From contig NZ_JACJQA010000028.1 in the NCBI RefSeq assembly GCF_014696355.1, positions 124,001-188,000 of the forward strand: DNA of 64,000 bases. The letters are read 5' to 3'. The stretch comes from Pseudanabaena sp. FACHB-1998. GTDB lineage: Bacteria; Cyanobacteriota; Cyanobacteriia; Pseudanabaenales; Pseudanabaenaceae. This document shows, in pieces, positions 1 to 64,000 of the stretch (position 1 is the stretch's first letter; every line of letters starts with the position of its first letter). The notes under the pieces were generated by a model. That model searched no databases. It worked only from the letters and a program-made list of their open reading frames with translations, and was not told where the DNA came from. Both the position numbers and the translations under genes were made by a program.

Positions 1-408
1 GGGCTTATGATCAATTACACATAGAGTGCCGATGGGAAACCCTTCAGAAGTTTTAATGGGAACTCCTGCATAAAAGCGAATGTGCGGTGCGCCTGTAACT
101 AATGGATTATCGCTAAATCTCTCATCGGTTAAGGTATCAGGGATTATAAAAATACCGTCTTGAAGAATTGCATGGGCGCAAAAAGCTATTTTCTTAGGAG
201 TTTCTAACGCCGTGATTCCCACCTTTGATTTAAACCATTGCCGTTCTTTGTCTATTAAGCTCACTAATGCGATCGGGGTCTGACAAATTTGAGCAGCCAA
301 TTGAGTAATATCATCAAAACCTTTCTCTGGCTTAGTATCGAGAATATTGCACTGATGTAGAGCGGCGACTCTTTCCAGTTCGTTTATAGGCTCTTTTGCA
401 GGAATCAT
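1..408 (-). CDS. GAF-domain signalling protein, N-terminal part (runs off window)
   Basis: The reading frame begins at ATG 408 and leaves the window at base 1, so only the first 136 residues are visible. They form one GAF domain of the kind at the N terminus of cyanobacterial sensor kinases and diguanylate cyclases. The typical phrases are visible: [15 protein letters not shown], then FCAHAIL, and near the window edge [11 protein letters not shown]. The role is probably to sense a small molecule or redox state and control an output domain, but that domain is outside the window. No transmembrane segment precedes the GAF domain, so the protein is probably cytoplasmic. Confidence 0.85.
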
Positions 409-804
409 TTAAATAAATTAAGAGTTAATCAATCATTGGTTGAATAGAAGTCTAAAACTAAATCCGTCAGTATTTTAACGTATGTCTATTTTGAAAATTT
501 CTAGTAAATATTCATAACAGAAAGAGATCAAAAATTCCACCTAAAGCCCCTTTTCCCCGTTAAGTTGATTTAATTGTTACGAAAACAGAAAATTTTATCA
601 AAAAGACTTATTAACTTTAGAGGACTAATAATCAACTATAACTTGTTTAAATAATTCCTATCGTTTATAGCTACCTCTAATATAGCAATTGATTAACTTT
701 TCATCGATCTTTTTTGAAGAAGTGTTGCGATCGCCGCCTCAATCGGTATTCCTTAGCAGTACAATGACGATCGCTCTTTCTATGTTTTAAGCATAAATAC
801 TCTC
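409..804. other. intergenic region between divergent GAF gene and bioB
   Basis: AT-rich stretch separating two divergent genes, so it must hold both promoters. I see no gene, no convincing -35/-10 pair and no strong hairpin. One HIP1 palindrome lies near 727-734. The frame of bioB is closed by a TAG at 754-756. Confidence 0.6.
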
Positions 805-1743
805 TTGATTTCACTCGAAGCCGTCACCAAGATTTACCATCAACCTTTGCTATCTCTTATATTTGAGGCGCAATCTGTCCATCGTCATCATCATCAAACC
901 GATGCCGTCCAGATGTGTACCCTCTCTAATATTAAGTCAGGTCGTTGTCCCGAAGATTGCAAGTACTGCCCCCAAAGTGCGCGTTATCCCACGGAGGTGG
1001 AGTCCTATCCTCTATTGCCTTTAGAGGAAGTAATTAGTCAAGCTCAGGATGCAAAAGAACATGGGGCAACTCGTTTTTGTATGGGTGCGGCTTGGCGTAA
1101 TGCGCCAGATGGGGAAGACTTTGAGCGAGTATTGCAGATGGTAGAAGCGGTCGCGGGCATGGGTATGGAAGCCTGTGTGACTATGGGAATGTTGCGCCCC
1201 GATCAGGCTCAACGCTTAGCAAAGGCAGGCTTAACTGCTTATAATCATAATCTTGATACTTCTGAAAAGTTTTATCCTGAGATTATTACGACCCGCACCT
1301 ATCGCGATCGCCTTGAGACAATTCAGCATGTTGCCAATGCGGGGATTCAGGTTTGCTGTGGTGGCATTGTCGGCATGGGGGAAACTGATAGCGATCGCCT
1401 TGAGCTTTTGCATACCCTCGCGAATCTTTCGCCCCAGCCTGAGTCAGTGCCGATCAATGCGTTGTCCCCTGTGCAAGGAACGCCCTTGGGGGATGTGGAG
1501 CCAATTGATCCTTTAGTGCTAGTGCGAATGGTAGCAACTGCTCGGATTTTGATGCCCAAGGCGATCGTCAGGCTTTCCGCAGGACGCGATCGCCTCAGTG
1601 TATCTGATCAAGCGCTTTGTTTCCTTGCAGGCGCAAATTCGATCTTCTCCAGCGAGAAGTTATTAACTACGGCAAATCCCGATTGGCAAGATGATGCAAA
1701 AATGTTTCATCAGTTAGGGATTAAACCTAAAGAATTTGCCTAA
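805..1743 (+). CDS. bioB: biotin synthase
   Basis: Radical-SAM enzyme that inserts sulphur into dethiobiotin, the last step of biotin synthesis. The CxxxCxxC cluster ligands are C48, C52 and C55 (CPEDCKYC), followed by FCMGAAW, YNHNLDTS and the ESVPINAL stretch typical of BioB. The C-terminal LSAGRDRLS and CFLAGANSIF segments are also characteristic. At 312 residues it is slightly shorter than the E. coli enzyme, lacking part of its variable tail. The frame has no ATG between the upstream stop at 754 and the conserved N terminus, so the start is TTG at 805. No other biotin genes are adjacent. Confidence 0.95.
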   Translation: MISLEAVTKIYHQPLLSLIFEAQSVHRHHHQTDAVQMCTLSNIKSGRCPEDCKYCPQSARYPTEVESYPLLPLEEVISQAQDAKEHGATRFCMGAAWRNAPDGEDFERVLQMVEAVAGMGMEACVTMGMLRPDQAQRLAKAGLTAYNHNLDTSEKFYPEIITTRTYRDRLETIQHVANAGIQVCCGGIVGMGETDSDRLELLHTLANLSPQPESVPINALSPVQGTPLGDVEPIDPLVLVRMVATARILMPKAIVRLSAGRDRLSVSDQALCFLAGANSIFSSEKLLTTANPDWQDDAKMFHQLGIKPKEFA

Positions 1744-1749
1744 AAACAA

Positions 1750-1784
1750 AAATAGGGTGCGGCGCGAAGCGCTGCACCCTATTT
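1750..1784. terminator. hairpin after bioB
   Basis: Near-perfect palindrome AAATAGGGTGC...GCACCCTATTT with a GCGCGAAGCGC core, immediately after the bioB stop. It probably ends bioB transcription together with the next hairpin. Confidence 0.7.
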
Positions 1785-1827
1785 GCATAAAAAAGAAAGA
1801 GCGCTTAGCGCTCTTTCTTTTTTATGC
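1785..1827. terminator. bidirectional terminator between bioB and ppk
   Basis: Perfect palindrome GCATAAAAAAGAAAGAGCGC / GCGCTCTTTCTTTTTTATGC. It has U-rich tails in both orientations and overlaps the last codons of ppk, serving the two convergent genes. Confidence 0.8.
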
Positions 1828-4029
1828 AAATTCAGGTCTACCCTGTGACATGAAATGCTTTTGTGAACTCATTTCAGGTTCATCATCTTTGGGAATCCTT
1901 TGAATGTAGGTTCCATCTGCTTTGAGATCCCAAGCTTGGCGATTATCCGCAAGGACAATTTCGAGAATTTGTTTAAGTTCTTGAATGAGAATTGTATCTT
2001 CAATGGGCGTAATCACCTCCACACGGGCATCAAGATTGCGTGGCATCCAGTCGGCACTGCCGATATAGACTTGCTCCTGACCACCATTGCTAAAATAGAA
2101 AATTCGAGAATGTTCTAAAAAGCGTCCGATCACACTAATTACGCGAATGCGTTCGCTTAAGCCCTTCACCTTAGGACGGATGCAACAAATACCGCGAATA
2201 ATGAGATCAACATTTACGCCTACCTGTGAAGCTTCATACAAAGCCGTAATAATTTCGGGATCGACTAGGGAATTCATCTTCGCGATGATGTACGAAGGAT
2301 ATCCTTTCTTCTGGTGTTCGATTTCGCGATGAATCAATTGCAAAAAGCGATCGCGCATATTTACAGGCGCAACTAACAGCTTCCGATAATCACGTTGTCG
2401 TGAATAGCCCGTGAGATAATTAAACAAATCCGTTAAATCTGCCCCCAAATCATCAGAACAGCTAAATATACCAAGATCACTGTAAAATCTGGCGGTTTTT
2501 GGATTATAGTTACCAGTGCCAATATGCACATAGCGCACAAGGCGATCGCCTTCCTGCCTAACAACCAATGCAGTTTTCGTATGGGTCTTCAGATTTTTCA
2601 AGCCATAGACCACATGGACTCCCGCATTTTCGAGCTTTTTCGCCCAGAGAATATTGTTAGCTTCATCAAATCTTGCTTTGAGTTCCACCAATACCGCTAC
2701 CTGCTTGCCATTTTCCGCAGCACCGATCAGGGCATGAACGATTGGCGAATCTCCCGAAGTACGATACAAAGTCTGCTTGATCGCTAGCACGTTAGGATCG
2801 AGAGCTGCCTCTTCAATAAATCGCTGTACCGTAGTCGTAAAGGATTGATAGGGATGATGAACCAGAAAAGCCCCTTCTCGAATGATTTCAAAGATATTAC
2901 TTTCGCCACTCGTATCCTTCAATCGCGGATGAGTAACCGATTTCCAAGGTTTATCCTGATGTTCGGGCATAGGCAAAAAGGCGATCGCCATCAAATCACC
3001 CAAACCAATCAGCCCCGGAATATCATAAACATCCGCTTCTGTAATTCCCAGCTGTTCTATTAACTCTTGCCGAATTTCCGTTGGTATATCATTAGCAATT
3101 TCCATTCGTACTACTGAGCCAAATTTTTGCTTCCGCAATTCCTCTTGCAGCGCCGAAATTAGATCATCAGCTTCCTCTTCTTCAATATCCAGTTCTGCAT
3201 CACGGGTAATCCGAAATGGATAATAACTCATGATTTCCATTCCCGGAAATAAAGCATCAAGATTATGAGCAATGACCTGTTCTAAAGGCACAAAGGTATG
3301 ATCATCAGTCTCAGGTATTTTCACAAAACGGGGTAAAACACTTGGCACTTTGACCCTTGCAAAATTTTTCTCGCCAGTTTCGCGATCACGGACAATTACG
3401 ACCAAATTTAAACTGAGATTAGAAATATAGGGAAACGGATGGGCAGGATCAACCGCTAAGGGCGTAAGTACAGGAAACAGCTTTTCTTGGAAATAGGTTT
3501 TGAGATAGCGCTGATGTTTCTTGTCAATATCTTTGTAGTCCAGTAGCTTCACACCATTTTTATGCAACTCTTGGCGCAGATTATTCTCAAAAAACTCATG
3601 CTCCATCGTCACCAATGGCACTAACGCTTCCCGAATCACCTCTAGCTGCTTTTGGGGAGTCAGCCCATCATCGGTAATGATATCAATCTGTTCTGCGAGT
3701 TTTTTCTTCACCCTTGCGATTCTAACCATAAAAAATTCATCAAGGTTAGTACTAAAAATCGCACAAAATTTAGCCCGTTCTAGTAAGGGAGTCCGAGAAT
3801 CAATTCCTTCGTGTAATACTCTTTTATTGAAGGCAATCCAACTCAATTCACGATTAAAAAAGTACACAGAGCGATCGACTTCAGGTTCAGTATCTTTTTC
3901 AATTTGTACTCCCAGAGAGCTTGCCGCCGTCTTTGACTTTTCTGAATTTGCCGAATCTGACGACTCAATTAGTATCTCTGCAACAGATTCGGAGCTTTTA
4001 TGGGTTAAATCTTTTTTGGTTCTAGTCAT
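1822..4029 (-). CDS. ppk1: polyphosphate kinase 1
   Basis: Reversibly transfers the ATP gamma-phosphate to inorganic polyphosphate, the phosphate and energy store of cyanobacteria. The PPK1 layout is complete: an N-terminal domain with RELSWIAFNKRVL and NLDEFFMVRIARVKKK, the HPFPYISNLSLNL head segment, then two PLD-like C-terminal halves. The first half carries THTKTALVVR, which should contain the phosphorylated histidine, and HIGTGNYNPKTARFYSD. The second has YIGSADWMPRNLD. The length of 735 residues includes a Ser/Glu-rich, probably disordered extension of about 45 residues before the conserved start. It is a single gene; no exopolyphosphatase is adjacent. Confidence 0.96.
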   Translation of the reverse strand: MTRTKKDLTHKSSESVAEILIESSDSANSEKSKTAASSLGVQIEKDTEPEVDRSVYFFNRELSWIAFNKRVLHEGIDSRTPLLERAKFCAIFSTNLDEFFMVRIARVKKKLAEQIDIITDDGLTPQKQLEVIREALVPLVTMEHEFFENNLRQELHKNGVKLLDYKDIDKKHQRYLKTYFQEKLFPVLTPLAVDPAHPFPYISNLSLNLVVIVRDRETGEKNFARVKVPSVLPRFVKIPETDDHTFVPLEQVIAHNLDALFPGMEIMSYYPFRITRDAELDIEEEEADDLISALQEELRKQKFGSVVRMEIANDIPTEIRQELIEQLGITEADVYDIPGLIGLGDLMAIAFLPMPEHQDKPWKSVTHPRLKDTSGESNIFEIIREGAFLVHHPYQSFTTTVQRFIEEAALDPNVLAIKQTLYRTSGDSPIVHALIGAAENGKQVAVLVELKARFDEANNILWAKKLENAGVHVVYGLKNLKTHTKTALVVRQEGDRLVRYVHIGTGNYNPKTARFYSDLGIFSCSDDLGADLTDLFNYLTGYSRQRDYRKLLVAPVNMRDRFLQLIHREIEHQKKGYPSYIIAKMNSLVDPEIITALYEASQVGVNVDLIIRGICCIRPKVKGLSERIRVISVIGRFLEHSRIFYFSNGGQEQVYIGSADWMPRNLDARVEVITPIEDTILIQELKQILEIVLADNRQAWDLKADGTYIQRIPKDDEPEMSSQKHFMSQGRPEFA

Positions 4030-4235
4030 AGGAGCAAAACTATAATCTTTCTCAAATTGTTAGTAAATAGCGATCGGATATTTTAGGAATCATCAAAAAC
4101 TTAGATCTTTTTAAAGATTACAAAAAATATTGCATATCCCTATGTGAGCTTGAACACTATCAGTCTATTATCTCAAATGTATGGCATTCCTAAGAAGGGA
4201 TAATCTAGGTTTTGCTTTTTTAAAGATGTTGGGCT

Positions 4236-4294
4236 ACAAAGCCACAAAAAATGGGACGCACGCGCAGCGTGCGTCCCATTTTTTGTGGCTTTGT
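4236..4294. terminator. terminator downstream of gpx
   Basis: Perfect inverted repeat: ACAAAGCCACAAAAAATGGG in the left arm, a CGCACGCGCAGCGTGCG core and the mirrored right arm. It lies beyond the gpx stop, reading on the minus strand, and is one of the longest stems in the window. Confidence 0.8.
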
Positions 4295-4314
4295 ATTTAG
4301 CTGCGACTAGCTAC

Positions 4315-4788
4315 TTAGTTAATTAAAGCTTCAATATCTTTACGAAGTCCAGCATCTTCAGGAGCAACACTAGATGGGTAATACTTCACAACCTTACCTT
4401 CTTTGTCTACGAGAAACTTGTTGAAGTTCCATTGGACTTGATTACCAGTGGTATCAGTGAGGTATTTGTAAATATCTACGATGCCAGAACCCTTGACCGT
4501 AACCTTGCTAAACATATCAAAAGTTACATCATAATTAAGTGAGCAGAAGCTCTTGATTTCGGCTTCTGGGGCTGGCTCTTGAGCGCCAAAGTCATTGCTA
4601 GGAAAACCAAGAATCTCAAAACCCTTGTCTTTATATTCACGATAAAGAGCCTCTAACCCTTTATATTGCTTGGTGTAACCACATTTAGACGCAACATTGA
4701 CAACTAGAGCAACCTTGCCTTTGTATTGAGCGAGATCAACGGGTTGACCATCGATGTTAGTGATTTTGTAGTCGTAAAGTGTAGACAT
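4315..4788 (-). CDS. gpx: glutathione peroxidase-family thiol peroxidase
   Basis: Reduces peroxides, probably with thioredoxin or NADPH-linked reductants rather than glutathione, as known for Cys-type cyanobacterial enzymes. The peroxidatic cysteine is C36 (SKCGYT) and replaces selenocysteine. Q70 and W120-N121 (WNFNKF) complete the catalytic tetrad. C82 (SFCSLNY) is at the position of the resolving cysteine in two-Cys Gpx proteins. The middle cysteine of the common FPCNQF motif is serine here (FPSNDF, S64). At 157 residues it has the normal length and no signal peptide, so it is cytoplasmic. It stands alone with its own terminator. Confidence 0.93.
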   Translation of the reverse strand: MSTLYDYKITNIDGQPVDLAQYKGKVALVVNVASKCGYTKQYKGLEALYREYKDKGFEILGFPSNDFGAQEPAPEAEIKSFCSLNYDVTFDMFSKVTVKGSGIVDIYKYLTDTTGNQVQWNFNKFLVDKEGKVVKYYPSSVAPEDAGLRKDIEALIN

Positions 4789-4967
4789 AGTTGAGTGTTT
4801 TAGGTTTGTTTGAGCGAAGCATAGATCACTTAGGGTTCCCCAATTTAATAAAGAACTAGATTTTTGAGTGCGTAGCTTCGCGGTGACATCAAAAATCGGT
4901 TCCTTATTTTATGGCGAAGCCCTTATAGTGAGCTAGAAGACTAAGTTAGCATTTTGCGGCAATTTGA

Positions 4968-5468
4968 ATGGCAAGCGTAATAATCCTGATTGGTATCCCC
5001 GCCTGCGGCAAGTCTACTCTTGCAGAGCAGATGCTACGTGCTTCTAACCAAAATAGCTATACATCCACCAAATTAATTAGCCCCGATCGCATCAGGGCTT
5101 TACTCTACGGAGATACGACCACGCAAGGCAATTGGTCAGAAATTTGGGCGCATGTACAACAGGAGTTTGCCGAAGCCGCAAAATCGCAACAATCTGTAAT
5201 ATATGATGCCACAAACTATAAGCGTGAATATCGCAAAGAGGCGATCGCCCTTGCTAAGGAGCATGGCTTTAAGCCAATCACGGGGCTATGGCTCAATGTG
5301 CCGCTATGGATTTGTTTGTCGCGCAATGAAGTACGCGATCGCTCAGTCCCCGAAGATATTGTGGTAGATATGTATCGCACTCTTTCCTATAATCCCCCTA
5401 GCCTTAATGAAGGTTTTGATCGCATCCTCTTTCGGGATGACAAATCAGATAACGAATGGATCGATTAA
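4968..5468 (+). CDS. P-loop kinase of the AAA_33 / polynucleotide-kinase-like family
   Basis: A 166-residue single-domain P-loop protein. Walker A is GIPACGKST near residues 9-17, and the second strand ends in a DATN motif near residue 82. An Arg-rich lid (RNEVRDRSVPEDIV) follows, as in T4 polynucleotide kinase-like and tRNA-ligase-associated kinases. The family phosphorylates nucleic-acid 5' ends or small molecules; the substrate cannot be told from the sequence. Neighbours give no clue, since gpx is divergent and a small basic protein follows. Fold assignment is confident, function is not. Confidence 0.8.
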   Translation: MASVIILIGIPACGKSTLAEQMLRASNQNSYTSTKLISPDRIRALLYGDTTTQGNWSEIWAHVQQEFAEAAKSQQSVIYDATNYKREYRKEAIALAKEHGFKPITGLWLNVPLWICLSRNEVRDRSVPEDIVVDMYRTLSYNPPSLNEGFDRILFRDDKSDNEWID

Positions 5469-5524
5469 TTACAAAAATTTTCTGGCGGTTTCTTGTGGTT
5501 GGTTTGAGCGTAACTTGATCGCAA

Positions 5525-5556
5525 TTTGATGGTGTAGCAAAGCTGCACCATCAAAA
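5525..5556. terminator. hairpin after the P-loop kinase gene
   Basis: Palindrome TTTGATGGTG.AGC / GCTGCACCATCAAAA about 55 bases after the stop codon; likely a rho-independent terminator. Confidence 0.6.
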
Positions 5557-5679
5557 ATCTGAATTCTTGATCAGGGAAATCTAAAAAAAAATACAGACAA
5601 AAAATAACTTGTGTTTGTCTATTTCTCATTTTGTGCTAGCTTAAATAGACGCAATCTCTAAAAGGTATAACGGTTTAAA

Positions 5680-5901
5680 ATGGCTAAGCGCCGCAATCAG
5701 AAAAAAGAAAAAGCTCTTCGCAACCAAGCGTATGCGCGTAAGTTTCGCAAGCGCACCCCTATGGGACGCTTTGGACGTAGAAGACCAATGGGCAACTATA
5801 ATGATCCTGAAGATTCTGAATCCAATGGAGCTGCTGATACAGGGGCGGCGGATACTGGTGCTGCTGATACAGGCGCTGCGATCGGTATTGGTAAGTTCTA
5901 A
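5680..5901 (+). CDS. small basic cyanobacterial protein with GAADT repeats
   Basis: A 73-residue protein of unknown function. The first 38 residues are extremely basic (start MAKRRNQKKEKALRNQAYAR, then KFRKRTPMGRFGRRRP), which suggests nucleic-acid or ribosome binding. From memory, this basic head resembles a conserved cyanobacterial hypothetical family. The tail after residue 49 contains three consecutive GAADT units encoded by an imperfect 15-base tandem repeat (about 5827-5880), then GAAIGIGKF. An overlapping frame at 5732-5944 is a shadow. A GGTATAACGG stretch precedes the ATG; there is no strong Shine-Dalgarno. Confidence 0.7.
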   Translation: MAKRRNQKKEKALRNQAYARKFRKRTPMGRFGRRRPMGNYNDPEDSESNGAADTGAADTGAADTGAAIGIGKF

Positions 5902-5940
5902 ATTGAATTCTGGATTTAAATTTCCAGTATTCTACAGATC

Positions 5941-6399
5941 ATGACCACAAGTTTTGCCCTTGCTTTACACACAACGACGACAAATTTAGAGCTTGCGATC
6001 GCCGTAATTAATCACAATTCAGATCGCAATTCTCACTCTTATATCATCCACAAACAGCAGTCATGGGAACTTGGCAGAGAATTATCTGTACAGTTGCATG
6101 ACTGCTTAAATTTGTTTGTGGGTGATATTTTATGGGCTGATTTCGCGTTTTTAGCGATCGCCACTGGTATAGGTAGCTTTACAGGCACAAGGATCGGGGT
6201 TGTGACAGCCAGAACCCTTGGGGAACAGCTAAATATTCCCGTTTATGGGATTGACTGCCCCACGATTATTCATTATTCACAACAAAATTCTCCTCCATTA
6301 ACTTTGAGCGAGAGTTTGCTGGCGATCGCCTATGGGCAATGGCAATCAGGGATTTATCCTAGTTGGCAAAATGTATTCCCCCTTTACGAATCCCAGTAA
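5941..6399 (+). CDS. tsaB: TsaB-like tRNA threonylcarbamoyladenosine protein (internally short)
   Basis: Partner of TsaD in making t6A at position 37 of ANN-decoding tRNAs. The ASKHA-type features are present: an N-terminal strand ALALHTTTTNLELAIA, the GIGSFTGTRIGVVTARTL segment typical of TsaB near residues 76-93, and a C-terminal AYGQWQ...VFPLY phrase seen at the end of cyanobacterial homologues. It has only 152 residues where the family usually has about 200-230. The missing part lies between VYGIDCPT and the tail, so the second subdomain is reduced. The reading frame is intact. It starts 39 bases after the preceding gene and may be cotranscribed with it. Confidence 0.8.
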   Translation: MTTSFALALHTTTTNLELAIAVINHNSDRNSHSYIIHKQQSWELGRELSVQLHDCLNLFVGDILWADFAFLAIATGIGSFTGTRIGVVTARTLGEQLNIPVYGIDCPTIIHYSQQNSPPLTLSESLLAIAYGQWQSGIYPSWQNVFPLYESQ

Positions 6400-6435
6400 A
6401 CAATTGGCACTGCGCGGATTCACCATGCAATGCTA

Positions 6436-6485
6436 ATTATTTGAGCAAAAAAAAATGGCTATGCCATTTTTTTTGCTCAAATAAT
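6436..6485. terminator. terminator after tsaB
   Basis: Perfect inverted repeat ATTATTTGAGCAAAAAAAAA TGGC / GCCA ... GCTCAAATAAT, followed by no clear additional U-tract but with A/T-rich stem arms on both sides. Confidence 0.65.
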
Positions 6486-6670
6486 GGGGCGGTTCTACAC
6501 CATCGCAATATTGGTCTTTAGGTTCCGTAAATGTTAGAATTACGGAACTTAGAAGTATATGTAAGGTTGCATTTTCGCCATTGGCGATCGCTGATCTAAA
6601 ATGTGGGGAATCCTTTATATATACCTAGGTAAATTAACCATCTAGGACGGTAGTTATTCCAGCTTGACCT

Positions 6671-6931
6671 ATGCTTCAAGACGCGATCGCCATTCGTCAT
6701 TATCAAAAGATTACCGACTCACTCGTCGAAATGTCTGAACGTGGTTATCGTTCTACCGACGAAATGAGACTCTTTTTGGACGGTTACCTATCGGCTCTGC
6801 GCGTTACTAATGCTGTAGAAGTCCATAATATTCACCGCCTCGAAGAAGAGGTAATTAGATTTCTGTATGATTCCTCTAACTTTGCATCTCCCTATGAGTT
6901 GGAAATGGAGGTTGAGCGAGGTGATAGATAA
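6671..6931 (+). CDS. conserved cyanobacterial protein, probably DUF6761
   Basis: An 86-residue, mostly helical protein beginning MLQDAIAIRHYQKITDSLVE, with the LDGYLSALRVTNAVE and HRLEEEVIRFLYD segments that I associate with the cyanobacteria-specific DUF6761 family. Its function is not known. It has no signal peptide or membrane segment. Its last 40 bases overlap the 3' end of rsmG on the other strand, so the two genes are convergent and tail-to-tail. Confidence 0.75.
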   Translation: MLQDAIAIRHYQKITDSLVEMSERGYRSTDEMRLFLDGYLSALRVTNAVEVHNIHRLEEEVIRFLYDSSNFASPYELEMEVERGDR

Positions 6932-7575
6932 ACACTATGGCGAATGCTCATGGTGAGAGGGGTTTGAAATCGATCTTGCTGCACAACCTGTAATCCTTGC
7001 TCCTCGCAAAATATATCCAGTTGTTCGCTTTCTTCGGGAAGCCATTGTCCGCGATATAAAATTGCTGTGCCATTCTTTTTTAAAAAAGGTAGACAATAGC
7101 TAGCGCAAAGATCGGGACTACCAACCGCACGGACAACGGCTAAGTCATACTTTTTTTTGTATGGCGAGATTTTGTTAATATCTTCGGCTCGACCAGCCTC
7201 CGCGATCGCATTAGTTAACTGCAAATCCTTAATCGTTTGTTCCACAAAAGCAACCTTTTTTTGTTTGCTATCTACTAAAGTCACTTGCCATGATGGTTTA
7301 GCGATCGCGATCGGTAGTCCCGGAAACCCTGCACCAGTCCCAATATCAATTACCTGAAGATTTTCCCTTTCCCAATAATTTAAAACCCCACGCAATGAAT
7401 CCCATAGATGCTTTTCCCAAAAGTCATCAGGAGCGGTGATGCGTGTCAGATTTTGCTGGCTATTGCCCTCTAATACAAGCTCGTAGAGCTTTTCAAATTG
7501 CTCAAGTTGGTCAGGGCTTGGTGACCAATTAAGGGTGGATTGCCAATGCTCGAATAGATGGGAAAAATGGGACAT
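6892..7575 (-). CDS. rsmG: 16S rRNA (guanine(527)-N7)-methyltransferase
   Basis: SAM-dependent methyltransferase (formerly GidB) that makes m7G527 in 16S rRNA. The N-terminal helical part (YELVLEGNSQQNLTRIT) and the SAM-binding VIDIGTGAGFPGLPIAI loop near residues 75-91 are diagnostic, followed by VTLVDSKQKKVAFVE and VVRAVGSPDL. The length of 227 residues is normal. The C-terminal segment overlaps the convergent small gene by 40 bases. Confidence 0.95.
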   Translation of the reverse strand: MSHFSHLFEHWQSTLNWSPSPDQLEQFEKLYELVLEGNSQQNLTRITAPDDFWEKHLWDSLRGVLNYWERENLQVIDIGTGAGFPGLPIAIAKPSWQVTLVDSKQKKVAFVEQTIKDLQLTNAIAEAGRAEDINKISPYKKKYDLAVVRAVGSPDLCASYCLPFLKKNGTAILYRGQWLPEESEQLDIFCEEQGLQVVQQDRFQTPLTMSIRHSVYLSPRSTSISNS

Positions 7576-7639
7576 GCGTAAATTTTGCAGGTATTTGCAG
7601 CTAACGGGGAAATTATATAGCTTACGCCAGTAATGTTAC

Positions 7640-7698
7640 TCTCAGGGAGAAATTAGTGATGGGCGGTAAAGCCCCTTATTACTAATTTCTCCCTGAGA
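7640..7698. terminator. long hairpin upstream of rsmG
   Basis: Inverted repeat TCTCAGGGAGAAATTAGTGA / TACTAATTTCTCCCTGAGA with a GGGCGGTAAAGCCCC core. It lies in the region between rsmG (minus strand) and hli (plus strand), upstream of both, so it is not a terminator for either; it could be an attenuator-like or repeat element. Confidence 0.5.
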
Positions 7699-7844
7699 AA
7701 TCTCCCCTTTGATGTTTGGCTAATTTTGTCATTTGGGGCTAAGATCAACAAATCATTAAGATTCATGTAGCAATGCTAAGCAATTACTTAACAAGAAAAT
7801 TTGTGTAGCAGCAAAATTGCTAAATATAATAAAAAGGTAAAAAA

Positions 7845-8075
7845 ATGACAGAACAAACGAAAACACGCACGGCTTTTACTAAGGATGAGCGTGGAATTTT
7901 AAACAACTGGGCGATCGAGCCAAAAATGTATGTCGATGAGCAAAGCGATAGCCGAGTGGGATTCACAGAATATGCAGAATTGCTCAACGGTCGTTTGGCT
8001 ATGGTTGGTTTCACACTTGTCGTAATTATTGAATTTGTAACTGGTAAGGGATTTTTGCAAATTATCGGTCTTTAA
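7845..8075 (+). CDS. high-light-inducible protein (Hli/Scp), one-helix chlorophyll-binding protein
   Basis: A small thylakoid protein related to plant LHC helix 1 that binds chlorophyll and carotenoid and protects photosystem II assembly under excess light. The chlorophyll-binding motif is ELLNGRLAMVGF (residues about 46-57), inside the single membrane helix that continues TLVVIIEFVTG. Before it, LNNWAIEPKMYVD is a second short conserved segment of the family. It has 76 residues. It stands alone with a terminator 14 bases after the stop, as usual for stress-induced hli genes; I do not see a clear RpaB (HLR1) site. Confidence 0.93.
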   Translation: MTEQTKTRTAFTKDERGILNNWAIEPKMYVDEQSDSRVGFTEYAELLNGRLAMVGFTLVVIIEFVTGKGFLQIIGL

Positions 8076-8088
8076 TCTCAATTTCTTC

Positions 8089-8119
8089 ATTTGGGGTGAA
8101 GCTTTGCTTCACCCCAAAT
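8089..8119. terminator. terminator after hli
   Basis: Perfect stem ATTTGGGGTGAAGC / GCTTCACCCCAAAT with a TTT loop, 14 bases after the hli stop. Confidence 0.8.
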
Positions 8120-8138
8120 TATTTGTGAATATAGTTTT

Positions 8139-8639
8139 ATGTCTAATCCTCATGTAGAAATCCAGTTTTTGACTTTAGCGGAAGCCCATGCGATCAATGG
8201 TGCGCTGTTGTCAACAATGGAAAAATTTATGACCCGTATTACGATTTCTTCGTTGCGGATCATTGTCAAAATTGCTCAAGAATTAGCTATTCATGCAGAG
8301 GAGCTTACGCCAGCGCAAATTGTGCAATGGATTGAGCGAGATGCGCTGATTCGGAAAGAGCAAGGTGAAGATGCGGCTTTTCTGAAATGGACTTCACCCC
8401 ATCCTGATTTAGATTTTGAGGATACCAGAGAGGACGAGGTGACTCCTGCAAAGCTATCGAGTCATGAAAAGTTTTTAACGCGGATGGTGATTTCGGCGAT
8501 GCAAGCGTTAGGAGCGATCGCCAAAGATTACAGTATTCATCTTGAAGATTTAACCGCAGAGCAGGTGATTGCATGGGTAGAGCGTGATGCGAAGATCAAG
8601 CGAGAACAAGGTATCGAAGCCGCTTTCTTATCTTGGTGA
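8139..8639 (+). CDS. protein made of two tandem copies of a 58-residue helical domain
   Basis: A 166-residue protein of unknown function. It consists of two similar halves: residues about 27-84 (MEKFMTRITIS ... AAFLKW) and 109-166 (HEKFLTRMVIS ... AAFLSW). Shared positions include EKF.TR..IS, the H.E.LT..Q...W.ERDA segment and REQG.EAAFL.W at the end. The halves are joined by an acidic linker (PDLDFEDTREDE). Both are predicted helical and soluble. I do not recognise the family. It lies between hli and a convergent Uma2 gene, and its promoter is probably within the short gap after the hli terminator. Confidence 0.65.
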   Translation: MSNPHVEIQFLTLAEAHAINGALLSTMEKFMTRITISSLRIIVKIAQELAIHAEELTPAQIVQWIERDALIRKEQGEDAAFLKWTSPHPDLDFEDTREDEVTPAKLSSHEKFLTRMVISAMQALGAIAKDYSIHLEDLTAEQVIAWVERDAKIKREQGIEAAFLSW

Positions 8640-8641
8640 TT

Positions 8642-8670
8642 AAAAAAGTGAAGCCCCGCTTCATTTTTTT
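8642..8670. terminator. short bidirectional terminator
   Basis: AAAAAAGTGAAG CCCCG CTTCATTTTTTT between two convergent genes; the A-tract and T-tract flank a six-to-seven base stem. Confidence 0.7.
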
Positions 8671-8678
8671 GAAATGCT

Positions 8679-9260
8679 CTACCGCTTAACAAAGCTAAGT
8701 AGCTTAAATAAATCATCGACTGATATTTGCCAATCTTTTAAGCCTTCTAGCACAGGCAAAAGATCTTTACCTCGGTGACTGTTAAAGCGATCGCCTTGAA
8801 AGCTAAGTACGGTTCGTTCTTGAGGGGCAATCAGCCAACCGAGTTTTGTGCCATGTTTAAGGGCAAAGCTAATTTTATCAATTACATCAATCGGTGACTG
8901 ATCAGGTGACAGAATTTCAATAATCCAGTCTGGCGAAATCTCCATCCTATTCATAATTTCACCGTTAGCATCAAGGGGGATATGCTCCCACTCAAATACC
9001 GCGATATCAGGAACGATGGATCTTCCTCCAAAAGTGCAACGCAATTCAGGAAAGGCAAACACGATTTGCTCAGGTTCGCCAAGCTGATTAATCGTAGCAA
9101 CTAGTTTTCCCTGTAATGTGCTATGTTTCCCCTGTGGCATCGGTTTCTGAAGGATATCGCCGTTGATAAATTCGCTAGCAGGCTTAGTTTCAGGAAGCAC
9201 CAAAAAATCTTCCAGTGAAATAAGGCTTTGTGGTGGTTTCGGTTGAGTCGCGATCGCCAT
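8679..9260 (-). CDS. Uma2-family (DUF820) endonuclease-fold protein
   Basis: A 193-residue member of the very large cyanobacterial Uma2 family, which has the PD-(D/E)XK nuclease fold. The N-terminal phrase TLEDFL is seen here as SLEDFLVLP, followed by EFINGDILQKPMP. The putative metal ligands are in VPDIAVFEW and WIIEILSPDQS. The members' role is unclear; proposals include mobile-element or restriction-like activity. It is a single gene convergent with the duplicated-domain gene. Its promoter region contains no obvious operator. Confidence 0.88.
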   Translation of the reverse strand: MAIATQPKPPQSLISLEDFLVLPETKPASEFINGDILQKPMPQGKHSTLQGKLVATINQLGEPEQIVFAFPELRCTFGGRSIVPDIAVFEWEHIPLDANGEIMNRMEISPDWIIEILSPDQSPIDVIDKISFALKHGTKLGWLIAPQERTVLSFQGDRFNSHRGKDLLPVLEGLKDWQISVDDLFKLLSFVKR

Positions 9261-9325
9261 AAAACTGCCTCTTAACTTACCTAGATCTTGCTTACTAAAT
9301 TAGGCTTTGCAGGAATCATCATTCT

Positions 9326-9820
9326 TTATAAATCACTTGGATTTAGTTTTTCGTATTTCTCAAAGGGTTGATGAATCCAAGGATTATCGGCTAAAAAATC
9401 AATATAGTAATCGGGTTTGGCGACAGAGCAATCTTTGAACCAGAGGACAGCCGATCGCACCTCTGTAATTTCGTATTCTTGATGTTGCTTTAGCCATTCG
9501 AGAATATTGACCAGCGTTACCCCCGAATCAACCAGATCATCAACCAGCAAAACTCTTTTGCCTAGCGTCTCCGTCGTCATCGTAATGCTATGGGCGATCG
9601 TTAATTTGCCCCTTTCTTGAAAGTCTTTGCCCCCGTAAGATGACGTAGAAAGAATTGCGAGAGGCTTGTTATAAATCCGCGACAGGACATCACCAATGCG
9701 TAAGCCACCTCTAGCAAGGCAGAGAATTTGGTCAAATTCCCACTGGGATCGATAGATCTGGGCTGCCAACTGCTCAATTTTGGCGTGATATTCTTCCCAC
9801 GAAACATAGAGGTCTGACAT
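9326..9820 (-). CDS. phosphoribosyltransferase-family protein (xanthine/hypoxanthine PRT-like)
   Basis: A type I phosphoribosyltransferase of 164 residues. The PRPP loop VLLVDDLVDSGVTL is clear (about residues 108-121), and the N-terminal LARGGLRIGDVLSR matches the pyrophosphate-binding loop of Gpt-like purine salvage enzymes. An open frame extends upstream to 10021, but the conserved protein starts at the ATG at 9820 (MSDLYVSWEEYH). The extra 67 codons are cysteine-rich, unlike any PRT, and would overlap the divergent flavodiiron gene. The exact base substrate is uncertain. Confidence 0.85.
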   Translation of the reverse strand: MSDLYVSWEEYHAKIEQLAAQIYRSQWEFDQILCLARGGLRIGDVLSRIYNKPLAILSTSSYGGKDFQERGKLTIAHSITMTTETLGKRVLLVDDLVDSGVTLVNILEWLKQHQEYEITEVRSAVLWFKDCSVAKPDYYIDFLADNPWIHQPFEKYEKLNPSDL

Positions 9821-9968
9821 AGTTAACTGACTAAACTCACAAAGACTAAGGGAAATCCTAAACTTCCCCTTTGATCTCTTATAGTAGCAATCAGTACATT
9901 CAATTGGACTTGTATAAAAGTACGGATTAGACTGGAGATAGAAAAAACATGAGATAGGAGACAAAATC

Positions 9969-11717
9969 GTGGTAGCTGTTACTGAGATTCCGTCTGCTGA
10001 AAAAATTGCAGAAAAGCCCATTGAGCGCCGCCTTACTATTCAAGTAGAAAAAATTGCGGCGGACACCACCACAATTCGATCGCTTGATTGGGATCGCGAT
10101 CGCTTTGACATTGAGTTTGGCTTGCAAAATGGCACAACCTACAACTCCTATATCATTCGTGGTGAAAAGCTTGCCCTCGTCGATACATCTCATGGCAAAT
10201 TCCGCGAACTATATCTCCAAACCCTCCAAGAGCTAATCGATCCCAGCCAAATTGAATATTTAGTAATTAGTCACACCGAGCCAGACCATAGCGGACTAGT
10301 GCGAGAAGTCCTAGCCCTTGCCCCGAATGTTACGGTGGTTGGTACAAAGGTGGCTTTACAGTTTTTGAATGATTTGGTACATCATCCTTTTAAACAGCAA
10401 ATTGTCAAAAATGGTGACCAGATCGATCTGGGCAATGGGCATATTTTGCAATTTGTGAATGCGCCTAATCTGCACTGGCCAGACACGATGATGACCTTTG
10501 ATCATGCCACCTCAATTTTGTATACTTGCGATATTTTTGGGATGCACTATTGCAGTGATGCGACCTATGACGAGGACTTAAAAAAGATTTCGCCCGACTA
10601 TCGCTTTTACTATGAATGCTTGATGGCTCCCAATGCGCGATCGGTAATTTCGGCAATGAAGCGCATGGATGAGTTGCCTCAAGTGGAAATTGTGGCGAAT
10701 GGTCACGGTCCCCTACTGCGCTATAACGTTAAGGAATTAACGGAAAACTATCGTCGCTGGAGCCAAGAGCAAACCAAAGGCGAGACGAATGTAGTGGTTT
10801 GCTATGTTTCAGACTATGGATATTGCGATCGCCTCTCCCAAGCGATCGCCCGTGGGATCGCCAAAACAGGTGTAGCCATAGAAATGGCAGACCTTAAGGT
10901 GATTGATTTGCAGGAATTGCGCGAATTAGTCAGTCATGCGGCGGGCTTAGTCGTATGTACTGCCCCAGCTTCCAATGGCAATGTAGAAACGGCGATCGGC
11001 GCAATTTTGGCGGCGGCTACCGAAAAACAGGTGATTGGTTTGTATGAACCTCATGGCAACGAAGATTCCTCCATTGACTTGCTGAATAATCGGTTTAAGG
11101 ATCTCGGAGTGGTGACAGCCTTTCCTGCTATTCGTGTCCGCGAAAATCCCAATGAAGCCACCTATCAAACCTGTGATGAAGCGGGAACTGACTTGGGACA
11201 GTTGCTCACTCGTAAGCAAAATATCAAGCAGTTAAAGGCGATCGATGCCGATCTTGATAAAGCCTTAGGACGTTTAGCAGGTGGTTTGTATATTATTTCG
11301 GCAGCAAAAGGTGGCGCTCGGAGTGCGATGTTAGCCTCTTGGGTTACACAGGCTAGTTTTAAGCCTCTGGGCTTTACGGTTGCGGTGGCAAAGGATCGGG
11401 CGATCGAGTCATTTATGCAAGTAGGCGATCGCTTTGTGTTGAATGTCCTTGAGGATGGCAACTACTCCAAGCTAATGCAGCATTTCTTGAAGCGGTTTGC
11501 CCCCGGGGCAGATCGTTTTGAAGGGGTAAAAACCCAAATTTCGCAATCGGGTGCGCCGATTTTGACCGATGCCCTTGCCTTCATCGAGTGTGAAGTGATG
11601 AGCCGCATGGAATGTAGCGATCATTGGATTATCTACGCGATCGCAGAGGAAGGACGAGTATCAAAGCCTGAAGCTCTCACCGCTACGCATCACCGCAAAA
11701 TTGGCAATCATTACTAA
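9969..11717 (+). CDS. class C flavodiiron protein (Flv3/Flv4-type ligand set)
   Basis: Reduces oxygen to water with electrons from the photosynthetic chain, protecting photosystem I under fluctuating light. Three domains are visible. The first is a beta-lactamase-like diiron domain (about 30-265) with SHTEPDHSG, LHWPDTMM and ANGHGPLL. The second is a flavodoxin domain (about 275-410) starting VVVCYVSDYGYC. The third is a C-terminal flavin reductase domain (about 428-582), the mark of class C. The H-x-E-x-D-H ligands are canonical, as described for Flv3 and Flv4 rather than Flv1 and Flv2. The start is GTG at 9969 after AGGAGA. No second flv gene is in the window, although these proteins usually work as heterodimers. 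Confidence 0.9.
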   Translation: MVAVTEIPSAEKIAEKPIERRLTIQVEKIAADTTTIRSLDWDRDRFDIEFGLQNGTTYNSYIIRGEKLALVDTSHGKFRELYLQTLQELIDPSQIEYLVISHTEPDHSGLVREVLALAPNVTVVGTKVALQFLNDLVHHPFKQQIVKNGDQIDLGNGHILQFVNAPNLHWPDTMMTFDHATSILYTCDIFGMHYCSDATYDEDLKKISPDYRFYYECLMAPNARSVISAMKRMDELPQVEIVANGHGPLLRYNVKELTENYRRWSQEQTKGETNVVVCYVSDYGYCDRLSQAIARGIAKTGVAIEMADLKVIDLQELRELVSHAAGLVVCTAPASNGNVETAIGAILAAATEKQVIGLYEPHGNEDSSIDLLNNRFKDLGVVTAFPAIRVRENPNEATYQTCDEAGTDLGQLLTRKQNIKQLKAIDADLDKALGRLAGGLYIISAAKGGARSAMLASWVTQASFKPLGFTVAVAKDRAIESFMQVGDRFVLNVLEDGNYSKLMQHFLKRFAPGADRFEGVKTQISQSGAPILTDALAFIECEVMSRMECSDHWIIYAIAEEGRVSKPEALTATHHRKIGNHY

Positions 11718-11749
11718 AAAAAAGGCGCAAAGCGCCCAGTCATAATTCC

Positions 11750-11778
11750 AAAAAAAGGGCGCAAAGCGCCCTTTTTTT
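11750..11778. terminator. terminator between the flavodiiron and DUF29 genes
   Basis: Perfect stem AAAAAAAGGGCGC AAA GCGCCCTTTTTTT, bidirectional between convergent genes. A half-copy of the same stem (GGCGCAAAGCGCC, about 11723-11735) precedes it, giving two hairpins in tandem. Confidence 0.85.
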
Positions 11779-11779
11779 G

Positions 11780-12283
11780 TTAATTGGGATAAAAGTCTTG
11801 ATCTAGAACTTGGGCAAAACTATAAGGACATTGTGGGGGTAAATCATGCTTATCTAGAGGTGTTTCTTTGACGACTAGCGCGATCGCTTGTTTATAGGAT
11901 TTAGCGATCGCCTCTTCTAAGTAGGGCTTCAGGCTAGAATTTTCATGAACCAATTCTGTAATTTCATCACGTTGCAAATCAATAGTAATTTTCCAACTTT
12001 TGCCCCGCCGTTGAGGTTGATATTCCCATTTCAGCAAATGTCCGATTAAAACTCCAAAACGATTTCGCAACTCCTGCTTTTGCTGTCTACCCAAAGATTC
12101 TATTTCCTCTGCCAAATTTTCTAGATCTAAGCCTTGGAAGTCCCCAAGCCGCAATAATTGCGCCTGTTTCTGAGTCCACGCATAAAAATCCTGCTCATAT
12201 TGATCCTGTTGAGCTTGAGTTTGTCTAGTTGATGGATAAACTTTATTTACCTTACTTACATCCAGCATTTTTTTCTTACCCAT
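11780..12283 (-). CDS. DUF29-family protein
   Basis: A 167-residue protein of the DUF29 family, common in cyanobacteria and often multicopy. Family features visible are DFYAWTQKQAQLLRLGDF, LDLENLAEEIESLG, the LIGHLLKWEYQP segment and the C-terminal CPYSFAQVLDQDFYP. The function is unknown. Genes of this family are often next to toxin-antitoxin or Uma2 genes, but here it stands alone between the flavodiiron and uppS genes. Confidence 0.88.
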   Translation of the reverse strand: MGKKKMLDVSKVNKVYPSTRQTQAQQDQYEQDFYAWTQKQAQLLRLGDFQGLDLENLAEEIESLGRQQKQELRNRFGVLIGHLLKWEYQPQRRGKSWKITIDLQRDEITELVHENSSLKPYLEEAIAKSYKQAIALVVKETPLDKHDLPPQCPYSFAQVLDQDFYPN

Positions 12284-12311
12284 GCTAATTCACTATATGA
12301 GGAAACCAGAT

Positions 12312-12350
12312 AGAGTTTTTGATATTGCCTACGGCAATATCAAAAACTCT
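12312..12350. terminator. terminator of the lysA-cdaA-uppS operon
   Basis: Perfect stem AGAGTTTTTGATATTGCC / GGCAATATCAAAAACTCT directly at the uppS stop. Confidence 0.7.
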
Positions 12351-13092
12351 ATACCTTCCCAAAACGGCGATCGCGTTCTTGATAATCTATTAAGGCTCGG
12401 TGAAATTCACTCCGATTAAAATCTGGCCAAAGAGTATCCGTAAAATACATTTCCGTATATGCCATTTGCCACAGCAAAAAATTACTCAAGCGCATTTCGC
12501 CACTAGTCCGAATTAGCAAATCAGGATTGTGATTTCCGGCGGTATAAAGATGTTGCTCAAATAGGTTTTCATCAATGTCTTCAGCTTTAATCTCACCCGC
12601 TTGCACTCCCTCGGAAAGTTTGCGACAGACCCGCACAATCTCGCGCCGACTACCATAATTAATCGCTACAGTGAAATGAATAGCCTGATTATTTGCCGTC
12701 GCAATTTGCGATCGCTCGATTTCGGCACGTAAAGAATTGGACAAAGAATCAAGATCGCCCACAAAGGAGATGCGTACCCCTTCGCTACACATTTCCTCCA
12801 ACTCACGGCGTAGCATTCTCTCAAAAAGAACCATCAAAAAATCGACCTCTTGCGCTGGTCGGCTCCAATTTTCCGTAGAAAAAGCATACACAGTCAGTGC
12901 GCCAATGCCCCAGTCCTTACAACAGCGTAATAAATCCTTAAGTGCGTCCACTCCTTGCCGATGCCCTGCTATTCTAGGCATTCCCTTTTTCTTTGCCCAA
13001 CGTCCATTCCCGTCCATAATTACGGCGACATGTTTGGGCAAGCGGTGACGATCGATGTCTGGTGGCAAAGTTTGCAATAGCTTAGCAGTCAT
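12349..13092 (-). CDS. uppS: isoprenyl transferase (undecaprenyl diphosphate synthase family)
   Basis: Condenses isopentenyl diphosphate units onto an allylic diphosphate to build the polyprenyl carrier for peptidoglycan and other glycans. Diagnostic motifs are [15 protein letters not shown] near the N terminus, [13 protein letters not shown], and near the C terminus [18 protein letters not shown] and [10 protein letters not shown] place the start at ATG 13092 ([14 protein letters not shown]), which overlaps the cdaA stop as ATGA. This implies translational coupling. A longer frame to 13152 adds 20 residues that are not conserved and lie inside cdaA. The protein has 247 residues. Confidence 0.94.
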
Positions 13093-13979
13093 TTCTTTTC
13101 TGACGATTTTCGACTTACCATGTTTTTCAGATTGAGGTTCGACAGTAGCCAATTAAACTTCGGCACTGTTCTACCTAGAGGAGTCGGACGATAATTACCA
13201 AGTTTAGTTTCTAGGATTTCTCGTAAACGGCTACTCGTAATCGGACGATCTAAGATGCCATTTTCGGCGATCGCAATTGAACCCGTTTCTTCAGAAACGA
13301 CAATACAAAAGCAATTTCTCACGCGATCAGTAATACCCATAGCCGCCCGATGTCTTGTACCAATTTCCCGCGAGGCGGCTCGTTCCGAAATTGGCAAAAT
13401 AACGCCAGCCGCCAAAATCCGATCTTCACGAATTAGGATTGCTCCATCATGCAAAAGTGTTGAAGTTTGAAAAATCGTATGCAATAGTTCTTTGGAGAGT
13501 AAAGCATTAAGTTTAACCCCAGGCACAGAAAAATCGCGATCGTCAATAGGTTCACCTGTCTCAATAATCATTAATGCGCCCGTGCGATTTTGGGATAGCT
13601 CAATCACAGCATCATTAATTTCTTCGATTACTGAGTCCGCTTCGATAGGCGATCGCCGATTAGTCGTGGGTTGAACTAAGGAGAGTAAATCTCCGCGACC
13701 CAGACGTTCCAGAAACCGCCGTAACTCAGGCTGCAAAATTACAGCCATAGCCACAGCTGTCCCAATCAATAATTTATCAAGCACGAAATTGAGCAATCTA
13801 AACCCAAGGCGATCGCTCAATACACTAGCGATGAGTAAAAAGATGATGCCACGCACCATCAAGAGAGTGCGTCGATCATTGCTGAGAGACAGCATGAGGT
13901 AGATCAATCCTAAAACTGCAAGGATATCGATCGCCCTCATGATGAATGCAATTGAGTTGATATTGGTTAACCACTGCAT
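13089..13979 (-). CDS. cdaA: diadenylate cyclase, membrane-bound CdaA type
   Basis: Makes the second messenger c-di-AMP from two ATP. Three N-terminal membrane helices (roughly residues 10-30, 38-58 and 68-85) are followed by a short coiled region and the DAC domain. The catalytic DGA (D178-G179-A180, in LLHDGAILI) and RHR (R209-H210-R211, in GTRHRAAMG) motifs are intact. It has 296 residues, as expected. It lies 35 bases after lysA and overlaps uppS by four bases. A link between c-di-AMP and cell-wall or osmotic control fits this operon; in other bacteria cdaA sits with glmM and cdaR instead. Confidence 0.95.
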
Positions 13980-14014
13980 TCATAATCCTCTCATTCTCAA
14001 CTGAAAAAATACAA

Positions 14015-15433
14015 CTACTTTCTTAACTTCTCGGGCAAGCAATCTTGACGCAATAGATCTTCACGAGTTTCCCGTTTAATGATCAAGCTCGCTTCCCCAT
14101 CTGCAACTACAACTGCCGCAGGCTTAGGCAAACGGTTGTAATTCGATGCCATGCTGTAATTGTAAGCGCCTGTGCCGAACACAACCAAGATATCGCCAGC
14201 ATTTGTTTGAGGAAGCTGGATGTCTTTGATTAAAATATCACCTGATTCACAGTGCTTACCAGCGATCGTGACCGTCTGCGACAAAGGCGCACTCATCGTG
14301 TTTGCGACAACAGCGCGATATTGGGATTGATAGGTGATTGGACGAGGGTTATCAGACATCCCCCCGTCAATCGTCACATAGGTACGAATATCAGGAACCG
14401 TCTTGCTACCACCAATGGTGTAAGCAGTTATACAGGTTGCACCCACCAGCGATCGCCCAGGCTCGCAAAGCAATTTCGGTAAAGCAAGCCCTGCGGACAC
14501 AAAAGCTTCGGTCACACCCGCACTAACCGCTTTCACCCATTCTTCAATGCTAGGAGGATCATCGGATTCGACATAGCGAATTCCTAAGCCACCACCAATA
14601 TTTAATTCAGAGAAATTCAAACCATACTTATCACCAGCTAGCTTGAACCACTGCACCATCACACCACCAATATCTTGATGGGGTTGCAATTCAAAAATTT
14701 GCGAACCAATATGGGCATGAATGCCAATGCAATTGAGCAAAGAATCTGCTAAGAAAGCGAATACAGACTCCACTTCATTGGGATCAAACCCAAATTTGCT
14801 ATCAATGTGACCAGTGCGAATATATTCATGGGTATGACATTCAATCCCAGGAGTCAAACGCAACATGATTCTAGGAGCCACAAAACTAGGTAAATCAGCT
14901 TGTTCACGGGCTAAGCGATCTAAATTCTTGAGTTCGTGCCAATTGTCAACCACAATCGTACAGCCTGACTCTAGAGCATAGGTCAGTTCATCAAGAGATT
15001 TGTTATTGCCATGAAAATAAATCAAACTAGGGGAAACTCCAGCACGGGTTGCGGTCAAGATTTCACCAGCCGACACCACATCAATACCTAGTCCTTCGGA
15101 ACCCGCGATCGCACAAACAGCAAGGCAACTCCAAGCCTTAGAAGCGTATAAAACCTGAGATTGACCTTGATAATGCTTGACCAGTGCATCACGATATTGT
15201 TGACAAGCAGTTCTCAGGCTCATCTCATCCAAAATATAAAGGGGAGAGCCATATTGACTTACTAGATCCACTACATCACAACCACCGATTTCCAGATGGT
15301 CGTTGGCATTGACAACGGCAGTTAAAGGCAAAAGTTGTTGATTGGGAGATAGTTTTTGTAAACTCTTTAACTCCTGATCAGGAGCGTTAGATATGACAGT
15401 CTCTTGTCTGAGACTGGTTAAGACAGTAGTCAT
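14015..15433 (-). CDS. lysA: diaminopimelate decarboxylase
   Basis: PLP enzyme converting meso-diaminopimelate to lysine. The PLP lysine is K99 (YASKAW). Other fold type III motifs are HAHIGSQIFELQ, LNIGGGLGIRY, LLCEPGRSLVG and the C-terminal GAYNYSMASNYN. The length of 472 residues includes an N-terminal extension of about 45 residues usual for cyanobacterial enzymes. It is the first gene of the lysA-cdaA-uppS unit on the minus strand. Its promoter must lie between 15434 and about 15545. Confidence 0.95.
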   Translation of the reverse strand: MTTVLTSLRQETVISNAPDQELKSLQKLSPNQQLLPLTAVVNANDHLEIGGCDVVDLVSQYGSPLYILDEMSLRTACQQYRDALVKHYQGQSQVLYASKAWSCLAVCAIAGSEGLGIDVVSAGEILTATRAGVSPSLIYFHGNNKSLDELTYALESGCTIVVDNWHELKNLDRLAREQADLPSFVAPRIMLRLTPGIECHTHEYIRTGHIDSKFGFDPNEVESVFAFLADSLLNCIGIHAHIGSQIFELQPHQDIGGVMVQWFKLAGDKYGLNFSELNIGGGLGIRYVESDDPPSIEEWVKAVSAGVTEAFVSAGLALPKLLCEPGRSLVGATCITAYTIGGSKTVPDIRTYVTIDGGMSDNPRPITYQSQYRAVVANTMSAPLSQTVTIAGKHCESGDILIKDIQLPQTNAGDILVVFGTGAYNYSMASNYNRLPKPAAVVVADGEASLIIKRETREDLLRQDCLPEKLRK

Positions 15434-15545
15434 GCAGTACCAATTAATATTTTCAAAATTCTCTAAATCTATTATAAAAAATAGATGCAGCTTTATTTAC
15501 AAAGCATGATTAATAATCACCAATTAGGGTGCTAGGGTGCAGCAA

Positions 15546-15606
15546 TTTAAAAACCAAAAAACTTTAGCGCACGCAAAGCGTGCACTAAAGTTTTTTGGTT
15601 TTTAAA
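15546..15606. terminator. terminator of the CCB-like gene
   Basis: Perfect inverted repeat TTTAAAAACCAAAAAACTTT with a GCGCACGC AAA GCGTGC core. It overlaps the stop codon of the upstream minus-strand gene. Confidence 0.75.
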
Positions 15607-16123
15607 TCTCTAATTTTTCTAGATTTAGCGATCGCTGTAATTCGGTGATCTCATCTTTGTGGGCGCGTACTTTGAGCTTGGCATCGGGCAAAAGTTGCAA
15701 ACTTACTTTTTGTTCGCGGGCTATGCCACGCCAATAAAATACACCAGCCAGTGGTGACATGAAGGTGAGCCAAAGCCAGATATTATCCAAATCAGGAATT
15801 AAAATACCTAAAACTAAACCCAGACAAATCAAACCAATAGCCGCCAAAAAAGTAAGAAATATCGCTAAAAAAATACTTGGCTTTACTTGTCCAAGCAAAA
15901 TTGCAACATCCCGTTCTGGATCAAGCTCAATTACCTTATAGGCTCTCTGTAAAAAATGATCACGAACTTGCATTAGTAGGCGATCGTCAGTGAAATTGCC
16001 CACAGCGAAGCAAGCATCTATAGTCCGATCTTTAATCGAACCTCGCAAAAAGGAAATCAACCCAAAAAATAACAGGATTGTTAAGAAGAGGGTGGAGTAT
16101 ATTGTAGGAACTGTTACAGGCAT
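15602..16123 (-). CDS. CCB2/CCB4-like cofactor assembly protein (DUF2930)
   Basis: A 173-residue membrane protein. A first helix (TLFLTILLFFGLISFL) is followed by RGSIKDRTIDA, a soluble segment with LLMQVRDHFLQRAYKVIELDPE, then two closely spaced helices (FLAIFLTFLAAIGLICLGLV and WLWLTFMSPLAGVFYW) and a soluble tail. This order matches the cyanobacterial relatives of plastid CCB2 and CCB4, which help attach heme c(i) to cytochrome b6 of the b6f complex. Assignment rests on remembered family pattern. It is a single gene divergent from the polysaccharide kinase. Confidence 0.72.
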   Translation of the reverse strand: MPVTVPTIYSTLFLTILLFFGLISFLRGSIKDRTIDACFAVGNFTDDRLLMQVRDHFLQRAYKVIELDPERDVAILLGQVKPSIFLAIFLTFLAAIGLICLGLVLGILIPDLDNIWLWLTFMSPLAGVFYWRGIAREQKVSLQLLPDAKLKVRAHKDEITELQRSLNLEKLEI

Positions 16124-16308
16124 TAAGACAGGAATTCTATGGGTTTGCTATAGGTTTAAGATACAATCTGTTAATTACTTATTATAAAAAGCAACCCTAA
16201 AGATCCAGAAGCACTTAAATCTTTAATTTGATATATCCATTTTATTTTGATATAAAGATTAGCGGTTAAGCGTGTGACGATTAGAACTAATTGGGTAAAA
16301 ATACAACG

Positions 16309-18522
16309 ATGACTGAATATCCTAAAGCTACCTATGTAGGCAAGTATGTCGATGATTCGTTTAAGCTTGCCAAATTTTTTCGAGTATTACGCAAACGTTG
16401 GATTGTCATCGTCGCTGCATCGGCTACAGTCTTTGCCGCAAATGCCTATTATACATTTACGAGAACCCCTCAATATCGCTCATCCGCCGCACTGTTAATC
16501 AATAACTCCACGATCTCCGTATCGGACATTCAAGTTCCGGGTTTACCAGGTAGTTCGTTAATCAACCTTGGGACAGAAATTGGCATCCTGAAAAGTCGTC
16601 CATTGATTGAAGTCGCCGTCTCCAAGATGCGACAGTCACCCTCTGCAAATGCCTACAAAGATATTGATGCAGGGACAATTATGGGTGGTCTAGATATTCG
16701 CCCTGAAAAAGACGCTTTAATTTTAAGGCTTATTTACACGGATAGTGACCCAAAACGCGCCCGTGAAGTCCTCAACGCACTTTCACAGACCTATGTCGAG
16801 TACAGCTTAAATGATCGACGGACTAAGTCCAGTACTGCCATTAAGTTTATTCAAGAAAAGCTACCTCAAGTTAAGCAACAACTCGACAAGTCAGCCCTAG
16901 CAGTTACCCAATTTCGCAAAACTTACAATATTGTCGATCCTGAAACCTATGCCGCTTCTGTGTATAAGATGCGAGAGGCTTTAGAAACTAGAGCACAGGA
17001 TTTACAAATTCAAATTGCTCAGACTCAGCAGCAGTATGATTTGCTTAGCCGCCAAGTTGGGAAATCGCCAGACGCAGCGATTGGGGGCGCAATTCTCCAG
17101 CAGGATATTCCCTATCAGTCCTTAGTCAAGCAGTTTCAAGAAGTGGAAACTGCCTACTTCTTAGAGCGTACTAGATTTAGGGAAGATCATCCGAATGTCG
17201 TCGCCCTAAAGGATCGTCGAGATGAACTCTATCGATTACTTGAAACTCGCGCCCAATCAGTAGTTGGCGTAAGAGGTGGTAGCGCCAACATCGTTAATGA
17301 GCCTAACAGTGAAATTCAGCAAAAGCTAGCAACTCAATTGTTTGAAACTCAAACAACTCTGGCGGTTAATCAAGCCCAGCTAGAAAGCATCAGAAATGCT
17401 CAGTCTGAAGTATCTACGGCTTTTTCTAAAATTCCCCAGATTCAGCAGAGGTTTGTGGAAATTCAGAGGCAACTAGCTCTTGATACTTCTACCTATAATA
17501 AACTCACTGAAAAATTAGAAGAATTACGCATTTCGGAAGCCCAAGAGATTTCTTCATGGAGAATTTTAGAGCCACCTCTGATACCCACGAGACCATCATC
17601 TCCTGATATCGAAAGAAGCTTAGTTACGGGAGCCTTTCTCGGCTTGGGTATAGGAGTATTGCTAGCGCTGGTCATTAATCGTTTAGATCAGCGCATCCGC
17701 GAAGTTGAAGAAGTCAAAGAGATTATTGATGTTCCATTGCTTGCTTCAATTCCTATGACCGAAGTTGCCTCTTTGTCAGCCATGATCGGTCAAGGCATTT
17801 TGCCAACTAGCAGTTATTATGCTTTTAAGGAAGCCTTGAGTTCTCTCGCCTTGAATTTGCGCTATTTAGGCACAGATAACATGATGAAAGTAATTGCTTT
17901 TACTTCATCAGTACCTTCCGAAGGGAAGAGTACCTTAACCTATAATCTGGCTACGATTTTGGCAGCTTTGGGCTATCGAGTTCTGCTTGTGGATGCGGAT
18001 ATGCGAAAGCCCACCGTTCATAAGTTATCTAAGCTGAGTAATAAGGTTGGTTTATCCACTGCCCTCGCTACTCCTAGTCCTTGGCAAGATTTGATTCAAG
18101 TGGGAGATGATAAGGGGAACTTGCATGTTTTGACATCAGGTTCGATTCCGCCCAACCCAATGCTATTGCTGGAGTCAAATAAGATGACGGCGCTATTGCA
18201 GGAATGGCGACAAGAGTATGACTATGTTTTGGTTGATACTCCTCCTGTTATTGGGATTACTGACGCTCAATGCTTAACTTCTAAGGTTGATACATTTATT
18301 CTGGTTGCGGCAATTAATCGTTCTACAAGAAGCGGAATTTCAAGAGCTTTAGAGGTGTTATCCACCGCTAGAGCTAATGTTTCTGGGATATTAATTAACA
18401 TGATTGGTTCGTCTGATAGTGATTACCACTACGGTTATTATGACCAATACTATCTGAATCCTTCTTCTTCTAAGGAAGAAGAACCTGACTCAGAAGTTAC
18501 GGCTATTGATATTGCTAAGTAA
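16309..18522 (+). CDS. Wzc-type polysaccharide co-polymerase / tyrosine autokinase
   Basis: Inner-membrane protein controlling export and chain length of exopolysaccharide. It has an N-terminal Wzz domain with two membrane helices (about residues 27-45 and 445-465), a long periplasmic coiled-coil with PLIPTRPSSPD before the second helix, and a cytoplasmic BY-kinase domain. The kinase shows Walker A SVPSEGKST (K540), Walker A' VLLVDADMRKP and Walker B YVLVDTPP. A tyrosine cluster (DYHYGYYDQYY) ends the protein and is the expected autophosphorylation site. A TTG 18 bases earlier is possible; I prefer ATG 16309. No glycosyltransferase genes flank it. Confidence 0.93.
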   Translation: MTEYPKATYVGKYVDDSFKLAKFFRVLRKRWIVIVAASATVFAANAYYTFTRTPQYRSSAALLINNSTISVSDIQVPGLPGSSLINLGTEIGILKSRPLIEVAVSKMRQSPSANAYKDIDAGTIMGGLDIRPEKDALILRLIYTDSDPKRAREVLNALSQTYVEYSLNDRRTKSSTAIKFIQEKLPQVKQQLDKSALAVTQFRKTYNIVDPETYAASVYKMREALETRAQDLQIQIAQTQQQYDLLSRQVGKSPDAAIGGAILQQDIPYQSLVKQFQEVETAYFLERTRFREDHPNVVALKDRRDELYRLLETRAQSVVGVRGGSANIVNEPNSEIQQKLATQLFETQTTLAVNQAQLESIRNAQSEVSTAFSKIPQIQQRFVEIQRQLALDTSTYNKLTEKLEELRISEAQEISSWRILEPPLIPTRPSSPDIERSLVTGAFLGLGIGVLLALVINRLDQRIREVEEVKEIIDVPLLASIPMTEVASLSAMIGQGILPTSSYYAFKEALSSLALNLRYLGTDNMMKVIAFTSSVPSEGKSTLTYNLATILAALGYRVLLVDADMRKPTVHKLSKLSNKVGLSTALATPSPWQDLIQVGDDKGNLHVLTSGSIPPNPMLLLESNKMTALLQEWRQEYDYVLVDTPPVIGITDAQCLTSKVDTFILVAAINRSTRSGISRALEVLSTARANVSGILINMIGSSDSDYHYGYYDQYYLNPSSSKEEEPDSEVTAIDIAK

Positions 18523-18528
18523 TTCCTT

Positions 18529-18581
18529 TAAGTCAATAAAAAAGAGAGCTTGCTTCGCAAGCTCTCTTTTTTATTGACTTA
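18529..18581. terminator. bidirectional terminator between Wzc-type kinase and cobalamin adenosyltransferase
   Basis: Perfect inverted repeat TAAGTCAATAAAAAAGAGAG with CTTGCTTCGCAAG core and mirrored arm, with A/T tracts for both convergent genes. Confidence 0.85.
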
Positions 18582-19712
18582 AAAATCTACTCCACGTTTG
18601 AGGTCTACGCCTTTTTCCGCGTAATGTTTGTGACATACCATTTCGGAATGCACTGAGGCGAGGTCAAAATATGCAGGTTGATTGAGACATCGACCTGTGA
18701 TGATGATTTCGGTGTCGCGGGATTTTTTGAGCAGTGCTTGGCAGATTGGCTCGACAGGCAGCAACTCTAAATCGACGGTGGGATTTAGTTCATCCAGAAT
18801 AATAGTTTTATATAGCCCTGAAGCGATCGCTGCTTGTGCGATTTCCCAACCCCGTTGCGCTTCGATGCAGTCGATTTCCTGTTGTTGACCACGCCAAACG
18901 ATCGCATCTCTTCCACAGCGTTGATGATCAATTACGTGGGGGTAGCCCCGCTTGAGGGCAGCGATCGCGGCATCTTCGGTATAGCCTGCACCGCCCTTGA
19001 GCCATTGCATGATCAGAACTCGATGGGATAAATCCCGACTGATGCCAGTACCGATCGCTTTTAAAGATCTTCCTAAAGCGGAGGTGCTTTTCCCTTTACC
19101 TGCCCCTGTATAAATCTCGATACCTGTGACATCATATTTTTCAGCATGGGCTTCATCGTGCGATCGCATTTCTGAGTGCAGGTCGGCAATATCAATCAAT
19201 GCTTGGGGTGCGCCGCGTCCTGTACAGATAACTTCGAGGTGGGGCAGTTTATTTTTTAAGTCTTTAACGACGCGATCAACAGGAATTAAGCCTAAGTCGA
19301 GAACGGGATTAATTTCATCGAGAACTACTACAGAATAAAGTCCTGATGCCATTGCGCCTTTAGCGATCGCCCAACCCCGTTCAGCTTCTTGGCGATCAAA
19401 GGGTGTGACATGTTCGGCATCAAAAAATTCAGCACGACCAGTGCGAACATGATCGATCAAATGGGGAAATCCTTGTTGCAAGGCAGAAATTGCGGCATCT
19501 TCCGAATATTCACGTTCGGAGCCTTTAAGAAAGCGCAACAACAAAATTCTTGTGCCAAAAGGTGATGTGTCGGACATTCCTAGACCAAGCGATCGTAGGA
19601 CTACGCCCAGGGCCGCCTGTGATTTACCTTTGCCTGTTCCGTCGTAAACATGGATTTGTCCGATCTCACGTTCGGGACGCACCTGTGCGGTCATGATGCC
19701 TATCGCTGCCAT
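18579..19712 (-). CDS. cobO: double-domain cob(I)yrinic acid a,c-diamide adenosyltransferase-like protein
   Basis: CobA/CobO/BtuR-family P-loop protein that attaches adenosine to cobalt in corrinoids. The 377-residue chain is a tandem duplication. Domain 1 (about 18-185) has DGTGKGKSQAA (loop 25-31), and domain 2 (about 197-370) has TGAGKGKSTSA (203-209). Both carry a VVLDE(I/L)NP Walker B-like segment, a GRG or GRC strand end and an LHSEM or VHSEM stretch. A normal CobO is about 190 residues, so this is a full fusion of two copies. Both P-loops look intact. No other cobalamin genes or B12 riboswitch are adjacent. Confidence 0.9.
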   Translation of the reverse strand: MAAIGIMTAQVRPEREIGQIHVYDGTGKGKSQAALGVVLRSLGLGMSDTSPFGTRILLLRFLKGSEREYSEDAAISALQQGFPHLIDHVRTGRAEFFDAEHVTPFDRQEAERGWAIAKGAMASGLYSVVVLDEINPVLDLGLIPVDRVVKDLKNKLPHLEVICTGRGAPQALIDIADLHSEMRSHDEAHAEKYDVTGIEIYTGAGKGKSTSALGRSLKAIGTGISRDLSHRVLIMQWLKGGAGYTEDAAIAALKRGYPHVIDHQRCGRDAIVWRGQQQEIDCIEAQRGWEIAQAAIASGLYKTIILDELNPTVDLELLPVEPICQALLKKSRDTEIIITGRCLNQPAYFDLASVHSEMVCHKHYAEKGVDLKRGVDF

Positions 19713-19763
19713 GTTTTTATCTAAGCTCGTTCATTTCTCATTCATTGTGATTATATCGAAAAC

Positions 19764-19806
19764 CCAAAACATAAAGGCGTTACAATGCCCTGCCTTTATG
19801 TTTTGG
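19764..19806. terminator. hairpin upstream of the cobO-like gene
   Basis: CCAAAACATAAAGGCG / TGCCTTTATGTTTTGG with a 10-base loop. It lies between divergent genes (cobO-like minus, secreted protein plus). A near-identical outer arm (CCAAAACATAAA) recurs at 42678-42714, so it may be a repeat rather than a terminator. Confidence 0.5.
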
Positions 19807-19851
19807 CACAGAATGCTAAAATCTAGGTCTTAGAGCCAATATATTTGTGTC

Positions 19852-20433
19852 ATGAGAAAATTTGCCGCGCGATCGCTAATTACCATAGCCGCCACTACAG
19901 CCATATTTGCTGTGGTAACCCCTTTGCGATCGCAACCCTCGCCAACCACATCGGTGGAAATTTCGCGCCCCCAGCCCCAGCCCGAGAAGCTACAAAACAC
20001 TTCTAGCAAAAAGACTAGCGTTGTCAAAATGTTTGAAGACATTACGCTTGCGCCAAATTTTTCGCCAAAAGCGATCGAACTCAGAGGTATTAGTGGTGGC
20101 ATCGTCGAAACTCAAAAAAAATCTGGTCGCAAAAGTACGGAAACAGGCGATTGCATTGGGTTTATTGACACAGAACCAGATCACAAAATCACCCTCACCC
20201 AAGCATTTCGTTATCTGAAACTCCAAGTAAAAAGCTCAGGCGACACCATACTTTTAGTGCGGGGGCCGGGCGGGAGTTGGTGCAGTGATGATGTCAGCGA
20301 TCGCAACCCCGAAATATCAGGCGATTGGCTGGCCGGAACCTATGAAGTTTGGATTGGCTCCTACGAACAAAACGCATCATTTCCCTATATTATCCAGATT
20401 TCTGAAAACCTCAACCCTGTTATTCAGAAGTAA
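19852..20433 (+). CDS. secreted cyanobacterial protein of unknown function
   Basis: A 193-residue protein with a signal peptide: positive start MRKFAARS, hydrophobic core LITIAATTAIFAVVTPLR, cleavage probably near residue 27. A Pro/Ser/Gln-rich spacer follows, then a beta-rich domain from about residue 60. This contains one likely disulphide pair (C in TGDCIGFID and C in GGSWCSDD) and the phrase ISGDWLAGTYEVWIGSYEQ. The pattern resembles lectin or prepeptidase C-terminal-type beta sandwiches of cyanobacterial exported proteins. Function is unknown. Confidence 0.7.
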   Translation: MRKFAARSLITIAATTAIFAVVTPLRSQPSPTTSVEISRPQPQPEKLQNTSSKKTSVVKMFEDITLAPNFSPKAIELRGISGGIVETQKKSGRKSTETGDCIGFIDTEPDHKITLTQAFRYLKLQVKSSGDTILLVRGPGGSWCSDDVSDRNPEISGDWLAGTYEVWIGSYEQNASFPYIIQISENLNPVIQK

Positions 20434-20438
20434 TCCAC

Positions 20439-20475
20439 AAAAAGAAAGACCATGCTTTGCGTGGTCTTTCTTTTT
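20439..20475. terminator. bidirectional terminator
   Basis: Perfect stem AAAAAGAAAGACCA / TGGTCTTTCTTTTT with a TGCTTTGCG loop between the secreted-protein gene and the convergent pentapeptide gene. It overlaps the end of the latter. Confidence 0.85.
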
Positions 20476-21031
20476 AAATGGGGCAGCCCAAAGTTTGGCG
20501 GCTATCATTTTTGGTAAACGGATGCGTACCACTGGCGATCGTGCAGAGATATAACCTTGTGCGATCGTCTAAATTCCGCACACCCGTAAACTCAGTATCC
20601 GCACAAGTCCTTAAATTTTTTAAAATCGCTCCCCGCAAGTTTGTTCCTCGCAGATTTGAGCCTTTCATAATCGAACCCGTGAAATCCGCTTCAATTAAGT
20701 TAGCACCACTAAAATTGGTAACACTAAGATTAGCCCGAGTAAATTTACTGTTAGAAGAATTTGACCAAGTTAAATTAGCCCAACCCAAATCTGCATCTGA
20801 AAAATTAGTCCCTCTCAGCAAAGCTCCCCTCAGATTAGTCTCAATTAAATTTGCCCCAGTTAAGTTAGCATCTATTAAATTTGCACTACTCATATCAGCT
20901 TTATTCAAAGTAGCCCCACGCAAATCAATACCAATTAACGTGACACTTCGTAATTGAGCATTACTAAGGTCTACATTGGAAAAGTTACGTTGTCCCTGTC
21001 TGTATAGTTCTAACAGTTGAGCGACTTCCAA
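20474..21031 (-). CDS. pentapeptide-repeat protein
   Basis: A 185-residue protein with about 20 consecutive A(D/N)LXX-type pentapeptides between residues 15 and 135 (for example LSNAQL, LRGATLNKADMSSANL, LTGANLIETNLRGALL), which form a right-handed quadrilateral beta-helix. A non-repeat tail follows, with two cysteines (TCADTEFTG and LYLCTIASG) and a predicted capped end. No signal peptide. Such proteins are abundant in cyanobacteria and mostly of unknown role. The C-terminal tail is more distinctive than the repeat. Confidence 0.9.
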   Translation of the reverse strand: MEVAQLLELYRQGQRNFSNVDLSNAQLRSVTLIGIDLRGATLNKADMSSANLIDANLTGANLIETNLRGALLRGTNFSDADLGWANLTWSNSSNSKFTRANLSVTNFSGANLIEADFTGSIMKGSNLRGTNLRGAILKNLRTCADTEFTGVRNLDDRTRLYLCTIASGTHPFTKNDSRQTLGCPI

Positions 21032-21296
21032 GGTTGTTACTCCTACAAATATTTAAACTGCTGTTTTGCCAACATTTAACGAGATACTTTGAGATTCAGG
21101 CTGGAGGTAAGAGTTTAACTCATTTTGCGATCTTTGCCCAAACAAAAAGTAAGCTATTCTCCTTTTAAATCGTATTAAATATTGGACTATTTCACAAGCT
21201 GTAGCCATATCAACTCATAAAATCTGGGAAACGCTATAAAATATTAAGCTAAGTGTAAACTTCAATAAATCCGCATAATTCTGTAATTAACCTGCT

Positions 21297-24014
21297 ATGA
21301 GTACGAACGAACTTCCAAAACAATATAACCCTCTCGAATCTGAAGCCAAGTGGCAAAAATATTGGGAGGAAAGTGGCGTATTTGTAGCAGAGAGTCAAAG
21401 TGATAAAGACCCATACTGCATCATGATTCCGCCGCCCAATGTCACGGGTAGTCTGCATATGGGTCACGCCTTTCAGGAAGTATTGATTGATATCTTGATT
21501 CGCTATCACCGTATGCGGGGGTTTAATACCCTCTGGCTTCCCGGAACCGACCACGCCAGTATTGCAGTCCAGACGATTCTCGATAAACAAATTAAAGCTG
21601 AAGGTAAAACCAATCAAGAAATTGGGCGCAAAAAGTTCCTCGAACGAGCTTGGCAATGGAAAGCCGCATCAGAGGGAACCATTGTTTCTCAACTGCGCCG
21701 CCTTGGTGTCTCGGCGGACTGGACACGCGAACGCTTCACGATGGATGAAGGGCTATCCAATTCTGTTACCGAAGCCTTTGTCAAACTCTACGAAGCTGGC
21801 TTAATTTATCGCGGTGAATATCTGGTTAACTGGTGTCCTGAGTCCCAGTCTGCGGTTTCTGATCTCGAAGTTGATAATAAAGAAGTTAAAGGGCATCTCT
21901 GGAATTTCCGTTATCCGTTATCTGATGGATCAGGTTATCTAGTTGTCGCGACTACTCGCCCCGAAACCATGTTAGGCGATACGGCTGTAGCAGTTAATCC
22001 TGACGACGATCGCTACAAGCATCTGATTGGCAAAACAGTAATGCTGCCAATTATGAATCGTGAGATTCCGATCATTGACGATCGCTATGTCGATAAGGCT
22101 TTTGGTAGTGGCTGTGTCAAGATAACTCCTGCCCATGATCCCAATGACTTTGAAATGGGGCAACGCCATAGCTTGCCTTTAATCAACATCCTCAATAAAG
22201 ATGGATCGATTAATGAGAATGGCGGCGAATTTGCAGGGCAAGATCGCTTTGTGGCGCGTAAAAATGTCGTGAAGAAGCTGGATGAACTGGGCTTATTAGA
22301 AAAAATTGAAGATTATAACCACACTGTTCCCTATTCGGAACGGGGTAAGGTTCCAGTTGAGCCATTACTTTCAATTCAATGGTTTGTAAAAATTAAGCCT
22401 CTATCAGACTTTGCCCTAGAGCAATTTGATAAGCAGAACTCGCCCACCTTCGTTCCCGATCGCTGGGGTAAGGTATATCGCGATTGGTTGATTCGCCTCA
22501 AAGATTGGTGTATTTCCCGTCAGTTGTGGTGGGGACATCAGATCCCTGCATGGTATGCCCCCGACGGCTCCATTTTTGTGGCTAAAACTGAAGAGGAAGC
22601 CTACGCACAGGCGAAAGCTAAATTTGGCGAAGATGTGAAACTGGAACGCGATCCTGATGTACTAGATACATGGTTCTCGTCAGGTTTATGGCCATTCTCC
22701 ACTCTTGGCTGGCCCGAAGAAACACAAGATTTTCAAACCTTCTATCCTACCAGTGTGCTAGTTACAGGTTTTGACATTATCTTCTTCTGGGTAGCGCGGA
22801 TGACGATGATGGCTGGCTATTTTACGGGTAAGATGCCTTTCAACACGGTCTATATTCATGGATTGGTGCGGGATGAGAATAATCAGAAGATGTCTAAATC
22901 GAAGAATAACGGCATCGATCCGTTAGTTCTGATTAACAAGTATGGAACTGATGCTTTGCGCTATTCTCTAGTTAAGGAAATAACGGGAGCAGGGCAAGAT
23001 ATTCGTCTTGATTACAATCGCAAAACCGATGAATCCACCACCGTAGAAACAGCGCGGAACTTTGCGAATAAGCTCTGGAATGCTTCGCGATTTGTAATGA
23101 TGAATCTCGACGCTAATCATGGCTCCGCCATGATTAGTACTGAGAATTTAGAACTTGCCGATCGCTGGATTTTGTCGCGCTATGCTCAAACGGTATTGCA
23201 AGTTCGTGAACAGCTTGATAGCTATAGCTTAGGTGAAGCCACCAAAAGCATCTATGAATTCTTCTGGGGCGATTTCTGCGACTGGTATATTGAGCTAGTT
23301 AAATCGCGTTTACAGGAATCCGCCGATCCCACTTCTCGCGCCACCGTACAGCAAACCCTCAGATTTGTCCTTGATGGTATTTTGCGCTTACTGCATCCCT
23401 TTTTGCCGCACGTTACCGAAGAGATTTGGCAATTGCTGACCTACGACACTAGTGAACCATCCAGCGATCGCCCTGTGCTTGCCATCCAACCCTATCCTGA
23501 AATTGATACCAGTTATATCAATGAGGAACTGGAAGAACAGTTCAATTTATTAATTGGCACAATCCGCACGATTCGTAATCTTCGCGCCGAGGCTGAGATT
23601 AAGCCTAGCGCCAAGGTCAAAGCAATTTTACAATCCGACAGGGATCGCGAACGCAATCTCCTAGAAGCAGGACAAAGCTACATTCTCGATTTAGCAAGGG
23701 TTGAAGATTTAGCAGTTGTAGCAACTGTCGATGCTTCGGCAACGGAACAGGCGATCGCTGGTGTAGTGGGAACAATTCAGGTAATTGTCTCGCTGGTTGG
23801 TGTGGTTGATATCGGTCAATTGGTGGCGAAATTAGAACGCACGTTGACAAAACTCGAAGGAGCGATTAATTCCACTCAAGGACGTTTAAATAATGAGGGT
23901 TATATCAAAAAAGCACCTCCTGAAGTTGTGGCAACTGCACGTGCGGAGTTAGAAGAATCTCTGAAACAACAGGAAATTCTCAAAGCACGTTTAGCCCAAT
24001 TGCAAGGCAAATAA
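21297..24014 (+). CDS. valS: valyl-tRNA synthetase
   Basis: Class I synthetase charging tRNA-Val, with editing activity. The HIGH motif appears as HMGH in [15 protein letters not shown] (about residues 44-58) and the KMSKS loop at 531-536. The CP1 editing domain ([15 protein letters not shown], then [14 protein letters not shown]) lies between them. An anticodon-binding helical domain and the C-terminal coiled-coil arm typical of ValRS ([15 protein letters not shown] and following) complete the 905 residues. It is a single gene; a 265-base intergenic region precedes it. Confidence 0.97.
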
Positions 24015-24023
24015 TCTGTTCAG

Positions 24024-24045
24024 ACAAGGGGCTTAAGCCCCTTGT
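24024..24045. terminator. small terminator after valS
   Basis: ACAAGGGGCTT AAGCCCCTTGT, followed by TCTATAATT; perfect 11-base stem. Confidence 0.7.
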
Positions 24046-24079
24046 TCTATAATTAAGATAAGCGTTAAGGGAAAAAATC

Positions 24080-24712
24080 ATGGTTCAAACTCTCTATGCT
24101 TCTAAATTAAGTCTTTATGATGTCAAATCAAGATTTCATCTGCAATATATAGAAGATGAAATCTTCTTTACAGAATGGATAGAAAATTTACCAGATCTTA
24201 GTGATCAGGAAAAGCAGCGTTTAGATCAGGTAAAGGCTCATTACATGTATCTATCTGAGCGTCCGATGCTGGAAGTAGTGGTCAAGATGTTAATACTGTC
24301 CCCATTACTAGAACTTGCAGGATTTTATGAATCTCCTTTTTTAGTTAGGGCTGAAGAATCAGTTGAAATCGTAGAAGAAGAAGAAGGCGAAATTATTAAA
24401 GGACAAATTGATGTTTTGGTGGTACAAAATCAGTTCTGGATTGCTGTCATTGAAGCAAAACGCGCCAAATTTAATGTTATGGAAGCCTTGCCGCAAATCC
24501 TTACCTATATGATGGCAGCACCGCATCCTGAAAAGCCTGTATTTGGCATGATTACCAGTGGCGATCATACGCTGTTTGTAAAAGTAAGAAGAGGCGAAAA
24601 TCCTCAATATGCCCTATCTGACAGCTTTTTCCTGTTTAATCGCGGTAATGCTTTGTATGGTGTCCTGCGAATTTTGAAGCGTTTTGGGCAACAAGCGCTA
24701 GTAAGCACCTAA
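24080..24712 (+). CDS. PD-(D/E)XK nuclease-fold protein (HsdR N-terminal-like)
   Basis: A 210-residue protein resembling cyanobacterial entries labelled type I restriction subunit R, but consisting only of the nuclease-like domain. The core GQIDVLVVQNQFWIAVIEAK (about residues 114-133) gives the D...ExK pattern of the active site. It is preceded by an acidic EEEEGEIIK stretch. There is no helicase part, methylase or specificity subunit nearby, so it is not a functional type I system here. Such solitary proteins are frequent in cyanobacteria; their function is unknown. Confidence 0.75.
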   Translation: MVQTLYASKLSLYDVKSRFHLQYIEDEIFFTEWIENLPDLSDQEKQRLDQVKAHYMYLSERPMLEVVVKMLILSPLLELAGFYESPFLVRAEESVEIVEEEEGEIIKGQIDVLVVQNQFWIAVIEAKRAKFNVMEALPQILTYMMAAPHPEKPVFGMITSGDHTLFVKVRRGENPQYALSDSFFLFNRGNALYGVLRILKRFGQQALVST

Positions 24713-24801
24713 ATTTTCAAGTATGATCAAAATAGAGACTGTTGCGCCACCCCTGTCGTGAGCAGCACAATAATTAAACCAATTTAGAGAAAGCCTTAAT
24801 T

Positions 24802-24984
24802 ATGTCAACTCCTGAAAAATTAAAAGAACGATTTGTCGCGATCGCCAGTAAGCGCGAACTCTTGGTACAGCTATCTCTCAAGGATAATTTGGGTACTTTG
24901 AGCATTGATGTGATCCAAGCTTTAGAAGAACTTGATGATCTACTCATTGAAATCAGGAAAGTTTTCCCCGATTGGCAGGACTAA
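24802..24984 (+). CDS. small acidic helical protein
   Basis: A 60-residue protein starting MSTPEKLKERFVAIASKREL, ending in FPDWQD. Predicted helical and soluble, without recognised domain. It ends 17 bases before the CocE-type hydrolase gene, so the two are probably one transcript. Starts after an AGAAAG stretch. The size and helix content would suit a binding partner, but that is only inference. Confidence 0.6.
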   Translation: MSTPEKLKERFVAIASKRELLVQLSLKDNLGTLSIDVIQALEELDDLLIEIRKVFPDWQD

Positions 24985-25001
24985 GCAGGATTAAAATTTC
25001 C

Positions 25002-26696
25002 ATGCCTCCAAAATTAACTTCCTTCCATTCTCAAGTTAATGTGCAGCGTCAGGTGAAAATTCCTATGCGCGATCGCCTTAACTTAACTGCCGATATCTAT
25101 CGCCCCAAGGATGTAGAAACACCGTTGCCAGTATTATTAATGCGCTTGCCCTACGGTCGGGCGATCGCCTCCACCTGTACCTATGCTCATCCTAGTTGGT
25201 ATGCCCATCAAGGCTATATTGTGGTGATCCAAGATGTGCGGGGTTGTGGTACTTCGGAAGGTGAGTTCTATCCATTCCGTAATGAATATGACGATGGATT
25301 TGATACGGTGGAATGGTGCGCCAAGGAATTAGAAGGCAGTAATGGCAAGGTGGGAATGTATGGATTTTCCTATCAGGGAGTGACCCAATTTCAGGCGGCA
25401 GTCCAACAACCTGAAGGACTAGTTACGATCTGTCCAACTATGGCAACAGCAGATTTATATCATGGTTGGTTCTATTTTGGTGGTGCAGTTTGCCTAGATT
25501 TTGATGTAAATTGGGCGTTACAACTGGCGCAAAATCTCGCATGGTATTTGAAACAAGAGCCGCAAGCCACAAAACTTTTTGAAGCTCAAAAACAATCTGC
25601 AAAATGGCTAGAGTCTGCGCCACTAAGTGAAATCGAACTATTTAAAAACGCAGAATTTGGCAATTTTGGAGACTTCTTTTTTGACTGGATAGGGAACCAA
25701 CAACCAAACGATGAATATTGGCAAAAGTTGAATCCTCTCAGTTATTTCGATCGCTATGATTTGCCAGCTTTACACATTGCAGGATGGGCAGATATTTTCA
25801 TTGAGGCGACGATTAATACCTATCACCAAGCTAAATCCGCGACTAAAAAGCCTCAACATTTAGTAGTCGCACCTTGGCAGCATTTACCTTGGTTACCCAA
25901 AGTCGGTGAGATTGATTTCGGTGAAAATGCTGTTTCTAAAGTTGATCAATTACAAATAGATTGGTTCGATTTTTGGCTTAAAGGAATTGAGAATGGGATT
26001 AGCGATCGCGCACCAGTGCAGCTTTTCCTGATGGGTAAAAATCATTGGTTAGACCTGCCAGAATTCCCCAAGTCTACTAACATCAAAAATCTCTATCTCT
26101 CATCAAACAAACAACTAATTACCCAATCAGCTAACAGCCAACAGCTAACAGCTAATAGCCCATTACCCGATATCTACGTCTACGATCCCCGTAATCCTAA
26201 TCCCTCCACAAATTATGGATTTTACGATCAGCGTAATGTCCATCAGCGTTGGGATGTCATGGTTTATCAAAGTGATGAACTTGATCAAGATTTAGCGATC
26301 GCAGGTATTCCCCAATTCATTCTCTACGCCGCAACCACGGCTCCCGATACCGATTGGGTAATTAAGCTCCTAGATATTTATCCTGATGGCAAGCAAATGC
26401 TGGTATCTATGGGAGTGTTACGCGCAAAGTTCCGTAATTCATGGACTGAGCCTAAGTGGGTTGAGCCTGATGTAGTGACTGAATATCGCATCAAATTACG
26501 CCCTACTTGCCAAAATTTTGCTACAGGACATCGAATAGGAGTTGCAGTTTCTAGTTCTGCTTTCCCAATCATTGAGCGACATTCTAATACTCAAAAGCTA
26601 CCATCCGAAGCAACCGTAAGTGATTTTATAGAAGCAACACAGCAGGTTTTTTATGGATTGGAATATCCTTCACATTTAGAATTACCAATTATGTAA
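25002..26696 (+). CDS. CocE/NonD-family alpha/beta hydrolase (X-Pro dipeptidyl-peptidase-like)
   Basis: A 564-residue hydrolase of the cocaine-esterase / X-prolyl dipeptidyl aminopeptidase family, acting on esters, amides or acylated antibiotics. The N-terminal domain has VVIQDVRGCGTSEGEF, then the nucleophile in YGFSYQGV (GxSYxG) and a later GWADIF segment around the acid. The C-terminal jelly-roll (VTEYRIKLRPTC, FATGHRIGVAVSSSAFP) is the X-Pro DAP C domain. I take the start at ATG 25002; an upstream TTG at 24972 would overlap the preceding gene. Near residue 376-386 there is a low-complexity insert from a heptanucleotide repeat. No signal peptide. Confidence 0.88.
   Translation: MPPKLTSFHSQVNVQRQVKIPMRDRLNLTADIYRPKDVETPLPVLLMRLPYGRAIASTCTYAHPSWYAHQGYIVVIQDVRGCGTSEGEFYPFRNEYDDGFDTVEWCAKELEGSNGKVGMYGFSYQGVTQFQAAVQQPEGLVTICPTMATADLYHGWFYFGGAVCLDFDVNWALQLAQNLAWYLKQEPQATKLFEAQKQSAKWLESAPLSEIELFKNAEFGNFGDFFFDWIGNQQPNDEYWQKLNPLSYFDRYDLPALHIAGWADIFIEATINTYHQAKSATKKPQHLVVAPWQHLPWLPKVGEIDFGENAVSKVDQLQIDWFDFWLKGIENGISDRAPVQLFLMGKNHWLDLPEFPKSTNIKNLYLSSNKQLITQSANSQQLTANSPLPDIYVYDPRNPNPSTNYGFYDQRNVHQRWDVMVYQSDELDQDLAIAGIPQFILYAATTAPDTDWVIKLLDIYPDGKQMLVSMGVLRAKFRNSWTEPKWVEPDVVTEYRIKLRPTCQNFATGHRIGVAVSSSAFPIIERHSNTQKLPSEATVSDFIEATQQVFYGLEYPSHLELPIM
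26128..26155 (+). repeat. in-frame heptanucleotide tandem repeat
   Basis: Four adjoining units of CAGCTAA, the second being CAGCCAA, followed by TAGCC. They encode the segment SANSQQLTANS inside the CocE-type hydrolase. Short tandem heptamers (STRR-like) are known from filamentous cyanobacteria. Confidence 0.75.
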
Positions 26697-26742
26697 TCGA
26701 TAAATTAAGAAGGTGCTTTGCACCTTCTTAATTTATCGATTA
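26694..26742. terminator. bidirectional terminator
   Basis: Perfect inverted repeat TAATCGATAAATTAAGAAGG, TGC TTT GCA loop region and mirrored arm. It overlaps the ends of two convergent genes. Confidence 0.85.
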
Positions 26743-27104
26743 ATATAATTTCTCCAACCACCGTACTCAGTGATTTCCTTTTGCCCTTCACATAGAAAAG
26801 GCTCACCAAGAACGCCTAATACTTCTTGTCCATTATCCAAAACAATCTTGCCAATACATAATCCCGCAGGCTCAGATAGCAAGATTGCCCCCAGTGCATC
26901 GGGCGTAATTGACCAAATTTCTAAAGCGATCGCCTGTCCATTTTCGCTCACCCTAAGCATGGCGGGATGGCGATCAGCGATCGTCCATAATCGATAGATT
27001 GGCGCAGTTTTGTCTTCTCTGACAAAACTGGCTCCCACCTTCTGTAAATTATCATTTAATTCCAGCCCACGCATCAAAGTGCCATTAACTGCAAACTCAA
27101 TCAT
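26733..27104 (-). CDS. stand-alone AtzF (allophanate hydrolase) C-terminal-like domain protein
   Basis: A 123-residue protein matching the C-terminal domain of allophanate hydrolase, which has the gamma-glutamylcyclotransferase-like fold. Matching phrases are NGTLMRGLELNDNL at the start, APIYRLWTI, ALEIWSITPDALG, GLCIGKIVLDNG and the closing DITH-like EITEYGGWRNY. The amidase half is absent here. Stand-alone copies occur in cyanobacteria; the substrate is unknown, perhaps a urea- or allophanate-related compound. Monocistronic, with a shared terminator. Confidence 0.82.
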   Translation of the reverse strand: MIEFAVNGTLMRGLELNDNLQKVGASFVREDKTAPIYRLWTIADRHPAMLRVSENGQAIALEIWSITPDALGAILLSEPAGLCIGKIVLDNGQEVLGVLGEPFLCEGQKEITEYGGWRNYINR

Positions 27105-27209
27105 AGAAATTATCAGTAGTGCTAACTATTTAAGAACAGACAGCGCAAAGCTTCGCCCATCGTTAAATAATATAGCGCGTTGCTTTTGAGGATTTTGTAT
27201 TTTTACTTA

Positions 27210-27238
27210 TTGTCAAACTTAGATTTGTCAGTTATATT
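27210..27238 (+). promoter_or_regulatory. predicted promoter of the small peptide gene
   Basis: TTGTCA at 27210-27215, a 17-base spacer and TATATT at 27233-27238. This is the best sigma70-type match I noticed in the window and it points at the small ORF at 27320. Transcription should start near 27245, giving a 5' leader of about 75 bases. Confidence 0.6.
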
Positions 27239-27319
27239 GTGTACAAGCTTGAAAAAGCCTGTGATGCCAAGCATTACTAAACAAATAACAAACATTTAGA
27301 TAGACAGGAGGTGATGCCC

Positions 27320-27394
27320 ATGCAATCAGATAGTAGTAACGGTAAACGTATGGGTCTTCAGGTTTCCGAGCTGTGTGCTGGGGCTGTTCTGTAA
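27320..27394 (+). CDS. predicted 24-residue peptide with perfect Shine-Dalgarno
   Basis: The ORF MQSDSSNGKR MGLQVSELCA GAVL has AGGAGGTG at 27306-27313, ideally spaced before ATG 27320. An in-frame ATG at 27314 overlaps the Shine-Dalgarno and is unlikely to be used. The peptide is hydrophilic in its first half and ends in a short hydrophobic stretch with one cysteine; it is too short and polar for a membrane helix. The start codon sits in a possible stem: CCCATGC (27317-27323) can pair with GTATGGG (27348-27354, one G-T pair). It is flanked by its own promoter and terminator. I do not recognise it. It could be a leader peptide, but no plus-strand gene follows. Confidence 0.55.
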   Translation: MQSDSSNGKRMGLQVSELCAGAVL

Positions 27395-27494
27395 GGTATT
27401 TAGTTGATTATCTCTAGTTCGCTAGTTTAATTATCTAGTAACCCTGAGATCCTTCCAGCAGTTGACTGTGACCTAAAGATCCTAAAGTATTCCG
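27395..27494 (+). other. 3' region of the small transcript
   Basis: About 100 bases between the peptide stop and the terminator, AT-rich with repeated AGATCCT words (at about 27448 and 27476). No coding potential. It could carry a structured regulatory RNA part, but I see no long stem. Confidence 0.35.
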
Positions 27495-27533
27495 AAACAA
27501 AAAGACCTAGTCAATGACTAGGTCTTTTTGTTT
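27495..27533. terminator. bidirectional terminator between peptide gene and ychF
   Basis: Perfect stem AAACAAAAAGACCTAGTCA / TGACTAGGTCTTTTTGTTT, with A and T tracts on either side. Confidence 0.85.
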
Positions 27534-28628
27534 TTAGGCACTGGTGAGGAATAAAATCACATCGCCTTCTTGAACGACATATTCTTTCCCTTCACTGCGG
27601 AGTAGTCCCTTAGAACGCGCCGCACTCATTGATCCTGATTCTATAAGATCTTTAAATGCTACGGTTTCGGCACGGATGAAGGCTTTCTCAAAATCAGAGT
27701 GAATCACCCCTGCGGCTTGGGGTGCTTTCATGCCAGCATGAATTGTCCATGCTCTAGCTTCTTTGGGCCCAACTGTGAAGTAGGTACGCAGTCCTAAAAG
27801 ATGATAGGTAGCCCGAATTAGAGACTTCAATCCGCCTTCCCTTACACCCAAGGACTCTAGATAGTCTTGACGTTCTTCGTCGGGTAATTCTAATAACTCG
27901 GCTTCAACTTGAGCCGAAACGATAGTTACTTCAGCATTTTCTGTGGCGGCGATCGCCTTGACCTTATCGACAAACGCATTGCCTGTGGCTAAATCATCTT
28001 CAGCGACATTAGCAGCATAAATTGTAGGCTTGAGAGTTAACAACTGAAGCACAGAAATGGCATCTTTTTCTTCGTCGGAGAGATTAGCGAGACGAGCGGG
28101 CTTACCAGAATCTAACACTTCCCGAACTTTTTCTAAGGCAGCTAATTCCATCTTTGCTTCGGAATCATTACTGCGAACTGCTTTGCGAGTACGATCAATA
28201 CGACGCTCTACTTGTGCCAAGTCCGATAGAGCTAGTTCAAGGGTAATGATTTCAATATCACGAACGGGATCAATCGATGCTTCCACATGGATGATGTCAT
28301 CATTTTCAAAACATCGCACGACATGCACGATCGCATCGCAAACTCGGATATTTCCTAAAAATTGATTTCCTAGTCCTTCACCCTTACTTGCGCCTCTGAC
28401 CAATCCTGCAATATCGACAAATTCGACTCTGGTAGGTATGATTTGGGCAGATTTGCCGACTTCAGCAAGAGTAGTCAGGCGATCGTCAGGTACTGACACC
28501 GAGCCAACATTAGGTTCGATCGTACAAAAGGGAAAGTTGGCTGCTTCGGCTTTGGCGTTGGCAACTAGGGCATTAAATAACGTAGACTTGCCCACATTGG
28601 GTAGTCCGACAATCCCAGCTTTGAGCAT
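27534..28628 (-). CDS. ychF: redox-regulated ATPase / Obg-like P-loop protein YchF
   Basis: A universally conserved Obg-family protein that hydrolyses ATP rather than GTP and associates with ribosomes and the stress response. The G1 loop is GLPNVGKSTLFNAL (about residues 8-21), the G2/G3 region VEFVDIAGLVRGASKGEGLGNQ. The central coiled-coil insertion (VERRIDRTRKAVR) and the C-terminal TGS domain (KDLIESGSMSAARSKGLLRSEG ending VILFLTSA, split by EGKEYVVQEGD) are intact. It has 364 residues, the usual length. Confidence 0.97.
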   Translation of the reverse strand: MLKAGIVGLPNVGKSTLFNALVANAKAEAANFPFCTIEPNVGSVSVPDDRLTTLAEVGKSAQIIPTRVEFVDIAGLVRGASKGEGLGNQFLGNIRVCDAIVHVVRCFENDDIIHVEASIDPVRDIEIITLELALSDLAQVERRIDRTRKAVRSNDSEAKMELAALEKVREVLDSGKPARLANLSDEEKDAISVLQLLTLKPTIYAANVAEDDLATGNAFVDKVKAIAATENAEVTIVSAQVEAELLELPDEERQDYLESLGVREGGLKSLIRATYHLLGLRTYFTVGPKEARAWTIHAGMKAPQAAGVIHSDFEKAFIRAETVAFKDLIESGSMSAARSKGLLRSEGKEYVVQEGDVILFLTSA

Positions 28629-28994
28629 GGCTATCTAGACAAAAACTTTTTGACATTGTGCTTATAAATTTTGGCACATATATGTAATAGCAAGTATGTA
28701 ATAGCAAGAAAGAGAGTTGAGGCGCTAAGCAGGGCACTCGCATAAACAATCAAAGAGAAATTGGTATAGAAATGTAAGGTTTTCTTAGGACATAAAACCC
28801 AAAGAGCGAGTTGCGGCGCTTCGTGCTGCAACCCGCTTTTTGGGCTTTGGTTTGTACTAGCTAACTCTTGCTTTGCTATATAACCTTGAAACTCTAATTG
28901 GTGTAAGGCTCACTAGGAAGACAGCACGACAATCTGAATTCAAAAGATGAGAGATAGCGCAAAGCATCACCTTTCATCTATAAAAATAGAATCA
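28629..28994. other. intergenic region with a dispersed palindromic element
   Basis: 366 bases upstream of ychF and downstream of an ABC ATPase gene. It contains the repeat copy at 28785-28860 and a degenerate GCGC-rich fragment near 28717-28737. I see no gene. Confidence 0.6.
28785..28860. repeat. dispersed palindromic element, copy A
   Basis: Begins TTAGGACATAAAACCCAAAG and carries the core GCGAGTTGCGGCGC, with an imperfect mirrored arm GCAACCCGCTTTTTGGGC and the end TTTGTACTAGCTAA. It shares its core and outer parts with copies at 42724, 53896, 51484 and 58072. Confidence 0.6.
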
Positions 28995-29984
28995 CTAATC
29001 AAAATGAATAGTAGAACCTTGTCGAAAAACTCTCCCGATTACCTCTTCGATCGCAGGTTCATTCACCGATAAGTCTAAAATTTCCAACTCCGCCAAAATT
29101 TGAGAAACTACCCTCGTTAAATTTTCCCGTGGCACTAGAAAACAAATCGCCTGTCCATCAATTTGGGAAATTTGACCATACTTTTGTAAGCGATCGCGAT
29201 CGCTAATGGACTGGGCTAGCTCGACGCGCACCTCGCGATAGGGTGCAAAATCATTGTGTAAACCCTCGAGACTACCATCATAAATTAGTCCGCCTTGATG
29301 AATTAGCAATACTCGTTTACACAAAGCCGTAATATCCGCCATGTAATGACTAGTCAAGAGAATCGTCGCTTTATAGCGATCGTTATATTCCCGCAAAAAT
29401 TCCCGCACACTAGCTTGAGCATTAACATCCAAGCCCAGAGTTGGTTCATCTAAAAATAAAACCTGCGGTTGATGCAACAAAGCAGCTAATAACTCCGCCT
29501 TCATCCGTTCTCCCAAGGAAAGCTTACGCATTGGCTGGGATAACTTTCCTTCTAGGGCGAGCATTTCTGTTAATTCGCCCAGACGATGTTTAAACACCTT
29601 ATCGGGGATGTCATAGACAGCAGCATTCATTTTCAAAGAGTCTAGAGCTGGCAAATCCCAAATTAGCTGCTGCTTCTGCCCCATAACTAAAGTAATTTTT
29701 TGTAAAAAATCTCGGTCACGACGAAAGGGAATATGTCCTGCAACTTTGATAGCCCCCGCAGATGGATGTATCAGACCTGTCAACATTTTGAGGGTCGTGG
29801 TTTTACCTGCACCATTTGCCCCCAAAAAACCGACCATTTCCCCAGATTCGATCGCAAAAGATACATCTTTAACCGCCGCAATAGATCGGTATTGGCGATG
29901 CCAAAAATGGCGAATAGTGCCAATCAGTCCAGCTTCTTTAATGGCAATATTATAAATTTTGCTCAAACCTTCGACTGTAACCAT
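28995..29984 (-). CDS. ABC transporter ATP-binding protein (COG4586-like, ABC-2 type)
   Basis: ATPase subunit of an uncharacterised ABC-2 exporter. The P-loop is GANGAGKTTTLKM, the Q-loop region VMGQKQQLIWDLP is typical of the COG4586 group, the signature is LSLGERMK, and Walker B is VLFLDEPTLGLD. A C-terminal regulatory part of about 100 residues follows, for 329 in total. The start at 29984 gives MVTVEGLSKIYNI. Genes for the two permeases usually found beside it are not in the window, so it works with subunits encoded elsewhere. Confidence 0.9.
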   Translation of the reverse strand: MVTVEGLSKIYNIAIKEAGLIGTIRHFWHRQYRSIAAVKDVSFAIESGEMVGFLGANGAGKTTTLKMLTGLIHPSAGAIKVAGHIPFRRDRDFLQKITLVMGQKQQLIWDLPALDSLKMNAAVYDIPDKVFKHRLGELTEMLALEGKLSQPMRKLSLGERMKAELLAALLHQPQVLFLDEPTLGLDVNAQASVREFLREYNDRYKATILLTSHYMADITALCKRVLLIHQGGLIYDGSLEGLHNDFAPYREVRVELAQSISDRDRLQKYGQISQIDGQAICFLVPRENLTRVVSQILAELEILDLSVNEPAIEEVIGRVFRQGSTIHFD

Positions 29985-30285
29985 CCCTATAGCGCTCTAA
30001 CCAAGATGCATTCTGATATACTGTCAACAATATCGATGTTTTTCATTGATCGGTTAGAGTTGGATCAACAATTCTGTAAAGACACAATCAAAAAACAGTT
30101 AATGTTGATTAAGCAATATTCATAACCTTATCTTATTTTTAGGGTTTTGGAAATTTTATGACTGCATTAGCGAGCGATCGTTTTTAAAAAGCTTAAGTTT
30201 TCTGAGGAATTAATAAATTTCCTTGAAAACTCAAGGTTTAGGGCGATCCTATCTGATGCACAACTGGAAAATCAGGAAGGCAGTT
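29985..30285. other. divergent intergenic region, no gene seen
   Basis: About 300 bases between the ABC ATPase gene and the response-regulator gene. An open frame of moderate length crosses it from 30223, but its codons before 30286 are not conserved. No clear operator or hairpin. Confidence 0.5.
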
Positions 30286-30657
30286 ATGGTAAGAGTCCTC
30301 GTAGTGGACGATAGTTCGATGGTGTTGGAGATGGTCTCGGCACATTTAAAGCAACATGGCATGGAAGTCATAGAGTCTAATGATGGCGCTGATGCGGTGG
30401 AAAAACTCAAAACTTTGACACCAGATCTCGTAGTTACCGATGTAGTTATGCCTCGGATGAATGGCTATGAGTTATGTCGTTGGATCAAAAATAATGCCTC
30501 TACGAAGAATGTACCCGTGATTATGTGTACAACTAAAAGTGAGGAATTTGATAAATATTGGGGTATGAAACAGGGAGCAGATGCATATTTGACCAAGCCT
30601 TATCATCCTCCTGAATTAATCAAAACAATTAAGCAGTTACTTAGCCAAATTAAATAG
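30286..30657 (+). CDS. single-domain response regulator (PixH/PilH/CheY-like)
   Basis: A 123-residue receiver domain only. The acidic pocket is VVDD (residues 7-10), the phospho-acceptor is the aspartate of VVTDVVMPRMNGYE, and the conserved lysine is in YLTKPYHPPE. The segment EEFDKYWGMKQGADAY is typical of cyanobacterial PixH/PilH regulators that act in phototaxis and pilus control. I choose ATG 30286 (MVRVLVVDDSS), preceded by AGGAAGGCAG; the open frame extends to 30223. No kinase, methyl-accepting or pix operon genes are adjacent, so it is an orphan regulator. Confidence 0.88.
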   Translation: MVRVLVVDDSSMVLEMVSAHLKQHGMEVIESNDGADAVEKLKTLTPDLVVTDVVMPRMNGYELCRWIKNNASTKNVPVIMCTTKSEEFDKYWGMKQGADAYLTKPYHPPELIKTIKQLLSQIK

Positions 30658-30707
30658 TATAAAAAAGCAATTGGTGGCGCGATGCGCCACCAATTGCTTT
30701 TTTATAC
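30657..30707. terminator. bidirectional terminator
   Basis: Perfect inverted repeat GTATAAAAAAGCAATTGGTG, GCGCGATGCGC core and mirrored arm. It ends both the response regulator and psiE-like genes. Confidence 0.85.
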
Positions 30708-30716
30708 TTGTTTATA

Positions 30717-31238
30717 CTATTTACGTTCTTTGAGCTTTGCTGAGGCTGTTTGCTCTGGGTCAATACCTTCAAAGGTGGGGGGCAACCAAACTCGGACCAC
30801 TAAAAGTACAGCAAGAGCAATTAAAAAAGCGCAGGTAGCCAATATTTGTTTCCAATCAACCTCTAGCAAACCCTTAACAATTACTTCTCGTAAGACCGAC
30901 ACAATCGTAACTTCTACGGAAACCCCTATAGAAACTCGTTGTTCTTGCAGATAAATGATTAACAGACGAAATAATTCTACTAAAATAAGAATAAACAATA
31001 TATCTGCTGTTATTTCATGGAATTGCAAGTTTGTAAATAAAGAGAGAAAAGTTTGTTTTAGCTGCAATACCATGACGCAGAAAAGTCCAATACACAAGGA
31101 AACAGCAATAACATCTTGGACTAGTTCTAAAGTATTGACAATTCGGCACCGCAGAGTTTGATTATGCAAAGGATCAATAGTTTGCTCCTCGTTCCTTTGA
31201 TGTTCGTTTTTATCAATTAGCTGTTGTAACTTCTGCAT
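30717..31238 (-). CDS. PsiE-family phosphate-starvation-inducible membrane protein
   Basis: A 173-residue inner-membrane protein with four predicted helices (about residues 40-60, 75-93, 105-125 and 135-152). The middle segment LFILILVELFRLLIIYLQEQRVSIGVSVEVTIVSVLRE matches PsiE, in particular RLL..YL...R...... V...I..V.R. The family is induced by phosphate starvation in E. coli; its activity is unknown. The N-terminal 35 residues are hydrophilic. I see no Pho box in the promoter region. Confidence 0.85.
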   Translation of the reverse strand: MQKLQQLIDKNEHQRNEEQTIDPLHNQTLRCRIVNTLELVQDVIAVSLCIGLFCVMVLQLKQTFLSLFTNLQFHEITADILFILILVELFRLLIIYLQEQRVSIGVSVEVTIVSVLREVIVKGLLEVDWKQILATCAFLIALAVLLVVRVWLPPTFEGIDPEQTASAKLKERK

Positions 31239-31369
31239 TGGTTATTTCCTCTATGTTGAACCCTTGACCCAAACTAACATAGCTTTTGTTTATGTCGCAA
31301 TTAAAATCCTATTAGAATTTATAATATAATTGATAGAGATGACCTCAACGCATCCATTTGTCAAGCAAT

Positions 31370-32269
31370 ATGAATTTTGATTTCTATCTGGGTTGCGCTG
31401 TATGGGCTTACAAGGGTTGGCTCGGTGATTTTTATCCCAAAGGTAGTCGCGCCACTGAACTTTTGAAGCTTTACAGCGATCGCTTAGCGGCGGTAGAAGT
31501 CAATTCGACTTTTTATGTGATTCCCGATCGCCAAACCGTTGAGCGTTGGGCAAAGGATACACCCACAGGATTTCGTTTTTGCCCGAAATTTCCTAAACAA
31601 CTAACTCATAATGGTTTGCTTTTGCCCTATATTGAGCAAGCTTCGCATTTTTTAGATTTAATGTCTGGTTTCGGCGATCGCTTAGGTGTAGTATTTGTGC
31701 AGTTACCACCTAGCTATAGCCCTGCTAGTTTTGGGGATTTGACTAATTTTCTTACAGCCCTACCAGCCAGCAAATATCAGATTGCTCTAGAAGTACGCCA
31801 CGCTGACTGGTTTAAATCTCCCCATAGCGATCACCTCAATCAGCTATTACAAACTTTAGGTATTGGTCGGGTATTGCTAGATACCCGACCAATTTATGAT
31901 TTGCCGTTGGGAGACTTAGCATTAGGGGAGGAGATTGATCACGCCCTATTTCTAGCAGTTCAGCAAGAAAGCCGTAAACCGAATTTACCTTTACTACCTG
32001 TAGTCACCGCCCCTTTTAGTATTGTGCGGTTTATCAGTCATCCCAATCGCGACTTAAATATTCGATTCTGGCAAGAATGGACGAATTATTTACAGGAATG
32101 GCTAGCCAATGGAACTCAGATCTATTTTTTTGTTCATTGTCCTCGAGAGGAGCGATCGCCCCATAATGCCAAATATTTTCAAGAAATGTTAGAAAAAGCG
32201 AATATTCCTGTTCCTCCATTGCCTTGGAATGCTCTCGCTATACCACCAGAGCAACTAACTTTGTTTTAA
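31370..32269 (+). CDS. DUF72-family protein (YecE-like TIM barrel)
   Basis: A 299-residue DUF72 protein. The N terminus FDFYLGCAVWAYKGWLGDFY and the following VEVNSTFYVIPDRQTVERW, GFRFCPKFPKQLTH and VFVQLPPSY are all typical of the family, which has a TIM-barrel related to sugar isomerases. The function is unknown. I set the start at ATG 31370; a TTG four codons earlier is also possible. It is convergent with mobA and shares a terminator. Confidence 0.9.
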   Translation: MNFDFYLGCAVWAYKGWLGDFYPKGSRATELLKLYSDRLAAVEVNSTFYVIPDRQTVERWAKDTPTGFRFCPKFPKQLTHNGLLLPYIEQASHFLDLMSGFGDRLGVVFVQLPPSYSPASFGDLTNFLTALPASKYQIALEVRHADWFKSPHSDHLNQLLQTLGIGRVLLDTRPIYDLPLGDLALGEEIDHALFLAVQQESRKPNLPLLPVVTAPFSIVRFISHPNRDLNIRFWQEWTNYLQEWLANGTQIYFFVHCPREERSPHNAKYFQEMLEKANIPVPPLPWNALAIPPEQLTLF

Positions 32270-32273
32270 CACT

Positions 32274-32321
32274 CCAACTGACGGTACAAGTATTGCTTGG
32301 CAAACTTGTACCGTCAGTTGG
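32274..32321. terminator. bidirectional terminator
   Basis: Perfect stem CCAACTGACGGTACAAGT / ACTTGTACCGTCAGTTGG with an 12-base loop between DUF72 and mobA. Confidence 0.8.
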
Positions 32322-32970
32322 GGTTTGAGCGCTTAGCTATAGCAGCAAATTCTTCAGGTGTATTGCAATTAACCAGCATCGACCTAGGTGCATTTTCTAT
32401 TTCCATTACCTCTTGATTCGCTAACCATTTTTGGAATGATCTTCCTCCATTTTTAATAAATTCTTTCAGCGAATCTCGACATTGCCATCGATAAAATCCA
32501 CACAAAGGTTCCCATTGCTTTTGGGAATGCTGATCTACAGAGCGAGGTAAATAGGCGATCGCCCTACTCGGTAAGTCCCTTAACTGAGATACCCAAGTTT
32601 GTAAAATTTCATCCTGAAGATTTGGCAAATCGCAAGCTAGGAGCAATATCCAATCGGGTTGGTAGGTCAAAGAATTGGCGATTGCTTCCATTCCCTGCCA
32701 AAAACCAACTAAAGCTCCATCAAACTTTTGATCAATTACCAATTGTGGAGATTGCGAAATAGTTCGCGTGCTTTCTGGAGAAATCGTCAAACTCGCGATC
32801 GCTTCTTGAAACTGTTTCTGACTTCGAGCCACAATAAACATCGAGTCACTTACGGTTAAAGCTGTGCGACAAGTTTTAGCTAAAAGAGATTCTCCATTAA
32901 GCTCTAATAGGGCTTTATCCCTCCCCATTCGGGAACTTTTTCCACCACATAAGGCGATCGCGATTACCAA
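32314..32970 (-). CDS. mobA: molybdenum cofactor guanylyltransferase
   Basis: Transfers GMP from GTP to molybdopterin to make the bis-MGD type cofactor used by nitrate reductase. The nucleotidyltransferase motif ALCGGKSSRMGRDKALLELN is at residues about 6-25 and the LLACDLPNL segment binds metal. It has 218 residues. The only in-frame start in front of the motif is TTG at 32970. This overlaps the stop of the preceding large gene by seven bases, so the two are likely cotranscribed. No other moa/moe genes are in the window. Confidence 0.92.
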   Translation of the reverse strand: MVIAIALCGGKSSRMGRDKALLELNGESLLAKTCRTALTVSDSMFIVARSQKQFQEAIASLTISPESTRTISQSPQLVIDQKFDGALVGFWQGMEAIANSLTYQPDWILLLACDLPNLQDEILQTWVSQLRDLPSRAIAYLPRSVDQHSQKQWEPLCGFYRWQCRDSLKEFIKNGGRSFQKWLANQEVMEIENAPRSMLVNCNTPEEFAAIAKRSNPN

Positions 32971-35612
32971 CGCAAATTACCCTTAATCCTGAAATCAATT
33001 CCAGAACCACCCGTACCTAACTGCATCTCAATCGCCGCCAAGCTCTGGGGAATTTGATATCGAAATAAAACCCCAAAGACTGAAGACTGCTCGCGACTAT
33101 CAATCCCCTGATTAATATCTCTAAAATTTTTAATAAACAAACCTGCTGTCCAAATAGAATTTAAAGCTTGCGTCGCTTCCAAAGACCAATTAAAATTCTG
33201 ATCGTATTCTAAACTTCCCCGAAATCGCGTTCCCCCCATCATATCTAGCGATCCTTGCAAAAATCCAATAGTACGAAGGTTTGAGCCTTGAAGTACTAAG
33301 CCAGTACCAGGAGTTAAGGAGATATTCATTCCCTGTCCCTGACGACCATAGGTGTAGGAAAATATCAAAGTTCCCGCATTGTTATTATTAATAGAACTAT
33401 TCCAATTCAGTCTTAGCACAGGAGAGCCTGTAGTGATAGCAGTGGCTATTTTCTTGCTCTCATCCAATTCAACTGAACTACTCGACCAACTCAAAACAGC
33501 ATTGACAAAAGCTCCGAGAGAAGGTTCAGGATTTCCCAAAGTATTATTGGAGACGTTACCTGCTTTATTTGGCGAAAGATTGAACCACAAGCCAGATGAA
33601 ATCCCATAGTTGAAATTGTCGACGGAACCTGACCAATTTGCTTCAATACTAGGCAATGAGATATAGCCTAAATAACTGGAAAATTTTCCCGATTGAGTGG
33701 CTTTTTGAGTTAACTCAATGCGATCGAAGGCTAAAACTAGCCTTTTAATACCCGCAGGAATAGTAGCAAAAATAGGATTAGAGGAATTAATATTTTGAAC
33801 AAATTGCCGACCATCGGGAGCAGTTAAAATAATTTCGGAAGCAAAGGCTGAACTAGGCTGAAATCCTGTCTCATTCCGAGGAATCAGCGTGCCAATAAAA
33901 GTTAAAGGGCCAAAATCCTGAAAATTGGTACGCAGTTCTGAAACCACCGTATCGCCAAAAACAATATCATTAATCTCTTGGTCAATAAATTGAACAGCCC
34001 TACGGTACAACCCCGTTCTCACTTGAAATATGTCCGAACTGGTAGGTCGAATATCACTAGAAACTGTAATGTTGCCAGATATCTGCTCTAGCGCACTAGA
34101 AAGATTGCTATAAAAAAGATTTGAATTTAAGCGCTGATTAATTTGCTGCCTTTGTTCAGAAGTGGATTTTGTAGATAGAGAGTTGAATTTAGCCTGTGAA
34201 TCTCGTAATCTTTTTGCCTCATCAATCCTATCTTGAATATTGTTTGGAGCTATTCCTAAAAAAGTACTACCCAACAACATCCCCACTGTACTATTTAAAC
34301 TCTGCGCTCCATCAACTTTTCCGCGATCGAAAGAATAGGTTAAGGATGCGCCGATATTGACAAATCTATTACTATAGCTAGCTTTTATTTCTTCCTTGTC
34401 ATAGGTGATAAGAGACTGATTTACAGGACGACTCGCATATATCCTTTCCCATGAACTAAAACTTGTTTGTGTAGTAGTTTGCACGGTCGGATTTCTAGCA
34501 CCTAGATCAGACCAAAATAGGGAATTTAAATAATAAAACTGTTTTTCTCCCTTTTTGAGGTTAGGATTAGTCAAAATTTGTAGGAGATCGAAATTATCAA
34601 ATTTACCATCTTGGAGAATTTTGACTCCAGGTAAAGATGTAAATCCACCTAACTTTGACTTTGCAGATTGGGAATTAGAGCTAATATTAAATGCTAATCC
34701 TAGTGCGTCCAAACCACTAGGCGAAACTACCGAGTCTAGAGCTAACGGAATAGCTCCATTATCAAATAGAGCCTGAAGGTTTACTGTCGGAAATCCTTGA
34801 ATTACTTGAGGAGTATTTTGGGCTTCTAAATTTCCAAAATTAGAGGAACCACCTTGAGGATTATTGGTTGAACCAGTTCCTATCAAGGTTACATTTGGTC
34901 TATTAAGATCGAAACCTGAATTGATCGTAATATTAGGTGCTGGTATCCCAGGTGGATTAACTGCTTCCGCAGCCGTTGATTGAACAGAAAGGGTTCTTGG
35001 ATCAAGATTGTTGGTAATTAGTGGAAAGTTCTCAGGTAAAGATGTAACAACTTGAGTTCCTGTTAAAGCACGCGAAAAAGTGATTGTTGAATTAAAGCTA
35101 ATGTCCGTCCCATCACCTTGATGCAATATTCCTGCTTGATATCCTTGAGTTTCGATCGCAATTTCGTTATTTGGCAGCACCCAGTAAAACTGATCGGACT
35201 TAGGAAAATAACCGTAAGTTAATTTAATAACAACTGGATTTTTACTAGCAAATCGGATGTCAGAATCCAGATAACTCTCTGAGTTATTGGGACTAAAAAT
35301 AGTTGGCGGAAAAGTTAAGCGATCCGTGGGATTAGTTAGCCAAGGATAGCGAGCCGAAGTAGTACTGATGGCAAAATTAACAACCTCATTAATTTGTTCT
35401 GGCTTAAGAGTATTTGATTGTTGATCGACCTTGGGAGGTTCTTGAGGAATTACAGGTAAGTTTTGTTGTATCTGATCGGGAATTTTACCTGGATCAATAG
35501 GAATATTTTGGGCAAAATTTTGTCCAAAAACATCATTTTGTCCAGCAAATATCCACAAAAAAATTGCTGCCGCACTCCCAATTTTGACAGAGTGTGCCTT
35601 AAATTGGGTCAT
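32964..35612 (-). CDS. large exported protein, predicted outer-membrane beta-rich
   Basis: An 882-residue protein with a signal peptide (hydrophobic stretch IGSAAAIFLWIFAG near residues 11-24), then a Gln/Pro-rich spacer to about residue 75. The rest is beta-rich with many Asn, Ser and aromatic residues. The last third reads as alternating amphipathic strands (for example FRGSLEYDQNFNWSLEATQ) and the chain ends in aromatic LRW, as outer-membrane barrels do. A helical stretch (about 480-525) interrupts it. Residues about 565-640 contain IVFGDTVVSELRTNFQDFG and LTFIGTLIPRNE. The protein may be a porin- or usher-like channel, but I do not recognise the family. It lies directly downstream of two small secreted paralogues. 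Confidence 0.65.
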   Translation of the reverse strand: MTQFKAHSVKIGSAAAIFLWIFAGQNDVFGQNFAQNIPIDPGKIPDQIQQNLPVIPQEPPKVDQQSNTLKPEQINEVVNFAISTTSARYPWLTNPTDRLTFPPTIFSPNNSESYLDSDIRFASKNPVVIKLTYGYFPKSDQFYWVLPNNEIAIETQGYQAGILHQGDGTDISFNSTITFSRALTGTQVVTSLPENFPLITNNLDPRTLSVQSTAAEAVNPPGIPAPNITINSGFDLNRPNVTLIGTGSTNNPQGGSSNFGNLEAQNTPQVIQGFPTVNLQALFDNGAIPLALDSVVSPSGLDALGLAFNISSNSQSAKSKLGGFTSLPGVKILQDGKFDNFDLLQILTNPNLKKGEKQFYYLNSLFWSDLGARNPTVQTTTQTSFSSWERIYASRPVNQSLITYDKEEIKASYSNRFVNIGASLTYSFDRGKVDGAQSLNSTVGMLLGSTFLGIAPNNIQDRIDEAKRLRDSQAKFNSLSTKSTSEQRQQINQRLNSNLFYSNLSSALEQISGNITVSSDIRPTSSDIFQVRTGLYRRAVQFIDQEINDIVFGDTVVSELRTNFQDFGPLTFIGTLIPRNETGFQPSSAFASEIILTAPDGRQFVQNINSSNPIFATIPAGIKRLVLAFDRIELTQKATQSGKFSSYLGYISLPSIEANWSGSVDNFNYGISSGLWFNLSPNKAGNVSNNTLGNPEPSLGAFVNAVLSWSSSSVELDESKKIATAITTGSPVLRLNWNSSINNNNAGTLIFSYTYGRQGQGMNISLTPGTGLVLQGSNLRTIGFLQGSLDMMGGTRFRGSLEYDQNFNWSLEATQALNSIWTAGLFIKNFRDINQGIDSREQSSVFGVLFRYQIPQSLAAIEMQLGTGGSGIDFRIKGNLRW

Positions 35613-35686
35613 AATTTGCCAGTATTTTTAAATAATATAAATAGGTAAAAATCAAGAAAAATGAAACTAACTAAATATATCCCAAG

Positions 35687-36217
35687 CTATTCAAGTCCAT
35701 TAATTCCTGCGCCCGCCTTAATTAAAGCCGCCGCCGCCTCAAGTTGTCTGGACGTAAGAGCTGATGGATTACCACTTGCAGCCTGAAGTAATATGCTTGC
35801 TGCCGCCTGTGTAAAGGAATTTGCGGGACCAGCGGCTGTAATTGCTCCTCCACCTAAACTTAGAGACTCCAGAACTTTTTCTCCAGATGTCAAAGTAGTG
35901 TATGTAGGTAAGACAACAGTCGTACCCGAATAGTAAAAACCAGATGGCAGAGAAGATTCAGCAGAGATAGTAGTTATAGGTCCTGATACAGATGAGGTAA
36001 GAACTGATGTGGGGGTTATTGTGTTAGATATAAGATTTCCTGCCGTATCAAAGTTGTTTGTAACGGTATTAAAAGTGGCAAATGTTTTCGTTTCTCCATT
36101 GGCGAATACTGCTGAAGCAGAGATTCTAGCTGTTTGCGCTGAGATGCTTTCAACATTACAACTCAGTACAATTACAGATATTAATGTTAAAAGGTTTTTA
36201 TTTTTAATGGATTTCAT
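35687..36217 (-). CDS. small secreted protein, paralogue 1 (C-terminal IKAGAGINGLE)
   Basis: A 176-residue exported protein. The signal peptide is KNKNLLTLISVIVLSCNVES with a likely cut after SISA. The mature part is Ser/Thr/Ala/Gly-rich, has no cysteine and is predicted beta-rich, with an alanine-rich helix near the end (SFTQAAASILLQAAS). The C terminus AAALIKAGAGINGLE closely matches that of the next gene (SAIIKAGAGVNGLD). The middle parts also correspond loosely (LPSGFYYSGTT versus LPAGAFYKTTN, ESLSLGGGAIT versus ESLSVGSNGVV). It lies 74 bases upstream of the large outer-membrane-like gene. No known family recognised. Confidence 0.7.
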   Translation of the reverse strand: MKSIKNKNLLTLISVIVLSCNVESISAQTARISASAVFANGETKTFATFNTVTNNFDTAGNLISNTITPTSVLTSSVSGPITTISAESSLPSGFYYSGTTVVLPTYTTLTSGEKVLESLSLGGGAITAAGPANSFTQAAASILLQAASGNPSALTSRQLEAAAALIKAGAGINGLE

Positions 36218-36543
36218 GGTTTCATACCATTCTTAACTAAAATAAATACAGTCGAAACATTATAAGCGTTTATGGGGCTTATTTCTAAATTAATATTTAA
36301 CTTTAACTAATTTTTGGGTCACTAAATATTTCAATTGATTAAGATCTTTCGTGTAAGTCAAATCGGGATTTTCCCTCTGTATTTTTAAAATAATTTTAAA
36401 AATATAGAAATTGTCATTTTAGGTAATCTTTTGTCTTACATGAATTTGATTGTTAATCCTTGGAACTTATAGTTAAGCTTTTGGAGCCAGCGTTATTTGT
36501 CAATAAAATCCGTACAACTTGATTAGTTTTAACCAAATAAATA

Positions 36544-36586
36544 CCCTAAGAAATTGATCGATAAACTTGAGTCAAAATCTTAGGGT
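36544..36586 (-). terminator. hairpin with CCCTAAGA/TCTTAGGG stem
   Basis: Eight-base stem around a 27-base loop, flanked on the plus side by TTTTTG. Second of two hairpins after the 36662-37168 gene. Confidence 0.45.
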
Positions 36587-36598
36587 TTTTGTAGTTAA

Positions 36599-36640
36599 AC
36601 AAACTACAAAGATAATAGTAATATCATCTTTGTAGTTTGT
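36599..36640 (-). terminator. terminator after secreted paralogue 2
   Basis: Fifteen-base perfect stem ACAAACTACAAAGAT / ATCTTTGTAGTTTGT, loop of 12, directly downstream of the gene on the minus strand. Confidence 0.7.
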
Positions 36641-36661
36641 TGATCATCAGAAATGTGTCAA

Positions 36662-37168
36662 CTAGTCTAGACCATTAACGCCAGCACCAGCCTTGATGAT
36701 TGCGCTGATGAATTCAATGTTAGAAGAGTTATAAACGCGAACACCACCTTGTTGGAACTCAGCACCAGTTGCTGTGGGGTCAGCAGCAGCAGCAGCAGAG
36801 GTTAAGACAGTAGCAGCAGCAGCAGTGAAGCTAGCTCCAGGAAGAACTGTAACAACACCATTAGAACCCACTGACAAAGATTCAACAGCAACTGAGAACC
36901 CTTGCAAGGAGAATTGAGGTACTACGATCAAGTCTGCATCAGTGATGCTAGCTTTTGTCACAGGAGTACCAGGAGTCAAAACAGATGGATTTGTAGTCTT
37001 GTAGAATGCTCCAGCAGGAAGAATAATTTCACCACTAACGGTAGAAGTAAAACCAGCAGGGGTAATAAAGGTAGCAGAAGAAGAAAGACCACCAGCGAAT
37101 GCAGGTGCTGCACTAACAGCTCCTACTAGTAAAGCGCCACCGATTAGACCAAGAGAGGATAAACGCAT
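36662..37168 (-). CDS. small secreted protein, paralogue 2 (C-terminal IKAGAGVNGLD)
   Basis: A 168-residue exported protein. Signal peptide: LGLIGGALLVGAVSAAPAFA with a canonical AFA cleavage near residue 25. The mature region is rich in Ala, Thr, Ser and Val, lacks cysteine, and contains LPAGAFYKTTNPSVL, VVPQFSLQGFSV and an alanine-rich helix (FTAAAATVLTSAAAAADP). It ends SAIIKAGAGVNGLD, shared with the next gene downstream. GGAGATTT precedes ATG 37168. A 700-base AT-rich region lies upstream. It may be a structural surface protein; function unknown. Confidence 0.7.
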   Translation of the reverse strand: MRLSSLGLIGGALLVGAVSAAPAFAGGLSSSATFITPAGFTSTVSGEIILPAGAFYKTTNPSVLTPGTPVTKASITDADLIVVPQFSLQGFSVAVESLSVGSNGVVTVLPGASFTAAAATVLTSAAAAADPTATGAEFQQGGVRVYNSSNIEFISAIIKAGAGVNGLD

Positions 37169-37593
37169 TATTAAATCTCCAAAAGATTTGGTTGTGTTTT
37201 TGTGTAAGTAGATGCTAATCGTGAGGCTTCTACTATTAGCAGTAATCTCACGAAAAGTTATATGTGTTTTACAATACTATATCAAGGTAAATATACTGCA
37301 AGTTGCACATATTCAAATCATATATCAAGATGTCACATCCGTAAACAAAAAAGTGACTTTAATTATTTAATAAATATTAGATACTTAGGTTCATAAAAGT
37401 AACAATATGTTTAGTATTTAGCCTAGGATTAACATTAAAAAAATTTTAATTACAAGATGAAATCCAGAATTGATTAGATTATGAATATTGGGAACGGGTA
37501 GCTAGACATAAATTTAAAAACCTATGGCACAATCCCCGCTTACGCCACAGGTTAGTATCAAGAAAATACGCTTGTATGGCTTTGGTCAATTGT

Positions 37594-37671
37594 ATTAGGA
37601 AAAATCAAAGCCAGAATAGGAGTTGCGATGCGAAGCGACGCAACTCCTATTCTGGCTTTGGGTTCTAATAA
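37594..37671. repeat. dispersed palindromic element, copy B (22-base perfect stem)
   Basis: Inner stem CAAAGCCAGAATAGGAGTTG CG / CG and its exact mirror (37607-37661) around ATGCGAAGCGA. Outside it, ATTAGGA on the left and TCTAATAA on the right echo the TTAGGAC/GTCCTAA ends of copy C. Confidence 0.6.
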
Positions 37672-37741
37672 GAATGGCAACAGTTATATTTCTTGCGTCT
37701 TAATTTACTTGACTAAATTTATATATTTAACTAAACATTAA

Positions 37742-37794
37742 TACTTCCTACTGAGTCAATAAGCAATGCGCGGATTATTCGCTCCGTAGGAAGT
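37742..37794. repeat. 10-base perfect inverted repeat TACTTCCTAC / GTAGGAAGTA
   Basis: The arms enclose 33 bases containing GCAATGCGCGG. No coding sequence. Lies about 80 bases downstream of the methyltransferase-like gene and could be its terminator or a structured RNA. Confidence 0.45.
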
Positions 37795-37874
37795 AGCTTT
37801 AAGTAAAACTACTTATCTAATTGAGGGATAGTAATTTAATAAATAAACTATTTAAAAAATTGAATTAAGTATAC

Positions 37875-38564
37875 TCAAGAATTCACGATCGCTGTTTCTA
37901 AACTATCATCAGAATTTGGGAGTGTAGGAGATTTTAAGTAACCCATTTTTGGAAAAAACCGCCCTACTGACGAAGCATAGATTAAATAACTATCTCCGTG
38001 AATTTTAATTAGGGCTTGCTCTTCGTAAAGTGTTTGCAGATAAATGAGTAATGAGAACTGGCAGCATCCCATTAGCAACCAAGGGCAAGGACTCGTAAAT
38101 AGATAAGAAAATAAGGTTAGAAGCATCCCACTATAAATAGGATTACGGCTAAATTTGAATAGTCCGCTTTTGACAATAGCGGTGGGTTCTGGATCTACGC
38201 CCATTCTCCATGAGATTCCCATTTGGGCTTGAGCAGTAACGGTCATTGTCAAACCAATAGCTAGTAAAGTCCATCCAAATATCTTTACATTAGAGGGGAC
38301 TTCCCAAACACCTAATGCATTTTTCCCTAATAGAGCGTAACAAACTGCCCAGACACATAATCCTGTCATGTAGATAGCGATCGCTGCACCCACCAACTTT
38401 TGAATAGGATCGCGGTTTCGGCTGAAAGCCATAGCGAATGTACCTGTTCTTATCCAAAGGCGAATTAGAGGTAGAACGAAAGCTATCAAGAAAAATGCTA
38501 GGACACTTAGTGGTACTGATTGATTCATTAAGTTATCTAATAGAAAGATTGGCTTGGCAAACAT
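37875..38564 (-). CDS. isoprenylcysteine carboxyl methyltransferase-like membrane protein (ICMT/PEMT family)
   Basis: A 229-residue membrane protein with about five helices. The C-terminal SAM-binding signature is SRNPIYSGM at residues 139-147, followed by the EEQALIKIHGDSYLIY segment and VGRFFPKMG. This is the ICMT/PEMT (NnrU-like) membrane methyltransferase pattern. Substrates in bacteria are usually lipids or quinone-like molecules. An ATG at 38528 (MNQSVPLSVL) is an alternative start that gives 217 residues. It is followed on the minus strand by no gene; upstream lies an unrelated membrane gene 70 bases away. Confidence 0.82.
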   Translation of the reverse strand: MFAKPIFLLDNLMNQSVPLSVLAFFLIAFVLPLIRLWIRTGTFAMAFSRNRDPIQKLVGAAIAIYMTGLCVWAVCYALLGKNALGVWEVPSNVKIFGWTLLAIGLTMTVTAQAQMGISWRMGVDPEPTAIVKSGLFKFSRNPIYSGMLLTLFSYLFTSPCPWLLMGCCQFSLLIYLQTLYEEQALIKIHGDSYLIYASSVGRFFPKMGYLKSPTLPNSDDSLETAIVNS

Positions 38565-38633
38565 ATAAACAAAGTAATTACAAATTGTAGAGATTAAAGA
38601 TATTGCAGATAATCTAGACCAATAAAAACAAGA

Positions 38634-39284
38634 CTAAATAATATTTTGTAACTGCGCTGCCGTCATACAAAAACCAACAATTAAGCAGACTTCCACTCCC
38701 GAACATACTACAGGACCAGCTACACACTGTGGAATAGCCCCACCGACAAACATCACAATACTGCTAACGAGTAACCAAGGAGAACCTACTTGTTGCCAAA
38801 TCGCTAAGCCAATTATGCCTACTAAAATAGTTGTGATGATAGAAGGAATTGGCAACATCTTGTAAGCACTATTTGTATAACGCAAAGTACCTTCAAACCA
38901 TACTTCTTTTGGCTCAAATTTTCTGTAGTAAGTTACAATCTCGGCGGCGATTAAGCTAATCACTAAGAAGCAAACACTGAAAATAGACAATGGCTGAAAA
39001 GCCCATTCCATATGACTTTGGAGGCAAAAACTGAAGGCTGCAAGAATAGATAAAGGTGTTAATAAAACATGCCCCATAAAACGAGGATGACTTAATTTTA
39101 AAAGGGTTTTACCTTTGCCAATTAAGCTACCTACACTCACAATAAGGTTGTCATAGGCGATCGCAGTTATTACTAAAATCAGGATAACTAGACCTATTTG
39201 ATGAGATTGATAATAAAGATAATGTGCCCACGCTAATAAAAATAAATGACATACCGTATAAAACGGATATAGGAACATTGCCAT
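38634..39284 (-). CDS. polytopic membrane protein of unknown function
   Basis: A 216-residue protein with about seven predicted helices and short loops. Distinct phrases are AYDNLIVSVGSLIGKGK, LSHPRFMGHVLLTPLSI and EVWFEGTLRYTN. The GKGKTLLKLSHPRFMGHVL loop, with an HPR and a later histidine, might carry catalytic residues. I do not recognise a family. AAGGGGG precedes ATG 39284 at good distance, supporting the start. It is probably cotranscribed with the downstream methyltransferase-like gene. Confidence 0.65.
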   Translation of the reverse strand: MAMFLYPFYTVCHLFLLAWAHYLYYQSHQIGLVILILVITAIAYDNLIVSVGSLIGKGKTLLKLSHPRFMGHVLLTPLSILAAFSFCLQSHMEWAFQPLSIFSVCFLVISLIAAEIVTYYRKFEPKEVWFEGTLRYTNSAYKMLPIPSIITTILVGIIGLAIWQQVGSPWLLVSSIVMFVGGAIPQCVAGPVVCSGVEVCLIVGFCMTAAQLQNII

Positions 39285-39931
39285 CTTAGCCCCCTTAGTG
39301 CTAATAGTTAAGTCTTTACCTTCAATCTTTTATGAGACTGAAAATACACTACAAGAGCAAAGGTTTATCTTGGTGCATTTGTTCACAATACTCATACTAT
39401 CTAAACATTTAGACACAATTATCTAAACATATTGTAACGTTTGATATACAGAATATTTTCACTTATCGGATTAAAGAAATTTGTATGAGAAAGCAGTACT
39501 AAATTAATTCATGTTTTACTCTGACACGATAAGTTTGCAAGAACTTATCGTGCTTTAGGGAGATTTTTGCTTGATTAATATGAAGCTCTTGAGTTCTGAT
39601 CTATAGATCGAAAGATCTAAAGGAAATATCATGTTATGTATCGTATTACTCGTAAATTTATTGAATTAAGCTAGCTCTATAGGAAGTTATGAGCTAGTCC
39701 TCCGCGACGGTTCCCACCAAAAGAAATATTTCTACAACTTCTTGCGTTGGATATTGATGATGAAATTTATTACTGCATCTACATTGAACTTATGAATACC
39801 ATAAACCCTTGAAAATTGCTATATATTACATAACATTTCTTGAAAATGTAGAGTTTTCTTGATTTCTGCTAAAGTATCAGAGAAAACACTTAATTAAGTG
39901 ACAATTCCCCAGTAAATCAACGTTTTAATCT
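39285..39931. other. divergent intergenic region of the Rieske / membrane-protein pair
   Basis: 647 AT-rich bases without a credible ORF. It contains the palindrome at 39400-39413 with a half-site at 39422-39430 and a stem CACGATAAGTT / AACTTATCGTG at about 39527-39552. The second part, before the Rieske gene, has no hairpin that I could identify. Confidence 0.6.
39400..39430. promoter_or_regulatory. putative operator: TCTAAACATTTAGA palindrome plus half-site
   Basis: A perfect 14-base palindrome at 39400-39413 followed 22 bases on by the same left half TCTAAACAT at 39422-39430. The placement, 116 bases upstream of the membrane-protein ATG in a divergent region, fits a repressor or activator site. 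No regulator gene is adjacent. Confidence 0.4.
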
Positions 39932-40975
39932 ATGGAAAGTCTTAAAGATAAAGTTCTGATACCACAAGAAGAGTTGAGTAAGCCAAATGACTTAACAGTA
40001 CTCAAAAACTTTTGGTATGGAATTGAACATAGTAGTAATGTTTCTATTAAGCCTAAAACCATTTCTTTTATGGGACATGATTTAGTTCTTTATCGAGGAA
40101 GTGAAGGACAAATAATTGCATTAGATGGTCGCTGTGTTCATAGAGGTACGGAATTAGCCGCAGGATGGGTAGAAGGTAATTGTATTCATTGCCCTTATCA
40201 TGGTTGGCGATACGAAGCTAATGGTACTTGCAGTCATATTCCTGCTAATCAATTAGGTGCAAGCATACCCATACGGGCAAAATTGCGATCCTATAAAGTG
40301 CAGGAAAAATATGATTTAGTTTGGCTTTTTTGGGGTGATTTACCCGTAGAAGATTGTCCAGAGATTCCCCCCTTAAATGAATTCCAACAAAAAGGCTGGC
40401 GATCGGTACAGGGTGAGTTTACTTGGGATGGTCATTACACAAGAGTAATCGCGAATACAATTGATATGGCTCATGCTCCTTTTGTCCATGCTTCAGCCTT
40501 TGGGCGTAAAGAAGCCCCAGCCGTTCCATCTTATAAATTAGAAGCTGGAGAATGGAGTGGGAGCGGATTCATTAATTTTGATACTAAGCCTGCCTATTCT
40601 CTAAAACTTATTCTTGGTACCGATCATCCGTCTGGGGTTTTTCGAGCCACTTTTTACATGCCAAATATTACGAGAGTAGATTTGCAATTTGGAAAGTTTC
40701 AATTTGTTTTATTTCTCTTGCACATACCCGTGAATGCAACTAAAACCATTACAAAGTGGTTACATATTCGCAATTTTGTGACTACACCTTTAGCGGATTA
40801 TTTTATGCGTCGAGATGTAGTTAAAACATTTGTTCAAGACAATGAAGCGGTTAAAATTCAGGCGGGGGCTGCTCCTTACGATCTGACGACTGATATTCAT
40901 GCTCCTTCGGATGCGCTGGAGTTGGCTTATCGTAAGTTTTTTAATCGAGCCGCAGAAATGGGATGGATTAGTTAG
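39932..40975 (+). CDS. Rieske [2Fe-2S] mononuclear iron oxygenase
   Basis: A 347-residue oxygenase alpha-subunit-like protein. The Rieske cluster ligands are C68-x-H70 and C87-xx-H90 (within RCVHRGTELAAGW and NCIHCPYHGW). The mononuclear iron site is NTIDMAHAPFVH (N175, D178, H181, H186). The domain order matches the pheophorbide a oxygenase / vanillate demethylase branch. No membrane anchor is evident. The electron-supplying reductase is not encoded nearby. The substrate is unknown; divergence from a membrane methyltransferase-like gene suggests a hydrophobic molecule such as a pigment or isoprenoid. This is inference. Confidence 0.85.
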   Translation: MESLKDKVLIPQEELSKPNDLTVLKNFWYGIEHSSNVSIKPKTISFMGHDLVLYRGSEGQIIALDGRCVHRGTELAAGWVEGNCIHCPYHGWRYEANGTCSHIPANQLGASIPIRAKLRSYKVQEKYDLVWLFWGDLPVEDCPEIPPLNEFQQKGWRSVQGEFTWDGHYTRVIANTIDMAHAPFVHASAFGRKEAPAVPSYKLEAGEWSGSGFINFDTKPAYSLKLILGTDHPSGVFRATFYMPNITRVDLQFGKFQFVLFLLHIPVNATKTITKWLHIRNFVTTPLADYFMRRDVVKTFVQDNEAVKIQAGAAPYDLTTDIHAPSDALELAYRKFFNRAAEMGWIS

Positions 40976-40991
40976 ACAATTCTCGTTAGAT

Positions 40992-41029
40992 AAAAAGTGT
41001 CAGCCGTTAAGCGGCTGACACTTTTTTTT
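40992..41029. terminator. bidirectional terminator
   Basis: AAAAAGTGTCAGCCG TTAA GCGGCTGACACTTTTTTT between the Rieske gene and the convergent SpoIID-like gene. Confidence 0.85.
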
Positions 41030-41037
41030 GTTGGAGT

Positions 41038-42639
41038 CTACTTGTAATTCTCAGGAAGCAACTTTTGTAATTGAGTATTAGTGTAATAAAAACTGAGAAT
41101 GCGATCGTAAGACCAACCCATACGAGCCAAGTTATAGGAACCAGTTTGGCTCATCCCCACTCCATGACCTAAACCTCCACCAATAAAGTTATAGCCTGTT
41201 AAAACCTGATTTTGATAAATGGGTTCTAAGCGAAAGAAAGTACTGTCGGGAGGATCAAAGGCATCAATGATTTCATCTTTTTTAACAAGAATTTTTCCTG
41301 TATCCGTAATCGCTTCCATTTCTAGAACTCTACCTGAAGTGGCTCTTTTAGTTACTCGCAACTGTTTAATGGAATTAAAGTTAGTGATATTGTCTCCTGA
41401 GAAGCGTAAAAACTTTTTGAGAGAGATTTGCAATTCATCTAAGGAGCCACTTTTGCTCCAGCGTAAAGTACGCCAGCCCACCTCATTAAATCCTTCTTGA
41501 CGGTCTAGAAATGCCTTTAAGTTCTTATCAGCAGAGATATTTGCCGATCGCTGATTTTCAGGACGTTTAGCAAGATCTAGAACTGACACTAGATAAGGGC
41601 GAGGGGTTCCATCCCATAGATCGTTATAGTTGGCGGTAATTCCGCCTGTCGTTGAGGAATAGAGTGCATCGATTACCCGATTGTTGTAGGTTAAAACTAA
41701 CCCTCTGGTATCGGCAATAGCGCGATCGGCAACTTCGGTTGTATTTTCTAAGCCTCGATAGACTTGGCATTGTGTATCCGCGCACAGTTCATAATTATCG
41801 GCTTTAAAGCGATGCAAACTCGCTAAGACATAGGTTCTTGCTAATATCGCTTGGGCTTGAACTGCGGCATAGGGAGCGTTGTAGCCAATTTCATGGGGAA
41901 CAACTCCGCGCACGTAGGTTTCTAAGGGAACCTTATTTACTAGCGTAAAACTTTGATGGGCATTGGGTTGAAGATTAAGCGTTCCTGCATAAGGACGATT
42001 ACTAATTTCTGCCTTATTCTCACGCTGATAACTAACTTCCACAATTCCTGAACTACTGCTCACATCTAGCCGATCGCGATTGTATTTAAAGTCTCCCACT
42101 GTCCATGAGGCGATCGCTTTTTGAGGCAAAATACGGCGATCGAGTTGTACCGTCAGATTACCTTGCGATCGCAGGGTATAAAACATCAAATAGCGCAACA
42201 GCATCGAGTCATAGACATCACGCTTTGCCCAGACTTGCCAACGCCTCGGCTGAGCGATTTCCGTTTGAACGCCTTTCTCATTCCAATGGAACGCACTCGC
42301 GTCAGCATTCTCAAAACTTCGATGATTGCTCAGAACCAACTTCTCTTCGAGAATTGGCTCCGCTAATGGCTGTGGTGTTATGTCGATTACTAGGCGATCG
42401 CTGGTTAATGTTTGCGTACTTTTACCGTCGGCTGAGGGAAAGGTGAGAGTTAACTTGCCGCCAGATGGAGCTTTGAGGGTGAGCCGATCCTGTGGTCTTT
42501 CGCCAAAACGTTGGACTATACCAATTTTTAGAACGGGATTAGAATCCACTTGAGCTTGGACAATTTCGCCTGCCGTCAGCGTAAACGAACAAACAGTCAC
42601 AATTACAGTTTGGCGAAATATACCGAGAGTTTTTAGCAT
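41038..42639 (-). CDS. SpoIID/LytB-domain exported protein
   Basis: A 533-residue protein with a signal peptide (VIVTVCSFTLTAGEIVQA). The SpoIID core domain is in the C-terminal half: VPLETYVRGVVPHEIGYN, AVQAQAILARTYVLAS, CADTQCQVYRG and the ending GGGLGHGVGMSQTGSYNLARMG, SYDRILSFYYTNTQL. In Bacillus SpoIID is a lytic transglycosylase removing stem-less glycan. The catalytic acid candidate is the glutamate in VPHEIG. The N-terminal 200 residues are cyanobacterial and unassigned. It is convergent with the Rieske gene. Confidence 0.9.
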   Translation of the reverse strand: MLKTLGIFRQTVIVTVCSFTLTAGEIVQAQVDSNPVLKIGIVQRFGERPQDRLTLKAPSGGKLTLTFPSADGKSTQTLTSDRLVIDITPQPLAEPILEEKLVLSNHRSFENADASAFHWNEKGVQTEIAQPRRWQVWAKRDVYDSMLLRYLMFYTLRSQGNLTVQLDRRILPQKAIASWTVGDFKYNRDRLDVSSSSGIVEVSYQRENKAEISNRPYAGTLNLQPNAHQSFTLVNKVPLETYVRGVVPHEIGYNAPYAAVQAQAILARTYVLASLHRFKADNYELCADTQCQVYRGLENTTEVADRAIADTRGLVLTYNNRVIDALYSSTTGGITANYNDLWDGTPRPYLVSVLDLAKRPENQRSANISADKNLKAFLDRQEGFNEVGWRTLRWSKSGSLDELQISLKKFLRFSGDNITNFNSIKQLRVTKRATSGRVLEMEAITDTGKILVKKDEIIDAFDPPDSTFFRLEPIYQNQVLTGYNFIGGGLGHGVGMSQTGSYNLARMGWSYDRILSFYYTNTQLQKLLPENYK

Positions 42640-42677
42640 GTCAAGCTCAAAATGTCAGAAACCTTAGACATTTTATA

Positions 42678-42714
42678 CCAAAACATAAAATGGCTACGCC
42701 ATTTTATGTTTTGG
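42678..42714. terminator. hairpin CCAAAACATAAAATGGC / GCCATTTTATGTTTTGG
   Basis: Perfect 17-base stem with TAC loop, in the gap upstream of the SpoIID-like gene. The outer arm repeats that at 19764. Confidence 0.6.
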
Positions 42715-42723
42715 TCACTTGCA

Positions 42724-42785
42724 TTAGGACAAACCAAAACCCAAGAAGCGAGTGGCGGCGTTTCTTGGGTTTTGGTTTGTCCTAA
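42724..42785. repeat. dispersed palindromic element, copy C
   Basis: Outer arms TTAGGACAAACCAAAACCCA and the mirrored end are perfect over about 23 bases. The middle holds only the left half of the core (GCGAGTGGCGGCG), so the inner stem is lost. It lies between two minus-strand genes. Confidence 0.65.
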
Positions 42786-42813
42786 CAAGACGGGCTAAAG
42801 CTATAGTTCAGCT

Positions 42814-44409
42814 TTAGCGAAAGTGGGGAGGGCGTTTGTATTTACGCAATACATCCACCTGTTGACGTTTAGGCGGAAACCACGATCGCCAGACCCAAAC
42901 TAAAATATTTTCGAGAGTCTCGGCTAGTTCGATCGCCGCTTTACTGACCTTTTGCAAAGGGGATAACTGGCGAGATGGACGGCTAGATCGTTTTGGGGAA
43001 GATGGTTTTGAAGATGGCTTCGTAGCGACTTTGCGAGTTTGAGAGGAACGCCGATCTCGATTGGGTGGGTTTTGGCCGGAGTCTGAAGTCGATCGCTGCA
43101 ATCTATTTGCACCAGTTCTTGGTGGAGGCGATTGGCGATAGCTTTGCTGTGCCAGATGGGTTTCGAGTTCGGTATGAGTAGGAATGTTGTAGAAATCAGC
43201 ATCGGTTTCGTAAATTTCGACGCGGCGTTTGGGGAAATTGGGTAAATCTATTTGGGCTTTAGGAAGATCGAGTATAGGCTGTTCGCTTAATAGTTCCGCA
43301 ACTGGCTCTAATTGGGGAACTTCTTCTACTAAGCCCTGCAATGTCCAATTGCGTTCCGCCTTCGCGCCACCCAGTCGCAAGCAATTTCCTGCATGATCGA
43401 GAACTAACGCTTTACGTCCACCCTTGGGGCGTAAACCCCGACCGAGCATTTGCAAATGGAGCGCTACGGATTTCGTAGGGCGACAGAGTTGAATAACTTC
43501 GATTTCGGGAACGTCAAAGCCTTCAGTAAACAAATTGACATTGCAAAGGACTCTGGTTTCACCACCACGAAAGCGTTCGAGGATGGCTTGCCGTTCTTTG
43601 GGGACAGTTTCGCCATCAATATGTTCAGCAGCAATACCTGCGCTTCGGTAACGTTCGGCGATCGCTTTGGAATGGTCGAGATTAATCGCAAATACGACAC
43701 AACGTTTTTGATGGGCATGGCGCAAATATGCATCGACGGCACAACCAGCCACATACCGGCGATCAATACGTTCTGCTAAGTCAGCCGAATTAAAATCGCC
43801 CCCTGCAATCCGAATCCCTTCTTCTGTGGGTAAAAAGCTTTCAGGGGCAAGTACGTCATAATCTGCGAGAAATCCACGCCAAATCAATTCTGATACAGAA
43901 GGACCCACGACTAATGCTTCGTAAAGGCGATCAAATCCTCTACCATCTAGTCGCGAAGGTGTAGCCGTCACGCCCAAAATTAAGGCTTCAGGAAAATAGC
44001 TCAAAATCTTTAAATAGCTTGGTGCTAAAGAAAGGTGGGCTTCGTCAACAATTACAAAGGTGATCGCACCTAAGTCTATTTCTTGTTTTTCGAGGCGTTT
44101 CACTAAGGTTTGCACGGAGGCACATTGCACGGGATGCTCGAGGTGCATGGGTTGATCGGCTTTGATGATGCCAACAGGCGATCGCAATGTTTTCTCTAGA
44201 GTATTTTTTGCTTGCCAGAGCAGTTCTTCGCGATGAACTAATAGGAGAACACGCTGATGGCGATCGTAAAAATGTTTGGCAAGTTCGCTGAAGGTTCGGG
44301 TTTTGCCTGAGCCTGTGGGCATTGCTAGCAAGATCGCTCGCTTGCCGAGCCGCCAAGTCGCATAAATATCGTCGATGACCCGTTTTTGATAGTCTCGTAA
44401 CTCAGACAT
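42814..44409 (-). CDS. DEAD/DEAH-box superfamily 2 helicase
   Basis: A helicase of the restriction-enzyme III subunit (ERCC3-like) type, 531 residues. Motifs: I LLAMPTGSGKT, II VIVDEAH, III LGVTATPSR, IV-V region VLCNVNLFTEGFDVPEIEVIQ, and VI QMLGRGLRPKGGRKA. The last 150 residues are a basic Ser/Arg/Lys/Pro-rich, probably disordered tail that is unusual and may bind nucleic acid. I take ATG 44409 (MSELRDYQKRV) as start; the frame opens at 44421 with TTG. Its substrate and partners are unknown. Confidence 0.88.
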   Translation of the reverse strand: MSELRDYQKRVIDDIYATWRLGKRAILLAMPTGSGKTRTFSELAKHFYDRHQRVLLLVHREELLWQAKNTLEKTLRSPVGIIKADQPMHLEHPVQCASVQTLVKRLEKQEIDLGAITFVIVDEAHLSLAPSYLKILSYFPEALILGVTATPSRLDGRGFDRLYEALVVGPSVSELIWRGFLADYDVLAPESFLPTEEGIRIAGGDFNSADLAERIDRRYVAGCAVDAYLRHAHQKRCVVFAINLDHSKAIAERYRSAGIAAEHIDGETVPKERQAILERFRGGETRVLCNVNLFTEGFDVPEIEVIQLCRPTKSVALHLQMLGRGLRPKGGRKALVLDHAGNCLRLGGAKAERNWTLQGLVEEVPQLEPVAELLSEQPILDLPKAQIDLPNFPKRRVEIYETDADFYNIPTHTELETHLAQQSYRQSPPPRTGANRLQRSTSDSGQNPPNRDRRSSQTRKVATKPSSKPSSPKRSSRPSRQLSPLQKVSKAAIELAETLENILVWVWRSWFPPKRQQVDVLRKYKRPPHFR

Positions 44410-44558
44410 CGCACGCCTCAAAAAAATTCCTAGTATTATGCCAGAAGTTTCCTAAAACGCATCAAGGATTTTAGTCGGTCTAGTAACAGTCTTGTAGATA
44501 AAAGCTGATGAAGCTCAAATTATGTAAAATAGGAGCTACGCATTTGTGCATTTTTAAT

Positions 44559-44612
44559 CTTTTTATGGTTTTTGATGTTCAACATGAAGAAGTTTTACAA
44601 TGGATAAATTAA
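44559..44612 (+). pseudogene. xisH: remnant of the xisH 3' end
   Basis: Immediately before and overlapping xisI there is an open frame whose last 17 residues read LFMVFDVQHEEVLQWIN followed by a stop. This matches, from memory, the C terminus of XisH proteins (a VFD..xEE.V.WI. ending), and the overlap of its stop with the ATG of xisI is the arrangement of intact xisH-xisI pairs. The remaining roughly 120 residues of XisH are absent; upstream codons to about 44508 are open but unrelated. Confidence 0.6.
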
Positions 44613-44935
44613 CTCTATATCGCCAACATATTCAGTCAATTTTAACGCATCACTGTCAACTCGATCCTGTTAGTGAAGCGATGGAAACTTATACTGTATT
44701 TGATACAGAAGGTGATCACTATCAAGTGATTAGTGTGGGTTGGGAAGATGGATTTCGTATGTATGGTTGTCTAATTCATGTGGATATTAAAGATGGAAAG
44801 ATTTGGATTCAATATGATGGAACTGAGTATTCAGTTGCCAATGAATTAAGCGATCGCGGTGTACCTAAGCAAGATATCGTCTTGGCATACCATGCGCCCT
44901 ATGCAAGAAAATACACAGAGTTTGCTGTGAGTTAG
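44600..44935 (+). CDS. xisI: XisI-like protein (fdxN element excision controlling factor)
   Basis: A 111-residue protein of the XisI family. Typical phrases are LYRQHIQSILTHH near the start, FDTEGDHYQVISVGWEDGFRMYGCLIHVDIKDGK in two conserved halves, WIQYDGTEYSVANEL and ending YHAPYARKYTEFAVS. In Anabaena XisI acts with XisH and XisF in developmental excision of the fdxN element; most cyanobacterial homologues are unlinked to such an element and their role is unclear. Here the partner xisH is reduced to its last codons. Confidence 0.9.
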   Translation: MDKLTLYRQHIQSILTHHCQLDPVSEAMETYTVFDTEGDHYQVISVGWEDGFRMYGCLIHVDIKDGKIWIQYDGTEYSVANELSDRGVPKQDIVLAYHAPYARKYTEFAVS

Positions 44936-45031
44936 ATACTTTTACATGCTGAAGAAATAAGTATGTCCCGTTCATTGATTCTAAATCTGAGAGATTGGGT
45001 GTAAAATCGAATTGTTAACGAGGTAATTACT

Positions 45032-45241
45032 ATGAGTCAATATGTTTTACCTCGCATTCAGTCTCTACAAGAAAGGCTGGAGAATTTAAAAAAGCTTGTC
45101 AATCATCAATTGTTGCCGAACTCTCGCAAGACTACTTATATCAAGGGCTTATGGAAAGATTTGGAGATAAGTGAAATAATCTTACAGATGCTAAAAGAGC
45201 CATTTTTAAGGATGTTAATAATTGGAATGATTAGAAATTAG
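45032..45241 (+). CDS. small cyanobacterial protein, probably frameshifted
   Basis: As read, 69 residues: MSQYVLPRIQSLQERLENLK, KLVNHQLL, then TTYIKGLWKDLEISEIILQM and a hydrophobic tail LKEPFLRMLIIGMIRN that looks unnatural. If the frame shifts at about 45184, the same bases encode TDAKRAIFKDVNNWND and a TAG at 45232. That ending fits the soluble, helical style of the first part, and resembles cyanobacterial hypothetical proteins with a KGLWKDLEIS core. A single-base deletion in the A-run TTACAG would explain it. AACGAGGTAA precedes the ATG. Function unknown. Confidence 0.5.
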   Translation: MSQYVLPRIQSLQERLENLKKLVNHQLLPNSRKTTYIKGLWKDLEISEIILQMLKEPFLRMLIIGMIRN

Positions 45242-45257
45242 ATGGATACTTATTTGA

Positions 45258-46214
45258 ATGACCCTAACTACAACAAACAGCATTAACTTGATTGAAGTTG
45301 CAACGGATTTGTCTAAACCTGAGCGAATCGATCGCTTTTTAGCACATCACCTCGCCGAACTATCGCGATCGCGAATACAAACATTAATTGATGAAGGCTA
45401 TGTCACCGTTAATGACCTTCTTTGTAATAACAAAAAGGACTTAATCAAGGCAGGCGATCGCATCCAGTTAATTACTCCTGCCGTCGAACCCCTCGATTTA
45501 GTTGCCCAAGAGATTCCCTTAGATGTTCTTTATGAAGACGAACATTTGATTGTAATTAATAAACCTGCGGGCTTAGTCGTACATCCAGCCGTAGGACATA
45601 GCGATGGAACCTTAGTAAACGCCCTCTTAGCCCATTGTAAAGAACTTTCAGGCATAAATGGAACTCAACGTCCGGGCATCGTGCATCGTTTAGATAAAGA
45701 TACGAGTGGCGTGATGGTAGTGGCGAAAAGCGATCGCGCTCATCAAGATTTACAAGCACAGATACAGGCGAAAACGGCTCGGCGGGAATATTTAGGAATT
45801 GTGCGGGGAGTTCCGAAAAGTCAATTAGGCAGCGAATCGGGAATTATTGAAGCAGCGATCGCTAGACATCATAGCGATCGCAAGAAAATGGCAGTAATGG
45901 AAAATGGACGTAGAGCCGTCACCCATTGGCAAATCAAGGAACGATTAGGAAATTACACCTTTGTTAAATTTGATTTGGAAACTGGGCGTACTCATCAGAT
46001 TCGGGTACATTCTGCTTATATGGGCTGGGCGATCGCAGGTGATCCTGTCTATGGAAGTCAAACCAAAGAAGTTTCTCAATACCTATCAGGACAAGCGCTC
46101 CACGCATGGCGACTCACGTTTACCCATCCAATTTCAGGCGAATTAATAGAAAATGTTGCGCCTTTACCCGAAGGCTTTGAGAAGTTATTAGATTCTTTGC
46201 GCCGTAGGAAATAA
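45258..46214 (+). CDS. rluD: RluA-family 23S rRNA pseudouridine synthase
   Basis: Isomerises uridines in 23S rRNA helix 69 (RluD type). An S4 RNA-binding domain spans about residues 18-80 (RIDRFLAHHLAELSRSRIQ). The catalytic aspartate lies in HRLDKDTSGVMVVAKS, then TGRTHQIRVH, the conserved motif III, and GQALHAWRL. Length 318. It is 16 bases after the preceding small ORF on the same strand and may share its transcript. Confidence 0.93.
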   Translation: MTLTTTNSINLIEVATDLSKPERIDRFLAHHLAELSRSRIQTLIDEGYVTVNDLLCNNKKDLIKAGDRIQLITPAVEPLDLVAQEIPLDVLYEDEHLIVINKPAGLVVHPAVGHSDGTLVNALLAHCKELSGINGTQRPGIVHRLDKDTSGVMVVAKSDRAHQDLQAQIQAKTARREYLGIVRGVPKSQLGSESGIIEAAIARHHSDRKKMAVMENGRRAVTHWQIKERLGNYTFVKFDLETGRTHQIRVHSAYMGWAIAGDPVYGSQTKEVSQYLSGQALHAWRLTFTHPISGELIENVAPLPEGFEKLLDSLRRRK

Positions 46215-46310
46215 AGCCAAAGCACAAAATGGCTAAGCCATTTTGGGTTGTTAAAACCTCTTACTCTTTTCCCACCGAAAGATTAGCTGTGCCGCGAAAA
46301 AAGCAACGCT

Positions 46311-47153
46311 TTATTCATCTAAAGACAAAGCCAACTGATAAATTTGGCGGCGTGGTAAATCCGCTAGTTCGGCTAATTGACGACTAGCATCCGATCGCGA
46401 AATTCCCGATGCAATCAAACTCTGTAACTCATGCAAAATCGTCTCTTCCGTCCATACAGGCTTTTCACTAGGTTTTGCACCTTCTAAAACCAGCGTAAAT
46501 TCTCCTTTAGGCGCATGAGTTGTAAAGTAAGCGATCGCCCCTTCTATCGAACCTCGCCAAAATTCCTCATGGAGTTTTGTAAGTTCCCTTGCGATCGCAA
46601 TGTGACGCTCAGCCCCCAAACTTTCCGCCAAATCTTCAAGGGTACGCAATAAACGATGGGGGGCTTCATAAAGAATCATCGTGCGCGTTTCCAATCGCAG
46701 AGTTTCTAAGCGATCGCGACGTTCCTTTTTATCCGTCGGCAAAAATCCATCAAATCCAAAATGCTGGGTGGCAAAACCCGAAGCCGTCAAAGCCGCAATT
46801 CCCGCCGTAACCACAGGAATCGGTACAACCCTTATTCCCGCAGCAATGCAACCCTGCACTAGTTCTACTCCAGGGTCAGAAATTGCAGGCATCCCTGCAT
46901 CACTAACTAAGGCGATCGCTATGCCTTGCTGTAACTTCTCCACCAACTCAGGCGCGCGCTTATGGGCATTATGTTCGTGATAACTAGTTTGAGGAGTATC
47001 AATACCAAAATGGTGTAATAACTTACCCGTATGCCTTGTATCCTCAGCCGCAATTAAATCGACCTGTTTAAGCGTAGCGATCGCCCGAAAAGTCATATCC
47101 TCCAAATTGCCAATTGGCGTTCCCACCAAATAGAGAATTCCTGAAGCTTCCAT
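46311..47153 (-). CDS. rsmI: 16S rRNA (cytidine(1402)-2'-O)-methyltransferase
   Basis: SAM-dependent 2'-O-methyltransferase acting on 16S rRNA C1402. The tetrapyrrole-methylase fold signature YLVGTPIGNLEDMTFRAI is at residues 8-25, followed by DLIAAEDTRHT, SDAGMPAISDPG, FDGFLPTDKKERRDRL and ILYEAPHRLLRTL. Length 280. The gene is convergent with rluD. Confidence 0.95.
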   Translation of the reverse strand: MEASGILYLVGTPIGNLEDMTFRAIATLKQVDLIAAEDTRHTGKLLHHFGIDTPQTSYHEHNAHKRAPELVEKLQQGIAIALVSDAGMPAISDPGVELVQGCIAAGIRVVPIPVVTAGIAALTASGFATQHFGFDGFLPTDKKERRDRLETLRLETRTMILYEAPHRLLRTLEDLAESLGAERHIAIARELTKLHEEFWRGSIEGAIAYFTTHAPKGEFTLVLEGAKPSEKPVWTEETILHELQSLIASGISRSDASRQLAELADLPRRQIYQLALSLDE

Positions 47154-47174
47154 TAATTAATATCCATATATAGC

Positions 47175-47233
47175 AACCCAATATTTTTGTTAAAAGTGTT
47201 GGATTGCAACACTTTTAACAAAAATATTGGGTT
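47175..47233. terminator. hairpin between rsmI and phasin-like gene
   Basis: Perfect 26-base stem beginning AACCCAATATTTTTGTTAAA around GGATTGC. Downstream of the phasin-like gene on the minus strand and upstream of rsmI. Confidence 0.75.
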
Positions 47234-47237
47234 TTAT

Positions 47238-47561
47238 CTAACGCCACTGTTTATTTTCTAATTCGCGAACCTGACGCTCAAGGCGATCGATTCTTCCCCG
47301 CAATTCATCCATTTCATTTTGACGCGGCACACCCAAATCCTGCATCACATTACGAATCTGGCGCTGAATTAAAGTCTCCAAATTTCCTTGCTCTGACTTT
47401 AAACGACTAGCAATATCATTGAGAATCTCAGAGGCTTGCTCTGGATCGACTTTGCCATCTTTGACCCAATCTTCACTTGCTTCTTTTATTTTTTCCAGCA
47501 CAATCGATGTTGTACCAACACCAAGCATTAATAACTGCTTAAGCAAATTATTGCTATCCAT
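47238..47561 (-). CDS. phasin-like coiled-coil protein
   Basis: A 107-residue protein of a type annotated as phasin family in cyanobacteria. N-terminal hydrophobic helix LLKQLLMLGVGTTSIVLEKI, then a charged region DGKVDPEQASEILNDIASRL and a C-terminal coiled coil (MDELRGRIDRLERQVRELE). True phasins coat polyhydroxybutyrate granules, but this group is not shown to do so. The same layout is also seen in small membrane-associated structural proteins. Confidence 0.75.
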   Translation of the reverse strand: MDSNNLLKQLLMLGVGTTSIVLEKIKEASEDWVKDGKVDPEQASEILNDIASRLKSEQGNLETLIQRQIRNVMQDLGVPRQNEMDELRGRIDRLERQVRELENKQWR

Positions 47562-47603
47562 AAACCTATACGATCCCTAGAGATGATCTATAGCTCCATC
47601 ATA

Positions 47604-47646
47604 CTAAAAAAAGTAGGAGCAATTCATGAATGGCTCCTACTTTTAG
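47604..47646. terminator. hairpin between phasin-like gene and cyclophilin gene
   Basis: CTAAAAAAAGTAGGAGC / GCTCCTACTTTTAG with a loop of about 10. Lies between divergent genes. Confidence 0.5.
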
Positions 47647-47730
47647 GATGGGTTACATCTTAAATACCTTGCTGGTTGCTATACTTTAAGCTGCTCTAAC
47701 TTCACAAAAAATTTTCAGGTAAGTTTATTT

Positions 47731-48213
47731 ATGATTCGTGCTGTAATCGAGACCGCTAAGGGAACCATGCGTGCTGAGCTTGATGACCAATATGCTCCCA
47801 TTACTGTGAAAAATTTCGTAGACCTAGCCAAGCATGGTTTTTATGATGGGCTGACCTTTCATCGCGTCGAACCAGGATTTGTAATTCAAGGTGGTGATCC
47901 CCTTGGCAATGGCACTGGCGGATCAGGCGATCGCGTCCAATTAGAAATCTGGGCTGAAGGTGATAGCGAAGCCACGATCGGCAAAGTTTTGGCAGGCGGC
48001 AAAAAGCCAGTAATTAAGCATAACAAAGCTGGCATTTTCTCAATGGCACGTACTCCCGATCCTAATAGTGCCACCAGTCAATTTTTTATAACCCTTGGCG
48101 ATGCATCGTTTTTAGATGGTCAATATGCAGCTTTTGGGTACACCGCAGACACAGAAGTAGCCCAAGCAATCCGTCGTGGTGATAAAATCATCTCTATCAA
48201 AATCGAAGATTAA
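47731..48213 (+). CDS. cyclophilin-type peptidyl-prolyl cis-trans isomerase
   Basis: A compact bacterial cyclophilin of 160 residues without signal peptide. Active-site parts are FHRVEPGFVIQGGDP (R and F/Q positions), FSMARTPDPNSATSQFFI and FLDGQYAAFGYT. An insertion (KVLAGGKKPVIKHNKAG) before the active-site strand is common to cyanobacterial enzymes. It assists folding of cytoplasmic proteins. Confidence 0.93.
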   Translation: MIRAVIETAKGTMRAELDDQYAPITVKNFVDLAKHGFYDGLTFHRVEPGFVIQGGDPLGNGTGGSGDRVQLEIWAEGDSEATIGKVLAGGKKPVIKHNKAGIFSMARTPDPNSATSQFFITLGDASFLDGQYAAFGYTADTEVAQAIRRGDKIISIKIED

Positions 48214-48272
48214 CAAAAAACAAAAAAAGATGGCTCACGCTGGGCGTGAGCCATCTTTTTTTGTTTTTTGTT
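48212..48272. terminator. bidirectional terminator
   Basis: Perfect 29-base stem beginning AACAAAAAACAAAAAAAGAT, loop TGG, between the cyclophilin gene and convergent hmpF. Confidence 0.85.
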
Positions 48273-48292
48273 AAACGAAAATCGCGATGGTA

Positions 48293-49978
48293 TTAACCTA
48301 CGAGGCTAGAAATTGCCGATTGCAAATCACTTAAAACTTGGGAAGAGCTATTGCCGTTAGACATCGTTCCTAAATCTTGAATTGCTGCCTCTAATTGGGG
48401 ACGTAATGTATCAACAATATCTTGCACAGGACGTAATAATTGTTCCTGAGCGTTGATTTGACCCACTAGCTCAGCAACGGTTTTAATGCGTTCCTGATAC
48501 TGAGATTCCGCCGCTTTAATAACTTGCTCTTGCTGTGAATGCTCTTGGGTTTGTTTACCAAGCATTTCCTGCTGTTGCTGGGTGTAATTGCGTACCGCGT
48601 CAATCTGACCTTCCATTTTACGCAATTCTTGCTCTTGGCGATTTTTTTGAGCTTCGATTTGCGATAGCAGGGGCATTAAACTTTGGGCGGCATTTACTTC
48701 AACAGCAATTCCCTTACGGCGATCCAAAATTGCCTTTTGCTGATTAAGCAAAGACAATCTTTCTTGCATACCTCGTCTCATGCCTGAAACGCTTTCTTCA
48801 AGAAGCTTATATTGTTCTTCGGCAAATTCCTTATTACTTTCTAGTTCAATTCGCGCAAATTGATCGGCTGTTTCGACCTGACTTTGCAAATCGGCAATTT
48901 CTCCTTCTAGTCCAGCCAACTCATCTTCTTGAGCGCCAATATAGTTAGTTAACTTATCAAAGTCTGATTGCAGAGCCTTAATTGTGGACTCTAATTCCTC
49001 AATAGGCATTGATTGTAAGCGATTTTCCTCCTCTGGGCTGAGGACTTCCATACTTCCTGGTCCACCAAAGGACTCGATCGCATTGGAAGTTTGTTCGTAG
49101 AGATCTATTTGAGCTTCTAGCTGCACCCTCGACAAAGCCATATTATTTTCTTGTAGCTTTAAGATGCCCCGTTGAGCCTTAAGCTCGGCTTGAGCATCAG
49201 CTAAAGCAACTTGAGTTTGCTGCCATTGAGTTTTGCGGGCATTAAGCTCTTCGCTCGATTTATTAAGAAGTCCCTTTTGTTTTTCAGTCTCACTTTTGAG
49301 GGCATCCAGATTTTGCCAAAAGCCCGTAAGTACTTCTTGGCGCTTATTAATTAAGTCCAGAGCGCTATGGATTCTATCTCTAAGAGAATCGGGATTTGTA
49401 AATCCAGAAGATAATTGACCAATTAATGTTTTTAGATGCTCAGCTTGATCAGAGGTAAGCGCCGCCGCCTTGGCTTCAAAATGCCCACGTTCTGCTTCTA
49501 TGGTTTTTCTTAACTGATCGATCTCACTTCGCTCTTTTGCAAACTTTTCCTCAAGTTCCTCAATTTCCTGTCTTCGAGTATCAAGGTGTTCTAGTTCTAA
49601 TTCTTTTTGTTCTAATTCTTGCTCGCGACGATGTAACTCTTGGCTTTGAAAATTAAGAGATTGCTTCCACTGCTCAACTTCTTCCTCAGCGGATTTATAC
49701 TTATCCTGCGATCGCGAGAAAGCTTGAAGGAGGTTGACAATTTTTTTAGAAGCATCTTGGACACTTTGGACTTGGTTACTGCCTGTGACTTCGGCAATGA
49801 CCATTTGACCATCTTTAAAATCTTTGGCTTGGCTAGAGTCTTGAATTGGTAAAGTTTGCTCATTCGTAATCGGCTGCCAAACATTTTCACCCGTATTACG
49901 TGCTAATAGACGGACTGACGAATTACCACCTAATCCAAAAGCTGCTTGAGTTTTTTGAAGTTCCGCTAAGTACTGCAC
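48293..49978 (-). CDS. hmpF: pilus motility taxis protein HmpF
   Basis: A 561-residue coiled-coil protein. The N-terminal domain (MQYLAELQKTQ, SVRLLARNTGENVW, VSGSNQ-like EVTGSNQVQSVQDASKKIV) and the following EEEVEQWKQSLNFQSQELHRRE are typical of HmpF. Residues from about 85 to the end are almost entirely coiled coil. HmpF is needed for type IV pilus-driven gliding of hormogonia in Nostoc and for phototaxis, and localises to pole-like complexes. No hmp chemotaxis genes are next to it. Its presence suggests gliding motility. Confidence 0.9.
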   Translation of the reverse strand: MQYLAELQKTQAAFGLGGNSSVRLLARNTGENVWQPITNEQTLPIQDSSQAKDFKDGQMVIAEVTGSNQVQSVQDASKKIVNLLQAFSRSQDKYKSAEEEVEQWKQSLNFQSQELHRREQELEQKELELEHLDTRRQEIEELEEKFAKERSEIDQLRKTIEAERGHFEAKAAALTSDQAEHLKTLIGQLSSGFTNPDSLRDRIHSALDLINKRQEVLTGFWQNLDALKSETEKQKGLLNKSSEELNARKTQWQQTQVALADAQAELKAQRGILKLQENNMALSRVQLEAQIDLYEQTSNAIESFGGPGSMEVLSPEEENRLQSMPIEELESTIKALQSDFDKLTNYIGAQEDELAGLEGEIADLQSQVETADQFARIELESNKEFAEEQYKLLEESVSGMRRGMQERLSLLNQQKAILDRRKGIAVEVNAAQSLMPLLSQIEAQKNRQEQELRKMEGQIDAVRNYTQQQQEMLGKQTQEHSQQEQVIKAAESQYQERIKTVAELVGQINAQEQLLRPVQDIVDTLRPQLEAAIQDLGTMSNGNSSSQVLSDLQSAISSLVG

Positions 49979-50131
49979 GCTGAATATACTCCTATTTTGC
50001 TGATGCTAACTTTCAGATTGACATGACGAAAGAGCAAAAACCCGTCATTGAAAATACAAAATAGCCTAGATCCTCATCTCATACTACCGAATTGCATGAG
50101 CTTTTTGGCGACATATTTTTAAGAGAGATTA

Positions 50132-51157
50132 TTATCTTATGTTTTTGGGGTCAAGGGCATCACGCAAGCTATCACCTAAAAGATTAAATGACAGTACCGT
50201 CAGCACGATCGCTAATGCAGGAGTCCAAACCAGCCAAGGCTGAAGAATTACAATCGAGGCGTTAGTAGACAAAGATAGCATATTCCCCCATGAAGGATCG
50301 GGCGGTTGGATGCCGAGTCCTACTAAGCTTAGGACTGCTTCTACTACTATAAATCGGGGGATATCGAGGGTTGCCGAAATAATAATAAAGGTAATTGTTT
50401 GCGGTAAGACATGGCTCATCACGATCCGCAATGGACTGGCTCCTGATGCACGAGCCGCCATAATAAAAGTTTGTTCTTTGATGGACAAGACTTGTCCACG
50501 GATAATTCTTGCTAGTCCAGACCATGAAACAAATGAGATGATCGCAGTTATTAGTGCAAACCGTTGAGTATTACTGATCTGCGGCGGCAAAATTGCAGCT
50601 AATGCTACTAATAAATATATTGAAGGAATCGACATCAAGATTTCTACAAAGCGCATCAGCACGACATCAACCCAGCCGCCGATATATCCTGATATTCCTC
50701 CCACAAAACAGCCGATCGCATAGGAAATCGTTGTACCAATAAACCCGATTAGGAGACTAATTCTACCTCCGTGGAGTAAGCGGGTTAACTGATCCCGTCC
50801 TTGTTCGTCCGTTCCTAAAAGGTTCAGTTGTCCTGCTCCATTGGTACTAAATAGATGACCACCATGCAAAATCTGAATTGGTGAAGGCTTGTTGTAATCC
50901 ACGATCAGAGCGCGATCGCCTGTTTCCAGATCGACTTTGCCTTGGGTAGTGGGATAAACATGAGCGCCAATAAATTGACCTTGGCGATCGTGCCAATATA
51001 TTTGCGTGGGCGGCAGTAAGGAAGCATTTTTGACTGATTCAGTGACACCATAGGGTGTGACGAAATCAGCAAATATGGCTGAAGCATAAAATATTGTCAA
51101 AATTACAATCCCAATCCAAGCCAGAGGATTGGCTCTGAGTCTTTTCCACCAAGTCAT
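50132..51157 (-). CDS. ABC transporter permease, peptide/nickel type (OppC/DppC family)
   Basis: A 341-residue inner-membrane permease. A cytoplasmic N terminus TWWKRLRANPLAWIG is followed by the first helix. A periplasmic part (about 30-110) contains the HDRQGQFIGAHVYP phrase. The five C-terminal helices include the EAA loop RASGASPLRIVMSHVLPQ and the end DSLRDALDP, all standard for DppC. The partner DppB, ATPases and binding protein are not in the window. It starts one base after, or rather overlapping with, the stop of the small membrane gene at 51157, so they are cotranscribed. Confidence 0.93.
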   Translation of the reverse strand: MTWWKRLRANPLAWIGIVILTIFYASAIFADFVTPYGVTESVKNASLLPPTQIYWHDRQGQFIGAHVYPTTQGKVDLETGDRALIVDYNKPSPIQILHGGHLFSTNGAGQLNLLGTDEQGRDQLTRLLHGGRISLLIGFIGTTISYAIGCFVGGISGYIGGWVDVVLMRFVEILMSIPSIYLLVALAAILPPQISNTQRFALITAIISFVSWSGLARIIRGQVLSIKEQTFIMAARASGASPLRIVMSHVLPQTITFIIISATLDIPRFIVVEAVLSLVGLGIQPPDPSWGNMLSLSTNASIVILQPWLVWTPALAIVLTVLSFNLLGDSLRDALDPKNIR

Positions 51158-51345
51158 TAGGAGCCTTTAAGTGCTTTGAAAAAATTTTTGCGGTAGTTGC
51201 CATTCATGACAAATAATACGGGCCATAACAACGCTAGACCAATCTGATTACCAGAAAAATCGGTGCGCCGAAATCCTTGCAAAAATTTCACAACCCCAAA
51301 TACATAACCAACGACAAGTAAAATCAAAATTAACTGCGGCAGCAT
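51157..51345 (-). CDS. small hydrophobic cyanobacterial protein
   Basis: A 62-residue protein. The first 20 residues (LPQLILILLVVGYVFGVVKF) form a membrane helix; a second short hydrophobic stretch is LALLWPVLFVMN. The last base of its stop is the first base of the permease start, so the two are translated in tandem. The family is unknown. It might be an accessory of the permease. Confidence 0.7.
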   Translation of the reverse strand: MLPQLILILLVVGYVFGVVKFLQGFRRTDFSGNQIGLALLWPVLFVMNGNYRKNFFKALKGS

Positions 51346-51415
51346 AAATCCCTCTTGAATGTACTCAGTCTAAATAATCACAGAAATTTGCAATTAATTT
51401 AATCTCAAAATTGAT

Positions 51416-51451
51416 ATTGAAAGTGAAGTGAGATGTCACTCCACTTTCAAT
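51416..51451. terminator. hairpin in the gap after the ADP-ribosylglycohydrolase gene
   Basis: ATTGAAAGTG...CACTTTCAAT-type imperfect palindrome with AAGTGAGATGTCACTC middle. It lies between two minus-strand genes. Confidence 0.5.
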
Positions 51452-51483
51452 CCTAATTTATTTTACTCATTAGTGGGTAGCCT

Positions 51484-51528
51484 AACCAAGAGAGAGTTGC
51501 AGGGCTTCGCGCCACAACTCTCGGTTCT
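51484..51528. repeat. dispersed palindromic element, copy E (degenerate)
   Basis: CCAAGAGAGAGTTGCAGGGC, TTCGCGC, CACAACTCTCGGTT. The core is a mutated relative of copies A and F, and TAGCCTAA precedes it. Confidence 0.45.
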
Positions 51529-51529
51529 A

Positions 51530-52348
51530 CTATTGCTGACTGGATTCATAAATACCTGTCCATTCAGCCCATACTTGCCTACCCATTATTTCGCCTTTTT
51601 GCCAAATTTCCTGCTGTTTTGCTTGTTTTGGAAACTTGCCTTGATAATTACTATCGACTAAGGTGTTTAATCCAATTTTGATTTCGCCTAATTCACCTAA
51701 ATAAGTCGCCGCGATCGCCCCTGATTGTAGAGAAATTAGAGATCTAACTTCGGCATCATTTTGCTGATTACAGTTATGTCGCTTTGCTCGTTCGATCACA
51801 ATTTGCCAATTGTGGGGCGTGCTGAGGAAGTAATAAAAGCTACTAGCGATCGCCGCCGAAATTCCTGTGTTGGCACGATGCACCGTAATGGCACTTGCGC
51901 CACATTCTACAAATTGTTGAGCTAGCTGCAATTGAGCTAAACAGTTTTGGAAGTTGTGAGGATGTGGGCTTAGCGATCGCCTTGGACTGAAATCAGTATA
52001 AATTTGCCGAACTAACAATAAGGGTTGCAATTCGCCACGACAGCCATAGGCGATCGCGTAGGCTAGGACTAATTCGGAAATATCCGCTTTGCTGTAATTT
52101 TGTAAATCTAAAATTCGCGATCGCACTTCCTGTAAGTCTTGATGCCAGTAAGCCCCAATAGCGATCGCTAACACACTTAAATCCAAAGGGTTTGCCAAAA
52201 AACTTAAAGAAAGTGAGTCAATTTTGTCCTTAACTACGGCTTCAGTCAAAATTGCTAGGCGATCGGCATAATCTTCTGGAATAACTGCGAGAATACTTGT
52301 CCAAATAGCGCAAAATCGATTTCTTAAGGATTTTTGGTTGAGCAACAT
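51530..52348 (-). CDS. ADP-ribosylglycohydrolase-like protein (degenerate)
   Basis: A 272-residue helical protein. Recognisable parts of the family: NRFCAIWTSILAVIPEDY in place of the N-terminal GxxxGDALG region, and near the end SLISLQSGAIAATYLGELGEI, which matches the SLxGAxxGAxxG signature. The aspartate-containing TDD motifs that bind magnesium in true enzymes are not visible. It is therefore likely inactive or divergent. An open frame extends upstream to 52393, but the ATG at 52348 is the better start as it does not overlap the GIY-YIG gene. Confidence 0.7.
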   Translation of the reverse strand: MLLNQKSLRNRFCAIWTSILAVIPEDYADRLAILTEAVVKDKIDSLSLSFLANPLDLSVLAIAIGAYWHQDLQEVRSRILDLQNYSKADISELVLAYAIAYGCRGELQPLLLVRQIYTDFSPRRSLSPHPHNFQNCLAQLQLAQQFVECGASAITVHRANTGISAAIASSFYYFLSTPHNWQIVIERAKRHNCNQQNDAEVRSLISLQSGAIAATYLGELGEIKIGLNTLVDSNYQGKFPKQAKQQEIWQKGEIMGRQVWAEWTGIYESSQQ

Positions 52349-52361
52349 AGGATTTTGATGT

Positions 52362-52769
52362 TTACTTAAGCGCACTGTAAATAACCACAGCAATCGCCAA
52401 CATTAACAAAGAAGCGTAAACGATAACGCGCCCCCAGACTGCTAAGAATAAACCCAACAAATTCCAAAAACTGGGACGGGAAGTCCCATTCCACTTGGGG
52501 GTAAATTTAGAAATTTCTGACTTCTCATAACCATCAAGCTGTTTCATCGATACAACCCTGTAATGCAATCGCCCAAATGGTTGTAAAAGCTTGAACTGTT
52601 GATAACGGTGATGATTAGTACGCCAGCGATTACGCAAGTTTTTAGCTTTACCAACATATAACACCACCCACAGAGCCGTAATGTAATACACTCCTGATTC
52701 CTGCGGTAATTCCTTAAGGTTGTCGATGGATTTAGATGGCAACCAAAAAACACGTATCCATTCAGGCAT
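52362..52769 (-). CDS. GIY-YIG nuclease-domain protein with C-terminal membrane helix
   Basis: A 135-residue protein. The GIY-YIG core is SGVYYITALWVVLYVGKAKN with RNRW (the conserved arginine) around residues 25-48. The conserved late glutamate of true GIY-YIG nucleases may be E82 in DGYEKSEI. A hydrophobic segment near the end (VIVYASLLMLAIAVVIYSAL) is a membrane anchor. Membrane-tethered GIY-YIG proteins are unusual. It is followed 14 bases later by the ADP-ribosylglycohydrolase-like gene. Confidence 0.8.
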   Translation of the reverse strand: MPEWIRVFWLPSKSIDNLKELPQESGVYYITALWVVLYVGKAKNLRNRWRTNHHRYQQFKLLQPFGRLHYRVVSMKQLDGYEKSEISKFTPKWNGTSRPSFWNLLGLFLAVWGRVIVYASLLMLAIAVVIYSALK

Positions 52770-52899
52770 AGGTAATTTACTATCCTAAGTTATTCATACC
52801 CAGATATTTAGTTACTTTCACGCCATCTTAAGCAGATTTGGGTTATAAATAAAATGTTTTGCTTAAGTAATCTAAATAATCTCGTTAGGTTTTGCTTAT

Positions 52900-53034
52900 A
52901 TGTCAGATTTTAATCGCGGGATCATGAAATTTGAAAACGCTGACAGCCCTTTGTCAATCGTGCTTTCTAGCGTTGTTGTCCTCAGTGCGATCGGTTTCCT
53001 ACTCTGGTGGGGTTTCCAGACTGCTTACGTTTAA
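52900..53034 (+). CDS. 44-residue single-helix cyanobacterial protein
   Basis: ORF starting MSDFNRGIMKFENADSPLSI, with one membrane helix from about residue 19 to 38 (IVLSSVVVLSAIGFLLWWGF) and ending QTAYV. The size, helix with WW and polar N terminus resemble thylakoid small subunits, and I recall similar conserved cyanobacterial sequences, but I cannot name it with certainty. A strong terminator follows 16 bases after the stop. It is too short for most ORF callers. Confidence 0.7.
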   Translation: MSDFNRGIMKFENADSPLSIVLSSVVVLSAIGFLLWWGFQTAYV

Positions 53035-53049
53035 AAATATTATCAAACC

Positions 53050-53104
53050 ATAGACCCAAAAAAGAGATGCAGTCGTTTAGGCTGCATCTCTTTTTTGGGT
53101 CTAT
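53050..53104. terminator. terminator after the 44-residue protein gene
   Basis: Perfect stem starting ATAGACCCAAAAAAGAGATG, loop TCGTTTAGG. Confidence 0.85.
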
Positions 53105-53147
53105 AACCCTGTAATCTAAGACAAGTTTCTGATCAATTTTCTAAATA

Positions 53148-53636
53148 ATGACTGTTACCACTTCTCAAGATGAACAACTCGGAGCCGCGATCGGTGCGAT
53201 TCCGAGTGGCTTATTTATTATTACCTCTCAACAAAATGGCACAACAGCCACCATGCTTGCTTCATGGGTACAACAGGCTGGGTTTAATCCCCCATCGGTA
53301 ACCTTTGCTGTCGGTAAGGGTCGCCCCCTTGAAGCTGCTTTGACTGTAGGTAGCCCCGTGGTCATTAATATTGCCGAAAAGGGGCAGGGCAAAATTATTG
53401 GACATTTTGCCAAGGGTTTTGCGCCAGATGTTGATCCCTTTGAGGGACTTGAAACCGCTACGGCTCCCAGTGGTCAGCCCTATCTAACCGAGGCGATCGC
53501 CTATCTAGACGCAACTGTAACTAGCAGTCTTGACGCTGGTGACCACGTAATCGTTTTGGCGACGATTAATGCAGGCGATCGCCTCCGTGAAGGTGAATCC
53601 GCCATCCATACCCGCAAAAATGGATTTAAATATTAA
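53148..53636 (+). CDS. stand-alone flavin reductase-domain protein
   Basis: A 162-residue FMN-binding flavin reductase-like protein. It is clearly related to the C-terminal domain of the flavodiiron protein at 9969: both have (G/S)GL(Y/F)II, ATMLASWV.QA.F.P, FAVGKGR or VAVAKDR, NI or NVLE.G, FAPG-like FAKGFAPD and DPFEGL or RFEGV. It lacks diiron and flavodoxin parts. In a class C Flv this domain receives NAD(P)H electrons. As a separate protein it may act as an NAD(P)H:flavin oxidoreductase; partner unknown. Confidence 0.88.
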   Translation: MTVTTSQDEQLGAAIGAIPSGLFIITSQQNGTTATMLASWVQQAGFNPPSVTFAVGKGRPLEAALTVGSPVVINIAEKGQGKIIGHFAKGFAPDVDPFEGLETATAPSGQPYLTEAIAYLDATVTSSLDAGDHVIVLATINAGDRLREGESAIHTRKNGFKY

Positions 53637-53681
53637 AAAGATTTTTGCGACACGGCTTAGGCGTGTCGCAAAAATCTTTTT
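53635..53681. terminator. terminator after the flavin reductase gene
   Basis: Stem AAAAAGATTTTTGCGACACG / CGTGTCGCAAAAATCTTTTT, loop about 7. Confidence 0.85.
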
Positions 53682-53753
53682 GATAAAACAGTTGACATTA
53701 CCCACAATGTTTGGCATATTAATAAAGCGCAAAACGCAAATCAACCGCAAAAT

Positions 53754-53825
53754 GCGGGTGTGGCTCAGTGGTAGAGCATCTCCTTGCCAAGGAGAATGTC
53801 GTGGGTTCGAATCCCATCACCCGCT
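53754..53825 (+). tRNA. tRNA-Gly (anticodon GCC)
   Basis: The 7-bp acceptor stem GCGGGTG pairs with CACCCGC, followed by discriminator T and no encoded CCA. The D arm is GCTCAGTGGTAGAGC, the anticodon stem TCCTT GCC AAGGA has GCC at 53786-53788, and the T arm GTGGGTTCGAATCCCAT contains the usual TTCGAATC. Total 72 bases. This serves GGC and GGU codons. Confidence 0.97.
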
Positions 53826-53839
53826 TAAGAAAAAGAATA

Positions 53840-53882
53840 AAGACAAGAGAGTCCTGCGTAAAAGCTTGGACTCTCTTGTCTT
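53840..53882 (+). terminator. terminator of tRNA-Gly
   Basis: Stem AAGACAAGAGAGTCC / GGACTCTCTTGTCTT with a 13-base loop, 15 bases after the tRNA gene. Confidence 0.8.
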
Positions 53883-53895
53883 ATAGCTATAGCCC

Positions 53896-53944
53896 ACCCA
53901 AGAAGCGAGTGGCGGCGCGATGCGCCGCCACTCGCTTCTTGGGT
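53896..53944. repeat. dispersed palindromic element, copy D (intact inner stem)
   Basis: A near-perfect palindrome. Its left arm CCAAGAAGCGAGTGGCGGCG is identical to copy C, the loop is GAT and the right arm mirrors it. It is followed by TTTTGGTT, echoing copy C's outer arm, and by a second imperfect hairpin CACAAGAAT...ATTCTTGTG at 53965-53998. Confidence 0.7.
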
Positions 53945-54073
53945 TTTGGTTGATGATTGATCAACACAAGAATAGCGTCGCACAGCGACATTCTTGTGAC
54001 AATTCAAGCACTGCTAGATTTTTAGTTCGGTTATGATTACCAAATCTCATTGCGATCCTACCTCCATAAACTT

Positions 54074-55549
54074 ATGCAGCTTAATTTGCAGACTGCTTCC
54101 CCAACCGTTACCAAATTCGATTTAAAAAACGCTCTAGCAAATATAGATCTACCCTCTGCGGATTGGGTGGGAATACGGGAAGTCCACGAAATTACGACCA
54201 CTCGCTATGTACGCGATCGCAAGCCCCAGTCCAATGGGCGCAGCCTATCCCACGGAGTCATGATTGAAGTCTTAGCCAATGGTCAATTTGGCTATGCAAG
54301 CACCAATCATCTCGACATAGAAAATATTCAACTCACCGCCCAAAAAGCTTACGAGCAAGCCACAATCGCCGCACAATGGGCTGTCCATCCCTTCACGATC
54401 GCCCAAAGACCTAAAGCAATTGGACAATATTTTTCACCATTTATTAAAGCAGCCGATGCGATCGCCCCTAGAGACATCAACGAATTACTAATCGAAATCT
54501 GCGATACCCTCAAAGTCTCTGACAAAATCGTCAAAACTAGTGCCTATGCCGTCATTACTGAAATTGAAACGCGATTTGTAAGCAGTAATGGCTCTGATAT
54601 TTATCAAAAATTTCTTACTATTGCTACAGACTATGCGGCGACTGCTCAAGATGGGGCAATTATTCAGCGTAGGGGCGACAAAGGGCAACTAGCACGCTGC
54701 AATCAAATAGGGATGGAAGTATTTGAGCGTGATCTCATTTTGCAAAGGGCAAAGATCGTTGGTGAACAAGCGGTAGAACTGCTCACAGCCGATGAATGCC
54801 CCACCGCAACTACTAGCCTCGTACTTGCCCCCGATCAGATGTTGCTGCAAATCCATGAAAGTATCGGACATCCCCTTGAAATCGATCGCATTCTCGGCGA
54901 TGAACGTAACTACGCAGGCGGCAGCTTTGTTAAGCTTAGCGATTTCGGCACAATGCAGTACGGCTCACCCCTGATGAATGTCACCTTTGACCCCACCATG
55001 GCTGGAGAATTCGCCAGTTATGCCTTTGATGATGCGGGTATACCTGCCACTAAGGAATATTTAATTAAAGAAGGAAATCTCTTGCGCGGATTAGGTAGCG
55101 CTGAAAGTCAGGTGCGATCGGGAATTGCGGGCGTAGCGAATGCCAGAGCCACCTCTTGGAACCGTCCAGCCATCGATCGCATGGCAAATATCAACCTTGA
55201 AGCTGGAGAATATAGCTTTGAGTCGATTCTTGCGGACATTGAATATGGCGTATATATGGAATCCAATCGCTCATGGTCAATTGATGACTATCGCAATAAA
55301 TTTCAATTTGGCTGTGAATACGCAAAACTCATCGAAAATGGCAAATTAACCAAAACTCTCTGCAATCCTAACTATCGCGGCATCACCAACCAGTTTTGGA
55401 GCAGTCTTGCTAAATTAGGCGATCGGCACACCGTCGAAGCCTACGGATCTCCTTTCTGTGGCAAAGGGGAACCCAATCAGGTAATTCGAGTTGGTCATGC
55501 CTCACCAGTATGTTTATTTGAAAATATTGAAGTTTTTGGCGGCGCCTAG
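54074..55549 (+). CDS. tldD: TldD/PmbA-family metalloprotease, TldD type
   Basis: Zinc-dependent peptidase that degrades unfolded peptides and, in RiPP pathways, matures peptides such as microcin B17 together with TldE (PmbA). The TldD zinc motif HExxxH is present: H261-E262-x3-H266 (QIHESIGHPLEIDR), and GRS or GKGEPN-type C-terminal GXGEPN (CGKGEPNQVIRVG) completes the site. Length 491. I start at ATG 54074 (MQLNLQTASP); an upstream TTG is possible. The partner tldE gene is not in the window. No RiPP-like gene is recognisable beside it. Confidence 0.92.
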   Translation: MQLNLQTASPTVTKFDLKNALANIDLPSADWVGIREVHEITTTRYVRDRKPQSNGRSLSHGVMIEVLANGQFGYASTNHLDIENIQLTAQKAYEQATIAAQWAVHPFTIAQRPKAIGQYFSPFIKAADAIAPRDINELLIEICDTLKVSDKIVKTSAYAVITEIETRFVSSNGSDIYQKFLTIATDYAATAQDGAIIQRRGDKGQLARCNQIGMEVFERDLILQRAKIVGEQAVELLTADECPTATTSLVLAPDQMLLQIHESIGHPLEIDRILGDERNYAGGSFVKLSDFGTMQYGSPLMNVTFDPTMAGEFASYAFDDAGIPATKEYLIKEGNLLRGLGSAESQVRSGIAGVANARATSWNRPAIDRMANINLEAGEYSFESILADIEYGVYMESNRSWSIDDYRNKFQFGCEYAKLIENGKLTKTLCNPNYRGITNQFWSSLAKLGDRHTVEAYGSPFCGKGEPNQVIRVGHASPVCLFENIEVFGGA

Positions 55550-55550
55550 T

Positions 55551-55601
55551 AAAAACAAAAAAGAAATGCAGCCCGAAGGGCTGCATTTCTTTTTTGTTTT
55601 T
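55551..55601. terminator. terminator after tldD
   Basis: AAAAACAAAAAAGAAATGCA GCCC / GAA / GGGC and mirrored arm; perfect. Confidence 0.85.
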
Positions 55602-55617
55602 TATTGAATAGCTATAG

Positions 55618-55773
55618 CTAGGCTAAACCTAATTGCTTCATTTCTTGCTCAAGAACATTTAGCAAATTAGTGTCATTATTAGCGCGGGCAACTTCCATAC
55701 GGCGCTTAACTGAAGCAGATAGGTTTGCCTTATGATTTGCGGCTGCTTCGGCTTTTCTTTGATTAATATTCAT
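55618..55773 (-). CDS. 51-residue conserved cyanobacterial protein
   Basis: Small ORF MNINQRKAEAAANHKANLSA, then SVKRRMEVARANNDTN, LLNVLEQEMKQLGLA. It is charged, helical and without membrane segment; I recall similar short cyanobacterial proteins with an R(R)(L/M)E.ARANN core. Start ATG 55773 after GAAGCTAACC; no strong Shine-Dalgarno. It lies between two other genes' terminators and is probably a single-gene unit. Function unknown. Confidence 0.65.
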   Translation of the reverse strand: MNINQRKAEAAANHKANLSASVKRRMEVARANNDTNLLNVLEQEMKQLGLA

Positions 55774-55890
55774 GGTTAGCTTCTCACTATGCAGATATAT
55801 TATTTAGTTATGCTTACCATAACATATAAGCATGTAAATAGTATCATAAGCTACTAAAACTTTCTTGAATAAATGTAAAGAAAAACCTGC

Positions 55891-55931
55891 AAAAACAAAG
55901 TGGCGGCACGAAGCGCCGCCACTTTTGTTTT
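55891..55931. repeat. palindrome between the 51-residue protein gene and glgB-like gene
   Basis: AAAAACAAAGTGGCGGC / ACGAAGC / GCCGCCACTTTTGTTTT. It is the terminator of the branching-enzyme gene on the minus strand, and contains the GTGGCGGC core of the dispersed family. Confidence 0.7.
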
Positions 55932-57528
55932 AACCAGCCGTTAGGGGACGATAAGTTCTGTAATTGATGTCAGGAAATATATTGTCCATATATTCCACCT
56001 TCTCAAGCCAGCCAGAATCAAGCGTCCCTGCCTCAATATCCTCAAATAGCTTCTCTAAACGCATCAAATGCGATCGCGTCCTTCTAATCGCATAGGGAAC
56101 CATCGTGCCAGTACGCATAATAAACGCCCAGTCAGAGGATTGCGCTAAAAGCAATTCTCTCGCCGCCTGATTAAGCGCTCTCCACTCCAACTCATCCGCA
56201 GGCTCCCGATAGGACAAATGAATCATCCGTTCAGCCCCCTTATGCAAATGTTGATAGACCCAAGCATTAGTCTCATTTAGCCAATATTCATGGAATCCTT
56301 TATAACCCCAGCTTGACTGAGCAGGACGGGAAACTTGTTGAGTCGGATTACCACGCAAATAATCGGCAAGATGGGTCATTTCATAGGTGGTCTGGTCGTA
56401 ATAGGACTTCCGAATCAAGAAATCAATAAACCAAGGACCTTCATACCACCAGTGACCAAATAATTCTGCATCGTAGGGAGACACCACAAGTGGTGGACGA
56501 CCCATCATGTCATGTAGATAACTAATTTGGCTTTGACGATTCTGCATAAAGTTAGTCGCATTCTCAGCCGCTTTTTCCTTTGCCCAATAAGGATCATAAA
56601 GCTGCTTTGCGTCTAGCCCAAAATCTCGCCCTGTAATACGGTGATATTTAACACCCGTATTTTTCCGTTGACCGTTAGGCATAATGAAAGGCTTGATATA
56701 TTCATAATCCGCTTCCCAGCCCAAATCTTTATAAAATTCCCGATAAACAGGATCGCCCGGATAACCGACTTTCGATGACCATACCTGCTGCGATGATTCA
56801 TGGTCACGGGCAAAGGCTGCGACACCTGTTTCTGTAAACACAGGGGCATAGGTTCCAAATCTGGGGCGGGGCTGACCATACAAAATGCCATGCCCATCGG
56901 TGAGGAAATAACGAATCCCCACATCGGCAAGCATTCGCTCTAAACCGTTGTAATAGGCACATTCTGGCAACCAAATTCCATTGGGAGCGCGTCCAAACTC
57001 ATTGGTGTAATGCTCAACCGCCACCTCTAACTGCGCCCATACTGCCTCTGGATACATCTTCATCAGTGGCAAATAACCATGCGTTGCGCCACAGGTGATA
57101 ATTTCGAGATTATTAGTATCTTGAAACTGTTTAAAAGCCGTTACGAGATCGCCGCTGTATTTTTCCCAGATTTCGCGAGTTTCGGCAAATTCTTTGACAT
57201 AGTACTCAGCAAGATACTTAACATGACCGTTATGTTCATTGTGGATTACCTCAAGCTCAACCAATTGCTGTAACATCGCCAAATGCTTGTCATAGCGTTC
57301 TTGCAGAAGCGGGTCACGGAGCATAGACACCAATGGGGGGGTCATGCTCATCGTCATTTTGAAATTAATGCCATCTCGCCTGAGTCCTTCATAGACTTTA
57401 ATCAGGGGAATATAAGTCTCGGTGATTGCCTCATACAGCCATTCTTCTTCAAGTACATAGTCGCTTTCGGGATGGCGAACATAGGGTAGATGAGCGTGTA
57501 AGACCAGCGCGAGATATCCAATGCTCAT
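55930..57528 (-). CDS. GH57 family 1,4-alpha-glucan branching enzyme
   Basis: Forms alpha-1,6 branches in glycogen. The chain of 532 residues has the GH57 barrel: the N-terminal LVLHAHLPYVRHPE with the first histidines, then the nucleophile E189 in IWLPECAYY, the acid D353 in SPYDAELFGHWW, and the C-terminal DUF1957 helical domain ending in the DSGWLEKVEYMDNIF segment. This enzyme type is separate from GH13 GlgB and works beside it in cyanobacteria. Monocistronic. Confidence 0.92.
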   Translation of the reverse strand: MSIGYLALVLHAHLPYVRHPESDYVLEEEWLYEAITETYIPLIKVYEGLRRDGINFKMTMSMTPPLVSMLRDPLLQERYDKHLAMLQQLVELEVIHNEHNGHVKYLAEYYVKEFAETREIWEKYSGDLVTAFKQFQDTNNLEIITCGATHGYLPLMKMYPEAVWAQLEVAVEHYTNEFGRAPNGIWLPECAYYNGLERMLADVGIRYFLTDGHGILYGQPRPRFGTYAPVFTETGVAAFARDHESSQQVWSSKVGYPGDPVYREFYKDLGWEADYEYIKPFIMPNGQRKNTGVKYHRITGRDFGLDAKQLYDPYWAKEKAAENATNFMQNRQSQISYLHDMMGRPPLVVSPYDAELFGHWWYEGPWFIDFLIRKSYYDQTTYEMTHLADYLRGNPTQQVSRPAQSSWGYKGFHEYWLNETNAWVYQHLHKGAERMIHLSYREPADELEWRALNQAARELLLAQSSDWAFIMRTGTMVPYAIRRTRSHLMRLEKLFEDIEAGTLDSGWLEKVEYMDNIFPDINYRTYRPLTAG

Positions 57529-57711
57529 AGATCTTCTTTTCCTAAAGAGTCTTTAAATTAGCCAATAATGCTAAATATGGTGAAATTTGGGAATTTTAAG
57601 GTATTGACACATTACCCCAAAACCTTAATTCCAGAATCTACCAATTAGCTACATAACGTTATTTTGTGCAGACACAAGATTTGAATGAAAGCTTGACCCT
57701 ACATAAAGAGA

Positions 57712-57769
57712 ACAAGGGAGTTTTGAAAAGGTTCACTACGCAAACTTTTTCAAAACTCCCCTGTTTTTT
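57712..57769. terminator. imperfect hairpin ACAAGGGAGTTTTGAAAA / TTTTTCAAAACTCCCCTGT
   Basis: Stem of about 18 bases, loop GGTTCACTACGCAAAC. Lies 180 bases beyond the start of the GH57 gene on its upstream side; purpose unclear. Confidence 0.45.
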
Positions 57770-58071
57770 ATAAAAATGCCAATAACTGCAAAATATAGAA
57801 AACTTCTACGATCTGCTGGTACTAAAAAGCCTTCATTTATAAACGTCATGTCATTTCTTAAAACATTTTTAAATTAATTTTAGGCTATTGATGTACTTAA
57901 GTAGGTAAGCACAATTAAATATAAGATTCCAAAAACTATGGCGCGGACTTCACGAACAAATCAGATTCTTTAGTTTTTGAGGTTTATTAACGTAGATGGG
58001 TGCAGATAGGCTTAGTTCAATTTGTAGGATGCGTTAGTGCAACGTCACGCAATTTTGCTGTCCTAACCCAA

Positions 58072-58126
58072 AAGACTAGTTGCAGCACTTCGCACCCTTA
58101 CTTGTCTTCTGAGTTTGTGTCCTGAT
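58072..58126. repeat. dispersed palindromic element, copy F (degenerate)
   Basis: CCTAACCCAAAAGACTAGTT GCAGCACTTCGCAC... with outer arm GTGTCCTGATAAGACCAACG and ACTATAATTCAG, resembling copy C's GTCCTAACAAGACGGGC and CTATAGTTCAG. Confidence 0.45.
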
Positions 58127-58769
58127 AAGACCAACGACAACTATAATTCAGTACCCTTGCTAAATTTTTCTAGTGTTTTAAATGATGGATGTGGGGGAGG
58201 GTGAAGAGTTTGTAAATTTTTTGATAGAAATTGTTAAAAAAACCTTACATAGTCAAAAAAAATAAATACAGTCGTAAGGAAGAGTAAATAGGATTAAAAC
58301 AAAGTAATTAAGAGTATAGAGATGTAAAAGTCCCTAAGCTTGTCTCTTGCTATAGAAATGGTTGCGAGATAACGTAAGACTGCAAATCAATTCAAGTTAG
58401 CTCGTAGACTCAAAAAGTTAACCTCGATTGAGTAGAATTTTTTAGCAAAAACTATCTTTCGGCATATTTTGTTACAATCTACATTTCTATGGATTTTGCA
58501 GAGATATTTTACCGAATTGGTTGTTGACAAAACCTATATTGACATGCATTACAAAGGAATAAGGTGGGGGATGCATAAAATGACTATTTTGACTGTTCGA
58601 TATGAACTTGTTTGAGGCGAAAAATCAAGTTACTTTAAGAGGTGTAATTGCTCCTTACCTAATTTAGTAACTTAACTTTTTTGTAGGTTACTTTATGCAG
58701 TTCGTCATGTTCTCACACTTGATTTACTTAACTTTCTAGGAGCGAAGCTAGTTTAGAGGAGGCAGTTTT

Positions 58770-61334
58770 TTGAAAAAGATATCTTCCAAAGACGAGGATC
58801 TGATGACCAATGTTTCCCTGACATTGGGTGATAAGGTGTCCTCTTTGAAGGTACGTCGTTCGCTTGCAGTTCTAGGGTTTGCCCTTTCCGCAGGAACAGT
58901 AGGGGTACTAATTAACCAACAGTCGGCGAATAACAATCTCAAAGCTACACCTGTTGCTGCATCGTCTCGTACTTTGACTGATGTGATGGCACAAAACCAA
59001 GACCGTAAGTATGAGATGGCAAGAACGGCGATCGCATCGGGAGCTTGGGACAACACACAGGGTGTAATAGTTCATGAAGTTCGCGAAGATGAAACTTTAT
59101 GGAAATTAACGCAAGTTTATCAAGTTGACGCGGCAGCGATCGCGGCTTCTAACAATATCAGTGCTAACACCGAGTTACAGCCTGGAACAAAGCTTGTAAT
59201 TCCCCCAGTGAATGGATTAGTTCACAAGGTCAAGCCTGGGGATACTTTGGAAGCTATTTCCAACTACTACAACGTTCCTAAGAACGAAATTATTAAGTTT
59301 ACATCGTTAACTTCTGGCGATTTCCTAGCGATCGATCAGTCTTTAGTGATTCCTGGAAACGTTGCTACATTGATGCAAGTAAAGGAAGGGCATGTCAAGA
59401 GACAGTTACTTGCTGAAAAAGAACGTTTGGTGCAGCGCTTGCAAGAGCTAGAAGGGAAGAAAGCTAATGCAACTCTGGCTAGCACTAATGCCAAGCCTAA
59501 TGCGGCGGAAAATGCGATCGCCAAACAGCCTAAATACTTGTCTTATCGAGTACAAAGTGGCGACACAATTGAGACAATTGCTCGTCGCTATGGCATTACC
59601 CAAAAGTCGATTATTGAATCGAATAAGCTAGAAAATCCTCAATGGCTAGAGCTAAATCAAGAATTAAAGTTACCTCAAGAGCGTAGTTTTTCAAATGTGC
59701 AGACTATTGCCTCTTCAAATAATGCTAAGCCACTTAAAGATGTGCCATCCCCTGTAAATGATGGGACTAGTCTTATACCTGCTCCGTCAAGCAATTCTCA
59801 AGCAAGCAACTCCTCTTCACCCAAGGATATGGGTCAGGTTCGGGTTGTAGCGGCTACGCCTATGGTTTTACCTAAATCATTAGTGACAAAAGTAGCAGCA
59901 GCTAATCGGGTATCTCCTTGGGATGGCTTAATTCAGTTAACTGGGTCAGCAAATACCGCTATTTCTAACGCACCAGCCCAAGAACAATCTGCAAGCTTGC
60001 AAACCAAGGCTAATGCTGTTCAACCAAGTTTACCTGTAGCTAGTGAGCCAGATTTCAAGGTAGCCGCCGCCCTTTTCCCCTTTGCTCCCGATCAGCTTTT
60101 CGGTGAACTAGGTGGTTCAGCTAAGAAAAATAGCTCTCTATCACCAACAGCCCTTAACTTACCTGCGCGTTCGATTTCAGCTCCATCAATTCCTGCATCC
60201 AGTGCGGCTGAGCAGTACAGCGCCATGCGCTCAAAGCCATTGGAAGCAAATTCCTCCCAGCCTGTAGCCGAACCAAAGATTCAGTTCCCCACTAAAGTCG
60301 CAGCAGTTTTATCAATCCCTCAAATACCTCGCGTCTTGATGTCCGAGCAACGAGGTTTGTCTAACTCACCTGCTGAATCAGTTAGTCAACCTGCGGCTGA
60401 GCCAACTGTTAAGACCTCGACTGTTGCCGTATTATCAGTTCCTACTATTCCTGCTAATCGGGCGATCGAGCAAAATAGCAATACTAGTTCCAAGCCAGCG
60501 ACTGTGTTAGTACAGCCTGCCGCTGAGCCTAATGTGCAGATCCCCGCGCAGATCGCCGCTAATTTAGCGCCCAAGGTTCCTTCTTCTGAGTCTGTAGAAC
60601 TGCAATCAGCTAACACTGGTAAGCCTAATCAAGTAGCACTATTGCCTGAACCTGAAGCCAGAATGACTTCTTTAGAGGTTAAGCGTTTAGAGTCGGAAGT
60701 CGATCAACTGAATGCAAAAGTACGTGATGCGGAAATTAAGGAAGCTGCACGTAAAGCTGAAGAAGCGCGTAAGTTGGAAGCTACCAAGATTGCCGCCGCT
60801 AACTTGAATTCATCGCCTAACCCCGATCGCAATTTTGATGCTAGTCGCAGTGCGATCGCCAATCCTAATGATCGCTCAGGTGTATCACCTCAATTGCCTC
60901 AGTTAACTGCTAGTGCCTACTTGCCCGATGTCCAAGACTACGGATTATCTAGTGGCTTTATTTGGCCTGCGGATGGTGTATTCACTTCAGGCTACGGCTG
61001 GCGCTGGGGTAGAGTTCACCAAGGTATTGATATTGCCGCACCGATTGGTACGCCAATTCTTGCCGCAGCGTCTGGTGTGGTTGAATACTCTAGCTGGAAT
61101 GATGGTGGCTATGGCAACATGATTGATATTCGTCATGCGGATGGCACTATTACCAGATACGCTCACATGAATGAGCTATACGTTAAGGAAGGTCAGACTG
61201 TAAGCCAAGGTCAAACCATTGGCGCGATGGGAAGTACTGGTTTTAGTACAGGTCCTCACTTACACTTTGAGATTCGTCCTAATGGTGGCAGTGCCATTGA
61301 CCCGATGGCATTTCTTGCTGGTGTTAGCAAATAA
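58770..61334 (+). CDS. LysM and M23 peptidase domain protein
   Basis: Predicted periplasmic or surface peptidoglycan hydrolase of 854 residues. An N-terminal hydrophobic segment (SLAVLGFALSAGTVGVLI, about 31-48) anchors or exports it. Three LysM domains follow (about 101-146, 151-197 and 258-303). A long Pro/Ala/Ser linker to 730 holds a repeated QPxAEP motif. The M23 LytM domain is at about 735-850 with ligands H750, D754, and H830-x-H832 in GPHLHFEI. The start is TTG 58770, set by GAGGAGG at 58756-58762; no ATG fits before residue 12. A 1.2-kb leader region precedes it. Confidence 0.92.
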   Translation: MKKISSKDEDLMTNVSLTLGDKVSSLKVRRSLAVLGFALSAGTVGVLINQQSANNNLKATPVAASSRTLTDVMAQNQDRKYEMARTAIASGAWDNTQGVIVHEVREDETLWKLTQVYQVDAAAIAASNNISANTELQPGTKLVIPPVNGLVHKVKPGDTLEAISNYYNVPKNEIIKFTSLTSGDFLAIDQSLVIPGNVATLMQVKEGHVKRQLLAEKERLVQRLQELEGKKANATLASTNAKPNAAENAIAKQPKYLSYRVQSGDTIETIARRYGITQKSIIESNKLENPQWLELNQELKLPQERSFSNVQTIASSNNAKPLKDVPSPVNDGTSLIPAPSSNSQASNSSSPKDMGQVRVVAATPMVLPKSLVTKVAAANRVSPWDGLIQLTGSANTAISNAPAQEQSASLQTKANAVQPSLPVASEPDFKVAAALFPFAPDQLFGELGGSAKKNSSLSPTALNLPARSISAPSIPASSAAEQYSAMRSKPLEANSSQPVAEPKIQFPTKVAAVLSIPQIPRVLMSEQRGLSNSPAESVSQPAAEPTVKTSTVAVLSVPTIPANRAIEQNSNTSSKPATVLVQPAAEPNVQIPAQIAANLAPKVPSSESVELQSANTGKPNQVALLPEPEARMTSLEVKRLESEVDQLNAKVRDAEIKEAARKAEEARKLEATKIAAANLNSSPNPDRNFDASRSAIANPNDRSGVSPQLPQLTASAYLPDVQDYGLSSGFIWPADGVFTSGYGWRWGRVHQGIDIAAPIGTPILAAASGVVEYSSWNDGGYGNMIDIRHADGTITRYAHMNELYVKEGQTVSQGQTIGAMGSTGFSTGPHLHFEIRPNGGSAIDPMAFLAGVSK

Positions 61335-61336
61335 AT

Positions 61337-61393
61337 CTAATAAAGTCTAAAAAAAGGCGACGCGATGCGTCGCCTTTTTTTAGACTTTATTAG
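61337..61393 (+). terminator. terminator after the M23 gene
   Basis: Perfect stem CTAATAAAGTCTAAAAAAAG GCGACGC / GAT / mirrored arm. A second 23-base palindrome GAGGCGGCGC AAA GCGCCGCCTC follows at 61393-61415. Confidence 0.85.
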
Positions 61394-61512
61394 AGGCGGC
61401 GCAAAGCGCCGCCTCTTGTCTTTAGGGTTTGGCGAAATGAAAATCCTGATGCTCTGTGTTTTCTGCTAAAGTGAGGACAGCAAAATCCTTCATAAATAAT
61501 CGGAAAACGTTG

Positions 61513-62517
61513 ATGGCAACGGACTTACAAAGCTTAACAGCTCAATTACAATCTCTGGCAGAAACAGCAGCAAAATCCGTCGGAGATGTCCAAACTCCCG
61601 AAGAACTAGAGCAGTTAAGGGTTGAGTACTTAGGGAAAAAGGGAACTCTATCCCAAATTCTTGGAGCAATGGGTAAGTTGTCCGCAGAGGAACGCCCTCA
61701 AGTTGGCGCGATCGCCAACCAAGTCAAGCAAGCATTACAAACTCAACTAGAAGATCGTAAGGTCGCAATTCAGCAATTAGTAATCGCAAAAAGATTAGAA
61801 TCCGAAACTCTCGATGTCACCATGCCTGGCATATTGCATTCTTACCAAGGTAGAATGCACCCGATCCAAAGCACTATCGATCGCATGTTGGACATACTAG
61901 TAGGCTTGGGATTTACGGTAGCGCAGGGACCAGAAATTGAAACTGATTATTACAACTTTGAAGCCCTAAATACTCCCGCCGATCACCCTGCCCGTGATAT
62001 GGCAGATACTTTATATCTGAGCGATGGTAAGCTCTTGCGATCGCAAACTTCTTCAGTCCAAATTCGCTATATGGAAGAAAATGAACCTCCTTTGCGAATT
62101 GCTTGCCCGGGGAGAGTTTATCGCAAAGATGATATTGACGCTACTCATTCCCCAATTTTCCATCAAATCGAGTTATTAGCAGTTGAAGAAGGGCTAACCT
62201 TTGGCGATCTTAAAGGCACTGTAAAAACCTTTGTCGAAGAGCTATTAGGCGAATGTCCGATTCGTTTTCGCCCCAGTTATTTCCCCTTCACTGAACCATC
62301 TGCCGAAGTTGACGTTATGTGGAATGGACGATGGTTAGAGCTAGGGGGCTGTGGTATGGTCGATCCCAATGTATTTAAGTCCGTAGGCTATGATCCTGAA
62401 TTAGTAACAGGTTTCGCTTGGGGATTTGGGGTAGATCGGGTGGCGATGGTTTTGCACAAAATCGATGATATCCGCCGCTTATTTACCAGCGATTTGCGTT
62501 TTCTGCGTCAGTTTTAG
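61513..62517 (+). CDS. pheS: phenylalanyl-tRNA synthetase alpha subunit
   Basis: Catalytic alpha subunit of the class II PheRS (alpha2 beta2). The N-terminal coiled coil (about 1-85) is followed by class II motifs: motif 1 near [16 protein letters not shown], motif 2 [12 protein letters not shown], motif 3 [32 protein letters not shown] is also diagnostic. Length 334. The open frame starts at 61456, but the ATG at 61513 fits known lengths. The pheT gene is not adjacent. Confidence 0.96.
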
Positions 62518-62583
62518 GTTTGAATAAGCCTTTACTTGTATCGTCAACCTAACTTTTGTTTTTGAGTAATCGAGTAAACAATT

Positions 62584-64000
62584 ATGCAGAAAGCTTTGCC
62601 GTTCTTTCAAAGAAAGCTCAAACTTACTTCCTTTTGGAAAGATAACTATATTTTTCTGCGAGAATTTAAATATTTCTGGAATATTGCAATCCTCGCCCTT
62701 GTTTTTTCTTTCTTAGGAGCCTTCTTTGAGGGCGCGGCAGTAGCCGTAATCAATGCTTTTTTACAAGTGCTAACTAATCCTGATAAGCCTCTTAGCAATA
62801 CAGGCTTAGATTGGCTAAACACATGGCTATTTTCTAATAGTGCCACTACTGGCGATCGCATTGCTCGCTTAGGGCTTTTGGTGATTTTTTTAGGCTGGGT
62901 GCGATCGCTTTTTGCCTATTTAGGACCAGTTTATGCAAAGCTAACCGATGCTTCTTTTGCGGATAGAATGCGGAAGTCGATGTTTGAGCAACTGGTTAGC
63001 CTTAGTTTAGGTTATTACTCTCAAACAAGAACGGGAGATTTCGTTAATTGCCTCACTGGTGAGATTGCTACTATTCAAAGAGGATTTGGAGCCTTATCTG
63101 CCTTTGCGATTCGCGGTTCGACTCTAATTGTTTATATAATTGCCATGTTTTTGATATCTTGGCAGCTATCAATTAGTGCTTTAATCTTGTTTGGAATGCT
63201 TTCGTTAATGATATCGGGGTTTGTAGTTAGGGTTAGAGAAGCTAGTTTCCCTGTATCTAAAGCGGGATCTGACTTTACTTCTATAGGAATTGAATTAATT
63301 AATTCCATGCGAACGATTCACACTTCTGCAACACATAACTTTGAAAGAAAGCGCTTTTATGGAGCTTCTGAAAACGTTAAGCATGCACTATTTAAACTGA
63401 ATAAGTCAGTAGATTTAGTTCGTCCCCTTGCCGAGGGGATTTCAACGACGATTTTAATCTCTGTAATTGTTGCAGCATTCAATATTTTTGTTACCAGTGG
63501 ACAGCTACAAACTGCTTCCTTACTGACCTTCATGTTTGTTTTGTTTAGGATGATTCCTTTAGTGGAGCAAGTTAACGGCTTAAGGATTGAATTAGGCAGT
63601 TATGGAGGTTCTATTGATAAAATCAAAAACATTTTAAAAACAGAAGATAAGATTTATCTTCAGGATGGAGAATTAGAATTTGAAAAACTACAAGATTCAA
63701 TTAACTTCTCATCAGTAAATTTTTCCTACAATGCTGATGACAAGCCTATTTTGTATGATATTAATTTATCAATCAAAAAGGGTGAAACCACAGCTTTAGT
63801 GGGCAGTTCAGGGGCGGGAAAAACCACCTTAGCTGATTTAGTTCCCCGTCTTTACGATCCCACTAGTGGATCAATTTATATTGACGGTATTGATTTACGC
63901 GATCTCAAAATTAGCTCCTTACGCCGCAAGATGGCGATCGTTAGCCAGAGTACCTTTATTTTTAATGCTTCTGTCCGCTACAACATTGGCTATGGATTTG
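62584..64000 (+). CDS. ABC exporter (MsbA/HepA-like), N-terminal part
   Basis: Half-size ABC exporter cut by the window end; 472 residues are visible. Membrane domain: six predicted helices with LIVYIIAMFLISWQLSISAL and SLLTFMFVLFRMIP. Nucleotide-binding domain: Walker A LVGSSGAGKTTLADL, then the Q-loop AIVSQSTFIF at the end. The signature and Walker B are outside. The segment TRTGDFVNCLTGEI is typical of exporters. It resembles cyanobacterial HepA and MsbA proteins, which move polysaccharide or lipid-linked glycans. Starts at ATG 62584. Confidence 0.9.
   Translation, partial: MQKALPFFQRKLKLTSFWKDNYIFLREFKYFWNIAILALVFSFLGAFFEGAAVAVINAFLQVLTNPDKPLSNTGLDWLNTWLFSNSATTGDRIARLGLLVIFLGWVRSLFAYLGPVYAKLTDASFADRMRKSMFEQLVSLSLGYYSQTRTGDFVNCLTGEIATIQRGFGALSAFAIRGSTLIVYIIAMFLISWQLSISALILFGMLSLMISGFVVRVREASFPVSKAGSDFTSIGIELINSMRTIHTSATHNFERKRFYGASENVKHALFKLNKSVDLVRPLAEGISTTILISVIVAAFNIFVTSGQLQTASLLTFMFVLFRMIPLVEQVNGLRIELGSYGGSIDKIKNILKTEDKIYLQDGELEFEKLQDSINFSSVNFSYNADDKPILYDINLSIKKGETTALVGSSGAGKTTLADLVPRLYDPTSGSIYIDGIDLRDLKISSLRRKMAIVSQSTFIFNASVRYNIGYGF

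Follow-up and report, generated by a model that had tools for sequence, protein, structure and literature searches.

The Pseudanabaena copy of a cyanobacteria-wide, structured and probably translated small RNA gene and its proposed role as a bistable switch

Introduction

What is the function of a transcription unit that offers only 24 codons, and does it act through its peptide, through its RNA or through a neighboring gene? The question is raised by a plus-strand unit in Pseudanabaena sp. FACHB-1998 that lies in the gap 27105-27533 of the window (the whole stretch of 64,000 nucleotides analyzed here) between a minus-strand ORF and a convergent ychF gene. A sequence-only reading of this DNA had described it as a self-contained small peptide gene whose start codon could be paired with an internal segment. 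Comparison across the cyanobacteria leads us to propose, with a probability of roughly 60%, that it is the local copy of a class-wide small RNA gene that is both translated and structured, and which acts as a bistable switch rather than as a leader of the next gene.

A self-contained transcription unit

The components of a complete small gene proposed earlier, namely a promoter, a 75-base leader, a strong Shine-Dalgarno (SD) sequence, 24 codons, a tail of about 100 bases between stop and terminator, and the terminator itself, are all borne out (Table 1). The promoter matches 10 of 12 consensus positions and is the sole plus-strand site in a 1.2-kb scan; taken alone it is not significant, as 2.2 such sites are expected by chance per shuffled region. 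Transcription would accordingly start near 27245 and yield an RNA of about 290 nt that reaches 27533. The SD 10-mer AGGAGGTGAT, which we take to be complementary to the 3' end of 16S rRNA (the anti-SD), has just 8 copies in the 4.8-Mb genome, with 5 for the reversed-pattern control. The longer AGGAGGTGATGCC presumably matches the complement of the same rRNA end over about 12-13 bases with one G bulged and, if that bulge is admitted, the match far exceeds that of a usual cyanobacterial SD. GGAGGTG and most of the bases following it are invariant in the family alignment.

Table 1. Features of the locus in window coordinates and helices of the class-wide alignment. In alignment columns, O has the ATG at 17-19 and B counts from the G of GTTCC; two-sided changes are given against shuffles.
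Feature	Window position	Strand	Description	Alignment columns	Cells paired	Two-sided changes
Upstream neighbor ORF	26733-27104	minus				
Promoter	27210-27238	plus	-35 TTGTCA 27210-27215, 17-base spacer, -10 TATATT 27233-27238			
5' leader	27245-27305	plus	Weakly conserved apart from TTTAGg box right before the SD			
Extended SD AGGAGGTGAT	27306-27315	plus	8 bases separate AGGAGG from ATG			
Putative 16S rRNA match AGGAGGTGATGCC	27306-27319	plus				
ORF, 24 codons, MQSDSSNGKRMGLQVSELCAGAVL	27320-27394	plus	ATG 27320; stop TAA 27392-27394; frame conserved class-wide			
Variable linker	27395-27447	plus	Self-folding tip of rod; 6-160 bases long in relatives			
Conserved 3' UTR block	27448-27482	plus	Carries PB3 3' strand 27453-27460 and PA 3' strand 27471-27482			
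Intrinsic terminator	27495-27533	plus	Long perfect symmetrical hairpin with U-run; abuts ychF			
ychF, convergent	27534-28628	minus				
Helix P1	27316-27321 (GCCCAU) with 27350-27355 (AUGGGU)	plus	6/6 pairs; 5' strand holds first two start-codon bases			
Helix PA	27352-27363 with 27471-27482	plus	11/12 pairs; predicted probability 0.90 in full RNA; covariation class-wide	O39-54 with B22-37	85%	154 vs 59 +- 6
Helix PB1				O59-62 with B18-21	85%	38 vs 10
Helix PB2				O63-66 with B13-16	97%	18 vs 5
Helix PB3	27376-27383 with 27453-27460	plus	5' strand UGCUGGGG, codons C-A-G-A; 8/8 pairs; predicted probability 0.90; covariation	O71-77 with B6-12	98%	23 vs 4

The strong terminator is likewise present but needs a broader description: being symmetrical and abutting ychF, it probably serves this convergent gene too, ending both transcripts in the genus. 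It is retained in genomes without an adjacent ychF. Other genera carry a different terminator sequence (GAGCGGATAGTTTTT).

A DNA search of 58 genomes, comprising the genome itself and its relatives, returned a match in 45. Essentially all of the unit is conserved, at 80-89% identity, in some 22 further genomes of the genus, where most alignments start within query bases 9-11 (positions 27208-27210, at the -35 box) and finish at 331-340 (the terminator). This holds despite differing flanks, which contain ychF in many genomes and other genes in four (L008, L021, L022 and L024). Conservation bounded by the -35 box and the terminator, also where ychF is not the neighbor, places the unit beyond chance.

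Phyletic distribution and relationship to ncl0160

In other genera the DNA-level match extends only from the SD through the stop. A covariance model (R1) built on this stretch and run on 390 genomes of the class, among them small genomes of 1.7-2.3 Mb without a match, recovers 283 genomes from 130 of 160 genera, nearly always as a single copy. The carriers include Fischerella, Moorena, Okeania, Picosynechococcus, Thermosynechococcus and the 2.8-Mb genome of an Epithemia endosymbiont; no match was obtained for two genomes, of 1.7 and 2.3 Mb, that rank among the smallest tested. Searching 38 genomes with greater sensitivity yields additional weak matches to the model, one of which, a deep homolog in a 4.7-Mb genome, encodes MSIPGTSLNLRTANGRLCAGAVAL and another MDCSSKQLGRRVGECWLYTELSFG. 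The core is thus conserved across the cyanobacterial class, and the restriction to close strains that the sequence-only reading had named as a ground for giving up the gene is excluded.

The family consensus reads AGGAGGTGATGCCCATG...GATAGTAGTAAA and is followed, past the stop and the linker, by a second conserved block GTTCCTTCCGGCAGTCAGGTTTCAACCTGAAGACCCGCTAGACCGCTC and then by the terminator, which often ends in GAGCGGATAGTTTTT. A pattern recovers the 3' block from 147 of 178 elements, and inspection by eye shows it in most of the remaining ones. Since an extended -10 element (TGTGnTATAnT) is also conserved class-wide, about 75-80 bases 5' of the SD, the genes generally appear to possess their own promoter. 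The tandem stops TAG TAG TAA in the +2 frame of GATAGTAGTAAA were considered as a functional feature and dropped, as nothing supports them. An Anaerolineales MAG (L134:6667-6694) and a further record (L210) show the SD-start-AGTAGT pattern only, with the rest of the element absent, and were set aside as probable chance occurrences. The pattern used recovered no copies from the virus collection. Rfam searches at gathering and relaxed thresholds gave nothing credible for the region, and the peptide has no profile match in Pfam or NCBIfam, which at 24 residues is a weak test. The region falls below the gathering thresholds of all Rfam families, including Yfr1, Yfr2, 6S and Cyano-1/2. Yfr1 and Yfr2 are likewise cyanobacteria-wide small RNA genes; neither of these two is known to be coding.

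The peptide had been described as matching no known small cyanobacterial protein, a statement that has to be amended, as it fits the one proposed for the sRNA ncl0160 of Synechocystis 6803, for which the accessible text reports homologs in Nostoc 7120 and others (Brenes-Alvarez et al. 2016, PMC4734099). According to that text, the homologs occur in 83 strains among 89 genomes and so in nearly all non-picocyanobacterial ones, those of Nostoc and Synechocystis are transcribed, and they may encode a peptide of 23-25 aa with an SD, an ATG or rarely GTG start, and 47 TAA, 34 TAG and 2 TGA stops (PMC4734099). Our elements similarly have an ORF of 23-25 aa with an SD and ATG or rare GTG starts; their stop usage (98/75/4 TAA/TAG/TGA in 178 elements) closely follows the approximately 57/41/2% of ncl0160, and their presence in most genomes of the class accords with a phylum-wide intergenic sRNA. 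Because the figures for ORF, starts, stops and distribution agree this closely, the window gene, as judged by these features, very probably belongs to the ncl0160 family. The part of the ncl0160 text available to us describes neither a long-range pairing of ORF and 3' UTR nor a switch (PMC4734099), so that the family itself is already known while the covarying rod and the switch presented below are new as far as this text goes.

Within the literature searched, no other paper names ncl0160, none contains the letters of the peptide or the SD, and no function is reported for the family. The gene is not named in the accessible text of a study of Synechocystis small proteins (PMC5126843) or of a CRISPRi screen (PMC10615215). 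Norf1, Norf4, NsiR6 and HliR1 are comparable short cyanobacterial ORFs formerly taken as ncRNA, but they have at least 31 aa, and Table 2 of that study offers no obvious counterpart as judged by length only (PMC5126843).

Genomic neighborhoods

A survey of 168 loci finds pcd as the next downstream gene in 54, a porin gene in 29 and ychF in 12. With gene names assigned from the look of the sequences, the element often lies 3' of psbD and 5' of genes for a pterin-4a-carbinolamine dehydratase and a porin of the iron-uptake type (L026, L036, L037, L039, L041, L050-L052 and others); elsewhere it lies 3' of nadC or of a cobyrinate diamide synthase gene. That pcd or porin stands first downstream on the same strand in 83 loci, together with the succession of an ORF and a terminator as in an attenuator layout, might suggest that the element serves the dehydratase and then the porin as a leader peptide or attenuator. 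We consider this highly improbable: the next gene is convergent in 43 of the 168 loci, the window included, where the unit is equally conserved, so that there is no fixed co-directional gene; additionally, the terminator is strong and the distances to pcd vary widely. As a general function, the control of pcd and porin is refuted by the convergent loci. The varied neighbors and convergent next genes instead argue for a role that is independent of the neighbors.

The reading frame and its constraints

The consensus peptide is M-x-D-S-S-K-x-M-G-H-Q-V-x-V-S-R-L-C-A-G-A-V-L. In 147 of 147 elements the ATG and a conserved downstream CTGnnnGCC landmark stand 48 or 51 apart and hence always in frame, a uniformity underlain by few independent indels; past this landmark the linker is random modulo 3 (60/40/43). 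The start codon is ATG in 176 of 178 elements and GTG in 2. Among 101 full-length ORFs the three stops interchange at one place (TAA 50, TAG 49, TGA 2), and internal stops number 0 against 17.6 expected with shuffled columns, a count conditioned by the selection of this set for full length. The conservation of the frame and the interchange of stops represent the coding constraint sought in a dual-function sRNA, with the residue constraint being weakly separable from that on the RNA.

These observations, along with the class-wide retention of most of M-x-D-S-S-K...R-L-C-A-G-A-V-L and of the stop position, and the persistence of the frame where the rod described below is lost, favor a reading in which the 23-24-residue peptide is the product that matters, while RNA structure merely tunes its synthesis or the stability of the mRNA. 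Several features weigh against it and leave it a tentative alternative. Third codon positions are not freer than the others (mean entropy 0.69, 0.82 and 0.81 across the three positions), serines 4-5 are coded AGT in 194 of 195 cases, and half of the conserved residues fall in paired codons. In Thermosynechococcus-type genomes and one Synechococcus elongatus-like genome (L082, L087, L091, L108, L163 and L101), codon 18, a cysteine elsewhere, is TAG or TGA, which removes the last six codons and leaves a 17-aa peptide. Past this stop, the Thermosynechococcus-type genomes keep the bases that pair with the 3' UTR. Moreover, the C-terminus is wholly replaced in sister genera. Thus, the earlier notion of a small peptide gene stands with respect to a self-contained unit that is probably translated and whose RNA structure is tied to translation, but not with respect to the kind of conservation, which, given the third positions, the AGT serines and the covariation of the ORF with the 3' UTR, is not mainly of the peptide type. 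The pattern that had been set out as contradicting it, RNA pairing retained with a disrupted frame, is partly realized in the codon-18 stops of the Thermosynechococcus-type genomes. We read the comparative data as pointing to translation in nearly all lineages, with the constraint on the RNA exceeding that on the residues, above all in the second half of the ORF.

A long-range rod between the ORF and the 3' UTR

The RNA-level constraint finds its counterpart in a rod formed by codons 8-20 (consensus numbering) and the conserved 3' UTR block. In an alignment of 114 non-redundant sequences of ORF plus block, the top mutual-information pairs out of about 9,000-10,000 are ORF-to-block pairs lying on helix diagonals, and two-sided changes exceed those in shuffles for all four helices (Table 1). 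For instance, O73-B10 is CG in 93 sequences and TA in 17, while O54-B22 is AT in 45, GC in 16, GT in 16 and CG in 13. The shuffle controls ignore relatedness, which is addressed only in part by two further controls: a slide by one base collapses the pairing, with PA dropping to at most 52%, and the covariation persists after thinning to 58, 37 and 19 sequences. In the deep homolog (L228), with a different PA sequence, the ORF GAATCT still meets AGATTC in the 3' UTR, as seen by eye. The ORF region folded alone is no more stable than its shuffles (z 0.01); the structure signal emerges solely in its covariation with the 3' block. In the window copy, PB1 does not form in the predicted fold.

The rod is lost in six genomes of the same family (L029, L035, L045 and L104-L106), in which the 3' block and the LCAGAVL end are gone. 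These sister genera retain the SD, the start codon, most of DSSK and a frame of 22-28 codons, indicating that some lineages can dispense with the rod. Comparison across the class establishes the unit, the frame and the rod at the level of sequence.

The conserved block also bears on the possibility of a trans-acting RNA, in which a ribosome would open the rod and the C-rich block (UUCCUUCC/UUCCUCC) would pair with target mRNAs, the peptide being a by-product. The C-richness of the block and its complementarity to SD-like sequences speak for this, as do the dominance of constraint at the RNA level in the ORF and the presence of a single gene independent of location. However, pairing with the ORF already explains the conservation of the block, which covaries with the ORF rather than being fixed to an outside partner, and we accord this alternative a minor share of the probability. 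An analogous design is known from RNAIII of Staphylococcus, which is structured, pairs over long range and carries a 26-residue ORF and C-rich 3' motifs, features with counterparts here; the two are nevertheless unrelated, as there is no agr context here and it is the coding region itself that pairs with the 3' UTR.

The start-codon hairpin and the proposed switch

The pairing of the start codon noted earlier is real (P1, GCCCAU with AUGGGU) but amounts to half of the structure, since AUGGGU has a second partner in the 3' UTR. P1 and PA share this strand of the ORF and are therefore mutually exclusive. In the main set, where the rod exists, P1 is nearly invariant and consequently without covariation. 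A hairpin at its place is predicted in most of the six rod-less genomes, and in several (L035, L045, L104 and L105; by eye) it is longer or perfect with compensatory changes: the GTG start of L045 faces GCGGG and TCC in L105 faces GGA.

Predicted equilibrium probabilities at 37 C for 98 sequences give P1 a median of 0.99 for RNA that ends at the stop, 0.01 when the 3' block is added and 0.98 when this block is shuffled. The corresponding values for an open start codon are 0.04 without the block, 0.41 with it and 0.02 after shuffling. For the window, P1 falls from 0.89 in the 5' fragment to 0.01 in the full RNA, and the openness of the start codon rises from 0.06 to 0.56 with the 3' block, which leaves it only about half open in the predicted full RNA. 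The rod is thus predicted to displace P1.

In the switch that we favor, the order of folding during transcription would be such that the nascent 5' part first forms P1 and buries the start codon; the 3' block, once transcribed, would capture the AUGGGU strand, dissolve P1 and open the start codon; and a translating ribosome, for its part, would unwind the rod and so make the 3' block accessible. Translation of the peptide would thereby be coupled to the state of the block, and the RNA would therefore be a bistable switch on its own account, operating in trans or via its peptide. Between the peptide and the RNA as the main effector, we regard the odds as about even.

A precedent for timing by folding is the hok mRNA of hok/sok, in which a metastable 5' hairpin and 5'-3' pairing time translation. 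Both elements recur here, but the 3' block is predicted to open and not to close the start codon. The short ORF and the folding back of the mRNA from its 3' side could also be taken to mean a type I toxin-antitoxin mRNA of the hok kind with translation restrained by RNA pairing. The chances of this are next to negligible: the peptide sequence has no membrane-spanning segment and is thus unlike a membrane toxin, the gene is single-copy and fixed across the whole class, the pattern used finds it absent from the virus collection, and no antisense unit is seen on reading the sequence alone.

Implications

The bistable switch could be extended to the view that the gene is a cyanobacteria-wide RNA sensor of translation, in which the conserved function would lie in translating more than in the peptide produced. 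The near-perfect SD would place a ribosome on a short frame that is held to the 3' UTR by its second half; movement or arrest of that ribosome would pick between the exclusive folds and hence decide whether the 3' block can act on other RNAs. We consider this extension speculative and on balance rather unlikely. For so short a peptide gene, the pairing in the rod provides an explanation for the conserved nucleotide sequence, and the mutual exclusion of the rod and the start-codon hairpin furnishes a concrete model that point mutants and compensatory mutants can test. A single-copy gene that is kept by most cyanobacteria, even in the reduced genome of an endosymbiont, is likely to matter to the biology of the group.
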